A DNA stretch of 64,000 bases, from NCBI GenBank assembly GCA_022678445.1, contig JALBWU010000006.1, positions 124,001-188,000 of the forward strand. Reading direction: 5' to 3'. The notes under the pieces were generated by a model. The model was not told the origin of the DNA, ran no database searches, and was given only the letters and a program-made list of their open reading frames with translations. Shown piece after piece: positions 1 to 64,000 of the stretch. How positions within the stretch are numbered: the stretch's first letter is position 1; every line of letters starts with the position of its first letter. Position numbers and translations under genes: made by a program. The DNA is from Candidatus Aramenus sp. CH1. GTDB taxonomy: Archaea > Thermoproteota > Thermoprotei_A > Sulfolobales > Sulfolobaceae.

Positions 1-620
1 AGGATAAGCTTGAACTCTACATCAGAGTTAAGCAACCTATGTAAAGGTCTAATTATTCCATCAGCGTTTCTCATTTCGTCTATAAGCAAAACAACTTCCT
101 TTCCCAACCTCCTCACGTCGGCAATGAAATTAGACACGTCGTCTAGGGTTTTGGAATAGGAGTTGCAGTAAATCCTAAAGGCGTAAGCGAAGTCGTCCCC
201 GTAGTCCTTTTTCTTGCACTTTTGTTTTAGCCACGTTTTAAACTCCTTTGAGAGCAGCGTTAATCCCGTGTAACCGACGTTCTTCTTGTTCCTCTCCAGT
301 ACCTTGTAAGCTTCTTCCTTGAGCTTTTCAACGTTAGCGTTTTCCCAAAACTCTCCAACGAAATCGTCTTTTCCAGCCAAGTCTAGGAAAATAACGTGAA
401 ATTCGCCATCAGTAGAAAGTCTTTCCTTAAGGTAGAGAATTACTGCGGTTTTCCCCATTCCAGGCTCTCCGACAATTACTCCAGCCTGGAAGCCTTTCTT
501 TGACGCGACGGCCCCGTGTAGCTTGTTTGCTGCATCTATCCACCTCTTTCCCCCTAGCCTTGGCTTGCTGCCCCACCTAGTTACCGTGTACCCCGGAAAG
601 TCGCAATCCGTTATTATCAC
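1..620 (-). CDS. AAA-type ATPase, C-terminus beyond window
   Basis: Read from a GTG at 620 down to the window edge, about 206 codons without a stop. The P-loop GEPGMGKT lies near residue 59 and a Walker B strand VVLLIDEM near residue 185, so this is a P-loop ATPase; the spacing of about 125 residues suits an AAA+ or STAND-like fold. The start GTG overlaps the stop of the upstream gene (GTGA), so the two are one transcription unit and probably translationally coupled. The role is unknown. The location beside a CRISPR-Cas locus suggests an accessory or mobile-element function, but nothing in the sequence proves it. The C-terminal part is missing because the window begins inside the gene. Confidence 0.75.
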   Translation of the reverse strand, partial: MIITDCDFPGYTVTRWGSKPRLGGKRWIDAANKLHGAVASKKGFQAGVIVGEPGMGKTAVILYLKERLSTDGEFHVIFLDLAGKDDFVGEFWENANVEKLKEEAYKVLERNKKNVGYTGLTLLSKEFKTWLKQKCKKKDYGDDFAYAFRIYCNSYSKTLDDVSNFIADVRRLGKEVVLLIDEMRNADGIIRPLHRLLNSDVEFKLI

Positions 621-1183
621 CTCTTCTTCACAATTCCGTATAAGGTCCCATGAAGGACTATTCCCTCAGAGCCTCCTTCTATCAGCTGATAGTTTTTCAA
701 TATGTAATTCCTAAATTTTCCGTAAAACTGCTCCTCGCTCATTCCTAGCTGTTTCCTTATTTCTTCCAACTTTGCGTACCCGAAGGAATCCTTAACTTCG
801 TCGTAAACCCTGTCGAAGTCCTTTTCGCTCTTTGAATCTCCAAAGTAACTCTTGAACGCCTCTAGTACTGCCCTTTTTACAATTGCCTCTATTTCCTTTT
901 CTAAGCTCGACAAGTCAAATGTTTGCTGAGAGGTTTGAATTTGCGAGTTGGACTTGACTGTTGCGGGTTTTACTTCATTAGCATAGTACCTGTTCTTCTT
1001 CATCTTTATCTTACGCGAAGAGAGCAAGTTGTCCAAGAGCTTCTTTACTTCCTCTCTCCTGTCTTTGTCCTTCGAAGACTTGGGTCTTATGCCCAATTTT
1101 TCGTAAATGTCCGAAATTAAAATTCCCTGTTGGCTAGAGGCGATTACGATTTCCAGTATCTTTTCCTCAGTAATCTCGGCCAT
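617..1183 (-). CDS. Winged-helix-like protein coupled to AAA ATPase
   Basis: 188 aa. Residues 1-70 form a basic helical segment of winged-helix character (SDIYEKLGI, then REEVKKLLDNLL and KIKMKKNRYYA), followed by a charged linker and a helical C-terminal half rich in Lys and Glu. I do not recognise a named family. It is followed directly by the ATPase gene with a 4-base stop/start overlap, so the pair probably works together: a DNA-binding subunit with an ATPase. The gene faces away from cas3', and the AT-rich stretch just upstream of its start could hold its promoter. It could be a regulator or an adaptor; function not assigned. Confidence 0.65.
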   Translation of the reverse strand: MAEITEEKILEIVIASSQQGILISDIYEKLGIRPKSSKDKDRREEVKKLLDNLLSSRKIKMKKNRYYANEVKPATVKSNSQIQTSQQTFDLSSLEKEIEAIVKRAVLEAFKSYFGDSKSEKDFDRVYDEVKDSFGYAKLEEIRKQLGMSEEQFYGKFRNYILKNYQLIEGGSEGIVLHGTLYGIVKKR

Positions 1184-1361
1184 TAAAATCTATAAGTTTT
1201 TCAAAATTAAAAATTTTATGCTTCTAAGCAATATGCCAAATAAGTGAGATCTTGTGGAAAATCTCGGATCATCTGTGAGCGTAGGTTTTCTCAAAGTCAT
1301 TGGCGAGTAAATTTCAATTTCTTTGCTTTTTACGTACGCGTGAAGATATTGTAGTTATTAA

Positions 1362-1562
1362 GAAGATGTACTTTTAATCCACAAGGGGGTTCTTCGGGTA
1401 AATAACGGTTTGAACAGCGTCTCTTTCACCGTATTTCACTCCCGTGGAGGGTCCTGCTTGAGACTAATAATAGTATGAGAGACCTTCATAAAATCCTTTG
1501 AGGTTGAAGTTGAGGCTCAAAGGGCCTTTGAGGTGGGCGGGGAATACGTCGTCGTTGCTTAA
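1362..1562 (+). pseudogene. Probable C-terminal remnant of cas5 (type I-A)
   Basis: An open frame of 67 codons, interrupted by one TGA at 1476-1478, runs directly into the start of cas3'. Its C-terminus FEVEVEAQRAFEVGGEYVVV resembles, from memory, the conserved end of archaeal Cas5a, and cas5 normally sits immediately before cas3' in type I-A interference cassettes. Cas5a is usually about 240 residues, so most of the gene is absent, as are csa5 and cas7, which should lie further upstream. Position and C-terminal similarity support the call; a profile search is needed to confirm it. Confidence 0.45.
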
Positions 1563-1575
1563 ATATTACCATGAG

Positions 1576-3036
1576 GTGATCAAGGCGTTAAACTATGAGC
1601 CTAGAAAGGGCATAGAGGATACTCTCCGCTGGCTAGAGCAAGGCGAAAACGTAGTTCTTACCGCTCCAACTGGTTACGGGAAGACTACACTAACCAAAGT
1701 GCTAGGAAAGGCAGCATCTAAGGGCAACAACCTCTTCGACAAAGTTATTCACGTCCTCCCGTATAGAGCAATTGTCCAAGACTTGTACTTAAGGCTTCTT
1801 GCCGAGAAAGAAAAGCTAGAAATTGAGAGCGTTGGAGCTCAAGACATGGACTACCACGACGCTCCCTATTACCTAAAGAAAGTGAATATAACAACCTTGG
1901 ACTCCTTTGTGCTGAACTTATTTAAAGTTCCAGTTGACGAGTTCGCCAAAGTAATAAAGGGAAACGGCTCCCACTTTGAAGTCCCTAGAGGGATGATCTA
2001 TTCCTCATTGATAATATTTGACGAGTTTCACCTCTTTGCTGAGGAAGGAAAGGCAATTACATCAACTTTGGCTTCAATTGACGCTCTAATAGATGGGGGA
2101 GTTCCCTTGTTGGTTATGACCGCAACGTTGCCAAAGTGTTTGGCTAAGGAGCTTAAGCAGAGGGGATTTAATTTCGCTGAAGCTAACGACTTCAACGTTA
2201 AGAGGGAAATTAAAGTGGAGTGTGTTGACGATCCGTACTCTGCACTGGAAAAGGGAGTAAAAAAGACCTTGATGGTCTTTAACACTAGGGAGGAGGCAAT
2301 TAAGGCTTACCAAAAGGTTAAGAAAATGGGCTTTAACCCCTTGCTAATACACAGCAAGTTCAACTCAGCTGACAGAAAGAAGAAGGTGGAGGAAATACTA
2401 AAGGTGAGCAGAGGGGAGAGCAATTACGACGTTGTTATAGCCACCCAAGTTATTGAGGCTGGAATCGACGTTTCATTTGACCTTTTGATTACTGAAGCTT
2501 GCCCAGCAGATTCCCTAATTCAAAGGGCAGGAAGGGTTGCTAGATATGGAGGAAAGGGAACTGTGAAAATTTTTCCGTTTAGGGGAAAGGTTTACGACTC
2601 GCAAGAGGTAAAAGCGACGATGAGTAAATTAATGAAGACTAAAAGGATTGACTCCTCCCTCCTTGACGTTCTGAAGAGAGGGGTTAACGTTGATAAGCCC
2701 CTCCAAAAATCCTTAGAGGCAATTGAATCAATCCTATTTGGCCCAGAAGCAACTAAAAGCTTATTTAAAGTGGAGTGCTCCCTAACTAGGGAAGTATCCT
2801 TAATCCCGGGCTATCCTCCGGGCTGCAATGATCCAAGCTGCGCAGTTCCCCTAACTGAGGAGGAGGCACGCAAATTGCTACCGGGAAAGGTTATTACTTA
2901 CGACGGGCAGGAAATTGAGTATTCAACCAGCAAGAAGGAATGCCTACAAGTTTCATTCCTGATAAACGGAATAGAGGGAGTTAGGATTCCCGGTTACGAT
3001 GAAGAAATAGGGGCAATTTTGGTGAGGGAAAAATGA
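1576..3036 (+). CDS. cas3': CRISPR-associated helicase Cas3' (type I-A)
   Basis: DExH-type superfamily 2 helicase, the stand-alone helicase half of Cas3, which unwinds target DNA for degradation after Cascade binding. Visible motifs in order: Walker A APTGYGKTT, motif II FDEFH, motif III MTATLP, motif V QVIEAGIDVSF and motif VI QRAGRVARYG. An upstream TTG at 1498 is also in frame, but I chose the GTG at 1576 because it follows the cas5 remnant stop at 1562. From the GTG the product is about 486 aa, normal for the split archaeal Cas3'. The gene overlaps cas3'' by 4 bases (ATGA), as in intact type I-A operons. This gene itself looks undamaged. Confidence 0.93.
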   Translation: MIKALNYEPRKGIEDTLRWLEQGENVVLTAPTGYGKTTLTKVLGKAASKGNNLFDKVIHVLPYRAIVQDLYLRLLAEKEKLEIESVGAQDMDYHDAPYYLKKVNITTLDSFVLNLFKVPVDEFAKVIKGNGSHFEVPRGMIYSSLIIFDEFHLFAEEGKAITSTLASIDALIDGGVPLLVMTATLPKCLAKELKQRGFNFAEANDFNVKREIKVECVDDPYSALEKGVKKTLMVFNTREEAIKAYQKVKKMGFNPLLIHSKFNSADRKKKVEEILKVSRGESNYDVVIATQVIEAGIDVSFDLLITEACPADSLIQRAGRVARYGGKGTVKIFPFRGKVYDSQEVKATMSKLMKTKRIDSSLLDVLKRGVNVDKPLQKSLEAIESILFGPEATKSLFKVECSLTREVSLIPGYPPGCNDPSCAVPLTEEEARKLLPGKVITYDGQEIEYSTSKKECLQVSFLINGIEGVRIPGYDEEIGAILVREK

Positions 3037-3758
3037 AACCCTGTGCCTTTGACAAACAAGAGCTATTGAGCCACGCTTTGGGGAGCGTAAAAATGATGGA
3101 GGAAATGTTTGACGGTAATTACTTTGAGGTAGTTAGCAAAAGGCTAAATAAAGCAGTTAGAGGGCTAAACGTAACAAAAGAAGACGTGAAAAACCTCGTT
3201 ACGTTCTTAACTGCCTTCCACGACTTAGGAAAGGCTGCAGAGATTTACCAAGAGCAGTTTGACAATAACTGTAACGCCTTGAGGAAAAACACCTCCTTCA
3301 CGTTTCACGAACTGGGTGGAGCACTCTTCTTATGGCGCAATGAGTGGGAAAATCAATCCCTCAAGGTTATGTCAACTCTCACCGTGTTAAACCACCTAAA
3401 CGCAATAAGGAACTTCAACACCACTAGGCACGAAATGTATAAGGTGAAGGACGGTCACCTAAAGCTGCAAAAATACGGTAAAGAGCTAGTGAACGAGCTG
3501 TTAAGTAATAAAGTAAGGAACCCCTTCATGAAAACCTATAAAGTAGAGGATTACACGCCCGCGGATCTTCAAGATATGTTTAATGAACTTGCCTCATACG
3601 CTACGTCTAGCCTAAAAATAAAGCTCTACGTCCTCTTCTTAACTCCAGTCATAATTGGAGACAACCTAGACAGCACAACCTCAAGGGAGAAAGACAAATC
3701 CTATAGCTCAAAGAGCCACTTCATTTCCTCTTTACTTGAGGAAGTGGAAACGCCTTGA
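3033..3758 (+). CDS. cas3'': CRISPR-associated HD nuclease Cas3'' (type I-A)
   Basis: 241 aa HD-domain nuclease, the DNA-cutting half of split Cas3; it degrades target DNA with the Cas3' helicase. The hallmark FHDLGKAAEIY is near residue 65, an N-terminal His (LLSHALGSV) near residue 14 provides another ligand, and a further His (TFHELGGA) lies near residue 93. Length is typical. The start overlaps the cas3' stop and the stop overlaps the csa4 start (TTGA), so the three genes form one tightly coupled operon. No lesion is visible. Confidence 0.9.
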   Translation: MKPCAFDKQELLSHALGSVKMMEEMFDGNYFEVVSKRLNKAVRGLNVTKEDVKNLVTFLTAFHDLGKAAEIYQEQFDNNCNALRKNTSFTFHELGGALFLWRNEWENQSLKVMSTLTVLNHLNAIRNFNTTRHEMYKVKDGHLKLQKYGKELVNELLSNKVRNPFMKTYKVEDYTPADLQDMFNELASYATSSLKIKLYVLFLTPVIIGDNLDSTTSREKDKSYSSKSHFISSLLEEVETP

Positions 3759-4791
3759 CAGTCAAAATACCTTTGTACAGCATCTTTGGAGACAACTTTA
3801 TCATAGCCCTAGCCTCTTTAGCTAAAGAGGCAAAGAGAGACCGGGACTCTGTGGAGTTTGATGATAAGTCACTTGAGGATGCCTTGCTTACTGCCTCCCA
3901 ACTTTCCAAAGATAAGGAAAATAACCAACAAGAAAAGAATCCGAGCTTGACTTCCCTAAAAGCGGAAACGACAAGGACTCCTTCAATGAGGTATTAAAGT
4001 GCTTCAACATTCCAGAAGGAGCTTCTGTTTCCGATATCTTAAGCAAGTTCGCTGCGTCAATTCATCAATTTCCCTCTTGCAACGATGTTACTGCGCCTTC
4101 AATGCTAAAGCCGGAATATTACGAATACGTCAGAACTCCAGGCTTTTACAGAAGAATAAAGGCCTCAATCAAGGCCCAGGTATCCCCGGCTTACGTTTTG
4201 GCTAGTTTAGCTGGTTGGGTTTTAACAAGGCTAGGAAGGGCTCCAGTGGGAAAGGGGGAGTACGTTGGGGTTTACGCCTTTCCACTTGACGTTGACGAGA
4301 AATTTGTAATGATTCCGTTACTCTTAAAGGAACTTAGTACAAAAGACGTGCCAGGCACTGAGCCGTCAACTGCCTTAGCAATTTGGTTGGCTTCCGAGAT
4401 GCTTAAGTCCCAGGCTGTAATTGACCAACTCATGATTTACACCATCGCAGAGCCGACTGGAAAAAACCCAGCCACGGTGACAAACGGGCAGTTGATTAGC
4501 GTTGGAAGGTTACTAAAAAGCGAAAAGTTTAAGAAAATCCACGAGGAGGCTGGAGCAATTGCTGAAATAGCTTTGAGCCCAAATCCTTGGGAGTGCGACA
4601 AAAACAACTTCAGCGTGAAATTTTCAAACCTACTATTTGAGGTACTCTCTGGGAGCAAGAGGGAGGTTGAACTTGCCTATTTGGCAAATAGGGAGTACTA
4701 CGCTTGCAAGAAGAGCCAAAGCGAATGCAAGAAGTGCGTAAGTTATTACTTGAAAGCGGTCCAAGTGGCAAACCTCATCTCGGGGCTGTGA
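3755..4791 (+). pseudogene. csa4: Type I-A Cascade large subunit Csa4/Cas8a2, frameshifted
   Basis: Starts with TTG at 3755, overlapping the cas3'' stop, and ends at 4791: 345 codons, the usual size of Csa4 (Cas8a2), the subunit that helps recognise the PAM in archaeal Cascade. The first 60 or so codons (KIPLYSIFGDNFIIALASLA) are in one frame. From about 3940 the coding sequence continues in another frame, through DSFNEVLKCF, the long helical middle (SPAYVLASLAGWVLTRLG) and a Cys cluster CKKSQSECKKC near the end. Loss of a single base near 3940 explains the shift. Family assignment rests on position after cas3'' and overall pattern. It may be a true inactivating mutation or an assembly indel. 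Confidence 0.75.
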
Positions 4792-4792
4792 C

Positions 4793-5116
4793 ATGCGTGG
4801 GGAGATAAAGTTTAACAAGATTTACGTGGCCACCTCAAGAGAGTTAATAACTGATACCGTGTCGCTGTGCTTCTTAGCCTGGCTAAGGCAAAAAGGGGAA
4901 CCGGTCTACGTTTACCTATCATTAATTCCAATTAGCCTGTCCAAAGGCGTGAAGTCAAGAAGGGTTTCTGTAAAGAGGGCAAGGGAAATGCTAAGGGAAG
5001 AGTTTAGCAAAGTTACGCTAGCTTACTCAAGCGAAAGCAATTTTTTATACCTTATATTTAAGGATTTGCTAAGCGTGGAAAGCGTGGAAAGTTGGCAGGA
5101 CCACAAGTACATGTAG
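4793..5116 (+). CDS. Unrecognised small protein, last gene of the cas operon
   Basis: 107 aa, starting one base after the csa4 stop, so it is co-transcribed with the cas genes. It shows alternating strands and helices (FNKIYVATSRELITDT, EPVYVYLSLIPISL) and a basic stretch KSRRVSVKRAREML. The end carries a small in-frame duplication (SVESVE). I do not recognise the family and it is not one of the core type I-A subunits I can identify. It may be a truncated gene whose 3' part is lost, or a genuine accessory protein of this cassette. Confidence 0.5.
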   Translation: MRGEIKFNKIYVATSRELITDTVSLCFLAWLRQKGEPVYVYLSLIPISLSKGVKSRRVSVKRAREMLREEFSKVTLAYSSESNFLYLIFKDLLSVESVESWQDHKYM

Positions 5117-5202
5117 AGAAAAGCTTGAGCGAGCTTTCGGCTCTTGAAAAGTCCTAAGAAAGGCTGTTACATTCTAGTTTTAAATCTTTAAGAGTCTTCT
5201 CT

Positions 5203-6080
5203 TCATTCAATCGGGTTTTCTTTTTTTAACTTTATCTCCGCTGTCCACCTTACCCCAAAGCCAATTCCCCTAGACCTTCCAACTCCCATGAACTCAGCCA
5301 AGCCAAGAAGCCTTTCCATAACGTTCCTATACCTTTTGTTAAGAAAGAAGTCGTACTTAACCCAGCCCACAAATCCCCTTGCCTTTCTTAAGTTTCCGTG
5401 ATTATCTTTCCCAACTATGGCGGTTACTGGCTTTATTGAATACCCTACCTCAGCAAATATAACGTCAGCCATCCTTCCCACAATATAGGCAGTCCAATTT
5501 TGATCTCCAATGACAATTAAATCCTTTGGTTCAGCTATTGAGTTCCACAACTTAGTTAGGGATGCGAAAATCAAAGAAGGAGAGGGAAGCAGGCGGTACA
5601 TGTTCTTTATCTTCTCTTTGTGCTTAAAGCTCGGAGGAAGCATTGTCTTGTTTGAGAGAAGCGTTGGGGTTTCAAACTTTAAAAAAGACCGCGCTGAAGG
5701 GGGGGAACCTCAACTCGCTTTGCTCAATCTTTATTTCCTCAAGCCTTAAGCTAAACTCGCCGTAAGGGGTTGAAGCTTGGTTGGGAATTTGAAGGATAGC
5801 TCTGGGTCCAAATCCTTGACTGCGAGTGAGAAAGAATAGCGCGCTCGCCCTTTTCTAGTCTAAGGGGAGAGGCGTTTCCTTCGGTGGAAAACAAGTACTT
5901 GTCGTTGACCTTGAGGGAGGAAATTGAGATTTCCTTGTACTTCTTTCTGGACTTTAGGAGCTCTCCTACCTTGGGCAAACCCTCGAGAATGTACTTTGGG
6001 ACCTTTGAAGTGAGAGGAGGGAGAATTACGTCTGCAGTGGGGTAAAGGAGAAAGGTCGCCTTTACAAGTTTTGTTGACAT
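5203..6080 (-). pseudogene. cas6: CRISPR RNA endonuclease Cas6, frameshifted
   Basis: Cas6 cuts the precursor CRISPR RNA within each repeat. The N-terminal part begins at the ATG at 6080 (MSTKLVKATFLLYPTADVIL). Near 5845 one base is gained or lost, and the frame continues as TRSQGFGPRAILQIPNQAST, then SFKHKEKIKNMYRLLPSPSL, and ends with RSRGIGFGVRWTAEI, the glycine-rich C-terminal loop characteristic of Cas6. Total about 292 codons, the normal length. It is transcribed in the same direction as the adjacent array, whose last repeat is 67 bases from the start. Only one lesion is visible, so an assembly indel is as likely as real inactivation. Confidence 0.8.
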
Positions 6081-6147
6081 TAAGAAAAATTTAGTTAAGA
6101 AGTATAAAACCTTGATCTTCAAGAATTGGCAGTGAGTACTGGGTTAT

Positions 6148-6371
6148 CTTTCAACTCTATTGAAGATCAACTGGGGTATGATGTTTCCCACGATCACAGC
6201 GAGACTATTTTTGTTTACTTTCAACTCTATTGAAGATCAACGGGAGGATTTTTTGAATACCCCCGACATCGAGGGGAAGTTACTTTCAACTCTATTGAAG
6301 ATCAACAACGAGGAGTGCATAATATTGTTCAAAGCACACGATGTAAGCTTTCAACTCTATTGAAGATCAAC
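6148..6371 (-). CRISPR. Four-repeat CRISPR array, 24-nt type I-A repeat
   Basis: Four identical 24-nt repeats at 6148-6171, 6218-6241, 6283-6306 and 6348-6371, each starting CTTTCAACTC and ending GAAGATCAAC on the + strand. The three spacers are 46, 41 and 41 nt. The reverse complement ends in GTTGAAAG, matching the 8-nt 5' handle class of Sulfolobales crRNAs, so the array should be read leftward, toward cas6, with its leader expected to the right of 6371. There is no clear AT-rich leader there; a coding-like remnant abuts the last repeat. Such a short array suggests an inactive or recently collapsed locus. Confidence 0.95.
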
Positions 6372-6875
6372 GCTTGCCAATATAGGAGAGTATGTCTTTC
6401 CACCCCCTATTAGGAAGGACCACGAATCCGTTGTTGTAGAGGTAAGACAATTAAAGGACGAGAAAAATGTGATAGTCTGGCGTGGAGGCAAACGCTGGAA
6501 AAACGCAAGAGGGCGCTCCCTTTTTTATTAGACTGATTGTAGGGCTATTGACCACGGACCCATTTTCAGCTTGTGACTTGTTCTTCTTAGTTCCCATAAC
6601 TCCTGCATTACGCTACCTTGATGAAAACTCGCGGTCGAGAACTAGCCGTAGAGCTTTTTTGTTGGCAAATCCTTCTTTCTTATCTCGCCTTTAATTTCGT
6701 AAAAAGGAATTTCGCAATTGCGTGGCATCGACGTTACAAGTCAAGAGAACGCAGAGGAATTAGCCAGGCAGGTCAGTTTTTACCTTGAATTAGCTGCCTA
6801 GCAAGGGCTTTCCTTTCAAGCGTTTTTAACTCTAGGTACCCCTTATCTAGGGTTGACGGTACCGCTTTTAAGTAT
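6372..6875. other. Degenerate coding remnants next to the array
   Basis: No intact gene. On the + strand, codons from about 6367 to 6528 form an open frame (ANIGEYVFPPPIRKDHESVV and onward to RGGKRWKNARG) directly joined to the terminal repeat. A second coding-like scrap on the + strand near 6725-6801 ends DVTSQENAEELARQVSFYLE. On the minus strand, just after csa3, a short frame reads AVPSTLDKGYLELKTLERKA. These look like pieces of lost cas or flanking genes. I cannot assign them. Confidence 0.4.
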
Positions 6876-7600
6876 TTAACCTACGCTAACCTCGCCCTGA
6901 GCTTTGCTGACCAGGCTGCTGGAGTTTTCTTGCGTTTTAACGCCTTCACCTCCCTGTAGTTGCCTCAACTTCAGCAAAATGTTGCCCAGTTGAGTGAGCG
7001 AAGCTCCTCTATCTTTTCCCTTGACCACTACTAGTCCAGCCTTTTTCAGCTCGTTTAGCCTACCACAGTTTTCTCGCTCTTTCCAAGTTCCTCTGCCAAC
7101 TCGCTTAACGTTGCCTCTCCTTTTTTACCTATTGCGTGTAAAAGCTTTAGGTCCTCCACTGTGTAATCCCTGAGGAGGGAGTACACTTCATCTCCTTTAA
7201 CCACGATGTCGTGCCCTTCCCCAGACTCGCTCATGAGGTAGGCAAGGAACGGTTTTCTACTAAGTAGAACGGCGATAAGTATGAGGACGTCCATGGATCT
7301 GAGTCCAACGCTTAAATTTGCGTAAATTAATCCCTTTGACGAAAGGACTACGTCTAAAACCTGGGACAGGGTTGACGGAAAGTCTCCCAATTCAACTTCT
7401 TCCACTCTGGGATCAGGGTAACGCATCCTGGAACAAGATGCCCTTAAACTGTCTATCGCTTCTGCAACCCCGCCTACTACTGGTCTTGGAACTATGATGA
7501 CGAGCTCGTTGTTCCTAGTTGCGTTAGTCCTGGAGAGAAGCCTTAGGACGAAGCTCTCGTTAAATCCCATGGTGCTTAAGTAGGTTTTAGTTTCGGTCAT
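6876..7600 (-). pseudogene. csa3: CARF-HTH regulator Csa3, frameshifted
   Basis: Csa3 is the CARF-domain regulator that controls adaptation genes and arrays in type I-A systems. The N-terminal CARF part (TYLSTMGFNESFVLRLLSR, then LIYANLSVGLRSMDVLI) is intact from the ATG at 7600. The winged helix begins GKKGEATLSELAEELGKSEK; at about 7060 one base is missing and the frame continues as GRLNELKKAGLVVVKGKD to a stop at 6876-6878. The combined length of about 242 codons is normal. The start overlaps the stop of the upstream RHH gene (ATGA), an unusual coupling. The adaptation genes it normally accompanies (csa1, cas1, cas2, cas4) are not in this window. Confidence 0.8.
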
Positions 7601-7818
7601 CTCTGTAATACTCGCAAGCAAAAATAAAACTTCATGAATGATATTAACTTAGGCGATATGCCTAAATCCTTTATTATCATATTAATAGCTGACAGGGCAT
7701 CGAGCTCTAGTATTGACTGTTCGAATATTTTGCTTAATGTGGTATTTCTCTCAATAGCTATTTCCTTAGCCCTCTTTAAGATCTCTTTATCTATTGATAA
7801 CGTAACCTTAACCTTCAT
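7597..7818 (-). CDS. Ribbon-helix-helix DNA-binding protein (VapB-like)
   Basis: 73 aa from the ATG at 7818; the longer frame upstream is unlikely because this ATG sits at the edge of a palindromic promoter. It begins KVKVTLSIDKEILKRAKEIA, a classic ribbon-helix-helix start (beta strand, then two helices), as in VapB antitoxins. The hydrophobic tail FYFCLRVLQR could be a partner-binding segment. No toxin follows; instead the stop overlaps the csa3 start by 4 bases. A perfect 18-bp palindrome spans its start codon, consistent with autoregulation. It may be an antitoxin whose toxin was lost, or a regulator recruited to the csa3 operon. Confidence 0.75.
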   Translation of the reverse strand: MKVKVTLSIDKEILKRAKEIAIERNTTLSKIFEQSILELDALSAINMIIKDLGISPKLISFMKFYFCLRVLQR

Positions 7819-7835
7819 ATACGTATATACGTATA
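7818..7835. promoter_or_regulatory. 18-bp palindromic operator at the RHH-csa3 promoter
   Basis: TATACGTATATACGTATA is a perfect palindrome made of two TATACGTA half-repeats. It ends on the first base of the RHH start codon, so the transcript is nearly leaderless or the site overlaps the TATA box and start. Ribbon-helix-helix proteins bind tandem half-sites of this kind, so autorepression of the RHH-csa3 unit is the simplest reading. Confidence 0.6.
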
Positions 7836-8097
7836 AAAAGTTTTCTTTTCCTAGTTTGTTACTTTTGAAAAGATGAGTAAGCCTTATTAAATGAGAAGTA
7901 GGTAGTTGCAATTTCATTAAAACCTTAATTATTTAGATAGGGCGAGGGAATAAAACCTGTTCTCGCTCTCATAAAATGAACTAGCCATAAAAATACTTTT
8001 TTCTGATAAAATTTTATTTATATTAAAACGACCAAATTGCTGTTTACAGGCAGTATGTTCATAAAAAGATAAATATAGTTGACTCATATATTGTATT

Positions 8098-8316
8098 GTG
8101 TCTACGGTTATTAGTATACGTATACCTAAGGAGTTAAAGCAACTAATGGATAAGGTAAATGTGGATTGGCAGACCGAGATCCGTGAATATATAAAGCGAA
8201 GAATAAGGGAGGAGCTGTTGAAGTATTATCTTGAAAGCTCTAAGCCGTATTTAGAGCAGATGAAGACCATAGATAATGTTGAGTTAATAAGAGAGGATAG
8301 GGAGGAGAACAGTTGA
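8098..8316 (+). CDS. vapB: RHH-type antitoxin VapB
   Basis: 72 aa from a GTG. It begins STVISIRIPKELKQLMDKVN, the beta strand and first helix of a ribbon-helix-helix domain, with a long charged C-terminal helix (IREELLKYYLES) that would wrap the toxin. The stop overlaps the start of the following PIN toxin (TTGA), the usual antitoxin-toxin arrangement. It should neutralise VapC and repress the operon. Confidence 0.85.
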   Translation: MSTVISIRIPKELKQLMDKVNVDWQTEIREYIKRRIREELLKYYLESSKPYLEQMKTIDNVELIREDREENS

Positions 8317-8726
8317 TACTAGATTCTTCAGCCATAGCTTCAATGTTTTTCAAGGATAATTATACTGAGAGGGTAAGAAAATTAATAGCTAATAGCGGTA
8401 GTGAGGAATGCAAAACACTGGATTTCGCTTACGCAGAAGTATCTAATGTAGCTTGGAAGAGGATCATATCATTTGGCGAGAATCAAGAATATGTGCTGAA
8501 GAACTTAAAACTGGCAATAGACTTCTTGAACAAAATGTGTGAGATAACTAAAGTAAGGGAGATAATAGATGAAACCGTCGAGTTAGCGTTAATGGAGAAG
8601 ACCTCATTTTACGATACAGCCTTCTTACAGCTTGCTATGATAAACAACGATAAGCTCTTGACAATCGATCTAAAGTTCTATAACAAACTTGAACAAAAAT
8701 ACAAGAAGTTTGTTATAATACCTTAG
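8313..8726 (+). CDS. vapC: PIN-domain toxin VapC
   Basis: 137 aa, TTG start inside the vapB stop. PIN-domain acidic residues are visible: Asp in MILDSSAIASMF near residue 4, Glu in AYAEVSNVAWKR near residue 41, Asp in SFYDTAFLQLA near residue 99 and Asp in LLTIDLKFYNKL near residue 119. The family cleaves RNA, often tRNA or rRNA, under stress when the antitoxin is degraded. All motif residues are present and the length is normal, so it looks functional. Confidence 0.88.
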   Translation: MILDSSAIASMFFKDNYTERVRKLIANSGSEECKTLDFAYAEVSNVAWKRIISFGENQEYVLKNLKLAIDFLNKMCEITKVREIIDETVELALMEKTSFYDTAFLQLAMINNDKLLTIDLKFYNKLEQKYKKFVIIP

Positions 8727-8975
8727 TTTACCTGACCGTTGTAAAGCGCCTATGATGCCCGTAAAGTCATTTAACTCCATTAATGTAAAGCTCCGAATTA
8801 TAACAATCCAGATACAGATAAATTTTTTATAGGTAGAGTATACATAGCGTTTTAGCGTTTTATGACTCTAATTATAAAAGCTCCTTTCATACTCTATCCC
8901 TTATTAACGTATGAAATATTTAGTTCTTTGACCTTCTCTCTAAATAAGGCTTTACCATTTTTACCTTAGTAGCGA

Positions 8976-9208
8976 GTGCGGACAAGAATTTCATTCTCCT
9001 CTATAAAATTCAATTTTACTTCAACTCATGCTAAAGGATTTAGAGTAAATTGTATTGTAGGAAGAACGTTTTCATCTCGTCATTGTATTTCATGCTTTCT
9101 GGAGATTCTAAACACCAACATTCTCTAATGAGGAACTCTCCTTCAAAAAACTTTCATGATAAGGAAAATTCAATTTATATCAAAATAACTAAATTGTTGT
9201 CCGCACAC
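8976..9208. mobile_element. MITE derived from the IS6-type element, copy 1
   Basis: 233 bp bounded by inverted ends: left GTGCGGACAAGAATTTCATT and right, read in reverse, GTGTGCGGACAACAATTT. The interior (AATTCAATTTTA near the left, ATTCAATTTATATCAAAATA near the right) matches the two ends of the IS6-type element at 51113-51870, so this is an internal-deletion derivative without a transposase. Just outside the right end, 9209-9236 resembles a second decayed right end, suggesting nested insertion. No clear target duplication is seen. Confidence 0.75.
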
Positions 9209-9317
9209 AATTTATATCAAAACAACATAATTACTCACACATCTCTCAGCCAAATTAATCTCTTTTACTAAATTTTTACATGTTAATTGAGAATGATTAA
9301 ACAAAAGTTAAGGTTTT

Positions 9318-10127
9318 TTATTCTACTATCATGGATGTTATTATTGTTACTCCTTCTTTTTCTAATTCTTCTTTAATTTTTTTGTCGACGTAGTTTGCTA
9401 TTAGAAATATTTTTATGGGTTTGTTGAATAGTTGTGGAATTAGTTTCTTTCTTATGAGTATTTGTTCTAGAGCTCCTTCATCTGCGAAGTTCTTGACTTC
9501 AAATACGTAAATGTAATCGTCAGTTTCGTAAAAGTCTATTTCAAATATTCTACCCTTTTGTATAATACCATAAGTGTCAACAATACTACCATGCTTAACA
9601 TTAGCTGGATTTATACCGTGTAATTCTAAAGCCTCCTTATAAACCATCATAATGGTTCTCTCCAAACCCTTCCCAGCCCTACTAGTAAAACTACCAATCT
9701 CAGTAGCTAACTTAGCAATAAGCTGAGAATTCTCCTTAATTGCTTCACCTTGATTCTTAACCGCCTCTTGTAAAGCTTTGATCGCTTCCCCATGTTCCTT
9801 CAATATCTCGCCTTGTTGTTTGATCGCTTCCTGCAAGTTCTTTATCTCCTCACCCTGCTTCTTGATCGCTTCCCCATGTTCCTTCAATATCTCGCCTTGT
9901 TGTTTGATCGCTTCCTGCAAGTTCTTTATCTCCTCACCCAGTTGTTTATCGGTTTCTTGTAATGCTTTGATCGCTTCTTGTAAACTTTTTATTGCATTGG
10001 TGTTTTCTTCTAATTTTTTTATAATTACTTCGTCCTTGAGTTTGTCGTAGATTTTATTAGTTAATGTTGTGATGAATTTTTGGTCGTTTAGTAGTCTTTC
10101 AATCATTTCGTCAATTTGACTTGCCAT
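9318..10127 (-). CDS. Coiled-coil PD-(D/E)XK nuclease-like protein (DUF3782 type)
   Basis: 269 aa. Residues 1-45 are a helical head. Residues 45-140 are a coiled coil built from near-identical repeats (IKNLQEAIKQQGEILKEHGE). The C-terminal domain contains FEIDFYETDD, then YVFEVKNF, which fits the D...ExK core of the PD-(D/E)XK nuclease superfamily. Such proteins occur in many copies in Sulfolobales; substrate and role are unknown. The repeat count probably varies between copies. It lies just downstream of a MITE, and a long T-rich stretch follows its 3' end. Confidence 0.75.
   Translation of the reverse strand: MASQIDEMIERLLNDQKFITTLTNKIYDKLKDEVIIKKLEENTNAIKSLQEAIKALQETDKQLGEEIKNLQEAIKQQGEILKEHGEAIKKQGEEIKNLQEAIKQQGEILKEHGEAIKALQEAVKNQGEAIKENSQLIAKLATEIGSFTSRAGKGLERTIMMVYKEALELHGINPANVKHGSIVDTYGIIQKGRIFEIDFYETDDYIYVFEVKNFADEGALEQILIRKKLIPQLFNKPIKIFLIANYVDKKIKEELEKEGVTIITSMIVE
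9780..9940. repeat. 84-bp tandem repeat encoding coiled-coil segments
   Basis: Two head-to-tail units of period 84 bp (28 codons) begin with GATCGCTTCCCCATG at 9780 and 9864. They are identical for about 76 bases and diverge at the end. The period is a multiple of 3 and of the heptad repeat (28 = 4 x 7), so each duplication lengthens the coiled coil without breaking it. Confidence 0.85.
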
Positions 10128-10214
10128 ATGATTTAATTGGAAAGATGGCTAATATTTCTTTTTCATAATATGAGGGAGAATGGGAAAGGCTTCCATCCTA
10201 ATTTCTCCCTAAAC

Positions 10215-10721
10215 TCATTGATCAATTTGACTGATTTCTCTTTCTCGTCTTTGGGCAATTTGCTTACTTCTCAAAACACCCATAAACAATGCGTATAGTC
10301 TAGCGTTAATTGTTGCCTTACTCAAACCATAATCTAAGTCCTCTTGTAACTCGTCTAATATCTCCTTTACTTGATCAGAATTTATGAGCCCTTTACCACC
10401 AAAGTCGGAAACCTTCCTTCCTAGATATAAATGCCCCTTTTCCACTACTATCGCTTTCCCATCATCAAAAGTTATTCTTCCCTTCATTATCCTATCGTAA
10501 AACTTCCAAGCCTCTGATGCATTAGGATCTAATTCTTTGAGCTTAATCATCACTATCCTCCTTATCTCATCCGTAGACATACCTTCTCTTAACCTCTTTT
10601 TAAACCTCCTCTACTATATCGTGAGCTACTTCTGGAGAAGCTCCAGTTGCAATAATTGAGTTATATAGTTTAGTTTCGTTAAACTCCTCGTATTCTCCAT
10701 TTCTTTTCTTTATCCTTACCA
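10215..10721 (-). pseudogene. Stand-alone ATP-cone domain protein, frameshifted
   Basis: The start MVRIKKRNGEYEEFNETKLY at 10721 and the continuation IIATGASPEVAHDIVEEV match the ATP-cone, the nucleotide-sensing domain of ribonucleotide reductases and NrdR. Near 10612 a one-base shift (in GTTTAAAAAG) moves the frame to KKRLREGMSTDEIRRIVMIK and onward to the stop at 10215. The region GMSTDEIRRIVMIKLKELDP completes the cone; the C-terminal 80 residues are of unknown type. No reductase module is attached, so it may be a regulator that reads ATP/dATP. Without the shift the protein would be about 168 aa. Confidence 0.6.
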
Positions 10722-10751
10722 TAATTTATATGTAAAGTGGTAGAATAAAAA

Positions 10752-11957
10752 TTATAGACCTAACTTTCTAACTTGATCTATAGCCCACATCATTGGACAA
10801 TAACCACCACACATTGTACAAGCCTTTACGTTAGGTTTTCCAAACTGAGTATATACCTCCATAGCTTTTTCTGGATATATCAACTTACTTATCATCTTAT
10901 CCCATTCCAATTTTCCTCTATAGTAACTTACCTCATCGTCCCATTTCCTTCTCTTTAGCTTTACAACATCTCCTGCATGGGCAGCTATTCTATAAGCAAT
11001 TGCTTCTTCCTCCACCTGGTTAACATTAGGTAAACTTAAGTGTTCAGCTGGGGTTAGGTAGCATAATAGAGCTCCAGAGGCTGAAGCTATTGCAGCACCA
11101 ATTGCAGATGCGATATGGTCATAAGGTGCTCCTACGTCTATTGGCAAAGGACCAAGAACATAATACGGCACACCGTTACTCAGCTTTTTCATTAACTTAA
11201 CGTCCCAGGCTATTTCGTTTAATGGAATATGCCCTGGTCCCTCAATCATCACTTGAACACCCTTCCTTATGGCATCCTTAGCTAATCTAGCGGTCTCTAT
11301 TAACTCTCCTATCTGGAATTCATCATGTGCATCGCCAATAGCTCCAGGTCTCAGAGCGTCTCCTAACGATATCACTGCATCATACTCCTTGAATATTTCC
11401 AACATATATGACCAATTCTTTCTGTAAGGATTCTCAGAGTTATTATGTACCATCCAACCTAATATCATATCACCTCCCCTTGACACTATAGGGATTATCC
11501 TGCTACTCTTCAATACCTTAATTCCCATCTCCTTAGTTATTCCTGCATGGATAGTCATGAACGCAACTCCATCCCTTAAATGTTTCTCTACAGAATTTAG
11601 CAAATCATCCTCTGAGAAATACGCCCCACCACTTCTGTTCTTAAATGACTCTATGAATACTTGATATACTGGTACTGTTCCCACAGGTAAATCACTAGCC
11701 TCTATGATTCTTCTCCTTATGTAGTCTAAGTCGCCTCCAGTCGATAAATCCATTAACGTATCTCCCCATCTATTGGCAATCTTAACTTTCTCTAATTCCA
11801 TGTTTAAGTTTACAACTTCGCTTGAGGTTCCAATATTCACGTTAACCTTTGTAGTTAATCCCTTGCCAATTGCAATTAACCTCTTACTAGGTCTCTTAAT
11901 ATTTCTAATTACGATAACCTTTCCTTCAGCTACTCTCTTTATATCTATACTGACCAT
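10752..11957 (-). CDS. thiC: Phosphomethylpyrimidine synthase ThiC
   Basis: 401 aa. ThiC is a radical-SAM enzyme that converts aminoimidazole ribotide to HMP-P, the pyrimidine precursor of thiamine. The C-terminal cluster motif [12 protein letters not shown] (Cys-X2-Cys-X4-Cys) is present, as are [34 protein letters not shown] and [12 protein letters not shown], all family signatures. It lacks the long N-terminal domain of bacterial ThiC, as is usual in archaea. It stands alone with no other thi gene nearby. No riboswitch was recognised in the 100-bp upstream gap. Confidence 0.95.
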
Positions 11958-12060
11958 TCAGCGTGCTACATATAGGGACTTTTATCATATAAATTTCCCT
12001 TAATGATAAGTGAATATATAGAATTAAATTTAATAATTTACCTGATTTTAGTTTCTCCTA

Positions 12061-13012
12061 ATGAATCATTGTTTATATGGTACAGTTTACAACAACGTTA
12101 ACTACGTTAGAGACAGTGTCAAATCCTTTTTCTCTCCTATATACGATAAAATAGTGATAGTAGATTCATTTTCCACAGACGGAACTTATGAGATTCTAAA
12201 AGAAATGGAAAAAGAATACAATTTAACAATTTTGAGATACAAATCTTCTAGAGGAAAAGGAAGGGATTACGCTATTAGGCATTGTCCAGATAATTCCATA
12301 ACGGCTTACGTTGATTTAGACGTAATATATAATAAAAATCTTGAAAAGGCTATGAAGTTGAACATTAATAGACTAAGTATAAGTGGATTTCAACCAACTT
12401 TCATTGCATATAAAGAGACTGTTGTGGGAAAGGGAGGATGGAAAGACCTAAACGCGGCAGAGGATAGTGAGTTAGTAACGAGGGTAGGAATAGACACATT
12501 TTTCCCATTAGTGGTAGGATTTAACTCAAGGGTCATTGGTCTAAGAGAAAGTAGGTATGCCTCTTCTAAGATAAGTAAGTTAAAAAGAATATGGAGAGTT
12601 CAGACAGATTATTTTAGAGCAGGTAATAATTTGGACGAAGTGAGATTAAGAAGAATTCCTATCTCCCTGCCATTCTATATATCAGCGTTGCTTAATGGTA
12701 GGTATATGAATCAGAAGGCAATAGGCAATAGATTATATAGTATTTACTTATTCATAACTAATCTTAAAGATCCAACTGACTATGGGTTTGATAAAAACGA
12801 TATGTTTTTCTCGATGCTGATAAGAGATTTAGAAGTCATTAACAGAAAGATGAAGATAGACCTAAACTCAGAGTTCTGTTCTAAAATACCTTACGTAAAA
12901 AAGGGTCTTAACAAAAGCGAGGAGTAATTTCTTCAGGTTATATTACTATAATGAAGATTTAGTGAAAAAGTTTCTAGACTTCAATAATGCGGAGATAGTC
13001 AAATATGAGTGA
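12061..13012 (+). pseudogene. Family 2 glycosyltransferase, frameshifted near C-terminus
   Basis: GT-A fold family 2 transferase: nucleotide-binding start YGTVYNNVNYVRDSVKSFF, IVIVDSFSTDGTYEIL, and a DxD-like YVDLDV near residue 96. The main frame stops at 12927 (288 aa), but near 12910, in AACAAAAGCG, a shift leads into a clean coding frame (NFFRLYYYNEDLVKKFLDF) that ends with TGA at 13010-13012. The original protein was therefore probably about 317 aa. The substrate is unknown. No transmembrane segment is evident. It is isolated from the large glycan cluster downstream. Confidence 0.7.
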
Positions 13013-13101
13013 GACAAGTATTATATTACTTTATCTTATTTAAAAGTTGCATTTAGAGAATAATTTTTAAACCTTAAATACTATTTAATAATCGGTGTTT
13101 C

Positions 13102-13344
13102 TTGGTGTCGGAGCTTAGGATTTCTAAGACTTTGGATGTTAGGGGTATGTATTGTCCTGGTCCCGTTTTGGAGACTGCTAAGGCTATTAAGCAGATTAAT
13201 GTTGGTGAGGTTTTGGAGGTTTTAGCTACTGATCCTGCTGCTAAGCCAGATATTGAGGCTTGGGCTAGGAGGACTGGTAATCAGATATTAGATATTAAAC
13301 AAGATAATGGTGTAACTAGAATATTAATTAAAAGAGTGAAGTAA
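13102..13344 (+). CDS. tusA: TusA-family sulfurtransferase
   Basis: 80 aa with the signature DVRGMYCPGPVLETAKAIK; the Cys in CPGP carries persulfide sulfur. TusA proteins pass sulfur between proteins for tRNA thiolation or, in Sulfolobales, for sulfur oxidation. The frame opens with TTG at 13102; a GTG one codon later (VSELRISK) is an equally good start. No dsrE or hdr partner lies next to it, unlike the large sulfur-oxidation operons. Poly-T runs follow the stop. Confidence 0.92.
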   Translation: MVSELRISKTLDVRGMYCPGPVLETAKAIKQINVGEVLEVLATDPAAKPDIEAWARRTGNQILDIKQDNGVTRILIKRVK

Positions 13345-13375
13345 AACTTTTTAATATTTTTATTCCTTTTTTCCA
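13345..13375 (+). terminator. Poly-T terminator after tusA
   Basis: Three T-rich runs (ACTTTTTAATATTTTTATTCC and a further six T) follow the tusA stop. Archaeal RNA polymerase terminates at such T tracts without a hairpin. Confidence 0.45.
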
Positions 13376-13487
13376 ATTCTTCTATATAAAAAACTCGATA
13401 TAGTGAAATAATTAGATGCTAGTTAGATAAGAATTACAGTCAAACTTCTATAGATCTTTAAATTCGCATGACAAATTAGATATACTA

Positions 13488-14162
13488 ATGATAAAAAGTT
13501 ACACAATAATGCTTACGCATGATGATTGGACACTTTATACTGAGAAGTTTAGTGAAGACGAGTTATATGTAAAGGTAATTAAGAGATTACCTTACATGAA
13601 TGATACGTTGGAAAATATCATAGGGATAATATATGCCAGCGATAAGGACGTATATAAAAAGATATTGAAGATTATAAGTAAGAATAAAACGATATTGAGA
13701 TTTGATCTAGTGAATGAATATAAGAGTAAAAATGGAATAAAGGCAGTATACGCTTCAATAGAGAGGATAGATGGAAGAATAGCGGGAATGTTATTTAAGG
13801 ATTGTTTAGTTTATGAGATGAAGGAGAACATCATGAGTGGAATTGAAAAGTGGAATATCGTTGCTGAGTCGTCATCATTTATGAAGGTTTTGCCTAAGAT
13901 AAGAGAGCTAACTTATGAACTTAAAGTAGTCGAAAACCCCTATGATCCTATCCTATCAATTCAAAACGAATTAACACATAAAGAAATGGAAATTTTGAGA
14001 TTAGCTGTAAATAAAGGTTTCTTTGATACACCAAAGAGAATTGGGTTAGAGGAATTAGCTGAAGAGTTAGGAGTATCCAAATCAGCAATAATGCAAATCT
14101 TGAGAAAAGCTATGGCGAAGATTGCAAAAAAATCTTTTTCGATTGAAAATCAAGTCTTATAA
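13488..14162 (+). CDS. HTH_10 (bacterio-opsin activator type) regulator
   Basis: 224 aa. The C-terminal 55 residues carry the HTH_10 pattern: LTHKEMEILRLAVNKGFFD, then GLEELAEELGVSKSAIMQIL and RKAMAKIAKKS. The N-terminal 160 residues form a sensor-like alpha/beta domain of unknown ligand. It is a transcription regulator common in archaea. It is monocistronic with no evident target next to it; a second HTH_10 gene lies at 25814. Confidence 0.88.
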   Translation: MIKSYTIMLTHDDWTLYTEKFSEDELYVKVIKRLPYMNDTLENIIGIIYASDKDVYKKILKIISKNKTILRFDLVNEYKSKNGIKAVYASIERIDGRIAGMLFKDCLVYEMKENIMSGIEKWNIVAESSSFMKVLPKIRELTYELKVVENPYDPILSIQNELTHKEMEILRLAVNKGFFDTPKRIGLEELAEELGVSKSAIMQILRKAMAKIAKKSFSIENQVL

Positions 14163-14244
14163 TAAGATTTAGTTTCATAAATAATCGCCCTTAGACTTCA
14201 CCCAGAGCTGAGGGTTTGGCTACTTTCATATCACTGATAAGTGA

Positions 14245-14478
14245 GTGTGTGGACAACAATTTTGTTATTTTGATATAAATTGAATTTTCTTTATTGAAAA
14301 GTATTTTGGAGAGTTCCTTAAATTAGAGAATGTTAGTGTTCGGAAGATATAAAAAGCACGAAACAAGGAACACAACGACAAGATGAAAAATGTTTTTCAT
14401 GCAATTTATTCGAAATCAATGAGTATTAGTTTGAATAAAATTGAGTTTTATGGAGTGATGAAATTGTTATCCACACAC
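14245..14478. mobile_element. MITE derived from the IS6-type element, copy 2
   Basis: 234 bp with ends GTGTGTGGACAACAATTT (left) and its near-complement GTTATCCACACAC (right). The right 110 bp, with ACACAACGACAAGATGAAAA and AATAAAATTGAGTTTTATGG, matches the transposase 3' end and terminus of the IS6-type element at 51113-51870, in opposite orientation to copy 1. The interior of the transposase is deleted. It lies just upstream of the nuclease gene at 14515 and could supply promoter sequence. Confidence 0.75.
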
Positions 14479-14514
14479 AGAAATCCTTATAAACATCTAC
14501 CAAATAACAACTTG

Positions 14515-15094
<580 letters not shown>

Positions 15095-15225
15095 AGACGA
15101 GGAGATGAGTGTGGTTTAGAAGTTTTGTGATTTCTGCGCTGAGTAGATATATCCACGTTTCGCGATGGCGGTCGCAATCTAAGGATGTATTTTAGTTTGT
15201 TTCACGTAAGATGTGAGCGAGATAA

Positions 15226-15910
15226 TCTGACCTACTCCCCGCCCTGCGAGGGTTCTGCATAGGTCTAAGGCGTTACTCCCCCTTAAGGGAGATACCCCGT
15301 GATGTGAAGAGAAAGGAAAGAGCCAAAGCGTTGACAATCTTCTTCACTCCTAGTTTCACAATGTTTAACGCTCCGTTGACGTCGCTATGAAGTTTATGGC
15401 CAAAAGGACAATTAACGACTCCCCTAGGCCTTCTGTCAACCTTAACGCCGTGGTAAGCGCAGAGCCGCGAAGTATTGTACTCAATCACTAGGTACGTGAT
15501 TATGCCGTACTCGTAAAGCTTATTCGTTAATGCGTCTATTAACTTGCGATAAGACCAAATATTTGAAGTAAACTTGTTACCCTTATCCTGAGAAATGAAG
15601 TTAGGATAGCCCAAGTAAACGGCGGAGACGCCAAAGACCACAAAGTCTTGGTGAGGTGAGATGCTAAAGTCCTATAATAATGAACAAGCCTACGGTAAAG
15701 CTTAGCGAATAGCTTATCCCTCAACACTTCTTCCCTAGCTTCTTGTTCTTGAACCTTCTCAACCTCACTTTTTAACTTATCGAGTTCAGCAATCCTCTTC
15801 TGAAAATAGAAGTAATCTTAACTGCTGAACCCCTATAAAAGAGTACTGTACCATCGTCAACAACAACAGTAGACAACATGTTTACGCCAAGATCAATTGA
15901 CGCAACCTTA
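15226..15910 (-). mobile_element. IS605-type tnpB remnant (3' part and right end)
   Basis: The minus strand carries the C-terminal two thirds of TnpB with frameshifts: VASIDLGVNMLSTV (first RuvC Asp), YFQKRIAELDKLKSEVE, WSYRKLIDALTNKLYEYG, the zinc-ribbon-like CAYHGVKVDRRPRGVVNCPF, and DVNGALNI (last catalytic Asp). The N-terminus is deleted at about 15910. The right end of the element, a hairpin around CCCTCGCAGGGCGGGGAG ending in TCAG, lies at 15226-15255 and would be the 3' end of the guide (omega) RNA. There is no tnpA. It is inactive. Confidence 0.85.
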
Positions 15911-15970
15911 GTAGATAGAATTATATATTAGGTAGGTAGAATTATATACTAGTAGGTTTAATAGTGATTT

Positions 15971-16198
15971 ATGGAAAGGGTGAAGGTGACCAGGAATTAC
16001 CAGATAACCATACCCTCCTCTGTAAGGGAGACTTTGGGGATAAGGGAGGGTGACATCCTAGAGGTTGCGGTAGAAGGAGACCACATAGTGGTAAGGAAGG
16101 TGATCTCAAAGAGGCCTAGGATCAGACTACAGAAGCCCCTTTCAATTGAGTACGTAAACGAGAGCATAGAGAGGGGTATGCGTGAAAGTCTTAGTTGA
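15971..16198 (+). CDS. vapB: AbrB-type antitoxin VapB
   Basis: 75 aa with a SpoVT/AbrB swapped-hairpin domain: VKVTRNYQITIPSSVRETLG, then IREGDILEVAVEGDHIVVRK. The C-terminal tail RLQKPLSIEYVNESIERGM would bind the toxin. It overlaps the next gene by 17 bases. An AbrB-PIN pair is one of the common archaeal VapBC types. The start lies 60 bp after the tnpB remnant edge. Confidence 0.88.
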   Translation: MERVKVTRNYQITIPSSVRETLGIREGDILEVAVEGDHIVVRKVISKRPRIRLQKPLSIEYVNESIERGMRESLS

Positions 16199-16574
16199 CA
16201 CCAACGTCATCATCTACGACTTAGTTGAGGACTCGCCTTTCCACAAGGAGGCTGAGAAGGTCTTAGACAGCTCTGAGAGGTGGGTAATTCCTTCAATAGT
16301 CGTCCACGAGCTAGTGTGGTTTTTGAGGGCTAACAACGTTGAAAACGTGGACTACGTCAACGCTTATATTAACGACCCTAAAGCGGAGGTCGTATGCGAG
16401 GAAGTTGGGGTCATAAGGAGGGCTTTAGATATCATGAGGGAAGAGAAGCTCTCCTTCTCTAGGTACAACGATTTAGTTATCCTCTCCCACTCGATTTATA
16501 GGAAACTGCCTTTGGCTACGTTTGATAAGGGCTTATCTAACTTGGCCAAGAGGTATAACGTGACTGTAGTATAG
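16182..16574 (+). CDS. vapC: PIN-domain toxin VapC
   Basis: 130 aa, GTG start inside vapB. PIN motifs: VLVDTNVIIYDL near residue 3-14, PSIVVHELVWFLR (Glu near residue 43), RYNDLVILSHS near residue 99 and LATFDKGLSNLAKR near residue 113. All four acidic positions are present. It is an RNase toxin controlled by the AbrB-type antitoxin before it. It is more GC-rich than the VapBC pair at 8.1 kb, suggesting separate acquisition. Confidence 0.9.
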   Translation: MKVLVDTNVIIYDLVEDSPFHKEAEKVLDSSERWVIPSIVVHELVWFLRANNVENVDYVNAYINDPKAEVVCEEVGVIRRALDIMREEKLSFSRYNDLVILSHSIYRKLPLATFDKGLSNLAKRYNVTVV

Positions 16575-17081
16575 AGAGAGTATGGGTACTGCGAAGACGT
16601 AAACCGTGGCTGTAGTCCCATTTCAGACGTTGACGCAGACGCTAGCGTTTTAGGCTCGCTACCCCTCTCCTGTTTAGACGTGTGTCATTGATGAGCGTCC
16701 CGTTTAAGGGGTATACTGCGTTCTTTGAAGATCTCGGTGCGCTTACCGCTTGTCCGTCTACCTCTGGGTAATACACTTCTTCTTTGGAAGTTTTTCTCGT
16801 GTTCCATTCCTGAAAGTACTAACTTGGTGAATTTCCCGTCTCTAGTTCCTACAGAGGGCGGGGAAAACTTGTTTTGATATAAATTGATTTTTTATTGTAG
16901 AAAGTGTCTTAGGGTTAGAAGGAGCTGTTTATCTGGTGCGGTAACGTGGACAAGTTCATCTCCTCGTTAAAACCACTTCTACCTTTTTTAACATACGGAG
17001 TCTCTTGATGGACCTAACCGGGAGGGTACTGCGATATTGCGGGTCATGTGAAGAGATATATCTCAAAAATTATGTTAAGGT
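16575..17081. other. 507 bp without a gene; contains an IS6-end scrap
   Basis: No credible open frame. At about 16869-16905 the sequence TTGTTTTGATATAAATTGAT matches the inner left end of the IS6-type element, but the terminal inverted repeat is missing. The GC-richer part 16600-16860 may be decayed coding sequence that I cannot identify. Confidence 0.4.
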
Positions 17082-17303
17082 ATGAAGTGCGCTGTTATCC
17101 CAATAAACAGGTCTGATCTAACCCTAGAAAGCGCGTATTCGTCAATTGTTAGGACATATGAACTTTTTGATCCAGGCAAATTTATAATTCTTTACGCTAA
17201 ATTTAACGAGAAGCTAGTCTTTGATAACTCGCCCCTTAAGTCGCTACTTGATGGACTGAAAAATAACGGTAAAGATGTGATCCTAAAGAACGTGGCTAAT
17301 AAA
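17082..17303 (+). pseudogene. Truncated unknown protein cut by an IS605 scar
   Basis: About 74 codons before the insertion point: KCAVIPINRSDLTLESAYSS, then FDPGKFIILYAKFNEKLVF. The alternating strand/helix pattern suggests the first half of an alpha/beta (Rossmann-like) domain, but I recognise no family. Reading continues 16 codons into the IS605 end-to-end scar at 17304-17346, which replaces the rest of the gene, so this is a truncated remnant. No partner gene is adjacent. Confidence 0.5.
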
Positions 17304-17346
17304 AAAAGAAGGCAAACCTCGCCCTTTAGGGCGGGGAGTGGGTCAG
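17304..17346 (+). mobile_element. Minimal IS605 left-end/right-end scar
   Basis: 43 bp: left-end sequence AAGAAGGCAAACCTCGCC joined directly to right-end sequence AGGGCGGGGAGTGGGTCAG. The same two termini bracket the full-length copies at 21670-23414 and 28389-29799. The two ends share a GC-rich hairpin, and the whole internal region is gone, as if recombination between the hairpins had removed it. Confidence 0.7.
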
Positions 17347-17945
17347 GAACATAATACGTTTCAGTATAACCTATAGGACTTGAAGATTCCTTATTGCGTT
17401 CACTATGAGTAACTCATGAGTTAGTAAAAGGGGAGCGCATGAAAGAATTGAAAGAAAGTAAATAATTCTTTCATTTACATTAAGGTAAGGATATTGAACC
17501 TAAATATGCCATGGTTATTACGACAGATCTGCAAACTAACAATAGTAAAAACAGCGATCCAGCAAACTCCGCTATTAACGCCTTAATAATGGAGAGGAGG
17601 ATAATGTTTATGTCGTTTTCCTTTTCTCTTTATCACTCGTAATGCCTATTTATGTCCTTGTTAAAAATTATTTATGAGATGTGATTCTGAAAGTCTATCA
17701 TAACTCAGCTTTGAGTTCGTTAGATATATGTAACCGTTAATTACTCCACAACTAACAAAAAGTAAAGAGAGCTGTTTAAGGCTAGGGCTGAGATAATCCA
17801 AGGGTGAGGAGGCTTTCACAGCCATAAATCCTTAATTTAAATAGAGTCGCTAGACGTGAAATCTTTATAAAGATACCTCTGATCGTGAACTTTTTGTCAA
17901 TAAAACTAAGTATCTATAAGCTTATGAGGAGAAGAACAGAAATTA
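17347..17945. other. 600 bp without a recognisable gene
   Basis: AT-rich, with stops in all frames. A short coding-like stretch near 17510-17600 (VITTDLQTNNSKNSD) is too brief to assign. I see no RNA gene or repeat here. Confidence 0.3.
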
Positions 17946-17975
17946 ACTGGTGGGTCACCAGTAACTGGTGGGGGT
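17946..17975 (+). promoter_or_regulatory. 30-bp triple-segment motif at the ATPase ribosome binding site
   Basis: Three segments alternate: ACTGGTG, then CACCAGT, then ACTGGTGGGGGT, ending two bases before the ATPase reading frame begins. The middle segment can pair with either flank, so the mRNA can form two exclusive hairpins, one of which hides the G-rich (Shine-Dalgarno-like) segment. The same 30 bp, with one difference, lies before the paralogous ATPase at 60588-60617. Confidence 0.6.
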
Positions 17976-17976
17976 G

Positions 17977-19015
17977 AGCAACTACGCTCTTCGACCTGCA
18001 TCCGAAAACTGAACTAAGATCCAGTTCCTAAAGGCCACTTGTTGGGTAATTACTCTACCTCCTTTTCTCTCCCGAACAGCTCCAATAGTGAGTGGGCAAA
18101 GGAGTATATAGGGAAGACGAGCGTTATGAGGGTAGCCATAAACGAGTTGGGAAAGAGGGGGATTGAGGGAGTCTACCTAAACTTGGGGGGTTAAGACCCT
18201 TAAGGGGTTGTTGTCCCTCCTTGTCTCGGAGATGAACAGGGGGAACTTGCTCAAGCAGTTGGGCATAAGCGTCGAAATCAACCTGGGCCCCTTCAGTGTG
18301 GAGGTAAAGAAGGGGAGCAGGTCGAGCGTCAAGAGGGGACTGATCGAGCTGCTCCTGTCTATAAACCGCGACGTAGTAATAGGGCTTGACGAAGTCCAAG
18401 AGCTCTTGTCCGTCACTGGGCAACTGCTGGAGGTATTGGGCAACGTCTTCGCAAGCAACCCAAAGGTGAGGTTCATGTTCTCTGGCTCTTACGTGGGTCT
18501 AGTCAAGGCCTTGCTTAACCCAAGGGAGGGATCCCCTTTGGTCGCCAGACCTCCTGTGGAGGTAAAGCTTAGGCCTTTCGATAGGAAGGACGCAGTGGAG
18601 TTCCTAAAGAAGGGCATGGAGGAGTTAAAGGCGGAATTCGACGACAGCAGGGCAGGTAGTGAACAGGTTGGACGGCGTAGTCTGTTGGCTGACCTTTTTC
18701 GGCAACTACTACGCGGTGAGGAGTCTCTAAGGGTCGCCGTAGAGGAGGGCAAGAAGGTGATGCTCGAGGAGCTAAACCACTTCCTCGAGGGCAGGGACAG
18801 AAAGCTCTACTTGGCCACACTGTCGTCAATAAAGGTGGATAGGAGGTGGAAGGACGGAAAGTTTGCCCTAGAAGTCAAGGAGGAAGGTGGACGACAAGGA
18901 GTTCAACTTAGTACTTGAGGCCCTTGTGAACTATAACTTAGTTGAGAGAGCAAGTGAGGGAGAGTACGTTATAGCTGAACCCCACTTGAAGGAGATGGAC
19001 TTCGACAAGCTGTGA
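17977..19015 (+). pseudogene. Archaeal ATPase (ATPase_2 family), decayed
   Basis: Closely related to the ATPase at 59546-60583. It begins LFDLHPKTEL, but the sequence is damaged before the P-loop: only GKTSVMRVAINELGKRGI remains of the Walker A region at about 18100-18160. The middle is well kept: VVIGLDEVQELLSVTGQLLE (Walker B), FMFSGSYVGLVKALLN (sensor) and VKLRPFDRKDAVEFLKKGME. Further shifts near 18655 and 18890 break the C-terminal winged helix, which ends MDFDKL at 19015. At least three lesions make it a true pseudogene. It is GC-richer than the 60-kb copy, so the two come from different backgrounds. Confidence 0.8.
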
Positions 19016-19066
19016 ACTTCCGCGCCCCGACAGCGAGACTGACAAGTTTTTAGCGAGATAGGCTTG

Positions 19067-19107
19067 CTGACTTCCTCCTCGCCCTAAATAGTGAGGTTTG
19101 TCTTCTT
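19067..19107 (-). mobile_element. Second minimal IS605 end-to-end scar
   Basis: Read on the minus strand: AAGAAGACAAACCTC (left end), eight A/T-rich bases, then GGGCGAGGAGGAAGTCAG (right end). It is 41 bp in all and has the same design as the scar at 17304. It lies at the 3' end of the thermopsin remnant, which it probably truncated. Confidence 0.65.
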
Positions 19108-19139
19108 ATTTATCACCGGCTCGCTGAGGGAGTTTGTGG

Positions 19140-19762
19140 TCACGTTGACCAAGAGGTATATTGTGGTGGGGTAAAAGATAACAGTGGGGCTACCGGGTAG
19201 CCCAATGCAGTATAGGCGTAGTACGGGACGCCGTGATACACGTATATACCTCCGTTGCTTTGCAGTGAGGTAACGTTAGCGTTGGGGGCGGAGAAGTTCC
19301 ATATGTTTTCAAAGCACAATGTTGTTTTCAAAGCACACATTGGACGTTAACGTGTTGTAAAACATAACGTCTTGGACCCATAGGTCGTACTCGTGATTCC
19401 CCACTACGTAGTGCAGGTTCACGTTGAGCTGGAATGACATAGACCACGGGGCGTTCGTGGAAGAGAGGGAGACGTCATTGTACAACAAGATCGCCCCCAT
19501 CCACTGGGTGGTCTCCCTGACGTAGGGCCCTTTGGGTCCCACGCCGTAGTCAGCTATCCCCATTAGGGCCGGCTCTGATGAGAGGAAGGCATAGGGGTTG
19601 ACGCCAAACGGCGAAAGGGTCCAGCTCAAGGTAGCGTTGGCCCTTGCTGGTACGCTGACCAGCTTAGGCGGTGCGTATAAGTGGGAGTTTACGTAAGGGT
19701 GTGCCTGGATGGTAGACGAGCGTAGCTAGCAGGAAAAGCACTTCTAGGCTCCGAACTCTCAT
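19140..19762 (-). pseudogene. Thermopsin (acid protease, peptidase family A5) remnant
   Basis: Thermopsins are secreted acid proteases of Sulfolobales. A signal-peptide start MRVRSLEVLFLLATLVY at 19762 is followed by a frameshift, then FGVNPYAFLSSEPALMGIAD, YVRETTQWMGAILLY, FQLNVNLHYVVGNHEYDLW, QDVMFYNTLTSNVCFEN and IWNFSAPNANVTSLQ, the order found at the N-terminus of the family. A 15-bp segment is repeated with period 19 bp at 19304-19337, duplicating part of FEN and shifting the frame. The C-terminal half is missing. Asn-X-Ser/Thr sequons fit a secreted protein. Confidence 0.75.
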
Positions 19763-19801
19763 GGTAAATGTTACGAAAATTTTCTATATAAGCTTTTGAT
19801 G

Positions 19802-20419
19802 TCAAGTCCACTCGGTCAGCGGTACGAGTCCCTCCCTCTGTCTCCTGGCCTTGAGGGCCCTTAGCTTGTTGTAGGCGTCCAAGAGCTGAAGTAGACTTCC
19901 AGGGCTCTCCGAGGCCCCTCCCAAGCACTCCTCCACCTCCCTGAGGGCTTTACAGGAGGCCTTTAAGAACTCCAGGTAGTCCTCGGCGGTGAGGTTCTTA
20001 GACTTGCCTAGGTAGAGCTCGGCCACCTGCGAGTCCCACGGCAGGAAAAGGGAGGGGTTGAGCAAGTAGAGGAGGACAGAGGCAATGGCAGGGCCCACGC
20101 CCTTTACCCTGTCCAACGCTTCATACGCCTCTCTAATCTCCCTTCCGTGTGTATCAAGGCCCTCTTGGCAAAGCTCCTTCAAGGTCATGGACGCGACCCC
20201 CCTTAGAGCAGACGCAGCCTCCGCTAACCCCTTTGCCAGCTCACCGTCGTCCACCTTCCACGCACTAAGGATCCCCACGGACGCAAGGGCCTCCTTCACC
20301 TTCCCTGGGGAGTCCTGGGAGACGATGATACGGCGGGGTAAGGGGTGGGAGAGGAGATCCCTCAACTCCCCGCAGTCAGTCTTGTGAGCCTCCATAACAT
20401 CTCTTCGACAAAATGGCAT
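19802..20419 (-). CDS. Helix-hairpin-helix protein, DNA-glycosylase-like
   Basis: 205 aa, or 197 aa from the ATG at 20395. The central segment LDRVKGVGPAIASVLLYLLN is a helix-hairpin-helix DNA-binding motif, followed by PSLFLPWDSQVAELYLG; an Asp after the HhH is the position of the catalytic Asp in HhH-GPD glycosylases (about residue 128). Flanking helices are compatible with that superfamily, but the protein is short and I cannot name a subfamily. It lies between two pieces of secreted-protein genes on the same strand and is GC-rich like them. It may act in base-excision repair. Confidence 0.55.
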   Translation of the reverse strand: MPFCRRDVMEAHKTDCGELRDLLSHPLPRRIIVSQDSPGKVKEALASVGILSAWKVDDGELAKGLAEAASALRGVASMTLKELCQEGLDTHGREIREAYEALDRVKGVGPAIASVLLYLLNPSLFLPWDSQVAELYLGKSKNLTAEDYLEFLKASCKALREVEECLGGASESPGSLLQLLDAYNKLRALKARRQREGLVPLTEWT

Positions 20420-20548
20420 AAACGCCTTTCGGTGAACGTCTAGGACGGACGCGTAAGAGTTTGAGGGCTAGGCGTGCAGGACGCGGTCAAAACGGAGGAC
20501 AACGGTAATTAAAAGTGGATCTCCCTTCGGGATGGATACCTCCACCTC

Positions 20549-21679
20549 TTACGTCAAGGCTCGCATGTAGTTGGACCTCACTAAGAGCACTACTACCACG
20601 ACCACTACCGCTATTAGCACTAGGGCTATTACCGTATCCACTAAGTAGGGCGGGAGAGAACTTGAGCCTTGTGACGGGGGAGCGCTGAGGTAGACCGTAG
20701 TGGTAAGCACTGCGTATCCACCAATCACCGTGGTGGTGTAGGTGACGGTGGTGGTCACTGTGGTTGTGCTGGTCACAGTAGCGGTGCTGGTGACAGTGCT
20801 CAACGAGGTAGAGGGTGACGAGAGGGGGCCTATGGAGGCTACCTCCCACGAGAGCACTGACCAGTCGCCAGTCCCGTCTGCCGTGACCCCCTCCACCGCT
20901 GTCCAGTACTCTCCGAGGCAGGGTAGAAGCCCAGGGAGCAGTTAGAGGTCTCCTTCCCCGTGGCTTAGCCACAACCTGGGCCAGCCCGTCGCTGAAGTAC
21001 TCCACCGTGAACGACACCGCGTCGGCTGGGCTGGGGTGGAAGGTGGGGCCCACGTAGAGCTGGGTCACGTTTGGCGGTTCGTTAGGAGACGTGAAGTCGA
21101 CGAAGTACAAGTACATCCCGAAGGCGAGGTCGAACTCGAATGATAGGGCGTAGAGGAGTACGGGAAGAGGAACTCCCCTCCCACCCCTGGGCGGTAGAGC
21201 TGGCCGATCTGTGGGTACTGGTTCTGCCCCGCCTGGACTCCGGCATCCAGTAGGGGACGTGGTTGGAGTAGGGATAGTTGCTGGACTCCGTGAGGAACAT
21301 GACGATTGCCCAGCCGTCCGCCAGGAGGTACTGTGTGCCGTTAGTGTAGGTCCCGACAACGCTCACGTACGTGCCTATCCCGTTGCACTTGAGGCCGTAG
21401 GCCATTGCCAGCCTAGAGACGTGGAGGACGCTAGGGACGAGGACTAGGGCTGGGGTGTCGTTGAGTAGGCTTGGTGAGATGTAGGGGAAGTGTCATTGGG
21501 GCGTGGTCGTACTGCCCTTGGAAGAGGAGGGAGGACATGATGACGCCGTGTGGGGAGGCTTGGAAGAGGACGTGGACGTCGCTGAGGGGGGCGCCAGTAT
21601 GGTTGGAGGCGTTTGCGGAGTTGACCACTGCGAACATTACTGCTTGGGACAGTAGGAGGGCTGATAAGTAAGAAGACAA
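20549..21679 (-). pseudogene. Secreted, membrane-anchored surface protein, decayed
   Basis: The N-terminal signal MSSYLSALLLSQAVMFAVV at 21679 is followed by extracellular-type sequence in several frames (SDVHVLFQASPHGVIMSSLL, CNGIGTYVSVVGTYTNGTQY, YPYSNHVPYWMP, LYVGPTFHPSPADAVSFTVE). The C-terminal frame contains DWSVLSWEVASIG, a Thr-rich stalk (TVTSTTTVTTTVTYTTTV) and a membrane anchor (VIALVLIAVVVVVVVLLV) before a short basic tail. That design, ectodomain plus Thr-rich stalk plus C-terminal helix, is typical of Sulfolobales surface proteases and S-layer-associated proteins. Several frameshifts make it a pseudogene. The enzyme type is unknown. Confidence 0.6.
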
Positions 21680-23414
21680 ACCTCGCCTGGCGGGGTTAAG
21701 GTTTTAACATGAAAACGATTTCCTTTTATGACGCTTCCTTTGGTGAACTAAAGATGAGGAGCCCGATTACTCCCGCAATACCGGAAGCGTCAAAACCGCA
21801 GTTGTGAGGCTATTTCCTAGTGGGTCAACAGAGGAAATTGAGGAAGTTGGCAGACGTGACTGAAAAGCTGTGGAACGAGACAAACTACGAGAGACAACAA
21901 TTCTTTCAAGAAAAGAATGTCAACTTTAAGGACACTTGGTACAAGTATTATGAAAAGTACAAGAAAGTTCTAGGAGTTAACGTTCAAGCTGTTTTCAGAA
22001 GAACAATGAAGCTTGGTCATCATTCTTCTCGTTACTAAAGCAAAGACATACCATTTGCTAATCACGTTTCACCACCAAGCTATTGGAAGGCGGTAAGAGG
22101 AAATTAATCCTAGTCATTAGGCAAGATCGCTACGAAGTTAACGAAGAAAGGCACGTCATCTCTCTGAAGGATTGGAAAATGGAGATGCCCTTTGAAGGTA
22201 GGTTAAGGTGGTTTGGCGCACAAGGTAGACTGGAGATTCACATTGAAGGTAACAAGTTTTACGCTTGTATTCCAGTCGACGTTAGTAGGACTACTTCTAA
22301 GAAAAGCGGTAAGCCGATGAACTCTCTCGTCGTCCACGGCGAAAGAGAGAAGTTGAGAAGCCTAAAGGCGACAGGATTGCGTCAATTGACCTTGGCCTAA
22401 ACGCGTTGGCTACTGTCGTTGTTGAGAACGTACCATTCTATTTTACCGCGGTTCCATCGTTAAGAGCGATTACTATTTTCAGAAAAAGATTGCTGAACTC
22501 GACAAGTTAAAAAGCGAGGCTGAGAAGGTTCAAGAAGTGAAAGCTAGAGAAGAAGTGCTGAGGGAAAGGGAAAGAGTCACTAAGCTTTACCGTAGGCTTC
22601 TTCATTTACAGAACTTTAGCATCTCATCTTGCTAAGTATTTGTGGAATCTTGGTGTTTCAACAGTGTATTTGGGATATCCATATCTTATCGCTCAAGATA
22701 AGGGTAACAAGTTTACTTCAAATTTGGTCTTATCGCAAGTTGGCGCTATAGCGAACAAACTCCACGAGCACGGCATAAAGACGTTTCTAGTTATTGAGCA
22801 CAATACCTCGCGTTTCTGCGCTTACCATAACGCAAATGTAACGAGAAGGCCTAGGGGAGTCGTAAACTGTCCTCTTGGCCATAAGCTTCACAGCGACGTC
22901 AACGGAGCGTTAAACATTATGAAACTTGGCGTGAAGAAGATTGTTAACGCTTTGGCTCTTTCTTTTCTCTTCACATCACGGAGTAACTCCCATAAAGGGG
23001 AGTAACGCCTTAGACCTAGGCAGAACCCTCGCAGGGCGTATCGCTCAAGATAAGGGTAACAAGTTTACTGTGAACATTTGGTCTTATCATAAGTTAATAA
23101 ACGCGTTAGTGAACAAACTCCACGAGTACGGCGTAAAGACGTACCTAGTGATTGAGTATAATACTTCGCGTTTTTGCGCTTTCCATAACGCAAATGTAAC
23201 GAGAAGGCCTAGGGGAGTCGTAAACTGTCCTCTTGGCCATAAGCTTCACAGCGACGTCAACGGAGCGTTAAACATCGTGAAACTAGGAGTGAAGAAGATT
23301 GTCGACGCTTTGGCTCTTTCTTTTCTCTTCACATCACGGAGTAACTCCCATAAAGGGGAGTAACGCCTTAGACCCTAGCGGAACCCTCGCCCTTTAGGGT
23401 GGGGAGTGGGTCAG
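21670..23414 (+). mobile_element. IS605-type tnpB element, broken, with a duplicated 3' part
   Basis: Left end AAGAAGACAAACCTCGCCTG at 21670; right end GGGTGGGGAGTGGGTCAG at 23414. TnpB is present in pieces: LRKLADVTEKLWNETNYERQ (from 21820), LILVIRQDRYEVNEERH (22100), RuvC SIDLGLNALATVVV (about 22385), LGVSTVYLGYPYLIAQDKGN (22650) and CAYHNANVTRRPRG with DVNGALNI. At about 23038, inside the first right-end hairpin, a second 3' part begins (IAQDKGNKFTVNIWSYHKLI) and repeats the zinc-ribbon and final Asp region before the real right end. There is no tnpA. Several frameshifts make it inactive. Confidence 0.85.
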
Positions 23415-23600
23415 CTATTACTTTCGCAACACTCCTGAGGTAACGTCTTGGACACTACCTTTATAGCCTCCATTTCCTTCCTATGAGCCTTATTCGCCGA
23501 GAACAGCTTCCTCTTATCTTCAGTCTACTGGACGCTCTACGTCTTTGCCGGAGCAGTCTACGTAGAGTACAAGATATCCCACAGGAGGCTTAAGGCATGA

Positions 23601-23831
23601 ATGGTAAGGGCAAGCTGGTTGTCCTCCGTCCTCGTGTGGGTCACGCTGAGCGTCAGTTACCCTATCCTCCTGCTGACATTGGTAGAGCCTTCCATTAGGT
23701 TCCTCTTCCCGGGGCAGAAGCTGGGGTCAATGAAAGAGATTGCGACCTTGGGTAGAAAGGGGGCAAGAAGGAACGTGCTGTTACTCGTGCTCTTGGTTGG
23801 TCTGTCCCTGTTGAGCCATATGTTGCATTGA
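23601..23831 (+). CDS. Small two-helix membrane protein, unknown
   Basis: 76 aa with two hydrophobic segments (SSVLVWVTLSVSYPILLLTL near residues 8-27 and NVLLLVLLVGLSLLSHML near residues 58-75) separated by a basic loop. The preceding stretch 23518-23600 is open in another frame and encodes VYWTLYVFAGAVYVEYKISH with a stop directly before this ATG, so it may be the tail of an upstream membrane subunit. The pair may be the remains of a membrane complex, but no family is recognised. The flanks are IS605 ends. Confidence 0.35.
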   Translation: MVRASWLSSVLVWVTLSVSYPILLLTLVEPSIRFLFPGQKLGSMKEIATLGRKGARRNVLLLVLLVGLSLLSHMLH

Positions 23832-23850
23832 AAGGACGTTAACTAACTTA

Positions 23851-23875
23851 CTTACTCCACGCCCTGCGAGGGTTT
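23851..23875 (-). mobile_element. IS605 right-end remnant
   Basis: On the minus strand AAACCCTCGCAGGGCGTGGA matches the right-end hairpin of the tnpB elements nearby. Nothing else of an element is attached. Confidence 0.55.
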
Positions 23876-24060
23876 CCTTAGAGCAGTTAACAGGCTTTTT
23901 TGTCGCGTATATGGACGCATTTGACGAAAGTGTTTCCGTGAAGAAATCAAGGCTTTACTAAAATCTTGACGAAAACGAAGTGAGACTTGTGTTTAATCAA
24001 GTAACGACGAAAGCTTCACTGGATTATGTTTTAGATGGAAATATTTCTTATCTAGTAGTT

Positions 24061-24077
24061 AACTTTAAATTAAAGTT
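24061..24077 (+). promoter_or_regulatory. Inverted repeat over the peroxiredoxin promoter
   Basis: AACTTTAAATTAAAGTT is a perfect inverted repeat with 8-bp arms around one A. Its left half contains a TATA-box-like TTTAAA, 28 bp before the peroxiredoxin TTG. A regulator bound here would block TBP, which suits a stress-inducible gene. Confidence 0.4.
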
Positions 24078-24104
24078 ATTCTAAGTTATAGACAGGGAAA
24101 AAAC

Positions 24105-24788
24105 TTGGAGCAAGAATTTAGAATACCTCTAATCGGAGAAAAATTCCCTGAATTAGAAGTAGACACAACTCAAGGAAAGATAAAGCTGCCAGACCAATAC
24201 AAGGGAAAATGGTTTGTACTGTTTAGCCATCCAGGAGATTTTACACCAGTGTGCACCACGGAGTTTGTCTCCTTCGCGAAAAAGTACGAAGAATTCAAGC
24301 GTTTAAATACTGAATTAATAGGGCTATCGGTTGACACCACTATTAGCCACATAGAGTGGGTGAATTGGATAGAACAAAACTTGAAAGTGGAAATACCATT
24401 TCCTATAATAGCCGATCCTATGGGCAACGTAGCTAAGAGACTTGGAATGATTCACGCAGAATCTTCAACCTCAACTGTAAGAGCAGTATTTGTTGTTGAC
24501 GACAAATCCACCGTGAGACTAATAATGTATTATCCTCTAGAGCTCGGCAGAAACATTAACGAAATTATTAGGAGCGTTAAAGCGTTGCAGGTAATTGACA
24601 GAACTGGATCTGTAATGCCAGCCAACTGGCCAAAGAACGAAATAATAGGAGATAACGTCCTTAATCCTCCGCCTAGAAACGTAAAAGACGCAAAGTTGAG
24701 ACTGAACCAATTCAAGGGGTTTGCTTGGTGGTTAACTTACAGAGAAGCAGACAAAAAAGACGTTGAGGAAGCTGAAAAATACATTTAA
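24105..24788 (+). CDS. Peroxiredoxin, Prx6/AhpC-like
   Basis: 227 aa thiol peroxidase that reduces H2O2 and organic peroxides. The active-site motif [15 protein letters not shown] contains the peroxidatic Cys at about residue 49, with the catalytic Thr and Pro. The downstream [20 protein letters not shown] and [12 protein letters not shown] are typical of the archaeal Prx6 group that forms decamers or dodecamers. No second Cys is present in the C-terminal region, so it looks 1-Cys. The start is TTG ([16 protein letters not shown]). The gene is monocistronic and undamaged. Confidence 0.93.
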
Positions 24789-25035
24789 CTTCCTGAATAA
24801 CTTAAATTAAGAAAAATTTTTAATCTCCATTTAGCTTTTTAATTAACTTGAAACTAACTACTTGTTACTAACTTCCTTCACACATTAAGGGAAAGAAGCA
24901 AGGACTGAATACTTCGACTTTAAGATTTCTGGAGGAAAATTCGTTATGACAATGAACGTGGATCTATTCTGTTTCTTTGATAGATAAGTAGGTCGAGGAA
25001 AAAGATAAAAACTGCTTTTTGAATAAATAACAAAT

Positions 25036-25362
25036 ATGGATAAGTTGTAGCTAGGAGATAAGAAGAGAAAGGTTATTGAGGTTCTGAAAAAAGCAGGTGG
25101 AAAGCTGGATCTCGCAGAGCTTAAGAAAAGAGTCAAGGAACTCATTAAGGATGACTTGGAAGAGATGGCAAAAGAGAAGATTGTGGAGCTGAAACAACAT
25201 GGCTCAGGCTATACTGTTATCCTAATTAAAGAGTAAGAAAGAGACCAAAAGAAGGTAATGGACAGCCTAACAAGAATTGATAAAAAGCTGGACAAGTTAA
25301 CTCAAATTGTGGAGCAAATTATAAGTCCCACGGAAAATAAAGCAACACCTAACTTTGACTAA
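25036..25362 (+). pseudogene. Small winged-helix/coiled-coil protein with two in-frame stops
   Basis: 109 codons from ATG at 25036 to TAA at 25360, with TAG as codon 5 and TAA at codon 67, all in one frame. The translated parts, DKKRKVIEVLKKAGGKLDLA, ELIKDDLEEMAKEKIVELKQ, GSGYTVILIKE, then MDSLTRIDKKLDKLTQIVEQ, fit a small winged helix followed by a short coiled coil. Keeping one frame across two stops argues for recent nonsense mutations rather than indels. The family is not recognised. Confidence 0.5.
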
Positions 25363-25453
25363 GACTACTCTTCCATAACGGGATTGAGACTAGAAGGTGG
25401 AGGGCTAAAAGGTTAGGGATCATCCATTTTAACTTTCTCTCTAGTTATTCCAC

Positions 25454-25810
25454 GTGATTAGGCTAAAGAGGATTTACGACCCGCCTGAAAAGGACGACGG
25501 CGTGAGGGTCCTAGTGGACAGGCTTTGGCCCAGGGGAACAAAGAGGGAGCTCGTAGACCTCTGGCTCAAGGACGTCGCTCCCTCAGACGAGCTGAGGCGC
25601 TGGTTCAACCACGAGCCAGAAAAGTGGGAGGAGTTCAAGAGGAAGTACCACGAGGAGCTCAACAAGAACCCAAAGGTAAAGGTCTTGCTGGAGCTAGTGA
25701 AGAAGTCGGACAACGTGACCCTCCTCTACCCAACCAAGTCCCCCTACAACAACGCCGTTGCCTTGAAAGAGTACCTTGAAAGGTTATTAAACCAAGGAGG
25801 AAAGGAATAA
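25454..25810 (+). CDS. DUF488 family protein
   Basis: 118 aa with the DUF488 hallmarks [11 protein letters not shown] near residue 20, [16 protein letters not shown] near residue 36, a [15 protein letters not shown] segment, and [20 protein letters not shown] near the end. The family is widespread and its biochemical role is unsettled. The start is GTG. Only 3 bp separate it from the next gene, so it is an operon with the HTH_10 regulator. The block 25.4-28.3 kb is visibly GC-richer than its neighbours. Confidence 0.9.
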
Positions 25811-25813
25811 GGG

Positions 25814-26419
25814 ATGAGAGAGCCCATTGAGGCAACCCTTCTTCTGGAGGACCATCCTTGCGAAGTGATGAACACCTTTCAGAGGCTTGAGGTAAAGTCA
25901 AGGATAGAGAACGTTAAGTTGGGGGAAGAGGTTACCGACCACATAGCAGAGCTCAAAGCAAACGACGTGGTCCTGGCGGAGCTGAGGAGGTCTTCTCTAA
26001 AGGTTCTCAGGATGAACAACGAAAAGGTTTGGATAAGGACTAAGGGGTGTGCAGTGTGCAGGTTACTCTACCACAATGACGTCATAGTGGAGAGGGTGAA
26101 AGTGGTGGGGGACAGGAAGGTGATGTACAAGGTCATGTTGCCAGGGATCCCTTCCCTCAAGACATTTCTTGGGGAGCTCAACAGGGTGGGAGTAAAGGTC
26201 ACAGTCCTAGAGATTTCGGAGGTGGGAAGCGAGAAGCCCACCAAGAGGCAAATGGAGATCCTCAAGCTGGCTTACAAGTTGGGCTACTTCGACGTAGATA
26301 GGGGAATCTCCCTCAAGGAGCTAGCGAAAAAACTAGGCGTGAGTCCCCCCTCCCTTGAGGAGGTCCTTAGGAGGGCGTTGAAGAAGACGGTGAAGTATTA
26401 CTTGGAAAAGAAGGGGTGA
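25814..26419 (+). CDS. HTH_10 (bacterio-opsin activator type) regulator
   Basis: 201 aa. The C-terminal HTH_10 domain is PTKRQMEILKLAYKLGYFDV, then SLKELAKKLGVSPPSLEEVL and RRALKKTVKYYLEK. The N-terminal sensor half contains CAVCRLLYHND, a Cys pair that could bind metal or sense redox state. It directly follows the DUF488 gene and precedes an unknown gene by 40 bp, so it may control this small operon. Confidence 0.88.
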   Translation: MREPIEATLLLEDHPCEVMNTFQRLEVKSRIENVKLGEEVTDHIAELKANDVVLAELRRSSLKVLRMNNEKVWIRTKGCAVCRLLYHNDVIVERVKVVGDRKVMYKVMLPGIPSLKTFLGELNRVGVKVTVLEISEVGSEKPTKRQMEILKLAYKLGYFDVDRGISLKELAKKLGVSPPSLEEVLRRALKKTVKYYLEKKG

Positions 26420-26459
26420 GCACAAAACCCCTTTTAAGCGCGTCTGTATAGGTAAATGT

Positions 26460-26879
26460 GTGAAAGTAGTCTTAGTCGGGCTTACCAGGGAAGGGAAAGT
26501 TGTGGAGAAGGTCTTCTTGACTGAGAGAGGGTTAGTTGATGTACAGAAGGGCGAGGGCTTCATTTCAATCTCCTTGGAGGGACTGAACTGCGTGGAAAGG
26601 CAAGGGGTAACCCTCGTGAACGGGGAGGAGGCCGATGCTAAGTGCGTGGACGTGGTAAAGGAGAAGGTTAAATGTGTTGATGAACTCCTTAAGGGGTTAG
26701 ACGCGTGCAGTAGAGAGGACCTTGTTGATCAAGTGAGGTTGCTTGACGAGAAGGTGAAGTACGTGGTCTACGTAGTCCAAGAGGACGAGGTAATACCCTT
26801 CACCGGGGACCACGAGATAGACTCCCTAGCTTTCAGGGTAGTGGAGGAGTACAAGAGGAAGTACAGGCGGGTTCAATAA
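26460..26879 (+). CDS. Unknown protein in the DUF488-HTH operon
   Basis: 139 aa from GTG. The N-terminal half is beta-rich (KVVLVGLTREGKVVEKVFLT, FISISLEGLNCVERQGVTLV); the C-terminal half is helical and ends RVVEEYKRKYRRVQ. Four Cys residues (NCVE, KCVD, KCVD, ACSR) are spaced through the middle and could bind metal or respond to redox state. No family is recognised. It probably belongs to the same transcription unit as the regulator before it. Confidence 0.6.
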   Translation: MKVVLVGLTREGKVVEKVFLTERGLVDVQKGEGFISISLEGLNCVERQGVTLVNGEEADAKCVDVVKEKVKCVDELLKGLDACSREDLVDQVRLLDEKVKYVVYVVQEDEVIPFTGDHEIDSLAFRVVEEYKRKYRRVQ

Positions 26880-26928
26880 TAGGTTGAGCTAATGCTCTGG
26901 TTTCGTACTCGGTAAGCTTGGACCAGAT

Positions 26929-27378
26929 TTACCACTTGGCGTACCTTAGCCACTTACCGTTGAATGTTAACAACATCCTGTCGTTACCGTGCTCGTCCTT
27001 CACCTTGTCCACGTGGATAGTGACGTCGATCATGCTCATTATCCCGTCCCCGAACATCTCGTGAGCCACGTCCTTGATAGCAGGGCCGTAGAGCAACACT
27101 GCCTCGTAGAGCCTGTAGATGAAGGGGTCCGTCGGTGGCCACGGCTGAGCTGGAGTCCTCATAGGTACCTCCATCAAGATCCCCTTGTACTCAGGAGGGA
27201 GCTCAAGGATCTTCACCAGCTTCTCCGCCTCCTCCTCTTTTGCTTGACCATAACCGTAGAGCAACATGGCCACGTAAACCGGATCTCTACCGAGGGCCTT
27301 CCCAAGCTCCTCCCAAGTTAGCTTCTTCTCCCTCTTCCTCTCCAACATGAGTTCCCTTGCCTTTGACTTGTCCAACAT
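26929..27378 (-). CDS. cynS: Cyanate hydratase (cyanase)
   Basis: 149 aa. Cyanase converts cyanate and bicarbonate to ammonia and CO2, detoxifying cyanate and supplying nitrogen. The N-terminal HTH-like helix bundle (KKLTWEELGKALGRDPVYVA) is followed by the catalytic domain: DPFIYRLYEAVLLYG supplies the conserved Arg and Glu, and FGDGIMSMIDVTI the conserved Ser. Full length with all three catalytic residues. No cynT (carbonic anhydrase) or transporter is adjacent. Confidence 0.95.
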   Translation of the reverse strand: MLDKSKARELMLERKREKKLTWEELGKALGRDPVYVAMLLYGYGQAKEEEAEKLVKILELPPEYKGILMEVPMRTPAQPWPPTDPFIYRLYEAVLLYGPAIKDVAHEMFGDGIMSMIDVTIHVDKVKDEHGNDRMLLTFNGKWLRYAKW

Positions 27379-27630
27379 GGCTATTAATATTCTTACCTTG
27401 AATTAATAAACTTGAAGTTAGCCGAGAGAAAGTGGGACAGTAAAATCCCTTTTAAATTGAGGGTATGACTGTTGCGACAAAAGTGAAAAGAGTGCAGTAC
27501 TTCGCTGGCCAAATTTGGAACTAGGAGGAGACAGCCCAGTACTCCGCTTTAACTCCTTTTACTTAACTACGCGGGATCGGGAGGGCTCCTATCTAGAAAC
27601 GCTTAAAACGCAAGGGGAGAAACTCTTTGT

Positions 27631-28323
27631 ATGTGCAGGATGTTCGCCTACGTGGGGGAGAGCGTAGAGGACATGAAACTTCTCTACAGCCTACTCGTGG
27701 AGTCAGCACGAAAGGACGTGATAGCTGAGAGGCTAGGCCTCAACCCAGTCCACGGCGACGGTTGGGGGTTAGCCATATACGACGGTGAGAGGCTCCTTCA
27801 CTACAGGAGTTCCAAGCCCATCTTCGAGGAAGAGCTCCCCGACATTGAAGTGAAGGGCAAGTTCTACGCTATCTTTCACGCAAGGCAGGCGACCAACAAG
27901 GCTACAGTGAGCGCCAGGTTTTCCCACCCCTTCCTTGAGACAAACGAAACTCAACTCGTCTTCCTAGCCCACAACGGCTGGGTAGACGAGGAGAGGCTTA
28001 AGGAGAAGCTCAACTTCCGGCCGTCAATTACTACTGACAGCGAACTCGCGTTGAAATACTACACCAAGATTGGTGACGTGAAGTTCCTCGAGGAGGTGAC
28101 CAAGTCTGCCCTAAACTTGTTGATCCTAAAGGTTTCTAGGGAGAGCGGAGAGGCCGAGCTCTTATACGAGAACTACTACGTGAGGAAGGATAGGCCGGAG
28201 TACTACGATATGTACCTATGGGAAGGGAAGGGAGGGATAGCGGTAATGTCCTCAACCCTCAAGTACTACGGTAACCTCAAGGTTAGGGACGTGGAGAAGG
28301 GGAAGCTCTTGAAGCTGGGGTAA
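27631..28323 (+). CDS. Class II glutamine amidotransferase
   Basis: 230 aa Ntn-hydrolase fold; after removal of Met1 the nucleophile is Cys2 (MCRMFAYVGE). Typical motifs follow: GLNPVHGDGWGLAIYD, FHARQATNKATV, SHPFLETNETQLVFLAHNGW and TTDSELALKYY. It resembles the stand-alone YafJ/EgtC-type domain, which hydrolyses glutamine or gamma-glutamyl amides. No synthetase domain is attached and no obvious partner is adjacent. The start is preceded by a GC-poor gap. Confidence 0.9.
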   Translation: MCRMFAYVGESVEDMKLLYSLLVESARKDVIAERLGLNPVHGDGWGLAIYDGERLLHYRSSKPIFEEELPDIEVKGKFYAIFHARQATNKATVSARFSHPFLETNETQLVFLAHNGWVDEERLKEKLNFRPSITTDSELALKYYTKIGDVKFLEEVTKSALNLLILKVSRESGEAELLYENYYVRKDRPEYYDMYLWEGKGGIAVMSSTLKYYGNLKVRDVEKGKLLKLG

Positions 28324-28388
28324 ACTTTTGACAACTATTGTTATATCCTCACGTTTTATGGTTTATATACCTTATTCTCTTGATAAAA

Positions 28389-29799
28389 AAGAAGACAAAC
28401 CTCGTCTGGCGGGGTAAAAGTCTTAAATAACAAAAACGATTTCCTTTTATGACGCTTTCTTTGGCGAACTAAAGATGAGGAGCGGGAGCCGATTACTCCC
28501 GCAATGCCGGAAGCGTCAAAACCATCGTTATAAGACTCTTCCCAAGTGAGTACCAACAGAGGAAACTAAGGAAGTTAGCAGAAGTTTCTTCAAAACTATG
28601 GAACAAGATAAACTACGAGAGAAGGCAACAATTCTTTCAAGAAAAGAAAGTCAACTTTAAGGAAACGTGGGATAAGTATTATGAGAAGTACAAGAAGGTT
28701 CTAGGAGTTAATGCTCAAGCTGTTTTACAGAAGAACAATGAGGCTTGGTCATCATTCTTCTCGTTACTAAAGCAAAAACTTATTAATCACGTCTCGCCAC
28801 CAGCTTATTGGAAAGATGGAGGAAAGAGGAAATTAATCCTAGTAGTTAGGCAAGATCGTTATGAGGTTGATGAGAAAAGGCATGTTCTCTTTTTGAAGGA
28901 TTGGAAGATGGAGATACCCTTCGAAGGTAGGTTAAGGTGGTTTGGTATACAAGGTAGGCTAGAAATTCACGTTGAAGGTAACAAGTTTTATGCTCTTATT
29001 CCCGTTGGTAGGCAAAGAAGAGTGGTAAGCCAATAAAAGAGTCTCTTGTTATTCATTGTGAGAGGGATGAGATTCAAGTTGAGAAGCCTAAGGGTAACAA
29101 GGTTGCGTCAATTGATCTTGGCGTAAACATGTTGTCTACTGTTATTGTTGAGGACGGTACAGTACTCTTTTATAGGGGTTCTCTCGTTAAGAGTGATTAC
29201 TTCTATTTTCAGAAGAGGATTGCTGAACTCGATAAGTTAAAAAGTGAGGTTGAGAAGGTTTAAGAACAAGAAGCTAGGGAAGAAGCGCTGATGGAGAGGG
29301 AAAGAATTTTCTTTAAGCTTTATCGTAGGCTTCTTCATTACTACGGAACTTTAGCATCTCACCTTGCTAAGTATTTGTGGTCTCTTGGTGTCTCTATTGT
29401 TTACTTAGGTTATCCCTATTTTATTTCTCAGGATAAGGGTAACAAGTTTACTTCAAATATTTGGTCTTATCATAAGTTAGTTGATGCGTTAGTGAATAAG
29501 CTTTATGAGTACGACATAAAGACGTACCTAGCGATTGAGTACAATACCTCGCGTTTCTGCGCTTACCATAACGTTAAGGTTGACAGAAGGCCTAGGGGAG
29601 TTGTTAGCTGTCCTTTTGGTCGTAAACTTCACAGCAACGTCAACAGTGCGTTAAACATTATGAAACTAGTAGTGAAGAAGATTGTCAACGCGTTGAAAAA
29701 CCTCTTTCTTTTTTTGTGAAGTCTAGTAGAGAAACTCCTCTTATGAAGAGTAACGCCTTAGACCCTAGCGGAACCCTCGCAGGGCGGGGAGGGGGTCAG
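28389..29799 (+). mobile_element. IS605-type tnpB element, near full length, inactivated
   Basis: Left end AAGAAGACAAACCTCGTCTG at 28389, right end AGGGCGGGGAGGGGGTCAG at 29799. TnpB runs VKTIVIRLFPSEYQQRKLRK (28515) through LRWFGIQGRLEIHVEGNKFY, a frameshift near 29010, RuvC VASIDLGVNMLSTVIVEDGT (29100), a TAA near 29260, LHYYGTLASHLAKYLWSLGV and CAYHNVKVDRRPRGVVSC. The final catalytic Asp is changed: NVNSALNI instead of DVNGALNI in the other copies. So the nuclease is dead by frameshift, nonsense and active-site loss. The 3' end of the guide RNA should coincide with the right end. Confidence 0.87.
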
Positions 29800-29957
29800 A
29801 TACTTGTTCATAAATTATGTTATATGAAGAATATTTTTAAGCATTAAATAAAGTATCTTCTTAAAATTTTGCATAACTTCTAAAACTGTTCTTCCATATT
29901 AAATGAAAAATAATTTTCTCGTTAGCTTGGAAAACACACTTGGAAAAGAGAAGCCTT

Positions 29958-30839
29958 TCAGTGTGAAGAGTTCAACTTCTTTAACACATCTTCTAAGTTT
30001 TCTACCTTTATATTATATCTAATTAAGTCTCTAATCTCCTCAGCATATTTCTTACGCTCAGGATTCTTGCTATTTTTTATGAATTCTTCTAGCTCGTTTA
30101 ATTCACTTTCTTTTATAACTGCTAAATCTTGATCTTTGCTTATTATAGTTATGTTATCGCAGACTCCTTCACTTACTTCATGATAGACTTCGGAGAAGAT
30201 TGACATATCGTTGAGACCAAAGTTTTTTATTTTTCCAAAAGTACGTAAATAAATAATATGTTTCATTTCTTCTTCATAAGAACTAAAAGAAATTCCTATT
30301 TCCTCAGGGAATTTCAAAAATTCGCCTTCCAATTTCTTTGTAATATACTCTTCTAAATCTTTTATTCTATTTTCTGACATTATTTCATTCTGAATTTCGG
30401 ATAGCCTTTTGCATATAAGCTCATTACGAAGTTTAGAGAAAATCTTATTTGCTAGGAGTGGTCTTATCTCCCTATCAGTGTTATGATAGTTCTTCCTAGT
30501 AGTATTAGGATATAGCCTATATCGTCTATTCTCAAATAGCTGATAGAAGTTCTGTTTAATCTCATCCAATAATTCCATCTTATTTTCTACAAAAAGTTCA
30601 TCCCAGTTATTTTCTTTCATTTTCGATATAATTAAATCTCTCAATATTATAAAAGACTCAGCTATAATTTTGAGCAATTCATTTTTTACACTATAGGGAA
30701 CATAGATACTGTAACCTTTTTCTTTTAAGTTTCTAATTAATTCCATAGCTTGTTTATGCCTGTCAGTGAATTCAAAAAGGTAGTCTATAAGTACATTAGT
30801 ATCTAGCACATAGCATTTATTCAAATATTGCTTCACCAA
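29958..30839 (-). CDS. Large PIN-domain nuclease paired with a helical protein
   Basis: 293 aa, about twice the size of VapC. The PIN start is CYVLDTNVLIDYLFEFTDRH near residue 9 and the later acidic motifs are FGLNDMSIFSEVYHE near residue 207 and ITIISKDQDLAVIKESEL near residue 230. Between them lies an insertion of about 100 helical, charged residues. A C-terminal Lys/Glu-rich helix follows. The gene overlaps the upstream helical-protein gene by 23 bp, so the two are made together. By analogy with PIN toxins it should cut RNA and the partner might restrain it, but this architecture is not a standard VapBC. Confidence 0.7.
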   Translation of the reverse strand: MVKQYLNKCYVLDTNVLIDYLFEFTDRHKQAMELIRNLKEKGYSIYVPYSVKNELLKIIAESFIILRDLIISKMKENNWDELFVENKMELLDEIKQNFYQLFENRRYRLYPNTTRKNYHNTDREIRPLLANKIFSKLRNELICKRLSEIQNEIMSENRIKDLEEYITKKLEGEFLKFPEEIGISFSSYEEEMKHIIYLRTFGKIKNFGLNDMSIFSEVYHEVSEGVCDNITIISKDQDLAVIKESELNELEEFIKNSKNPERKKYAEEIRDLIRYNIKVENLEDVLKKLNSSH

Positions 30840-31524
30840 ATAATAAGCTATACTTGTCCTTTATTGTAGAAGGTTTAGCTAAGACAACTATAAGGCGGGT
30901 TAAGGTTTCGTAATCTACTCTTTCTCCTTCAAGGTAGGCAATTATTGGGTAAGACAAGACAAAAATAAGAATATTAGTTATAGATACTAATTTCCTAAGT
31001 CTTTTGTCATCCTTTGCTTTTGATGCTGCAGTATCATAGCTCCTAATATTCTCCACTAGCTCAGTTAATAACCTAATGAACACTTTGTAGTAAAATTCCA
31101 TTACTGTGTTTACCAATTCTCTTTCCTCTATGATCTTTAGGAACTCCTCTTTTCCTTTTATTAGCTCATCAAGCATCCCATAATATTTGTTTAGCCAATA
31201 GTTTTTGTATTCCTCAGTAGGAAGATTATTCAATAATTCATTAATTGTGTTGAGTCTTTTTAACTTATCTGAGTATTTATCTAAGAAGCCTTGTATAGTG
31301 GTTAAATAATCAAGGTTTGGAGAAGACAAAAGATTAAACAGAGCAGACATCAAATTAAGCACATCCTTCTTTAATTCCTCATCGTCAAGCAACTTCTTTA
31401 TATCTTCATCTATTCTTTCAACAAAATCACCTTGTGGAATTCCAAGTAGTCTTAATTGCTTTTTGTTAGGGCTAAATATGTAAATTTCGTCAACAGCGTT
31501 TTTAAGTTCTGTTACTAATGACAT
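30817..31524 (-). CDS. Unknown all-helical protein upstream of the PIN nuclease
   Basis: 235 aa, predicted almost entirely helical (DEDIKKLLDDEELKKDVLNL, then MLDELIKGKEEFLKIIEERE), with one hydrophobic helix (LVSITNILIFVLSYPIIAYL near residues 175-195) that may be a membrane segment or a buried core helix. No DNA-binding motif of the usual antitoxin types is visible. The 3' end overlaps the PIN gene. I recognise no family; it could be an antitoxin, a sensor or a structural partner. Confidence 0.55.
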   Translation of the reverse strand: MSLVTELKNAVDEIYIFSPNKKQLRLLGIPQGDFVERIDEDIKKLLDDEELKKDVLNLMSALFNLLSSPNLDYLTTIQGFLDKYSDKLKRLNTINELLNNLPTEEYKNYWLNKYYGMLDELIKGKEEFLKIIEERELVNTVMEFYYKVFIRLLTELVENIRSYDTAASKAKDDKRLRKLVSITNILIFVLSYPIIAYLEGERVDYETLTRLIVVLAKPSTIKDKYSLLFGEAIFE

Positions 31525-31638
31525 TTAATTAATTGTATGTGATCAGATCTTTTTAAATTTTTCTCAAATTTTAATGCTTTACAATCCTATGTTTTGAATA
31601 AGCTGAATTTACTGTATGGGAAAGTGAGTAGTTTGATA

Positions 31639-31700
31639 AAGAAAAGGCAAACCTCGCCTTTTAAGGGTGTGTGGACAACAATTTTGTTATGTTGAATATA
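31639..31700 (+). mobile_element. IS605 left-end scrap joined to an IS6-type end
   Basis: 31639-31666 (AAGAAAAGGCAAACCTCGCC) is an IS605-type left-end hairpin; 31667-31700 (GTGTGTGGACAACAATTTTG) is the left end of the IS6-type element. The two families are fused with nothing between them and neither has a second end. Confidence 0.6.
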
Positions 31701-31748
31701 ATAAGAACATTAAATTGGAAACCAAAGAATAATATTATTTAAGAATAA

Positions 31749-32343
31749 CTATTTCTCTTGAATGCACTTGAAAAGTCCTTTAAGGCCTTCGTCTTTGTCT
31801 AATGCTAGATTCCCAAAGTGACGCCCCATGAAATAGGAAAATGAGGCTAAGTCTGACCAATAATCTGTCTTTAAGTCTTTTTCACTTTTACCAAAGCTCC
31901 ACATTAAAAACTGTGCTAGATATAATTTGCCTTTAGAATCGCTAGAGATGTTAGGTAATTGCAATAATTTATCTACAACCTCTTTCACATTCGCATCCTT
32001 GGACAAGACATAATCTACTACTATATCGTAAATTAGTTCATCTAAATCGATGTGAGATAAATATAAAACGCGATTTGCTTCTTCGCATTCATAACCTTTG
32101 GAATCTCCGTCAAAGAATCCATAAATCTCGTAATTCCTATGTATCTTCCTTAAGTTTTTTACAACTTCGCGTACGTTATCCCTACCGCCGACCTGACAAA
32201 CTAGCTTTTCCTCATCAAGTGCTCAGCAGTCATAATTAACGTATCTTTTTGCCTTATTATGAGCCTCCCTTAACGAGTTAGCCCCAAATAATCCTAAAAT
32301 AAAATAAACGTCAGTTTTTCCTTCAACTACTAACCACTTTCAT
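31749..32343 (-). pseudogene. TOPRIM-like protein (DUF3226/DUF4435 type), broken
   Basis: Minus strand. After a one-base shift next to the ATG at 32343 the frame reads KWLVVEGKTDVYFILGLFGA, with the TOPRIM Glu in VEGKTD. A TGA interrupts after RYVNYDC; then CQVGGRDNVREVVKNLRKIH and YGFFDGDSKGYECEEANRV supply the DxD pair of the TOPRIM fold. The C-terminal part, to GLFKCIQEK at 31749, is helical. TOPRIM proteins of this kind bind Mg2+ and cut or process nucleic acid, often as parts of defence systems. It lies upstream of, and in line with, the helical/PIN pair. Confidence 0.6.
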
Positions 32344-32409
32344 CCAAACAACCTCCTCTCAGATCTTCGTTGATTTTTTCCATTTCTACAAAAAGAGCTT
32401 AAAGCGACT

Positions 32410-32973
32410 TTAACAGAGGTCGTCCCCATACTCGAAGTTGGCCTTGGAGTCCCTCAACCTCGGTAGGTTCCTGTCCTTCTCCGACAGGATGTAGTCGCCA
32501 ACAACCTTGGGCCACTGCACGTTTATCTCCGGGTCTTCGTACCTCACCCCGGAGTCGTGCTCTTTCGAAAACTCCCTTGTCACGAAGTAAACTACGTGGG
32601 ATTCCTCAAGGGCAAGGAAACCGTGGGCAAAGCCTGCTGGAATCCAAAGCAACTTCCCTGGAGTTAGAACAGCGGAGACCCACCTCTTGTAGCTTGGCGA
32701 ACCCTTCCTTAAGTCAACGGCTACATCGTAAATCTTTCCCGAAATTACGGTCACCAGCTTTCCTTGAGGTACTGGCTTTAGCTGGAAGTGTAAACCCCTC
32801 AGCACTCCTCTTCTGGAAAAGGAATGATTAACTTGGGCAAACCTGCAAGGAACGTACTCCTTGAAGTTGCTCTCCTTGTAAATCTCCTCGAAGAAGCCCC
32901 TATCATCTGAGAACTGCTTTGCCTCAATTAAAACAACTTCTGGGATTACTAGCCTTCTAAATTGAAAAGGCAT
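32410..32973 (-). CDS. rmlC: dTDP-4-dehydrorhamnose 3,5-epimerase
   Basis: 187 aa cupin enzyme, third step of dTDP-L-rhamnose synthesis. Signatures: FSDDRGFFEEIYKESNF, QVNHSFSRRGVLRGLHFQ (catalytic His in LRGLHFQ), GKIYDVAVDLRKGSPSY and WIPAGFAHGFLALEE. Full length. It is the last gene of the leftward rmlD-A-B-C operon, 64 bp after rmlB. Rhamnose is a plausible component of the surface glycan made by the downstream cluster. Confidence 0.95.
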   Translation of the reverse strand: MPFQFRRLVIPEVVLIEAKQFSDDRGFFEEIYKESNFKEYVPCRFAQVNHSFSRRGVLRGLHFQLKPVPQGKLVTVISGKIYDVAVDLRKGSPSYKRWVSAVLTPGKLLWIPAGFAHGFLALEESHVVYFVTREFSKEHDSGVRYEDPEINVQWPKVVGDYILSEKDRNLPRLRDSKANFEYGDDLC

Positions 32974-33037
32974 ACCCCTCTCACCTCCACGGAACGTCGT
33001 CTTTGAAGAACTTGTCAGTTAATAAGGGTTCCCACCA

Positions 33038-33931
33038 CTACCTATTTTCTAGGTACCAGTTCACCGTTTTCTTTAACCCTTCTTTCAATGGAGTTACCTC
33101 GTACTTCAGGGAAGTAGTCATGCAGTACCTTTTGTCGTGCCCTGGCCTATCTTCCACGAACTTGATAACAACGTCTTTACCCATCACCTCCCCTATCAAC
33201 TTCACTAACTCTAGATTAGTGATCCTCTGCCCTCCTGGAACGTTGTAAACTTCTCCCTTCCAATTAGTCCTCTTTATCACCTCTCCTATTACCCTAGCAG
33301 TGTCCTCAACGTAAATCCAATCCCTTTCCTGCTTCCCATCCCCGTAAATTGGGATAGGCAAGTTCATTGAGGTCCTTATAATGGTCTTGGGTATCAGCTT
33401 TTCTGGAAATTGCCGAGGACCGTAATTGTTTGACGGCCTTATCAACGCCGCCTTTACCCCGTAAGTCCTAACGTAAGCTTTCACAAACAAGTCTGCAGAT
33501 GCCTTTGACGCGCTATAAGGAGATGAAGGAAACAAGGGAGAGCTTTCATCTCCGCACTGCTCATCTCCGTAAACCTCGTCGGTTGAAACGTGAAGGTACT
33601 TGAAGTTGTACTTTCTCGATGCCTCTAACACGTTTATTGTCCCAATGACGTTCGTTTCAACGAAGTACTTTGGGGAGTAAATTGACCTATCCACGTGGGT
33701 TTCTGCTGCGAAGTTTATCACTAGCTCAGCGTTTGATAAAGCTTTGTCAAGTTCCTCCAGGTTTCTTACGTCTCCTCTCAGGAACACGTGGTCAGTTCCC
33801 TTTAAGTTCTCCAACCTACCAGCGTAAGTTAAAGCGTCAAATACAAGGGGCTTTACGCCCTGCTTGTTCAGCTCTCTCACAAAGGCCGAGCCTATGAATC
33901 CAGCTCCTCCCAGCACTACAACGTTATCCAC
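33038..33931 (-). CDS. rmlB: dTDP-glucose 4,6-dehydratase
   Basis: 297 aa short-chain dehydrogenase. The Rossmann start VVLGGAGFIGSAFVREL binds NAD; VSTDEVYGD gives the catalytic Thr, Asp and Glu, and YSASKASADLFVKAY the Tyr-X3-Lys. NYGPRQFPEKLIPKTI is the family motif. It overlaps the end of rmlA by 16 bp. It makes dTDP-4-keto-6-deoxyglucose for rhamnose. Confidence 0.95.
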   Translation of the reverse strand: MDNVVVLGGAGFIGSAFVRELNKQGVKPLVFDALTYAGRLENLKGTDHVFLRGDVRNLEELDKALSNAELVINFAAETHVDRSIYSPKYFVETNVIGTINVLEASRKYNFKYLHVSTDEVYGDEQCGDESSPLFPSSPYSASKASADLFVKAYVRTYGVKAALIRPSNNYGPRQFPEKLIPKTIIRTSMNLPIPIYGDGKQERDWIYVEDTARVIGEVIKRTNWKGEVYNVPGGQRITNLELVKLIGEVMGKDVVIKFVEDRPGHDKRYCMTTSLKYEVTPLKEGLKKTVNWYLENR

Positions 33932-34958
33932 GAGTTTTCACCAACAACTAGTTTTTGCCACCTTTCTCCCTTTTTAATTAGCGCGTTATTTCCTATTATG
34001 GAGTCTAAAAGGGAAACGCCTTGAATTCTCACGTTGTCTAAAATTACGCTATACTGAACTTCGCTTTTCTCAATCACGCAGTTATCTCCTATTGAGCTAA
34101 ACGACCCAACGTATGAATCCCTTATTACAGTTCCCTTTCCCACATACGTTGGACCCCTAACTACGCTGTTCTCTATTGTCGCTCCCTCCTCCACGAACAC
34201 CCTTCCCTCAACGCGTGAGTTAACTATTTTAGCTGAGCTTATCTTCCTCTCCATCTTTGAATCTAAAAGGAAGGCGTTTGCCTCAATTATGTCCTTTGGA
34301 GTTCCAGTGTCCTTCCACCAACCTTCCACAACCTCGTAAGTTACGCTTAGTCCCCTGTTTATTAGGCCTTGGATTGCGTCAGTTATTTCCAGCTCTCCTC
34401 TCCAGCTGGGCTTTAAGTTCTCAATAACCTCGAAAATTGAGGAATCAAAGCCGTAAACTCCCACCAAAGCCAGATCTGAGATTCTCTCCTTTGGTTTCTC
34501 CACGAGCCTCACTATTTTCCCTTCTTTTACTACAGCAACGCCAAACCTCGAGGGGTTCGTCAACCTTAGCCAAGAGGATGGACGCGTTAGAGGTAAATGA
34601 GGCAAACTTCCTCATGTCGTAGTTTACTAGATTGTCGCCCAAGTAAACTAAGAACTTTTCCTCTCCAACCAAGTCCTTAACCTTGTAAACTGCGTCAGCT
34701 AACCCCCTAGCCCTTCCTTGGTAAACGTAAGTGATGTTGACGTTGAACTTAGAGCCATCGCCGTAGTAATCTATCACTTTTCGTGGCGTGTTGTCTCCAA
34801 GGATAATTGATCACGTCGCGAATTCCGGCGTCGCGCAATTGCTCTAAAACCCATTGGGAAATTGGCTTTCCAGCTACTTTTATGAGCTGTTTAGGTCCAG
34901 TGTGGGTTAAAGGCCTCAGCCTAGTTCCTTGACCTCCGTGAAGAATAACCGCCTTCAC
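33916..34958 (-). pseudogene. rmlA: Glucose-1-phosphate thymidylyltransferase, two frameshifts
   Basis: The start AVILHGGQGTRLRPLTHTGP is the nucleotide-binding signature (usually AGGxGTRL; here HGGQGTRL). Near 34800 the frame shifts to IDYYGDGSKFNVNITYVYQG and LVYLGDNLV, and near 34550 again to NPSRFGVAVVKEGKIVRLVE, then WKDTGTPKDIIEANAFLL. A left-handed beta-helix follows (VVRGPTYVGKGTVIRDSYVG), as in the long archaeal form of about 345 residues. The start overlaps the rmlD stop. The surrounding operon is intact, so assembly indels are a serious alternative to loss of function. Confidence 0.85.
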
Positions 34959-35785
34959 GATACCACCATGTACTTTAAGTTTTCCTCTAGGGAGTAAAAT
35001 TCAGTTGAGAGCAATTTCCTCGCTCTCGTCACGTCAAGGGAGGAGTCGAAGGGCCTCTTTGCTATCCAACCCTTAACGTTGTCGACTTCCGCGATTTGCT
35101 TAGGTAAGTTAAAGAGCTCAGCCACCTTCAGAGCGAGGTCGTACCTAGAAATTCTCTCTCCTGCTACGTGAATTAAGCCGGTTTTCCTCATTTCCGTGAA
35201 CTCTTTTATTGCCTCAGCCAAAAGCCTCGCTGAAATTGGGGAGTAATAGCCCTTGTAGGCGTTAACTACGTTGCCAGACTTGAGGGTTTTGTAAACAAAA
35301 GTTGGAAATCCCTTGTACCTAAAAACACCGGAAGTTCTAACAACCAAAGAGTCGTCGTAGGAAAGGGCGTAAGCTTCTCCCAAGAGTTTAGAAAGGCCGT
35401 AATAGTTGATTGGGTTAGGTAAGTCTTGCTCAGAGTAGAGCCCCCTTTCTCCGTCAAAAACGTAATCACTACTAACGTGAACTAGATATGCCTCAACAAC
35501 TCTGGACGCCCTGACCATGTGTTTTACGGCCTCAGCGTTGACCTTTATGGCTTTTTGTCTGTCTTTTTCACAGCCGTCAACGTCCGTAAAAGCTGAAGCG
35601 TTAATTACCACGTCTGGCCTAACCTTTAGGATAAGGTCCTCTAGGTGGGGAAAATCGGTGACGTCTAGCTTAATGCCACCAGGGATCTCGAATGAGGAGT
35701 AGGTCTTTACTGCCTCCGGAAAGAGAGAAGATAGTTCTAAGCCAAGTTGACCGGAAGCGCCAACGATCAGCGTTTTCATGAGCAA
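34955..35785 (-). CDS. rmlD: dTDP-4-dehydrorhamnose reductase
   Basis: 276 aa. NAD(P)-binding GASGQLGLELSSLFPEAV, the ASAFTDVDGCE motif, SSDYVFDGERGLY and NYYGLSKLLGE (Tyr-X3-Lys) identify RmlD, the last step of dTDP-L-rhamnose synthesis. The likely start is the Met two codons in (MKTLIVGA). First gene of the leftward rml operon; overlaps rmlA by 4 bp. Confidence 0.94.
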   Translation of the reverse strand: MLMKTLIVGASGQLGLELSSLFPEAVKTYSSFEIPGGIKLDVTDFPHLEDLILKVRPDVVINASAFTDVDGCEKDRQKAIKVNAEAVKHMVRASRVVEAYLVHVSSDYVFDGERGLYSEQDLPNPINYYGLSKLLGEAYALSYDDSLVVRTSGVFRYKGFPTFVYKTLKSGNVVNAYKGYYSPISARLLAEAIKEFTEMRKTGLIHVAGERISRYDLALKVAELFNLPKQIAEVDNVKGWIAKRPFDSSLDVTRARKLLSTEFYSLEENLKYMVVS

Positions 35786-35857
35786 TATTTCAACTACTTA
35801 AAAATAAAACTTTTGTGGAGAAATATTAGATGGGCAATTAGCGTCAAAAGAGATGGG

Positions 35858-37264
35858 CTATTTGCTCAGAATTCTTAAAACGTGATATACGAAATTTAGT
35901 CTTCTTGGCAAAAACGTTCTTATTAATTCCACGTCGTCCCTTTCAATAATTCCTAGGAATTTGAAGGCGAGTAGAACAGCAATTAACAGCAGGACATCAA
36001 GGAAAGGAGGATCCACAAAAACCTCGTAAATCCCTACCAAGGGTAAAATTGATAGGATTGCGTACTCCTTCGTGGTAGGGAAAAACACCTTGGTTTTCAG
36101 TGCGTAAAATAACGTAAAGGTAGCGCTAGCTGCTGAAACAATTATTTGAGACAAAGCTCCCCCCATTATTCCAATTCTAGGAATTAAGAGAAAGGAGGTC
36201 GTCAACACGGTTAAGGCATTAAGAACGGTAAGAACTAGGAATGGCCGAAGATCTCTTTTAAAGGCGACAATGAAGGTAGATAGAACACTAATTGGAAAAG
36301 GTAAAGATGAAGCAATTAATAAGAGGACAAAGGCAGGAATTCCAGGCGAATAGTCTGGGAAGAAATGACTGATTACCATTTCACCCACTGGTAGGAAAAA
36401 TATCGCTACAAGAGTAAGGAGAGCTGTTACTCTGAAGGAGATGGAGCTCATTCTTCCCTCGTCTTTTCCTAGGACTTTATAGAAAGACGCAGTCGGCAAA
36501 ATGACGTTAGACAACGAACCTAAGAGCATTGAAGGCACTGACGCAACTAAAGCTGAGAATTGATAAATTCCTAGGTAGTAAGAACCTAATAAGTATGAAG
36601 TGATAACTCTATCTCCTTGAGAGGAGAGAAAGCCTGTAACATTAGACAAGAATAGAGGCAAGGATTCCCTAAACGACTTTATTAAGAACTTTACGTCAAA
36701 GTCCGGAAAAACAAAACCGACCTTTCTGGAAATGAAGAAGTAATTAAGGGAAGTTGCTATTACCCCACCTAAGGTCCATATCCCTATGAATAAATAAAGG
36801 TTGTGCAACAGCACAGCAATTATCGATATTCCCCACCTAATAACGAGAAAGGTAATACCAGTAACTGCGCTCTCCGTGAACATATCCATCCCAATCATTT
36901 CTGCGTTCTCTACAGCCGTAAACAGGTAAAGGAACAGGTAAGGGATGGTTAGCCATACGTAAAGGGGAAAGGCAAATAAAACTAGGAGAAAAGGTAAGGC
37001 AACGAAGGGTATTGCAAGAAACTTCCTAACATAAGGTTTGTGCTCGCCTTTAGCGTAAAAGTATGAAATTTCTCGCGTGACTATTGCACTGGGCAAAAAG
37101 AAGAATATTGTGGCAACTATTACTTCTAATAGCTGTATGATGGCGACCCTGCCAAAGAATTGCGGATCAGTTATCTTAGCAGTTATTATAAAGAATACCA
37201 ACGCTACAACAACGTTGAACGTAGTGACGCTTAGAGACTTCAGCCAGTTCTTTATTGGATTCAT
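35858..37264 (-). CDS. Polysaccharide/oligosaccharide flippase (MOP superfamily)
   Basis: 468 aa with about 14 hydrophobic segments, beginning VTTFNVVVALVFFIITAKIT, and the family pattern QGDRVITSYLLGSYYLGIYQ near residue 215. Such Wzx-like flippases turn lipid-linked glycans across the membrane. It sits between rhamnose synthesis and the glycosyltransferase cluster, which supports a role in exporting a lipid-linked oligosaccharide for N-glycosylation or a surface polysaccharide. Confidence 0.88.
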   Translation of the reverse strand: MNPIKNWLKSLSVTTFNVVVALVFFIITAKITDPQFFGRVAIIQLLEVIVATIFFFLPSAIVTREISYFYAKGEHKPYVRKFLAIPFVALPFLLVLFAFPLYVWLTIPYLFLYLFTAVENAEMIGMDMFTESAVTGITFLVIRWGISIIAVLLHNLYLFIGIWTLGGVIATSLNYFFISRKVGFVFPDFDVKFLIKSFRESLPLFLSNVTGFLSSQGDRVITSYLLGSYYLGIYQFSALVASVPSMLLGSLSNVILPTASFYKVLGKDEGRMSSISFRVTALLTLVAIFFLPVGEMVISHFFPDYSPGIPAFVLLLIASSLPFPISVLSTFIVAFKRDLRPFLVLTVLNALTVLTTSFLLIPRIGIMGGALSQIIVSAASATFTLFYALKTKVFFPTTKEYAILSILPLVGIYEVFVDPPFLDVLLLIAVLLAFKFLGIIERDDVELIRTFLPRRLNFVYHVLRILSK

Positions 37265-37353
37265 CCGTACGTTTTCTTCACTTTAGAAAAATTAAAGCTT
37301 TTCCATTACGAGATAGATAAAAACTTAAGTATTTAATTCTCGTATTTTCTTTT

Positions 37354-38334
37354 ATGAGACTTACCCTTGTTATTGTATTCATACTCATTGCATTTAGCAC
37401 AGTGAGTATTTCCTCAACTATTTCAGTAAATTATCCACATGAGGCGTATTTAGGCCAAGAAATTCGCATTCAATTTCAATTTGTAAGCAATTATATAAAC
37501 TCAACTAATTTCAGCGTAATTGCCTCTGGTGTAGAAATCGTTCACAATGGTAGCAAGGTAAGCTATACTGGGGCTCCTCCCGGCGGAGGCTACTTACTAT
37601 TTCCCATACAGACAAACGATAGTGAGATAGCAGTAAGGTTTGTCTTCTTTTTTTATCATGTATACTATTATAGTAATCCAGGCATTGTGCTTTATGGAGG
37701 CAATTTTAGACCCCCATTGCCTGACGGTGACCAAAATGACTTCACTTCAGTTCTTCTTACGTTTAATGGAAGACTTTGGTACCACATTAACGGAAGCTGG
37801 TTTAATCCTATTTCATCGCTACCTTATTATAGTAGTTATGTAAATAATTGGATAAACATAACTAAACCGGTAAATTATACAGTTATATTTGAAGAGGAAA
37901 AGGGGTTAACATTAGTTAAGTGTTTCTACATAAACGGTAAAGAATATGCAATTAATTATTTAACCCCTATTCCTTGGAATTTTTCGTATGTTGGAATAAG
38001 AACTGATACTCCAAACGTTATGATTACACCAAAAGAATTCCTGGTAACTTTTCCGAGCCCGAATCAGCTCTACGTAGTCTATTTAAACGGTAAAGAATAC
38101 ACAAGCGGTTATACTAACAATGAAGGACAGGGAGAGATTTCACTAAGGGTTACATCAACGCAAGAAACTTTAAACATCAGTTGGCCGGCCATGCACCTAT
38201 ACAAGGTAATAACGATCAGCGCCTCAGATGAGGGGAATGTTAGGGTAAATTATCCCATACTACCAATATCCCTTATTGCAGTCTCCATAGTTTTAACGAC
38301 AATTTCAGCTATAATCTCGTTGAGAAGAAAATAG
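37354..38334 (+). CDS. Secreted/membrane-anchored protein of unknown function
   Basis: 326 aa. An N-terminal signal peptide (LTLVIVFILIAFSTVSISST) is followed by a beta-rich ectodomain with about ten Asn-X-Ser/Thr sequons and a C-terminal helix (ISLIAVSIVLTTISAIISL) with a short basic tail. No enzymatic motif is visible. Its position in a glycan cluster suggests a glycosylated surface protein, possibly one of the cluster's own acceptors or an assembly factor. Confidence 0.6.
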   Translation: MRLTLVIVFILIAFSTVSISSTISVNYPHEAYLGQEIRIQFQFVSNYINSTNFSVIASGVEIVHNGSKVSYTGAPPGGGYLLFPIQTNDSEIAVRFVFFFYHVYYYSNPGIVLYGGNFRPPLPDGDQNDFTSVLLTFNGRLWYHINGSWFNPISSLPYYSSYVNNWINITKPVNYTVIFEEEKGLTLVKCFYINGKEYAINYLTPIPWNFSYVGIRTDTPNVMITPKEFLVTFPSPNQLYVVYLNGKEYTSGYTNNEGQGEISLRVTSTQETLNISWPAMHLYKVITISASDEGNVRVNYPILPISLIAVSIVLTTISAIISLRRK

Positions 38335-38403
38335 ATAACTCCTAAACGTACTTGTTGGTAATTGAAAAAACTTTATTTCCAAGGATTTAACAACTACAAT
38401 AGG

Positions 38404-39543
38404 ATGATAAATTTAACGTTAGTGACAGAAGATTTTGTATTGACGGGAGGTAACTATTATTTCATGGAAATAACCAATAGACTGTTAAGAAGAGGTTATA
38501 ACGTTAAGATAGTAGCCTCGAGAGGAAGCCCTTGGTTCTACAAGAACAATAAAGTTCCAATAATATACCCAGAAGAACCAAAAGTACTAAAGTATTTATC
38601 AAAAATTCTTCAATTAAAGTATAAGCAGATAAGAGATTTTAAGGGATTAGATTACTATTTAATATTATCGAAATTATTTAATGTAGATCTAGACTTTTCA
38701 AGGATTATGACTAATATAATTCCAGAATCAGATCTAATAATTACTGGCGTACCATACGCCTACCTATGGAGTTACACATCAAGGAAGTTCAAGAAATTAG
38801 CCTTCTTTCCACAAGGATGGGGCGGATACATTTACTTTACGAGCAAGAGTATGAGATGGTATTTAACTTTTTACATGCCTTTTGATTATTACATTGCTTT
38901 AACTCAGATTGAAGCTAAAATCGCCATGTCCATGAGAAAAGACAGGAACACAAAGTACTTCGTGGTTAGGGCAGGCGTAGACACAAATTTGTTTACGCCT
39001 AAGAGAAAAGACTCCAACGCAAAAGTAATGGTAATTCTAAGATCTGACCGTAATAAGAATCCGAAACTAGCCATTGACGCGTTAAACCTACTTTCGCGTA
39101 AGTTGAATTTCACTGCTATTATAGTCCACGATGGAGTATTAAGTAAATTCAAGAATGATATTCACTTCAAATATGAAGAGAATCAACGTGTTCCTCACGA
39201 AAAGATGGCCGAGCTTTATAATGAAGCTACTGTGTTCCTCTACACATCTAGAATGGAAAGTTATGGATTGCCTCCTCTTGAGGCTATGGCTTGCGGTACT
39301 CCTGTAGTTACTACGGACAATATTGGAGGAAGAGAATACCTAGTTCATGAGGGCAATGCGTTGGTTGATAAGAGCTTTTCACCTAACGTTCTTTCGGAAT
39401 ATATTTACCGAGTAGTTAGGGATGACGAATTAAGGGAGAGATTAGTGAGAAATGGATTAGAAACTGCTAAGCAGCACGACTGGGAAATAATAACCGACAA
39501 CTGGGTTAAAATGCTAAAGGAAATAGAAGACGAAATAAAGTAA
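38404..39543 (+). CDS. GT4-family glycosyltransferase
   Basis: About 379 aa from the ATG at 38404; an upstream TTG adds 14 residues with no family match. GT-B fold: N-terminal LTLVTEDFVLTGGNYYFMEI; C-terminal donor-binding site VFLYTSRMESYGLPPLEAMA with the EX7E motif (ESYGLPPLE), then CGTPVVTTDNIGGREYL. It probably adds a sugar to a lipid-linked oligosaccharide; sugar unknown. Confidence 0.88.
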   Translation: MINLTLVTEDFVLTGGNYYFMEITNRLLRRGYNVKIVASRGSPWFYKNNKVPIIYPEEPKVLKYLSKILQLKYKQIRDFKGLDYYLILSKLFNVDLDFSRIMTNIIPESDLIITGVPYAYLWSYTSRKFKKLAFFPQGWGGYIYFTSKSMRWYLTFYMPFDYYIALTQIEAKIAMSMRKDRNTKYFVVRAGVDTNLFTPKRKDSNAKVMVILRSDRNKNPKLAIDALNLLSRKLNFTAIIVHDGVLSKFKNDIHFKYEENQRVPHEKMAELYNEATVFLYTSRMESYGLPPLEAMACGTPVVTTDNIGGREYLVHEGNALVDKSFSPNVLSEYIYRVVRDDELRERLVRNGLETAKQHDWEIITDNWVKMLKEIEDEIK

Positions 39544-40521
39544 TTATCGTCTTTTCTCGCAAGTAATCACTCCTACATAATTGGGATCTACATAATTGGG
39601 ATCATGTATTTGACGAGGTTTTCCACATGCATATCCTTCTTCCTCTAGCTTCCTTGTTAACCTCTTGTAGGGAACATTAGTTAAGAAAGCGTGGTGTTCG
39701 AAAATTATCTTCTCGAAATCTATATCTTCTGAATTCAATATAACGTCAACTTCGCATCCTTCACAGTCCATCTTTAACAGGTAAGGGTCCTTAACCATCC
39801 CCCTTATTCTCTTCAAGGAGTATACTGGAACTTCTGCGTCACCCTGCCCACTGACGTGAAACCCACCGCTCTCGTCTAAATCTATTGTTGAAGGTACCTT
39901 TATTACTCCGTCGCTAGATCCTACCCCGGCGTTGACGAGCGTTATAACGTTTTCCAATTTGTTTAGTTTAACATTTTCTAAAGCCACTTGATACACTGAG
40001 GGTAGAGGCTCGAAAGCTAGAACCTTCTTAGCTCCCTTTATCGCGAAATAAATAGAAGAATCGCCTATGTTTGCCCCAACGTCCACAACTTCACCATTTA
40101 CATCAACATTGTACTGCTCTTCGACAAAGGTTTCAAACAAAACAAATTCATTACCTTCTAGGAATTTTACGTTATATCTTGGATAGTACCAATAATTATC
40201 CTTTTTAATCCAACTTAAGGCGCTAAGTATAATTGAGCCAGGAGTATCAGTTATTAGCCTTACTGAACCATAATATAACTGATCACCTTGAAAATGTAAC
40301 TTCATTGGATCTAGATCTGAAACCAGCTCTATCAAGTCAACCAGTGCTCCTACGTATTTTGTGTTACATAGTCCAGAACTACCGTCTTTCAGTTTTACGA
40401 AAATTCTTTCTTTCCTTCTTCTTCTCTGTAGAATTACGTCGAACCAGTTACTATAGATTTTTTGATAATCTCTGATACGCTTAAGGTTATATATTATTTG
40501 ATGATATAGTGATTTCATCAA
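39544..40521 (-). CDS. FkbM-family methyltransferase
   Basis: 325 aa. The SAM-binding core is VDVGANIGDSSIYFAIKGAK, LAFEPLPSVYQVALENVKLN, and LLKMDCEGCEVDVILNSEDI, the FkbM signature. The N-terminal 120 residues are family-typical. The enzyme would O-methylate a sugar of the glycan. The C-terminus has a recent 15-bp tandem duplication (39573-39602) giving DPNYVDPNYV. It converges on the GT4 gene, ending one base from its stop. Confidence 0.87.
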   Translation of the reverse strand: MMKSLYHQIIYNLKRIRDYQKIYSNWFDVILQRRRRKERIFVKLKDGSSGLCNTKYVGALVDLIELVSDLDPMKLHFQGDQLYYGSVRLITDTPGSIILSALSWIKKDNYWYYPRYNVKFLEGNEFVLFETFVEEQYNVDVNGEVVDVGANIGDSSIYFAIKGAKKVLAFEPLPSVYQVALENVKLNKLENVITLVNAGVGSSDGVIKVPSTIDLDESGGFHVSGQGDAEVPVYSLKRIRGMVKDPYLLKMDCEGCEVDVILNSEDIDFEKIIFEHHAFLTNVPYKRLTRKLEEEGYACGKPRQIHDPNYVDPNYVGVITCEKRR

Positions 40522-40529
40522 TTATACAT

Positions 40530-41371
40530 GGAATGTTCATTTTTAAACTTTTATCCTTAGATTCTTAAGGTCAAGAAATTTATGTAAGGAATTATTTATC
40601 AGTTTATTAAATTAATAATATATTTTCTTATTTTAGATATATTCTAAGGATAGCATTAAAAGCACTTTTAGAGAGATATTATAAAGTGAGAAGAGTAATT
40701 AGGAAACAACACTACTTTTAGTTTACACAATCTCACTCGAAATTAATGTTGGTGTAACAGAATTCTTTAGATAATGTACATATTTCATTGTGAGGTGACG
40801 ATACAATGCATTATCTTCAGCAGTTATTTATAATTTCTGATTTTTTGCATTAAAGATGTAGAAGTTGTTTCTCTCCCAGGCCATTTACAATTTATTAATT
40901 TTTGTCATCTGTTCCATTCCTTTAAGCTTCAAACGATATTTTGGATTAATAAACTTTATCAATAATTATCATAGCATAAAAAGTAGATTGTACTCCTTGA
41001 AAAGACCGACACTTCTATATGAAAATATTTTAGTGTTTTACAATACAACGCGAGGTATAGACCAGGTTAATAGTTCTCGTAATATCTATGATATCAATTT
41101 TTGGAATTTTCCTTAGTCATTTCTCTCTATATAAAGTATTTGTATGAAAAATCTTCTAAAATTAACAATATTTAGTGCTATCTCGATTCTATTGTACTAC
41201 ATCTTCAATGTCAACTCCTTAACCTGCTTAACGCTTACTCTCAAGAAACTACTGCGTGTACTTTAGTTATTCATGACCTTAATAACGTAATACCTTTCAC
41301 GCTCAGCAAAACGTATCCCTATAAGCCTTATGTACTTATAAAAGGATTAATAATATAACGACACTACATTC
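40530..41371. other. 840-bp AT-rich gap, possible small decayed gene at its end
   Basis: No convincing gene. A short + frame at 41144-41250 starts KNLLKLTIFSAISILLYYIF, like a signal peptide, and another frame to 41358 reads ETTACTLVIHDLNNVIPFTL. Together they could be a small secreted-protein pseudogene. An 83-codon frame at 40865-41116 looks random. I see no RNA gene. Confidence 0.3.
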
Positions 41372-41591
41372 GAGTGTGGACAAGAATTTCATTCACATAA
41401 AATTCAATTTTATTCGACGCTTATTTCGAGAATTATGTGAATAAAATTTTCAACCATTGGCTTCTATGATAAGTCAATGCTTGATGCCTTAAGCTTCTAC
41501 TAAATGTTCTCTCAAAAAGAACTACACTAAAAATGATTTTCTAGATGAAAATTTAATTTATATCAAAATAACAAAATTCTTGTCCACACTC
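41372..41591. mobile_element. MITE derived from the IS6-type element, copy 3
   Basis: 220 bp with ends GAGTGTGGACAAGAATTTC and, inverted, GAGTGTGGACAAGAATTTTG. The interior is almost identical to copy 59227-59445 (for example TTTTCAACCATTGGCTTC and TGATGCCTTAAGCTTCTACT) and more distant from the copies at 9 and 14 kb. The pair therefore moved recently and forms its own subfamily. Confidence 0.78.
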
Positions 41592-41667
41592 CTACACTCA
41601 AACAGAAGGCAAAGCTCTAAAATAAGAGCTCAATAACTATATATATTTTAACAATTGCCTTCTTCTT

Positions 41668-42741
41668 ATGAAAATAGCTGTTGTCAATCCTATTCCCCTA
41701 GACATAGACTTGCTTGGAGGAGGAGGTGTTGTCTTTACTAATATTGTTAGAATATTAAAGGATAGGGGTCATAATATTGATTTGTATACACCCCTATATC
41801 CTTACAAGTTCAGGCAAGCCATAAACGACTCCGTAAATAAAATTGTCGTAAATCCATTGTTTAGACCTTTTTCCACTTTGGTAACTCTTTCACCTTTTGT
41901 TGAGTTTGGAGTAGCCAGATTATATTTAGTCTCCTCTTATTTCAGATCTTTTGAAGGTTATGATTACTTAATATGTAGTACATATGATGACTTGATTGGG
42001 CACTATGATTTCGGATATATACACTACCCTGCCAGAAAGTTTTTTAGTCCAGTTGATGTTACAAAAATTAGGAGCTTTACTGATCTTCTTAACTATATTA
42101 CTTCTTTTAGCTTTAAGGATGAAACAAAACGATTGGTTGCAAACTCCACGTATACTGCAAAACTTCTTTATGAGAAGGAAAAGAGGTCAGCTGATGTACT
42201 TTACCCTCCAGTGAGGCTAATTAACTGTAAGGATGAGGGGAAAGATAATGTAGTAGTTAGCTTAGGAAGGATAGCTAGGGATAAGAAATATGAAGACGTA
42301 ATTTATGCAGCTGAGGCTCTAAAGGATACGAAATTTATAATAGTAGGAAGAATTCAAAATGAGAAATATTACGAAGAACTGAGGAGGAGAAATCCTTCAA
42401 ATGTAAGTTTCTTAACTAATGCGAGTGACGAAGAAAAACAACAAGTTTTATGTAAGGCTAAGGTAATCTTACACACAAAGAGAGAGGAACCTTTTGGAAT
42501 AGCAATAGCAGAAGGAATGAGCGCAGGAGCTATACCACTCGTTTATAAAAATGGAGGAGCGTGGTTTGATATAGTTTCCGAGGGAAGATTCGGATACGGT
42601 TATGAAAGGGTAGAAGAATTGCCTGAACTAATTAAACAGGCGTTAAGCGACGATAAGTTGAGAAAAGAGGCTAAAGAGAGGGCTACAATGTTTAGTGATA
42701 AGAACTTTAGGGAGAATTTTCTAAAAATAACCGGGTTATGA
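41668..42741 (+). CDS. GT4-family glycosyltransferase
   Basis: 357 aa GT-B enzyme. Start KIAVVNPIPLDIDLLGGGGV; donor site VVSLGRIARDKKYEDVIYAA, TKREEPFGIAIAEGMSAGAI (EX7E: EPFGIAIAE) and PLVYKNGGAWFDIV. It is part of the glycan-assembly group and converges with the next GT4 gene with an 8-bp gap. Confidence 0.9.
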   Translation: MKIAVVNPIPLDIDLLGGGGVVFTNIVRILKDRGHNIDLYTPLYPYKFRQAINDSVNKIVVNPLFRPFSTLVTLSPFVEFGVARLYLVSSYFRSFEGYDYLICSTYDDLIGHYDFGYIHYPARKFFSPVDVTKIRSFTDLLNYITSFSFKDETKRLVANSTYTAKLLYEKEKRSADVLYPPVRLINCKDEGKDNVVVSLGRIARDKKYEDVIYAAEALKDTKFIIVGRIQNEKYYEELRRRNPSNVSFLTNASDEEKQQVLCKAKVILHTKREEPFGIAIAEGMSAGAIPLVYKNGGAWFDIVSEGRFGYGYERVEELPELIKQALSDDKLRKEAKERATMFSDKNFRENFLKITGL

Positions 42742-42749
42742 GAACCTTT

Positions 42750-43832
42750 TTATGACCGTCCATAGAGCGACTCTAATACTTCTCTTAATTGCCGGCAAGT
42801 AGTGGCTAAGGAGAAGTTCTCCCTCACAAATGCTCTCAGCTCTGGATACGTCTTCTCTAACTTTATCTTATCTACGATCTTGCTCATTTCTTCTAGCGGT
42901 ACTACATACATTCCCTTAATATTTCTAGCTTTCTCTAATCCTTCAATTCCCTTTTCCGTTGTTATCACAGGTTTTCCGTATGCCATGCACTCTAACACTT
43001 TTGTCTTTACGCCAGTTCCTACAGTTATTGGGACAATACAAGCGTCCGCTTCGTCGTAATAGGAATCTAAAGAATCCACTTTACCCAAGAGCTTAACGTT
43101 TAGTGGGGGATCCTTTATCAACTCCTTTCCGTCTCCTATTATCAGAAATTCCACGTTAGGTAAATCCTTTGCTATCTTAATTAAGTTTTCAACGGCAACT
43201 AAGTTATTTACTGCTTTGAGATTACCTACAAATATAAGCCTTCTCATTTTTTCGTTCTTGTTTGAAAGAAACGGTATCTTATTTATATCTAAACCGTGAA
43301 CAACTGTAAACGTTTTAGCTCTTTCCCACATTTTCTTTACTAGCTCGGAATCCCTGTCTGAGACAGCTGTGGTTACATTAGCTATGATAACTGCCAACTT
43401 ATCTAAGGTCCCTCCTATTACTCTTCTTATAGCGAAATTTCTAAAGCCTTTCATTTCCCTAGATATCTCTACTATTGAACCATGAAAGTCGTGAATTACC
43501 TTTTTACCCATTAATCTCGCCATTATGCCAAAGGGTACAAAGATGGAACCTTCAAAAATTACAACTTCAGACCACCTAACAAGGTTTGAAAATCTCAATG
43601 AGTTTATTAATATTGACAGACCAGTAAAGAAATAATTCTTACTAGTCTTGATCGTTATTATATTATTTGTATTCTCCTCGTCTTCTTCCTTAGTGAAACT
43701 CTCTTTGTCGTTTATGAACTGTATTACCTTTAAGTTTTCCCCTTCAATGCATTTAATGAAATTGGAAACCCTGATTAGATAACCAACATTAGCCTTTCTG
43801 ACATCTCCAAAAGTTACTATTAATACTCTCAT
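42750..43832 (-). CDS. GT4-family glycosyltransferase
   Basis: About 360 aa from the ATG at 43832 (MRVLIVTFGDVRKANVGYLI); a longer upstream frame adds 15 residues without family similarity. Donor-binding LIFVGNLKAVNNLVAVENLI, ADACIVPITVGTGVKTKVLE and MAYGKPVITTEKGIEGLE fit GT4, with a GTGVKTKVLE variant typical of the fourth-family enzymes. Divergent from the large membrane-protein gene with about 50 bp between starts, so they share a promoter region. Confidence 0.88.
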   Translation of the reverse strand: MRVLIVTFGDVRKANVGYLIRVSNFIKCIEGENLKVIQFINDKESFTKEEDEENTNNIITIKTSKNYFFTGLSILINSLRFSNLVRWSEVVIFEGSIFVPFGIMARLMGKKVIHDFHGSIVEISREMKGFRNFAIRRVIGGTLDKLAVIIANVTTAVSDRDSELVKKMWERAKTFTVVHGLDINKIPFLSNKNEKMRRLIFVGNLKAVNNLVAVENLIKIAKDLPNVEFLIIGDGKELIKDPPLNVKLLGKVDSLDSYYDEADACIVPITVGTGVKTKVLECMAYGKPVITTEKGIEGLEKARNIKGMYVVPLEEMSKIVDKIKLEKTYPELRAFVRENFSLATTCRQLREVLESLYGRS

Positions 43833-43880
43833 AATTGAACTATGATAATGCTTTTTAATGAGATTTGTGTGTGTCAATTC

Positions 43881-46460
43881 ATGAATAAACTGAGAGAGAA
43901 TCTTACTGGCTATTTATCAGGGATTATCGTAAGCATTGTTGAGTATTATATGTTATTTCACAATAGTTTAGGTCCTTCATACTCCCTGTTGCCCTCAAAC
44001 GTAGCTGAGAAGCTATCTTACAACATTCTTAATGGGGATGCTTATCCTGGATTATATGGAATGTTTAGTTTTCTGCTTAGCTTACTAGGTCACGTTCCAT
44101 TTCTCTCTATTTTAGCATATTACCTTGGAGCTTACTCTTCCTTTGGATTTCTATTTCTTGGAATATTTTTCTCATCTATATATTTTTTGAGGAAATACTT
44201 TAACGCAAAAGGGCCATTGTTGTATATTACTTCAAATGCAGTATCTATTCCCGTTCCAATAACATGGTACGTAGTCAGCGGTGTGATTTATTTCTATCCT
44301 GGTTTATTTGCAATCTCTTTAGCACTCTTCGACTATGCCTTAGATGTTGATAAAGTTACACTAAGAGATTCGGTAAAACGTGGAGCACTAGTAGCATTAG
44401 CCGTAACACTTGATTTCACTGATCCTAGGGGAATCCTTTTCTCCTTATTGACATTTTTTGCGTATTCTCTTTACTTTCTCACGCTAAAGAGAAGTATAAG
44501 ATACGTAGTTAACTGGTTCAAGATGTTCCTATTTGGTTTTATCTTCTTTTTGTTACTTAACGTGAATACTATACTTTACACACGATTTATAGCCCCCTTT
44601 GTTTCGCTGGTGGGAGCAGCAACAGTATATAATCAGTTAGGCATAGCATTACAAACTGTTAATCCTTTCTACACATTAGTAGGTGTAATGTATTGGTTAC
44701 GGTCGTCTTTTTATGTTACTCAGTTTCACGTTAATATTCTTTTAGGAGCTATCCTTACGGCAATTTCGTTCTCAGCTTTACTTATAAAGAGAAAACCCAT
44801 CGTGATCTTTCTCTCTATTTTTCTCTTGGCTGTAGCATCTTATAATTATGTTGGCTCGAGCACACTTGGTTATTGGCTAGCACAAACTTCCCGCATAGAG
44901 TATTTAGTCTATATTTATCCCACTTACTTACCGTCTTATCTTTTTGTTACCCCATTTTACCTCCTTATAAGTTTCAGCATCTATAGTTCAATGTCTAAAT
45001 TAGTTTCTATTAGGTTAATTAATTGGAGATATATAAGATACTTAAAGACTATTCCAGTAGTTGCGTTATTTCTTATAGTTGCTCTCATGTTTTATATGCC
45101 GATAGCAAATGGTTTTGTATCTACCCATTACTCGTCACCGCCATCGGCAGTGGTGAATAGCTTACATGAGATCGCTAATAACGATACTGGGATCGTACTA
45201 ACGTTAGGTAGTGCGTCTTTGGCTAGCTATTATCAAGTACTACCTTCTGTCATTAGTCCCTCGGCATACGGTTATATGAATTTCATGTGGTACTCCATAA
45301 CCAATTCACTAAATCCAGCCAAAGCCTTAGCATATCTGGGAGTAGAATACGTAGTTTTCCTTAACGACACCTCGTCTAAGTGCTTTTCTACCATTAGCTC
45401 TAATCCATTCTTTAAGCTTATTTATAATCAAAGTATAGTTAAAGTATTTTACAACACCTTATACTCACCGTATTGGAGTAGTAAGGGAGTTTACGTAGCA
45501 TTTAATTTTCCGTTGGTGATTGATAACTTGTCCTCGCTTAACTCGAGTTATGTGATAATTCCCTTCTATTATGTGAATAACTTACAGAGTATTCTACCAT
45601 ACGTTAAGGGCTTTATAGGATATAATCTGTCACCTAATGATCTAATTCCTATGTTGGTAAATAACTCAGCTCACGTTATCTCAGCCTCCAACATTTACGT
45701 TAATCAGTACTATTCTGGCGGATGGACTCATCAATCTCCCTTCTGGACTCCCGATGTTCTAGACGCAATAGTAAGTGGAAATCCCTCAATTCCCCTAAAG
45801 TTACACGTACCTAATGGCAATTATTACGTTTATGGATTACTAACCTTGACCTCATTAAACGGCCTTTATCACTCTGGTAGTATAAAGCTAGTATCTGGGA
45901 ATTACTCTATTTTATATAAAATGTCAAACTTAGTGTATAACGTTAGTTGGAGTTACTTAGGGCAGTTAGACATAGTAAATAATAGTCTCACTTTATACGA
46001 CGATGGCTTAAACGTAGTCAAGATAGTCCTTGTTCCTGCATCGGAGTACGAGGGGCTCTATCAAGAAGCGCATTCATTACTTTCAAACAGGTCTATAGTG
46101 TCTTTTACTACTCAAGAATCTGTGATACAGGAAGGTAACTTCTCCACTAAAGGTTACAGCACTACAGTATTTGCTAATCCCTGGTATACATTTTTTACCT
46201 TTAACCACGAGGTCTTAGTTAAAGATCCCGTAATGTCATTTGCCTATTACTTTGAAGTAGCTAACGTGTATATTACTTCCTCATATCCCTCAGTGAGCTT
46301 AATATATGTGAGCGATTTTCCGTACCTTGCCCTAAACTTGTTGGTAGATGTTGCAGTCTTGTTTTACGTAACTTCTAGCAAGAGAATATGGGAGGTCATT
46401 GGAGGTTCTATCTTAAAGTCCCCAGAAAAAACTCAAGAAAGGTATAATCCTAGAAAGTAA
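43881..46460 (+). CDS. Large polytopic membrane protein with extracellular domain
   Basis: About 859 aa from the ATG at 43881. Residues 1-430 contain roughly 11-12 hydrophobic helices (for example YVVNWFKMFLFGFIFFLLL); residues 430-830 are an extracellular-type region with many sequons (NDTGIV, NDTSSK, NLSPND); a final hydrophobic helix precedes a basic tail (SPEKTQERYNPRK). The plan resembles GT-C/YfhO-like membrane glycosyltransferases that use polyprenyl-phosphate sugars, but I see no certain catalytic motif. Its setting among glycosyltransferases supports a role in glycan transfer outside the membrane. Confidence 0.65.
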   Translation: MNKLRENLTGYLSGIIVSIVEYYMLFHNSLGPSYSLLPSNVAEKLSYNILNGDAYPGLYGMFSFLLSLLGHVPFLSILAYYLGAYSSFGFLFLGIFFSSIYFLRKYFNAKGPLLYITSNAVSIPVPITWYVVSGVIYFYPGLFAISLALFDYALDVDKVTLRDSVKRGALVALAVTLDFTDPRGILFSLLTFFAYSLYFLTLKRSIRYVVNWFKMFLFGFIFFLLLNVNTILYTRFIAPFVSLVGAATVYNQLGIALQTVNPFYTLVGVMYWLRSSFYVTQFHVNILLGAILTAISFSALLIKRKPIVIFLSIFLLAVASYNYVGSSTLGYWLAQTSRIEYLVYIYPTYLPSYLFVTPFYLLISFSIYSSMSKLVSIRLINWRYIRYLKTIPVVALFLIVALMFYMPIANGFVSTHYSSPPSAVVNSLHEIANNDTGIVLTLGSASLASYYQVLPSVISPSAYGYMNFMWYSITNSLNPAKALAYLGVEYVVFLNDTSSKCFSTISSNPFFKLIYNQSIVKVFYNTLYSPYWSSKGVYVAFNFPLVIDNLSSLNSSYVIIPFYYVNNLQSILPYVKGFIGYNLSPNDLIPMLVNNSAHVISASNIYVNQYYSGGWTHQSPFWTPDVLDAIVSGNPSIPLKLHVPNGNYYVYGLLTLTSLNGLYHSGSIKLVSGNYSILYKMSNLVYNVSWSYLGQLDIVNNSLTLYDDGLNVVKIVLVPASEYEGLYQEAHSLLSNRSIVSFTTQESVIQEGNFSTKGYSTTVFANPWYTFFTFNHEVLVKDPVMSFAYYFEVANVYITSSYPSVSLIYVSDFPYLALNLLVDVAVLFYVTSSKRIWEVIGGSILKSPEKTQERYNPRK

Positions 46461-47218
46461 GGAATTCCCTTTATCAAGGTTAAAGGTAAAAGCCCAATTT
46501 TTTCCATTAAGTTCCCTTTCCTAACTCCTCTATTCTTTAAAAAGAAGTCATATTTTGTTTGTTTTAAAAACCTAGCAGTTTTCCCGTACTTATACCACTT
46601 CTTCATGAAGCGAATTAACGAGTCTTCTTCCAAATGATAGATTGCTTTCTCTACATACCCTATATCATGTATGCTACTGTTAGAAAGTCTAAATGCCTCA
46701 TAATATACTATCGCATCCTCATACATGGTTAGCTTATCCGCTAGACTGTCAATTTTTTTATAAACTTGCAATAACAGAGCTTTTTCGTAAAACCTTGGTT
46801 TTATTGCTCCAGTAATTGGATCCAAGTTCTCTTTCCAGTGTCTATGAACGATCTCTTTATCTAGTTTATTAAGTTTAGCTATTACTCCATGCCCAACACT
46901 GACCTCCTCAAGCACCGTAATCCTCTTCTCAGTCTTTAACGCTCTCTCTAAAGTGCCTTTAGCTAAAAATTGATCTGAATCCATATTCAGTATAAAATCT
47001 CCAGTGGCGTTAATTGCTCCTATTATCCTAGCGCTTAGCCTATTGCTCTTCTGCCTTATTACTATCCCATATTTCTCTGCAATTTCCGCTGTTCCATCAG
47101 TTGACATGCTATCAACTACTATAATCTCAGCAGGAATGCTCTGCTCCTTTATTGACTTTAGAGCATTTTCAATAGTTCCAGCGGAGTTAAGAGTTGGTAT
47201 GATAACACTTACCTTCAT
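46433..47218 (-). CDS. Family 2 glycosyltransferase
   Basis: 261 aa from the ATG at 47218; the frame opens 24 codons earlier without family similarity. GT-A fold: VSVIIPTLNSAGTIENALKS, EIIVVDSMSTDGTAEIAEKY, and FILNMDSDQFLAKGTLERAL with the DSD metal-binding motif. It overlaps the end of the membrane-protein gene by 28 bp (convergent). Confidence 0.9.
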   Translation of the reverse strand: MKVSVIIPTLNSAGTIENALKSIKEQSIPAEIIVVDSMSTDGTAEIAEKYGIVIRQKSNRLSARIIGAINATGDFILNMDSDQFLAKGTLERALKTEKRITVLEEVSVGHGVIAKLNKLDKEIVHRHWKENLDPITGAIKPRFYEKALLLQVYKKIDSLADKLTMYEDAIVYYEAFRLSNSSIHDIGYVEKAIYHLEEDSLIRFMKKWYKYGKTARFLKQTKYDFFLKNRGVRKGNLMEKIGLLPLTLIKGIPYFLGLYLS

Positions 47219-47271
47219 TTGACTAATTACTTTTAAGCTAAGTTTTAAAATGTTTATATCTATAAGGCGTT

Positions 47272-48345
47272 GTGGACAGGAAACTAACAATAGTGCTAAG
47301 GGTGCTGTGGAACGGTGGAGTAGCTAGGATGGCTGTTGAAGAGGCAAGAAGGCTCGGCAAACTACTCGTTTTAAGGGAGAGCTTTCACGATTACTACCTT
47401 AAAGACGTTGACGTTGAAGTAGTTAGAAGAGGGCACGGTAAATTAACACCGTTATTCTGGGCTGTAGCGTCAATTTATGCAAAGGATAGGGGAAAGGAAG
47501 CTACCGTTGACCTAGATTTATTGCTAACTAAGTGGAGGGAAATTGAACCACCAGCCCTCTATCACGATCAATTCGCCGGAATCATGGGATACCTGAACAA
47601 GGTATTTAGGGGGCAAGACTATGCTCTTTACATTCATGAAACAAATTTAAGGTCAAATGGTGTGAAGTTCCTTTTTCCCAGAATGTTAGACAAGGAAGTA
47701 ATATCTAAAGCTAAGGTGGTCTTTACTAATAGTAAGTATAATCAGCAAGTGTTGAAGGAACACGGCTTTTCTTCTGTTGTAGTTTACCCTGGATGTTATC
47801 CTGTTGAACAACTAGGGAATGAGAGGGAACCGATTATTCTAGCAGTCTCTATGTGGGATAAGGGAAGAAAGCCTTGGTGGTATGGGGAAGTTGCAAAAAG
47901 GTTAAGGGGAGGGAAACTAGTCATGGCTGGTTCTTGGGCAGTGCCAGAGGAGATGGAGAAGTTTAAAAGGGATTATCCTGATGCTATCGTAACGGGTAGG
48001 TTGAAAGAAGAGGAGTTAAGAGAACTCTATGCTAAGGCTTCAATAATCTTACGTTTCGGATTTAATGAACTAGGACCAGGGATGGGAGTAATAGAAGGGA
48101 TATGCAATGGTTTAATCCCTGTGGTAAACAATGGTATAGGGTCGAAAGAGCTCATAACCAACGACGTAAATGGTTACGTTGTGAGGGATTACGAGGAAGC
48201 TGCTGAGAAGATAAACTATTTGTTTGAGAATCAAGAGAGGCTAACCAAAATGAGAGAAGAGTTGATAAGCTTATCGAAGGAGCTCTCCTGGGACAATCAC
48301 GCTAAGAAGATAAGGGAGGAGTTGGAGAGAGTCGGCATGCTATAA
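47272..48345 (+). CDS. GT4-family glycosyltransferase
   Basis: 357 aa, GTG start. N-terminal VLRVLWNGGVARMAVEEARR; donor site LAVSMWDKGRKPWWYGEVAK, RFGFNELGPGMGVIEGICNG (the EX7E equivalent) and PVVNNGIGSKELITNDVNGY. Leads a two-gene rightward unit with the FkbM gene 77 bp downstream. Confidence 0.85.
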   Translation: MDRKLTIVLRVLWNGGVARMAVEEARRLGKLLVLRESFHDYYLKDVDVEVVRRGHGKLTPLFWAVASIYAKDRGKEATVDLDLLLTKWREIEPPALYHDQFAGIMGYLNKVFRGQDYALYIHETNLRSNGVKFLFPRMLDKEVISKAKVVFTNSKYNQQVLKEHGFSSVVVYPGCYPVEQLGNEREPIILAVSMWDKGRKPWWYGEVAKRLRGGKLVMAGSWAVPEEMEKFKRDYPDAIVTGRLKEEELRELYAKASIILRFGFNELGPGMGVIEGICNGLIPVVNNGIGSKELITNDVNGYVVRDYEEAAEKINYLFENQERLTKMREELISLSKELSWDNHAKKIREELERVGML

Positions 48346-48422
48346 AGAGTGGTGCCTATCACAGCTTATTTCTTCAGTAAAAATTTTAAATGGATATGTG
48401 CGTATTTATTACCTAAATAAAT

Positions 48423-49160
48423 ATGGAATTACTTAAGTATGATAATATAAAGTTGGTAGTAAACAAGGAGGAAGCGTTTATCTATTACGCTACATTTATT
48501 GCTGGCGAATATTCGTTTTTAAAGATAGGAAGAGATGACGTAGTTTTAGACGCTGGTGCCTCAATAGGGGATTTCACTGTTATAGCCTCAAGGATGGCTA
48601 AAAGAGTTATAGCGATAGAGCCTAATCCCAACTATCTGAAACTCTTAGAAGAAAACTTAAAGCTAAACAACGTAAATAACGTTGAAATCTTACCGTTTGC
48701 AATTGGTAGTACTGAAGGGAAGACGAAATTTAAATTAGACGGTGTAACTTCTTCTCTAGCTGAAGAAGGCGTAGAGGTTGAGGTTAAACCTTTAGACTCC
48801 CTTGTATCTTACGCTGATGTGATAAAGATGGATATAGAAGGTGCTGAGAAATACGCGGTAAAGAGCTCTGTTGTTAGAAACGCTAGGGAGATAGTCATGG
48901 AGCTCCACGGGAATGATAACGTTGAGTTTATCCCTCGATACTTAAGGGAACTGGGCTTCAAGGTAAAGGAAATCACCTTCAGAGACCTCTTAAAGAACGC
49001 ATTAAGGAACTCTATTCTCCATCTACCTAGCCTTATAGACGCTGAGCTCAAAACTAACTTTTACGCTACTAGAGCTTTTCTAAGGAAGAGGGGGGCATCT
49101 ACTCCTTCGGTGTCCCAGAATGAATATAAGCTAATTTATGCATTTAAGTTACATGAGTAA
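48423..49160 (+). CDS. FkbM-family methyltransferase
   Basis: 245 aa. SAM site VVLDAGASIGDFTVIASRMA, VIAIEPNPNYLKLLEENLKL, VIKMDIEGAEKYAVKSSVVR. The C-terminal 60 residues are helical and basic. Probably methylates a sugar hydroxyl in the glycan. It is shorter than the copy at 39544, lacking its N-terminal extension. Confidence 0.88.
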   Translation: MELLKYDNIKLVVNKEEAFIYYATFIAGEYSFLKIGRDDVVLDAGASIGDFTVIASRMAKRVIAIEPNPNYLKLLEENLKLNNVNNVEILPFAIGSTEGKTKFKLDGVTSSLAEEGVEVEVKPLDSLVSYADVIKMDIEGAEKYAVKSSVVRNAREIVMELHGNDNVEFIPRYLRELGFKVKEITFRDLLKNALRNSILHLPSLIDAELKTNFYATRAFLRKRGASTPSVSQNEYKLIYAFKLHE

Positions 49161-49204
49161 GAGTTCTCCTGTATAGGTTTGGATATAGACTGAACTGCTA
49201 TAAA

Positions 49205-50165
49205 ATGCTAAAGTACAAACTATGCTTTTTACTTTTAATTACATGTTCGTATTTAACTAAATTTTATTATTATTACATTTATGCTCATTTAAAGTTTATA
49301 TACTATACCCTAATAAATAGATTCATGAAGTTTAATACACTTAAAAAAGGTATGATGATATTTAAGGTGGGTCTTATGATATTTAAGATGGGTCTTGGTT
49401 CCAATGATCTTATCACCTATTATACCTTAATGTTGAAATATTCTCTATATCGACCAAGATCCTTAAACAAGCTCCTTGGGGATCTGTGCCGTAAGAACGT
49501 TTATGCGAAGACCTATGGAGTCAAGTTGTACCTAGAACCTTGCGAAGATCCTCCTATTTACAGCATATTTATTTCTATTATGAGCCTATTACATTTAGGT
49601 TTTTTCTCGTTTTGCAAGAGAAGGCGGTGTAGTAGTAGACTGTGGCGCTAATGTAGGTATTTACTCATTAATATCAGCTAAATACGCTAATAAGGTAATA
49701 GCAGTAGAACCAAATCCCTTAGCTTATCAAGCTTTGCAAAAGAACGTGAAACTGAATGGCTTCTCTAACGTTAGAAGTGTTAACATGGCAGCATGGAGCT
49801 CTTCAGGGAAGGCTAGACTATACCTTAGCAGTTCTCATGTAGTTTCTACCCTTAAATACGATATGATGAATGAGTACATTTATGATAATTCCATTGAGGT
49901 AGAGACCATTACCCTAGACCAGTTATTAAGTCAAGAGCTTGAAATTAACTTGCTGAAGATTGACGTAGAGGGAGCTGAAGTTGAAGCTCTGAAAGGAAGC
50001 AATGAGGTCTTAAATAAAACCAAGAGGATCATAGTGGAGGTAAGGAAAGGGCAGACTGACAAGGAAGTTCTTGACATATTAGGCAAGCATAATTTCAAAG
50101 TGATAGCTATAGATGATTTTGGACACTTTATGAATTTAATTGCTGAGAAGGATAGAGGTTCATAA
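49205..50165 (+). pseudogene. FkbM-family methyltransferase, frameshifted
   Basis: The N-terminal frame (49205-49651; the first family-like residues are YGVKLYLEPCEDPPIYSIF) shifts near 49605. The second frame then supplies GGVVVDCGANVGIYSLISAK, VIAVEPNPLAYQALQKNVKL and LLKIDVEGAEVEALKGSNEV to the stop at 50165. All methyltransferase motifs survive across the shift, so the lesion is single and may be an assembly indel. The tandem GGTCTTATGATATTTAAGGT-like unit near 49365-49395 duplicates a short hydrophobic segment in the N-terminal part. Third FkbM gene of the cluster. Confidence 0.75.
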
Positions 50166-50326
50166 ATCCCTTATTGCGCTAACCTCAGTGAGAGTTTAAG
50201 CTCTCTTTCTGCCTTACGGCTAATAGAAGTGAAAGGACTAACTCTATGCTTTAATGGTTTATAATATTTCCTAATAAATAGAGTGAACGAGAAAACGGCA
50301 CAATAGAAACAGTTATTGATTTTGGT

Positions 50327-51133
50327 TTATCTTTTGTAAATTATCCATCCTTGCATGTACATTGCGTCAAATCCACCTAGTGCAAAACTTCTTATTGCGT
50401 CTTGGGGTGTTTCAACCAAAGGTTCTCCAGCTAAGTTAAAGGAAGTGTTCATTACTAACCCTTCTCCCTTTAAGTCCTTGAAGGCCTTAATTAGCTCGTA
50501 CCACGTTTTATTTTGATCCTTAGTAACCATTTGAGGCCTTGCGGTCATGTCTACGTGACAAGTTACTGGAACTCTCTTGCACATTTCGTCATTCTTGTAT
50601 CTAAGCATGAGAATCATGAATTCGTGAGTTACAGCATCGTGGAAGTAGACGTCCTTGTCCTCATCAAGTAATGAGGGAGCCAATGGCCTCCACCACTCTC
50701 TGCCTTTTATATCATTAACTAGTCTCCAGTAGTCCTCTCTAGTTGGGTCAGCTACGATAGATCTATTACCTAAAGCCCTAGGTCCTAGTTCTGCCCTTCC
50801 TTGATACCAAGTTATAACTTGATTTTTAGCCACGAGATCTGCAACTGCATTGACGTCCTCACCGATGTACTCAGCCCTAAACTTACTCCTCGCTACCACT
50901 CTCTTAATGGTCTCATCATCGTATTCTGGTCCAAGATATACGTTATTTAACCTCTCGTTCTTCATTTTACCTCCTAATACATGTTCATACACATAAGCAG
51001 CAGCTCCAATTGAACCACCAGCATCATTAGCAGCTGGGAAGATGAACATATCGTTAAAGAAGTGAGCATAATGTAACTCCATGTTGGCTTTTGCGTTTAG
51101 CGCAACTCCACCGTGCGTGGACAACAATTTCAC
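50327..51133 (-). pseudogene. NodU/CmcH-type carbamoyltransferase, N-terminus lost to IS
   Basis: 268 codons of the C-terminal two thirds: GGVALNAKANMELHYAHFF, FPAANDAGGSIGAAAYVY, ITWYQGRAELGPRALGNRSI, TREDYWRLVNDIKGREWWRP, and VMNTSFNLAGEPLVETPQDA, all family motifs. The enzyme transfers carbamoyl from carbamoyl phosphate to sugars or antibiotics. The frame begins inside the IS6-type element (its first six codons are IS terminus), and the N-terminal third with its metal-binding His residues is gone. It probably carbamoylated a glycan sugar before disruption. Confidence 0.88.
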
Positions 51134-51870
51134 TCACCTCCATAAAATTCAATTTTATTCAAATTAATACTTATAGATTTCGAGTAAATTGTGTTGTAAA
51201 TTATGAAGGATATTTTCAACCATCTCGTCATTGTGTTCCTTGTTGAGTTCCATGAGAAATGCTCGCTAGTTTTAAACTTCTGAAAACTAGTTCTACCAAG
51301 TTTCTCTTGCCAAACGTTTCAACCTCGTGCCTTGTATTGAACCAGTTGAACGCCTTGTATACTGATGCTTTGTCGTGTACAAAGATCACCTTATCCCTCC
51401 AATTCTCTAGTTTAATACCATTTAATATAACGTAAACATGAAAACCACTCCTAAGACTAGTTAACATGAAGAATAAGACAAGCCCAGACTCATAACAACC
51501 CACAAGTAATAATAACCATTAACCCTCAAAACCTTAGTCTCATCAACAAGAACCCATCCCTAACATTAACCTTAAGCTCATAATCAACATTAGCCAACTT
51601 GTGAAGATAGTAAAGCAAGGTAGTATGAGGTAATAAAGTCCTCCAACTAGACAAGTAAGAGGTTAAGGCTAATGCAACCTCCTCCAAGGAGTGAAACCTT
51701 GGCTTAACATTAACCTTAAAAGGGAAGAGATAACTTGGGTGAGGACGAGGAAATCAAACCTATTTATATTCTCGCCCTCATAAAATAAACTCGCCCTCAC
51801 CCTAAAAATACTTTTCCACAATAAAGAAAATTCAATTTAAATCAAAACAACTAAATTGTTGTCCACACAC
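51113..51870 (-). mobile_element. IS6-type insertion sequence with decayed transposase
   Basis: 758 bp with terminal inverted repeats GTGTGTGGACAACAATTT (read from 51870) and GTGCGTGGACAACAATTT (from 51113). The transposase runs from about 51720 to 51200 on the minus strand in several frames: LPHTTLLYYLHKLANVDYEL, VDETKVLRVNGYYYLWVV (second catalytic Asp region), KVIFVHDKASVYKAFNWFN and FGKRNLVELVFRSLK (catalytic Glu region). The D-D-E order and length of about 750 bp resemble ISC774-like IS6 elements of Sulfolobales. It joins a beheaded carbamoyltransferase on one side to a beheaded MFS gene on the other. Confidence 0.75.
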
Positions 51871-51913
51871 TCTAAGAGGTATGCAAAAGTATTTGTTAAG
51901 TTTTGGGATAAGA

Positions 51914-52054
51914 CTAGTTAACGTTGAAGTCGTTAGCAATGGTTGGTAAGGATGGAATTAACATTGCCTCTGTATGCATTACTGCAATAGCTATTGGGGC
52001 TAAGATAAACAATGCTCTATAAGCGTAATTTAGGTCATGCTCTCCATCAGGCAT
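51914..52054 (-). pseudogene. N-terminal fragment of an MFS transporter
   Basis: 46 codons from ATG at 52054: MPDGEHDLNYAYRALFILAP, then IAIAVMHTEAMLIPSLPTIA and NDFNVN before a stop. IPSLPTIANDF is the loop after the first helix in major-facilitator drug transporters. The remaining 11 helices are absent; the IS6-type element lies 43 bp further on. Replicative transposition with an adjacent deletion explains the loss. Confidence 0.65.
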
Positions 52055-52092
52055 TGAGATATATCTATTTCAAGTTTATTTAAAGTTAACTA

Positions 52093-52260
52093 AATGTGGG
52101 CTATAATTTCACTCAATTCTAGCTTATACTTATAGACTTCGAGTAAATGAAGAAGCTTCAATTATCTCGTTTAGGTTCCGTGTTCGTTTTAAGCTTCTAA
52201 ACATAGTGTCCTCATTACATCTTTTCTTAGAGTAAACCATAGAAATACTTTTCCATGTGA
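52093..52260 (+). mobile_element. Degenerate IS6-type end
   Basis: Resembles the left 165 bp of the element at 51113: ATAATTTCACTC, CTTATACTTATAGACTTCGA and TTTAAGCTTCTAAACAT match in order, with many substitutions. It has no intact terminal repeat. It is an old copy next to a younger one. Confidence 0.5.
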
Positions 52261-52393
52261 AGAAAGAGTGTAGATAGAGTGCCGTTACATGGGTATAAAA
52301 ATTGTCTTAACTAGTTCATAGACGAATTTTCTAAAAAAGTCCTCTTCATGATAGATTGTAACTTACTATATACCTTCCATAACGGCACTATAA

Positions 52394-52606
52394 GTGCAGA
52401 CAACAATTTAGTTGTTTTGATAAGAATTATCATTAAATTATTTTTAATAGGTAGCTCCTCATCGAGAGAATGTTAGTGTTCAGAAGCTTTAGAAAGCATG
52501 AAACACAATGACAAGATGAAATATTCCTCTTAAACACAATTTACTCGATATCTTTTAGCATAAATTAAATTTTAAAGAAAAGGGATGAAATTAGTGTCTG
52601 TACACT
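52394..52606. mobile_element. MITE derived from the IS6-type element, copy 4 (diverged)
   Basis: 213 bp; left end GTGCAGACAACAATTTAGTT, right end TGTCTGTACACT, interior AACACAATGACAAGATGAAA as in the transposase 3' part. More diverged than copies 1-3. The sequence just beyond the right end (AAAGAAAATACAATTTATAC) looks like another decayed end. Confidence 0.65.
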
Positions 52607-52816
52607 AAAGAAAATACAATTTATACAAAAGTACTATCAATACACATTAATGATATGTAGTTGACCATAATGGAGCTTATGAGGCGTGTTCCTAGCCTTA
52701 TAGCGAGAACGATCAACTACAGTACTATTACTCTCCCAGAGTTTAGCCTTATAAGAAATAATACGAAATTACATAGTATAGATTAAAGTTAAAAAATGTT
52801 ACATTTTAGGAAAAAC

Positions 52817-53263
52817 TTAAGTGAAGGCTGACTCATTTGGATATGCCATTGCAAATACAGTTACATTGTACGCTTCTATCTGCAATACAATAGTATAATT
52901 CCACACATATTCAGGTAGGGTAAAGTTATAGATTAAGGGTTCAGGTAAACCTACCATCTGTTTATTAACAGCGTGAACTTCGCTAGTTATATTATACCAT
53001 ACGCCATCTTTAGTGTAAAACACAGCTGAAAGCGTAAAATTACCATTCCCTCTTAAGACTTCAATGCAAGAGTTATAAGGAGTAGACTTGAAAAATATTA
53101 GCACTGAACCACCGTTTATCTGGTTATCGACAATACTTACGTAATCTAAGTTCTTTTCAGACGGGACAGAGTAATTACTTAGGATATACAAAAGTGGTAA
53201 AACTAATACTAAGATGATTATTATGACTATGATAAAAGCTGGGAATTCTGACTGGCCCCTCAT
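52817..53263 (-). CDS. Pilin-like protein (class III signal peptide)
   Basis: 148 aa. The N-terminus MRGQSEFPAFIIVIIIILVL is a short polar leader followed by one long hydrophobic helix, the class III pattern cut by the archaeal prepilin peptidase PibD. The remainder is a small beta domain with sequons (NFTLS, YNITS, YNFTL). Its start overlaps the stop of the preceding gene by 4 bases, so it is the last gene of a tight operon. Probably a minor pilin or adhesin subunit. Confidence 0.7.
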   Translation of the reverse strand: MRGQSEFPAFIIVIIIILVLVLPLLYILSNYSVPSEKNLDYVSIVDNQINGGSVLIFFKSTPYNSCIEVLRGNGNFTLSAVFYTKDGVWYNITSEVHAVNKQMVGLPEPLIYNFTLPEYVWNYTIVLQIEAYNVTVFAMAYPNESAFT

Positions 53264-54657
53264 GATAAATGCACCCAGTATTGTGTTATACCATACTGGA
53301 CAGAGATAGTCATGGGTTGATTAATAATTACGTACGAAGGTATATTGGGGAATGTATAGTGTAAAGTAGTACCATTACTATACTCAAACGTAACATATTT
53401 TGCTCCATATGTATAAGAACCATTGAAAATACCTACAGGATTAAATGAATAATTACCTCCTATTATCCAATATGCTTGATCATAATTATATACTGTGCCG
53501 TTAAGTGACAAGCAGACATAATATTGTGTAGTGGCATTTATATACACTTTATAGAAGTTAAAATTGTTTAAATAATTTAAGTAAATAATCGGTGTGACGC
53601 TTGGGTTTGGAGGTATAAACACTATTACAGAGTATTGGTTATAAACTTTGTTATACTCTATGTTGCCAAAAACGTAGTGCTTTATTATACCGTTAGTTTT
53701 CAAACTAGTGTCATTAGCCTGGTACGTATAAATTGTTAGATTAGCGAAGCCAGCTGGAACTCCAATAGTGGTTGAACCTCGCACAGTTATTCCAAAACCG
53801 TCAAATGTCACGAGTACGCAAAGATTAGGATCATTAACTACGAACTTCACATTTACATAAGCCTTTAATACTGTATAGTTAGCTACTAGGACTAATGGGC
53901 TCCCCTCGAGGGATACTTGAATGCCAATAGTGTTGGTAGAGTTTACAGAGGCCTTACCTAAAACAGCCCAATTATGAAATACTCCCGTAATTACTTGACC
54001 CATAGAGTTTTCGTAATATACGTACTGTGGAACGGTAGCTACAAAAGACCCAGTTTGGTTTGGGAAGGCAGCAGGTGTCGTGAAGTTTTCATACTTTCCG
54101 TATATGTTAGTAGTAACATTTGTAGAGACTGACAGTGGCCCGTTATTGGTATAAATCTGAGTTATGATCTCTAATCCCCCCCTTTACCTCACAGGAGAAA
54201 ATGGTCCTATGGACGATCCTGGGGATAAGAAGAATATGTTACCTAGAGAAGTTACTATTATTATTGGATCTCCTTCAACGTTACTAGGTAAGGTTAATGT
54301 CTGACCCTTGCTTATTACTATAGGATACGTTAATGTTGTAATATTACTCCACACTCCAGTATTTGGATTTAGATACAGGATGCCTACTATTGTGAGGTTT
54401 GATGGAGGTACGAATGTACCGTTAGAGTATTCAAAACAAATCGTAGTACCGCTATAATAGATTGAGGGATGACCAGTAACAACTTGGTTTAATTGTAAGT
54501 TCTTTAGATAAACGTAGTTATTGTATATTGAAGAGCTTACCACATTTTGCTGATTTACTGCATATAAGTAGAACAGCACCGGGACGAATATTAGCAGTAC
54601 TACTACGATTAATATAATCACTGCTATTAGATTTGACAAAGCTCTATTACGGATCAT
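53260..54657 (-). pseudogene. Pilin-like protein split by an in-frame TAA
   Basis: The N-terminal part (MIRNRALSNLIAVIILIVVV, then FFLSPGSSIGPFSPVR) stops at TAA 54184-54186. The same frame continues at once as GGLEIITQIYTNNGPLSVST and runs to 53260, giving 466 codons in all. The upstream neighbour (54654-56312) has the same plan, pilin helix plus IIIVTS-FFLSP module plus long beta-rich domain, in one uninterrupted frame, so this was one gene. A run of seven G follows the stop. It may be a nonsense mutation, an assembly error, or a stop that is read through. Confidence 0.7.
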
Positions 54658-56312
54658 GAATAGGGTTCACCCCCGTATTCCCATTCTTCATAATTAATCA
54701 ATAACAATGGCATGTTAACATATATGGTTCCATAATTGTTAAGAGATGGCTTAGGATAATAATAACTTGGGTGGCTTGATATACTATAAACGGCAAGGCT
54801 AATTGGACATGACATTAGACCATTATAGATCTGGTCATTTATATTAAAAGTACCTGATAATTGAGCGGGATAATCTATTGTTATTTCAAGCCCTGTGCCT
54901 TGTTTAAAATATATCATTTCTGGTACGTAGTTCTTTATTGGACCTAGATCGATTGATTCTCCATTATAACTCACTTGGAGAAGCTGACGTGCTATGTCAC
55001 CTAATACGGGTGTAGTGTTAGAGAATAATTCCAGCCCAGATGGTAAACAGAAGTCATTCTTTACAATAACTAAATAGTACGACGTGAATGGTTTAAAGTT
55101 ACCATATATTACTCCACTACTATTAACGAATACTTCGAACTGACCTACTACGGAAATCTTTTGCGTATTTGTACTTAGCGATTGAAATGTATAACATGTT
55201 ACATTACCAGCGTAGAGTCCATACTTAAAACCATTTGAAGGCGTGAAGTAACCCCCAGTGTAGTTAAACGATATGTTTATTGCTAAGGGGAATTCCACGA
55301 TATGGTAACCATATGTTAAGGAAAGCGTTATACCATTTCTGGGTACCTCGTATACTTTATTATCTACTATAACGGCTATAGTATTATTTAAGGAGGACAA
55401 GGTTATACCGTTGTATTTTAGCGTTTCCCCTAAGGGTAAGTTAGCTGGCCTTATTGTAACGCTAAACTTCTCCAAGGATGCTTTATATATTATTGTTAAT
55501 ACTAATGGTCCCGTAACTGTAAATGATGTACTTAAAGAACTTGCAGAAGAGGTAAAAGAACCTTGGCCTACCAATGTCCAGTTCTGGAAGTTTGCAGTTA
55601 ACCCGTACTGTGGAAGAAATATTGTAGAACCATTCTTGTCCGCTATCTGGTAGGTTCCAGGGTTTAGATAAAGTATTTGTGGAGTATTACCTATAATACC
55701 ACTTCCTAACACTGTTTGTATAGAGACTGGTAATATTTTGCTCCCATTTATGACGAAAGCAGTTATATATCGGCACTTTACCTGCAGGTCCAGATATGGC
55801 AATAGTTGTTTGGTGTTGGTGTTGTTGTTGCGGTTGTTGTTGTGTTGGTGTTGGCGTTGGGGTCCAGGTATGGCAATAGTTGTTACAGAAGTATTTGGGT
55901 TTAGGAAGAAGAAGTTTGATTGTGAGGTAACTATTAATATAGGGTTATTAAACGATTGAGGAGGTAGTGGATAAGTAGTGTTTGTCGCTACTATCAAGTT
56001 ACTATCAAGAATTGGCATCCAGGTTTGACCATTAAAGTAGTATATTTGAGTAATGTTTAAAGGTGCAGGTAGGTTTGTGTAAATGAATTCTATGGTAGGT
56101 GTAGTTGTAGAATTGTAATAAATATTTGGATTCCCCCTATACACCTCTTCTTGCTGCTCTTTTTGCAATTGAGTATATACGCTCGCTTGTATGTTACCTT
56201 GGCTTAAATATACTGGAGTGGAGTTAAATAAGACAAACGCTGGTATTAGAACGGCTATCAGCAAGAAGGTTAAAATTATTAGGAATATTACCGTAGATAA
56301 GGCCTTTCTCAT
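54654..56312 (-). CDS. Large pilin-like surface protein
   Basis: 552 aa. The N-terminus RKALSTVIFLIILTFLLIAV is a class III-like leader and helix. Then a module ending ILIVTSQSNFFFLNPNTSV, a low-complexity Gln/His/Asn/Thr linker (QHQHNNNRNNNTNTK), and a long beta-rich domain with many Asn and aromatic residues (YGLYAGNVTCYTFQSLSTN). No enzyme motif. Both ends overlap neighbours by 4 bases (ATGA). It is likely an extracellular filament or adhesin component. Confidence 0.68.
   Translation of the reverse strand: MRKALSTVIFLIILTFLLIAVLIPAFVLFNSTPVYLSQGNIQASVYTQLQKEQQEEVYRGNPNIYYNSTTTPTIEFIYTNLPAPLNITQIYYFNGQTWMPILDSNLIVATNTTYPLPPQSFNNPILIVTSQSNFFFLNPNTSVTTIAIPGPQRQHQHNNNRNNNTNTKQLLPYLDLQVKCRYITAFVINGSKILPVSIQTVLGSGIIGNTPQILYLNPGTYQIADKNGSTIFLPQYGLTANFQNWTLVGQGSFTSSASSLSTSFTVTGPLVLTIIYKASLEKFSVTIRPANLPLGETLKYNGITLSSLNNTIAVIVDNKVYEVPRNGITLSLTYGYHIVEFPLAINISFNYTGGYFTPSNGFKYGLYAGNVTCYTFQSLSTNTQKISVVGQFEVFVNSSGVIYGNFKPFTSYYLVIVKNDFCLPSGLELFSNTTPVLGDIARQLLQVSYNGESIDLGPIKNYVPEMIYFKQGTGLEITIDYPAQLSGTFNINDQIYNGLMSCPISLAVYSISSHPSYYYPKPSLNNYGTIYVNMPLLLINYEEWEYGGEPYS
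55787..55883. repeat. 23-bp direct repeats flanking a TTG/GTTG microsatellite
   Basis: GGTCCAGATATGGCAATAGT at 55787 and GGTCCAGGTATGGCAATAGT at 55861 (23 bp each with the next three bases, one difference) bracket 51 bp of TTG/GTTG repeats. The period of 74 bp is not a multiple of 3, so the two copies are read in different frames (TIAIPGP and LLPYLDL). Confidence 0.75.
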
Positions 56313-56878
56313 GTTAGGGGTACCCCCGTAAAGCTAAAACTAATCCTAAACCAATATCCAGCTGTGTTGTATATTACCCAGATTATTATAATATCATTAC
56401 TATTAACATTCTGTACGTTAACAGTAACTGGAGTATTAAAAGGTATTGTGTATACTGTAATTGAGGGATTAGGATTATAGAGCACTTTCCCGTTTATATC
56501 GTAAATTGGTGTGGTAATCTGTAGAGGATTTGCCTTTTGACCATTAGGTAAGTATACTGTGAAAGGTTGTGTTGAAGAAGGAGTTAGAACCCCGACTGAG
56601 GACTCTAAATAAGAGGGTTCAACGAAAACTAATAACGTAACAAATCCTTTTTGTGATGGATTATATACTTCTACTACTGTACTTCCAGTTCCTCCTTTTG
56701 ATATCAGCAATGGGCCTACTGATAAAGTCGTAGAGGTAGATAAGGAGCTTGCCTGTTGTTGTCCTAAACTGAAGTTCTCAGCAGGTATTAAAGACGATGT
56801 AACATACCCGAATATTACTAGTCCTATAATTACAGTTGCAACTATAAGTATAAATTCTTCAACAGCACTTGACGGCAT
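56309..56878 (-). CDS. Pilin-like protein, first gene of the operon
   Basis: 189 aa. The N-terminus SSAVEEFILIVATVIIGLVI has the pilin/archaellin form (short leader, Glu, long hydrophobic helix). A beta domain follows (STVVEVYNPSQKGFVTLLVF, IIIIWVIYNTAGYWFRISFS). The stop overlaps the next start. The 56 bp to the divergent gene hold both promoters. It is probably the major or capping pilin of this set. No upsE/upsF or aap assembly genes are in the window. Confidence 0.7.
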   Translation of the reverse strand: MPSSAVEEFILIVATVIIGLVIFGYVTSSLIPAENFSLGQQQASSLSTSTTLSVGPLLISKGGTGSTVVEVYNPSQKGFVTLLVFVEPSYLESSVGVLTPSSTQPFTVYLPNGQKANPLQITTPIYDINGKVLYNPNPSITVYTIPFNTPVTVNVQNVNSNDIIIIWVIYNTAGYWFRISFSFTGVPLT

Positions 56879-56934
56879 GTCATGTATAACAATAGTTAAA
56901 CATATATATAAAATCTATCAGAAATAGCATATAT

Positions 56935-58314
56935 ATGCAAGGGTCTTTAGTTAATCTTCTACTAGTGGTAGTAACAATCTTGATAGCCTTATCCGTATTT
57001 TCTTTGTTCGCCTTTTTCACTTCAATATATACAGGCGAGTTATTATCTCAAGAATACGTAATAGGCTTATCTAAATCAGTACAAGTTATCACTTCATTTC
57101 CCGCATTTACTTCATTTCCCGCATTTAAGAGTGGACATCCGGTAACCCTCACGTATAATGTGAGCTACTTACTGTGGATTAAAGCCCCGGTTAAGACAAT
57201 TACTGTTATACCTTTTAGTTCGCCAGCTCAAAGTAACCCCTTTTACTTAATGCCTGTTAACCCTCAGAACGCTTATTTGTATTCGTCAACACTTAAAGGC
57301 TATGAAAAAGTTAATGACTCTACGTTCAGTTTTAACGTTTACTTACCACAAGGGGGTAGGCTTTTAGGAGAGGTAAATAATGTCCATGCGTATAACGTTT
57401 CATCTAACTATACCTATATCCTATCAGCTTGCATAGAACCTGGTCAACTAATTTACTTATGGGTATTATATTACTATCAAGGTAAATGGTATAGGCTGGA
57501 TTATACTTACTTCAATCCTTTCAATAACGGTTTACCTGTTTACTTTCTAAGTAGTAGTGGAAAGTACGATAGTAACTCAGCAAATTTAGAAGGGGCGTCT
57601 GAGCCACACATCACGATGTCTAATACTGGCTACATGATGGGACTATGGTTTGAGCCTATTGCCTTAGCAACGAAGCCAAATATGTTGCTCAATGCTACGT
57701 TTATTCCGGTGGGGAGTGCCAACGGGAATAAACAATTTTCAATAGTACTGTATCAAGTAGGAAATTTGATAAACGCTACAGTGTATAGTAATAATCAATA
57801 CTATTCTTCTAAGATATTAAGCCAAGTTCAGCTTAACCAATGGTATTATATAAACTTCACATTTGGTTCTCAGTTAAAAAGTCAAGGTAGCGTGGTTTTT
57901 AACATGTATAGCTCAAATGGTATTTCAATAACCAACCCGAGTTCGCTAAGTCTCCCTCCTGGAACTAGAAACGGTTATGTTTTAATAGTCTCATTTGGGT
58001 CAAAGAGTTTGACAACAGATGCTATATCTCAAGCCTTCTTTGCTACCTTGAAGAATACCCTTGGAATTAACAATTTGTACAATGCGTCTAATATAATGTT
58101 AAATAATGGTTACATAACTCCCGATTACAACTACTATCATAGTTTGATGGAACAATCAGAGAACAAACTATACGCTTTAGGCTACTGGTATTTCGTTTCC
58201 TTGACTAATACTCCACCTTCCCAAGTTCCCGGGACATTATGGTATTATACTAGCAATAAACTATTATCAAACACCACAATACCTGAAACCGGTTACAATA
58301 CATATGTAGCATAA
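56935..58314 (+). CDS. Pilin-like protein with possible LamG-type lectin domain
   Basis: 459 aa. N-terminal helix VNLLLVVVTILIALSVFSLF after a very short leader. Residues 60-200 are beta-rich; residues 220-380 (ITMSNTGYMMGLWFEPIALA, FSIVLYQVGNLINATVYSNN, VQLNQWYYINFTFGSQLKS) have the strand pattern and the W-Y-x-I-x-F signature of concanavalin/LamG jelly rolls, which bind sugars. An 18-bp tandem duplication at 57091-57126 gives TSFPAF twice. Likely an adhesin displayed on or near the pilus. Confidence 0.6.
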   Translation: MQGSLVNLLLVVVTILIALSVFSLFAFFTSIYTGELLSQEYVIGLSKSVQVITSFPAFTSFPAFKSGHPVTLTYNVSYLLWIKAPVKTITVIPFSSPAQSNPFYLMPVNPQNAYLYSSTLKGYEKVNDSTFSFNVYLPQGGRLLGEVNNVHAYNVSSNYTYILSACIEPGQLIYLWVLYYYQGKWYRLDYTYFNPFNNGLPVYFLSSSGKYDSNSANLEGASEPHITMSNTGYMMGLWFEPIALATKPNMLLNATFIPVGSANGNKQFSIVLYQVGNLINATVYSNNQYYSSKILSQVQLNQWYYINFTFGSQLKSQGSVVFNMYSSNGISITNPSSLSLPPGTRNGYVLIVSFGSKSLTTDAISQAFFATLKNTLGINNLYNASNIMLNNGYITPDYNYYHSLMEQSENKLYALGYWYFVSLTNTPPSQVPGTLWYYTSNKLLSNTTIPETGYNTYVA

Positions 58315-58380
58315 ACTATAGCATTCATCATATCATAAGTTACATTATTTATTTATAACCTTTAACGTTTAAAGAGATTT

Positions 58381-58823
58381 ATGGATAAGAAAAAAATTTA
58401 AGTATTTTACAATTTCTTTCTTAGCTTTTGGTACTTGGAGGATAGGAGGGGGTTATTGGTATAGTGATCATAGTAGGGATAAGGAATGGATAAACGCTAT
58501 AAGAAAAGCAATAGAATTAGGGATTACTACTATAGATACTGCTGAGATGTATGGGAATGGTCATGCTGAGGAATTGGTGGGAGAGGCAATAAAGGGTTTA
58601 AAGAGGGATGAATTGTTCATAGTATCAAAAGTTTGGCCAAGCCATGCTGATTACGATGATGTAATTAAGTCAGCTAATAAGAGTGCAAAAAGATTAGGTA
58701 CCTATATCGACTTATATTTACTTCATTCACCTTCTCGCGTACCCATATGTAAAACGATTAAGGCGTTTGAGAAATTGGTAGATGATGGTATAATAAGGTT
58801 CTTCGGTTTAAGTAATTTTGACG
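58381..58823 (+). pseudogene. Aldo/keto reductase, truncated by an IS605 end
   Basis: The N-terminal half of an AKR: FLAFGTWRIGGGYWYSDHS (after a frameshift near 58400), TTIDTAEMYGNGHAEELVGE with catalytic Asp and Tyr, FIVSKVWPSHADYDD with the Lys, and DLYLLHSPSRVPICKTIKAF with the His, then IIRFFGLSNFDVG. At 58824 the sequence changes to a tnpB 3' fragment in mid-codon run. The NADPH-binding C-terminal half is missing, so it is inactive. Confidence 0.85.
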
Positions 58824-59156
58824 TTGGTCTTATCGCAAGTTGGCGCTATAGTGAACAAACTCTACGAGCACGGCATAAAGACGTACCTAGTGATTGAGTA
58901 TAATACTTCGCGTTTTTGCGCTTACCATAACGCAAATGTAACGAGAAGGCCTAGGGGAGTCGTAAACTGTCCTTTTGGCCATAAGCTTCACAGCGACGTC
59001 AACGGAGCGTTAAACATTGTGAAACTAGGAGTTAAGAAGATTGTTAACGCGTTGAAGAAGCCTTTTTCTTTTCTCTTCACATCACGGAGTAACTCCCATA
59101 AAGGGGAGTAACGCCTTAGACCTATGCAGAACCCTCGCATGGCGGGGAGGGGTCAG
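58824..59156 (+). mobile_element. IS605-type tnpB 3' fragment and right end
   Basis: Starts abruptly at TTGGTCTTATCGCAAGTTGG, identical to the internal tnpB position 22725 of the copy at 21670, and continues through FCAYHNANVTRRPRGVVNC and DVNGALNI to the right end (GGCGGGGAGGGGTCAG) at 59156. The left part is absent. It is fused to the aldo/keto reductase reading frame. Confidence 0.85.
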
Positions 59157-59226
59157 TCTTAAATATTATCCGAAGGTATTGTGTAACGCTAAGATGCTAA
59201 ATTTATAATATGAGGAAAGATTCACA

Positions 59227-59445
59227 AGTGTGGACAAGAATTTCATTCACATAAAATTCAATTTTATTCGACGCTTATTTCGAGAATTATGTGAATAAAA
59301 TTTTCAACCATTGGCTTCCATGATAAGTCAATGCTTGATGCCTTAAGCTTCTACTAAATGTTCTCTTAAAAGAACTACACTAAAAAGATTTTTATGTCGA
59401 GTAAAATTCAATTTAAATCAAAATAACAAAATTCTTGTCCACACT
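59227..59445. mobile_element. MITE derived from the IS6-type element, copy 5
   Basis: 219 bp bounded by AGTGTGGACAAGAATTTC and its complement CTTGTCCACACT. The interior is nearly identical to copy 3 (41372-41591), differing mainly near the right end. Confidence 0.78.
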
Positions 59446-59545
59446 CTTTCTATGCGTATTAAATTCTTTCCTTTCACAGAACTAGGAAAACCTCGCAGGG
59501 TCAAACGGTCTTTCGCTTGTTCAAAGTTTTCCCTTAGCGATTTCG

Positions 59546-60583
59546 TTAAAACTCTATTTCTCTAATGACAGGGTCTGTTATCACGTATTCTCCCTCCATT
59601 TTCTCTACAAAGTTATAATTTACTAAAGCCTCTAGTACTGAACTTAGTTCCTTATCATCAATATCTCTCCTCAACTTAACAGACGTGGCAAACTTAATGT
59701 CTTTCCACCTCTTAGCTATTTTGATAGATGATAGAGTAGCCAAGTATAACTCCCTATTCCTTCCCTCTAGAAAGTGGTTTAGCTCCTCTAACATTATCTT
59801 CTTACCCTCTTCCACAGTACTCTTTAATGATTCTTCAAAGCCTAACTTCCTTATCGCGTAATTGTTACCGAAGAGTGTCAACCAACCCACTACTCCATCT
59901 AGTCGGTTAACTACTTCCTCAGCCTTACTTTCCTCAAAGTCAACGTTTGCCTCTGTCATTCCAGCCTTTAGAAACTCAACAGACGACTTTCTGTCAAACG
60001 CCTTTAGCTTTATTTCAACTGGTGGTCTACCTAATAAGGGGGAACCTTCCTTTGGATTTAATAAAGCCTTAACTAAACCAACGTAAGACCCAGAAAAGAT
60101 AAACCGGACCTTTGGATTACTCATGAACACATTTCCTAATACATCTAATAATGGCTTAGTGACTGCGGAAAGCTCTTGTACCTCATCTAGTCCTATGGCA
60201 AAGTCCTGGTTTACGGAAAGAAGTAGCTCTAACAAGCCTTTTTTAACATTTAATTTACCTTTCCTCACTTCTATACCTAAGGGACCTATAGTAAAGTTTA
60301 CGCTTACCAGGTTGAATGGTTTATTCCTATTTATCTCCAATACTAATAGTGATAGTAGGCTCCTTAGTGTTTTTACACCTCTTAAGTTTAAATAAATCCC
60401 ATTAATTCCATTCTTTTTCAGTTCATTGATTGCAACTTTCATAATGCTAGTCTTTCCTATTCCCCTTTGCCCACTAATCATTACCCAATTTTTTGAAATG
60501 ATCTGTTAGATGATGTAATTTATCTCATTCTCTCTTCCAAATAGCTCTTTTAGTTCAGTTTTAGGATGTAAATCGAATAGCAA
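59546..60583 (-). pseudogene. Archaeal ATPase (ATPase_2 family) with one nonsense codon
   Basis: The start TTG at 60583 gives LLFDLHPKTELKELFGRENE. TAA at 60506-60508 interrupts, then MISGQRGIGKTSIMKVAINE (Walker A), FAIGLDEVQELSAVTKPLLD (Walker B), RFIFSGSYVGLVKALLNPKE, VVNRLDGVVGWLTLFGN, and a C-terminal winged helix (ATLSSIKIAKRWKDIKFATS) to the stop at 59546. The frame is otherwise open over 345 codons. Members are often regulators or parts of mobile and defence loci; function unknown. The shared upstream motif at 60588 links it to the copy at 17977. Confidence 0.82.
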
Positions 60584-60587
60584 CTGT

Positions 60588-60617
60588 ACCCCCACCAGTA
60601 ACTGGTGACCCACCAGT
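60588..60617 (-). promoter_or_regulatory. 30-bp triple-segment motif, second copy
   Basis: On the minus strand it reads ACTGGTGGG, TCACCAGT, T, ACTGGTGGGGGT, 29 of 30 identical to the motif at 17946-17975, and ends 4 bases before the ATPase TTG. The middle CACCAGT can pair with either flanking ACTGGTG. Confidence 0.65.
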
Positions 60618-60832
60618 CAATTGTTATTCTAAAATAATAAGTTTTAATGGACTATTCACCTCTGCCCATGACCAAGTATTAACGTCAGTAACATTCCTAT
60701 ACAACTAGTCCCTACAGTCTTATGAGACGAGAAAATGTATTAACAAAGAAAGTCTTCTCATTCGATTAATGCTCATGTTAAACTCTTTCTTGACATAATA
60801 AGTTAAAAAACATATGTGTTTTTCTTAATGAA

Positions 60833-61235
60833 ATGCTAGTGGTTTATGAGTTTCCTCAACTTTTTGAGGACACGGTGAAGGAGAGATTAATTAGGTTTAT
60901 AGCGATTACAACGTCTGGAAGAGTGCGTCATCTTCACGACACAGGTAGACTAGGGGAATTCATTTATCCTGGAAATAAAATTCTCTTAAGAAATATTTCA
61001 GGAAAAAAAGAAGACCAGTTGTCAAGTTACTGCTGCGTGGAATAATACTTGGGTGATTGTCGATTCAAGCATACATAATATAATTGCTCAGAAAATATTG
61101 GGAGAAGCTAATAGGGAAGTTAAAGTAGAAAATAGTAGGTTAGATTTTCGAAAAGGTAATACCTTTATTGAGGTTAATTGTTTACCCAGAACTGATCTGG
61201 GGAATAAGTTTTGGAACTTACCTAATAGCTTCTAA
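60833..61235 (+). pseudogene. sfsA: SfsA-family protein, frameshifted and truncated
   Basis: First frame: FEDTVKERLIRFIAITTSGR, HLHDTGRLGEFIYPGNKILL, to 61045. After a shift near 61030 the second frame gives WVIVDSSIHNIIAQKILGEA, VKVENSRLDFRKGNTFIEVN, then an altered end. The family pattern of tumour-like OB strand, N-T-G-R/L-x-x-x-x-PG and S-R-x-D-F...E-V-K/N fits SfsA, a DNA-binding nuclease-like protein of unclear role. The C-terminal 80 residues are missing; the ATPase gene on the other strand ends here. Confidence 0.65.
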
Positions 61236-62358
61236 ACACTCTTCCTATTAGCTTCTCTGCTGGGCAATATTTTTCCTCATTTCTTACTATCCGCGACGCC
61301 TCTTCTAGTGATTTAAATAATTATATAACTCAGAATCACTTATTTCCCTACCTTCTGCGTACTCTATAGCCCTTTTTATCTCACTCCACCTACTACATTC
61401 ACTTGCAACTCTCCTCATTATTGTGTTATATATCTTTTCTTAGCTATCATTCTACTTTTCAAGAAGTTCTCAAATTCCTTTCTAATTAATTTTTCTGCAG
61501 TATGTAAAGTCAATTCTAAAGCCTTATCGTAGTCCCTGCTCTGATAATAATATCCGAAGTAAGTTTGCCAACCTGGTACTCCTCCCAATTCTTCATAAAT
61601 TTTATCATATTCATTAAAACTGATTCCAACTTCTTTAAATCCTCTCTCTAAAAATTCCTTGCTTTTCTCTCTATCAAAGGGATTTAATTCTACTCTATTC
61701 ATTGCCCTCCCATGCAAAGGAGAGTCTGGGTCGTCTATTTTTAAGTATCTATATAATAAGCCCATCTTTGAGCTTGTTAATATAATCTTGACTTTCCTCA
61801 AATTATCGAAAGAGTATGAGAAAGAGAATAGTAAATTTGTTCCCCTTAAGTTAATTAGTTCTTGAGCCTCGTCTAAAGCTACAATAACTTTATCATCAGC
61901 CCACTCGTCAAGTAATTCTAGTAATGAGGAAAATTTGACCCTATTACCTCTCCCCCAATGTAACTTTACTTCATTACCTAATATGCTAACACCCTCTATT
62001 CGTTTGAGGAAGTCTATTAGTGAGGGAAATTTTTTAGTTAAACTATTTATTTCTTTTTGAAGGTCAAGTATGAAATCCTTGAATGATATATAATTCATCT
62101 CTTCATATTTTCTCATATCTATATAGATATATGGAAACTGTGTTTCATTTATAGCGATTTTTATTACCGAAGACTTTCCAGTCCTTCAAGATGCCGGAAA
62201 AGAAGGGTTGGATAGCCTATCATTACCGAAGACTTTCCAGTCCTTCTGAGACCTAAGACTAGAGAGATCGGTGACGATAGAGGCTTGACCTTTTCTATCT
62301 CCATATCTCTATCAAAGAAATCTTTTCTGGAATTTTTAGGTGAAGGGTCGAAGATCAA
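61222..62358 (-). pseudogene. Archaeal ATPase (ATPase_2 family) disrupted by a 59-bp repeat-flanked insertion
   Basis: Start MIFDPSPKNSRKDFFDRDME at 62358; the P-loop LGLRRTGKSSV follows. Inside the P-loop codons 59 bp are added (62163-62221), shifting the frame. Removing them restores RRTGKSSVIKIAINETQFPY and the full downstream frame: VIVALDEAQELINLRGTNLL (Walker B), KIILTSSKMGLLYRYLKIDD, LGGVPGWQTYFGYYYQ. Two further one-base shifts near 61430 and 61320 lead through RVASECSRWSEIKRAIEYAE and SLEEASRIVRNEEKY to a stop at 61222. It differs in sequence from the other two ATPase copies. Confidence 0.8.
62163..62246. repeat. Exact 25-bp direct repeat bracketing a 34-bp insert
   Basis: Copy 1 at 62163-62187 and copy 2 at 62222-62246 are identical (start ATTACCGAAGAC, end CCAGTCCTTC) and encode the Walker A segment RTGKSSV on the minus strand. 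The 34 bp between them (62188-62221, starting AAGATGCCGGAAAAG) is not present elsewhere in the gene. Read on the minus strand the repeat contains GACT-GGAA-AGTC, a short hairpin with a GNRA loop. Confidence 0.9.
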
Positions 62359-62502
62359 TTCTACCCCTAGAAGTTAAATAGTTTTTCCGACTTGAAAACA
62401 TGCGGCTGAAAAATTATAGAAATATTAACAAAAATACTTATATATAATTATATTCTCAATTCTTTACTAACATTAAGCATATAATTTGATAGATTATAAC
62501 AA

Positions 62503-62530
62503 CTGACTTCCTCCCCGCCAAGGAGGTTCC
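62503..62530 (-). mobile_element. IS605 right-end remnant
   Basis: Minus strand GGAACCTCCTTGGCGGGGAG followed by GAAGTCAG matches the right end of the tnpB elements. It lies in the 250-bp gene-free gap after the ATPase start and is not attached to coding sequence. Confidence 0.55.
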
Positions 62531-62612
62531 CCTCATCTATTCGTGCCTACATATGAGGGGCAGTCGAGAGGGTCAGAGAACCCCTCCCATACATTATAGC
62601 AATAACATCCCT

Positions 62613-63107
62613 CTGGCCTCCTCCCAGCCCTGCGAGGGTTCTGCCTAGGTCTAAGGCGTTACTCCCCCTTAAGGGAAATACCCCGTGATGTGAAGAGAAA
62701 GGAAAGAGCCAAAGCGTTGACAATCTTCCTTTTTCACAATGTTTAACGCTCCGCTAACGTCGCTGTGAAGTTAACGACACCACTGGGATTTCTGTCAACC
62801 TTAACGTTATGGAAAGCGCAGAGCCGCGAAGTATTGTACTCAACAACTAGGTACGTCTTTACGCCGTACTCGTGGAGTTTGTTCACTGTAGCGCCATCTT
62901 GCGAAAAGACCAAATTTGAAGTGAGCTTGTTACCATCCTAGAAATGAAGTAAGGATAGCCCAAGTAAACTGTGGAGACGCCAAGATCCCATAAGGACTTA
63001 GCCAAGTGAGATGCTAAAGTTCTGTAAATGATGAAGCCTAGGTGAATCTTCGAGAAAAGCCTTTTCCTTTCCCTCAGTACTTCTTCCTTAGCGTTTAATT
63101 CATTAAC
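62613..63107 (-). mobile_element. IS605-type tnpB 3' fragment, left member of a tandem pair
   Basis: Right end at 62613 (GGGCTGGGAGGAGGCCAG on the minus strand), then TnpB C-terminal coding sequence with deletions: the zinc-ribbon region has lost its middle (about 62765), the frame shifts several times, and the N-terminal side ends near 63107 after LKGSNALDLVNELNAKEEVL. There it joins the next copy directly. Inactive. Confidence 0.8.
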
Positions 63108-64000
63108 CAGGTCTAAGGCGTTACTCCCCTTTAAGGGAGATACTCCGTGATGTGAAGAGAAAGGAAAGAGCCAAAGCGTTGACAATCTTCTTCACTCCTA
63201 GTTTCACAATGTTTAACGCTCCGCTAACGTCGCTGTGAAGTTTACGACACCACTGGGATTTCTGTCAACCTTAACGTTATGGTAAGCGCAGAGCCGCGAA
63301 GTATTGTACTCAACAACTAGGTACGTCTTTACGCCGTACTCGTGGAGTTTGTTCACTGTAGCGCCAACTTGCGATAAGACCAAATTTGAAGTGAGCTTGT
63401 TACCATCCTAGAAATGAAGTAAGGATAGCCCAAGTAAACTGTGGAGACACCAAAGACCACAAAGTCTTGGTGAGGTGAGATGCTAAAGTCCTGTAAATGA
63501 TGAAGCCTACGGTAAAGCTTAGTGACTCTTTCCCTTTCCCTCAACACCTCTTCCCTATCACTTCTTGGACCTTTTCTGTCTCGCTCTTCAACTTGTCAAG
63601 CTCAGCTATCTTTTTCTGAAAAGTAGAAGTTCGCTCTTAACTGCTGAACCACGGTAAAATAGAAGTACCGTCCTCAACCACGACAGTAGCCAACGCGTTT
63701 ACGCCAAGGTCAATTGACGCAACCTTTTCGCCTTTAGGCTTTTCAACTTCTCTCTTTCGCCGTGAATAACGATAGAGTTCTTCATTGGCTTACGCTTTTC
63801 TTTGCTACAGTCCTACCAACGTCAACGAAATGTGGGCGTAAAAATTGTTGCCCATCACGCGAATCTCCAGCCTACCTTGTGCGCCAAACCACCTTAACCT
63901 TCAAAGGGCATCTTCATTTTCCAATCCTTCAGAGAGATGACGCGTTTTTCTTCGTCAACTTCGTAGCGATCTTGCCTAACTACTAGGATCAACTTCTCCT
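63108..64000 (-). mobile_element. IS605-type tnpB fragment running off the window
   Basis: Begins at the 3' coding end (CAGGTCTAAGGCGTTACTCC on the + strand) without its own right-end hairpin, then repeats the same TnpB region: DVSGALNI-type end, a damaged zinc ribbon, LGYPYFISRMVTSSLQIW, RuvC VASIDLGVNALATVVVED and, toward 64000, the N-terminal RLRWFGAQGRLEIRVMGNNF and EVDEEKRVISLKDWKMKMPF. Several frameshifts. It closely resembles the lower part of the copy at 21670. The 5' end is outside the window. Confidence 0.8.

Follow-up and report, generated by a model that had tools for sequence, protein, structure and literature searches.

A 25-bp target duplication around a 34-bp foreign insert in an ATPase pseudogene of Candidatus Aramenus sp. 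CH1, a candidate scar of off-target CRISPR spacer integration

Off-target, 'neo-CRISPR' spacer integration by Cas1-Cas2 was described by Nivala, Shipman and Church in 2018 (Nat Microbiol 3:310), who reportedly found natural cases in Sulfolobus islandicus and Yersinia pestis; scars of this kind in natural chromosomes have seldom been documented. Their study is cited in PMC9456107 and PMC11788318. Integration outside arrays is known experimentally, as stated in the original prediction made for the locus described here, with SsoCas1-2 integrating all around plasmids in vitro (PMC5815122). The intrinsic motif of the S. solfataricus Cas1 is limited, with C at -2, a certain preference for A at -1 and, at +1, G in first and C in second place (PMC4574026; PMC5815122): SsoCas1 favours A at -1 together with G at +1 (PMC4574026), and the off-target sites of SsoCas1-2 in vitro show a preference for C at -2 and C/G at +1 (PMC5815122). 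In S. islandicus, Cas1 binds hairpins with a 7-bp stem and a 4-nt loop without sequence specificity, and the regulator Csa3a represses integration outside arrays (PMC9456107).

The locus that we compare with these systems lies in the genome of Candidatus Aramenus sp. CH1 (G000), near the end of the window, i.e., the whole stretch of 64,000 nucleotides of contig JALBWU010000006.1 that was analysed. It comprises the following features, given by window position:

61228..62374, minus strand: ATPase_2 (PF01637) pseudogene, with an insertion in the Walker A region
62163..62187, minus strand: first copy of the 25-bp target, in gene sense GAAGGACTGGAAAGTCTTCGGTAAT
62188..62221, no strand assigned: 34-bp foreign insert, putative misplaced spacer
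62222..62246, minus strand: second copy of the 25-bp target, with a hairpin in its first 19 gene-sense bases
62246..62249, minus strand: putative first integration site, in gene sense TCA|G (motif from PMC4574026 and PMC5815122)
62162|62163: putative second integration site at the gene-distal junction, where the 5' base on the plus strand is A and not the preferred G or C

The direct repeat (ATTACCGAAGACTTTCCAGTCCTTC) was found to be exact over its 25 bp, at 62163-62187 and 62222-62246, as originally claimed, with 59 bp from start to start, a gap of 34 bp and a length of 84 bp for the whole structure; the repeat-insert-repeat structure itself is confirmed. No third copy of the 25-mer is present in the window at up to three mismatches (dinucleotide-shuffle expectation 0.00). 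All 15 aligned homologous loci from Sulfolobaceae relatives (L002-L016) carry a single copy without the insert, including that of the nearest relative, G005, whose alignment reaches both junctions and is 87% identical in 289 bp to one side. The comparison with empty sites, which the original prediction had put forward as a check, therefore shows that the insert is not native to the gene and that the 59 bp are a derived gain in the CH1 lineage, made up of a 25-bp target duplication and 34 new bases. The original argument that a simple tandem duplication would be inadequate is borne out, since none of the empty sites and no other part of the genome contains the 34 bp; slippage or tandem duplication was accordingly rejected as a source of the insert bases.

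The duplicated segment corresponds to the Walker A region of the minus-strand ATPase_2 gene, and when the 59 bp are omitted the local frame reads GLRRTGKSSVIKIAINE. The predicted restoration of the frame thus holds locally, but the gene is not otherwise intact, its homology to full-length relatives being spread over three frames with further frameshifts near 61430 and 61310. For the same reason, the proposed inactivation of the ATPase by the insertion is only a part of the story: the gene has been hit in its Walker A region, yet it carries two other frameshifts. A palindrome (CTTCTAGGGGTAGAAG) is found at the start of the ATPase_2 gene (window 62350-62376) and at the same place in L002-L016; the relatives carry two tandem copies of it (TTACTTCTAGGGGTAGAAGTTACTTCTAGGGGTAGAAGT), which are kept in nearly all aligned loci. 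This palindrome could possibly be an autoregulatory operator or the end of an element. At window 62647-63509, two tandem copies, each of about 470 bp, of a fragment of a TnpB-like (transposon-associated) gene, 93% identical to each other, adjoin the ATPase pseudogene.

Within 0.51 Mb of the CH1 genome, exact repeats of comparable size are otherwise restricted to the CRISPR array and to longer repeats of likely coding origin, and 1.2 Mb from three relatives contained one comparable case, with a 20-bp repeat. The latter, at L092:19164-19248 in G005, is exact, has a gap of 45 bp, and lies at the start of a gene with a product beginning MEIKTSVLVIGGGA; it is the only other two-copy repeat of such shape in the 1.2 Mb from the relatives. 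The structure in CH1 is therefore unusual, a single event without a supporting second example.

With respect to the assembled genome, the insert is foreign. Allowing three mismatches, the 34-mer occurs once in CH1, as the insert itself, and was not found in 59 relatives, nor was its 30-mer core found at the same tolerance in 213 other genomes of the order. Matches of its halves (19 bases, three mismatches) in the CH1 genome did not exceed the reversed-pattern control, and an exact 22-mer of the insert was not found among GTDB species genomes. Being single-copy in its own genome and absent from the 213 others, the insert derives neither from slippage nor from a multicopy transposon, and it is neither copied from a neighbouring segment nor a known repeat according to the own-genome and half-insert searches. 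The hope of finding its origin among virus, plasmid and Sulfolobales genomes was disappointed, as these searches returned no source or protospacer: exact scans of IMG/VR and searches of phages and plasmids gave no protospacer, blastn against phages and plasmids gave weak matches only (E about 1 or above), and the viral scans gave isolated 17-20-mer matches (L022, L041, L146-L152), with a best full-length identity of 24/34. Two 20-mer matches from IMG/VR, L022 (24/34) and L041 (23/34), were rejected as chance: their identity stops abruptly, 17-mer seeds give equal full-length identities, so that they are no better than a seed plus chance, and both contigs carry bacterial-phage-type genes.

This uniqueness bears on two other explanations. 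An artefact of assembly or sequencing might be suspected in a region with several frameshifted genes; we regard it as very improbable, because the rest of the assembly offers nothing from which the 34 bp could have been drawn. Moreover, frame and flanks are otherwise homologous to the relatives, and nothing would make a short-read assembler create such a structure. The second explanation is a transposon remnant: an element would have inserted with a 25-bp duplication of its target and later been eroded down to 34 bp. It would find a precedent in the IS1202 family, a group of which makes target duplications of more than 15 bp (PMC10132070), and TnpB-like fragments (62647-63986) do adjoin the site. 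The members of that group in PMC10132070 are, however, bacterial or metagenomic, and archaea are unmentioned there. The 34 bp show no terminal inverted repeats and their halves have no multicopy match in the CH1 genome; among 31 genomes of the family, short-stringency matches of the halves did not exceed the control, save for a promoter palindrome (see below) that is not a transposon end. A remnant of this kind would require a Sulfolobales element that makes 25-bp duplications and has no detectable relatives. We know of no Sulfolobales insertion sequence with 25-bp duplications, and the literature on Sulfolobus target duplications yielded nothing informative. With neither body nor ends of an element found elsewhere in the CH1 genome, in the 213 genomes of the order or in the 31 of the family, we consider a transposon quite unlikely, in line with the original remark that transposons do not usually make 25-bp target duplications.

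The end of the insert nevertheless gives an indication of the kind of DNA it may come from. Its last 16 bases, GGTTGGATAGCCTATC, recur at nine places among 30 other genomes of the Sulfolobaceae if one mismatch is allowed, versus one for the reversed control. Of the sites examined, seven have the palindrome TGGATAGCCTATCCA, or a variant differing by one or two bases, between a TATA-like box and the ATG, around position 1500 of the following loci:

L138, L139, L140: TGGATAGCCTATCCA-type palindrome, NicO nickel transporter genes
L136, L141, L142: TGGATAGCCTATCCA-type palindrome, Peripla_BP_2 binding protein genes
L143: TGGATAGCCTATCCA-type palindrome, FecCD permease gene

Based on these positions, at nickel/metallophore-uptake promoters, the 15-bp palindrome appears to be an operator for nickel/cobalt/B12 uptake in several Sulfolobaceae; a literature search found no description of it. 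The final 13 bases of the insert (window 62209-62221) correspond to 13 of the 15 palindrome bases, the palindrome being cut at the junction. From this we infer that the insert would be a fragment captured from Sulfolobales-type promoter DNA, located in a mobile element or in another cell.

The site of the insertion resembles the places where Cas1 acts in two respects. The promoter-proximal junction of the target, GTCTCA|GAAGGA, agrees at every position from -3 to +1 with ATTCA|GTTGATC, where leader and repeat meet natively in this lineage; the leader ends in ATTCA|G in CH1 and in one leader of the genus mate G001, and in ATGCA|G in the other leader of G001. Of random 25-bp windows in the CH1 genome, 0.5-0.6% have TCA|G at one end or the other, and 11-19% have the looser motif C-N-|C/G; the junction match was examined post hoc, the Cas1 motif itself being taken from the literature. 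The second, gene-distal junction is without motif (A at +1, T at -2), and in vitro the second integration site is likewise less robust (PMC5815122). The published Sulfolobus Cas1 motif is matched at the TCA|G end only. Secondly, the small hairpin that had been noticed in the duplicated segment is real: GAAG-GAC/GTC-TTC forms seven pairs with one bulge and a 4-nt loop (DNA fold -3.0 kcal/mol, z -3.5), and 6% of random 25-mers fold equally well (RNA energies). By overall sequence, on the other hand, the target resembles the CRISPR repeat no more than random 25-mers do, and a likeness between the two was rejected. The 25-mer not being the CRISPR repeat, a functional CRISPR array at the ATPase site was rejected as well.

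Neither the TCA|G junction nor the hairpin is predicted by the explanation that remains the strongest rival, a repair accident in which the 25-nt overhangs of a staggered double-strand break were filled in while a short piece of foreign DNA was captured as filler. Such an accident yields the same geometry, and tandem duplications without filler do occur elsewhere in the genome (window 9778-9939 and 57091-57126; L052). Yet a source of the 34 bp in the CH1 genome was not found, and filler at breaks tends to be shorter or to be copied from within the genome concerned. A reliance on end joining is not known for Sulfolobales either. Altogether, we consider filler capture unlikely.

Integration by Cas1-Cas2 presupposes that these proteins were once available. 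The window contains a decayed type I-A CRISPR locus:

1498..4791, plus strand: cas3' helicase, cas3'' HD nuclease and csaX/cas8a (type I-A interference)
5203..6122, minus strand: cas6, split into two reading frames
6148..6371, minus strand: remnant CRISPR array of four 24-bp repeats (GTTGATCTTCAATAGAGTTGAAAG) with spacers of 46, 41 and 41 nt
7055..7621, minus strand: csa3 (CARF regulator), with a frameshift within, and cutting off, the DNA-binding domain

The csaX/cas8a gene matches only the later part of its profiles, and the array at 6148-6371 has no native leader attached; a full leader followed by a single repeat is found 27 kb away on the same contig (L023; L028:18787-18810). Profile searches of the genome, which is rated 99.98% complete, detected neither cas1 nor cas2; as these searches read through stops, a broken remnant of cas1 was rejected too. 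The genus mate G001, by contrast, has cas1 and two arrays of 64 and 48 repeats (L062, L063) with the same repeat as CH1. Adaptation was therefore very probably present in the ancestor and lost in the CH1 lineage; given the cas1 of G001 and the surviving leader with one repeat, Cas1-Cas2 was likely available in the ancestor.

The 110 spacers counted in G001 measure 36-47 nt and, together with the three of CH1, give 113 for the genus; the insert, with its 34 nt (35 if the duplication is taken as 24), is shorter than all of them, even if such a range is a size statistic and not a sharp rule. The original prediction that 34 bp would lie within the spacer range was thus off, the insert falling just below the local range (36-47 in G001; 41, 41 and 46 in CH1). 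Its equation of 25 bp with the Sulfolobales repeat length is right in that these repeats have 24-25 bp, but the repeat of the genus is 24 bp long, one base less than the duplication.

Taking these observations together, we consider that the 84-bp structure is probably the product of off-target spacer integration by the former type I-A Cas1-Cas2. For this reading, which was that of the original prediction, speak the 15 empty sites out of 15, the unique insert, the TCA|G junction with its fit to the published motif, the hairpin, the frameshifted csa3, the rarity of such structures and the presence of a large type I-A system in the genus; against it stand the lack of cas1 and cas2, of a protospacer and of a PAM, the length of the insert below the spacer range, a duplication of 25 instead of 24 bp, a second junction without the preferred base, a target that is not repeat-like and the fact that the case is a single one. 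The original interpretation is thereby supported in part. In such a scenario, an ancestral type I-A Cas1-Cas2 would have joined a fragment of 34-35 bp of Sulfolobales-type DNA to the leader-like TCA|G in the ATPase gene, the other end of the fragment would then have been joined 25 bp away on the opposite strand, and repair of the gaps would have doubled the 25-bp stretch separating the nicks, in the way in which the first repeat of a genuine array is doubled. A likeness of TCA|G and the hairpin to the native leader|repeat junction may account for the choice of the site. Afterwards, cas1 and cas2 would have been lost and the remaining CRISPR locus would have decayed. The derived insertion with its 25-bp duplication, the origin of the insert outside the assembled genome, the junction match, the hairpin and the decayed locus are observed; which enzyme acted, in what order the strands were joined and when this happened with respect to the loss of cas1 we infer.

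What sets the CH1 locus apart is that it occurs together with a frameshifted csa3 and a lost cas1. The csa3 of CH1 is a relative of the S. islandicus Csa3a, and its breakdown might have released the brake on Cas1-Cas2, which would then have placed spacers at hairpin-bearing TCA|G sites and damaged genes, perhaps favouring the loss of the adaptation genes, with the insert as a scar; we hold this extension to be distinctly doubtful. A genotoxic cost of CRISPR adaptation, as a possible reason for its loss, becomes testable by comparing genomes with intact and broken csa3.

Compared with known systems, the locus shares a long target duplication with the insertion sequences of the IS1202 group, but the latter measure about 1.5 kb and possess inverted repeats and a transposase, nothing of which is seen at the CH1 site. 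With the native type I-A arrays (L062 and L063 of G001; 6148-6371 of CH1) it has in common the order repeat-spacer-repeat and the TCA|G or CA|G junction, whereas these arrays have a 24-bp repeat of fixed sequence and spacers of 36-47 nt. The hairpin of the duplicated segment is similar in size to the stem-loops bound by the S. islandicus Cas1. The in vitro reactions of SsoCas1-Cas2 (PMC5815122) share with it a junction that has C at -2 and G at +1, and they too take place at many sites outside arrays; they are half-site assays, whereas the insertion in CH1 is finished, two-ended and chromosomal. Off-target integration is an already described phenomenon, of which the CH1 locus, so read, is a further instance: it differs from neo-CRISPR integration in that cas1 and cas2 have been lost, the insert is short and the likeness of the site is limited to TCA|G and a hairpin, and it shares with it a short foreign insert, a duplication of repeat length and a chromosomal site that resembles the leader|repeat junction.
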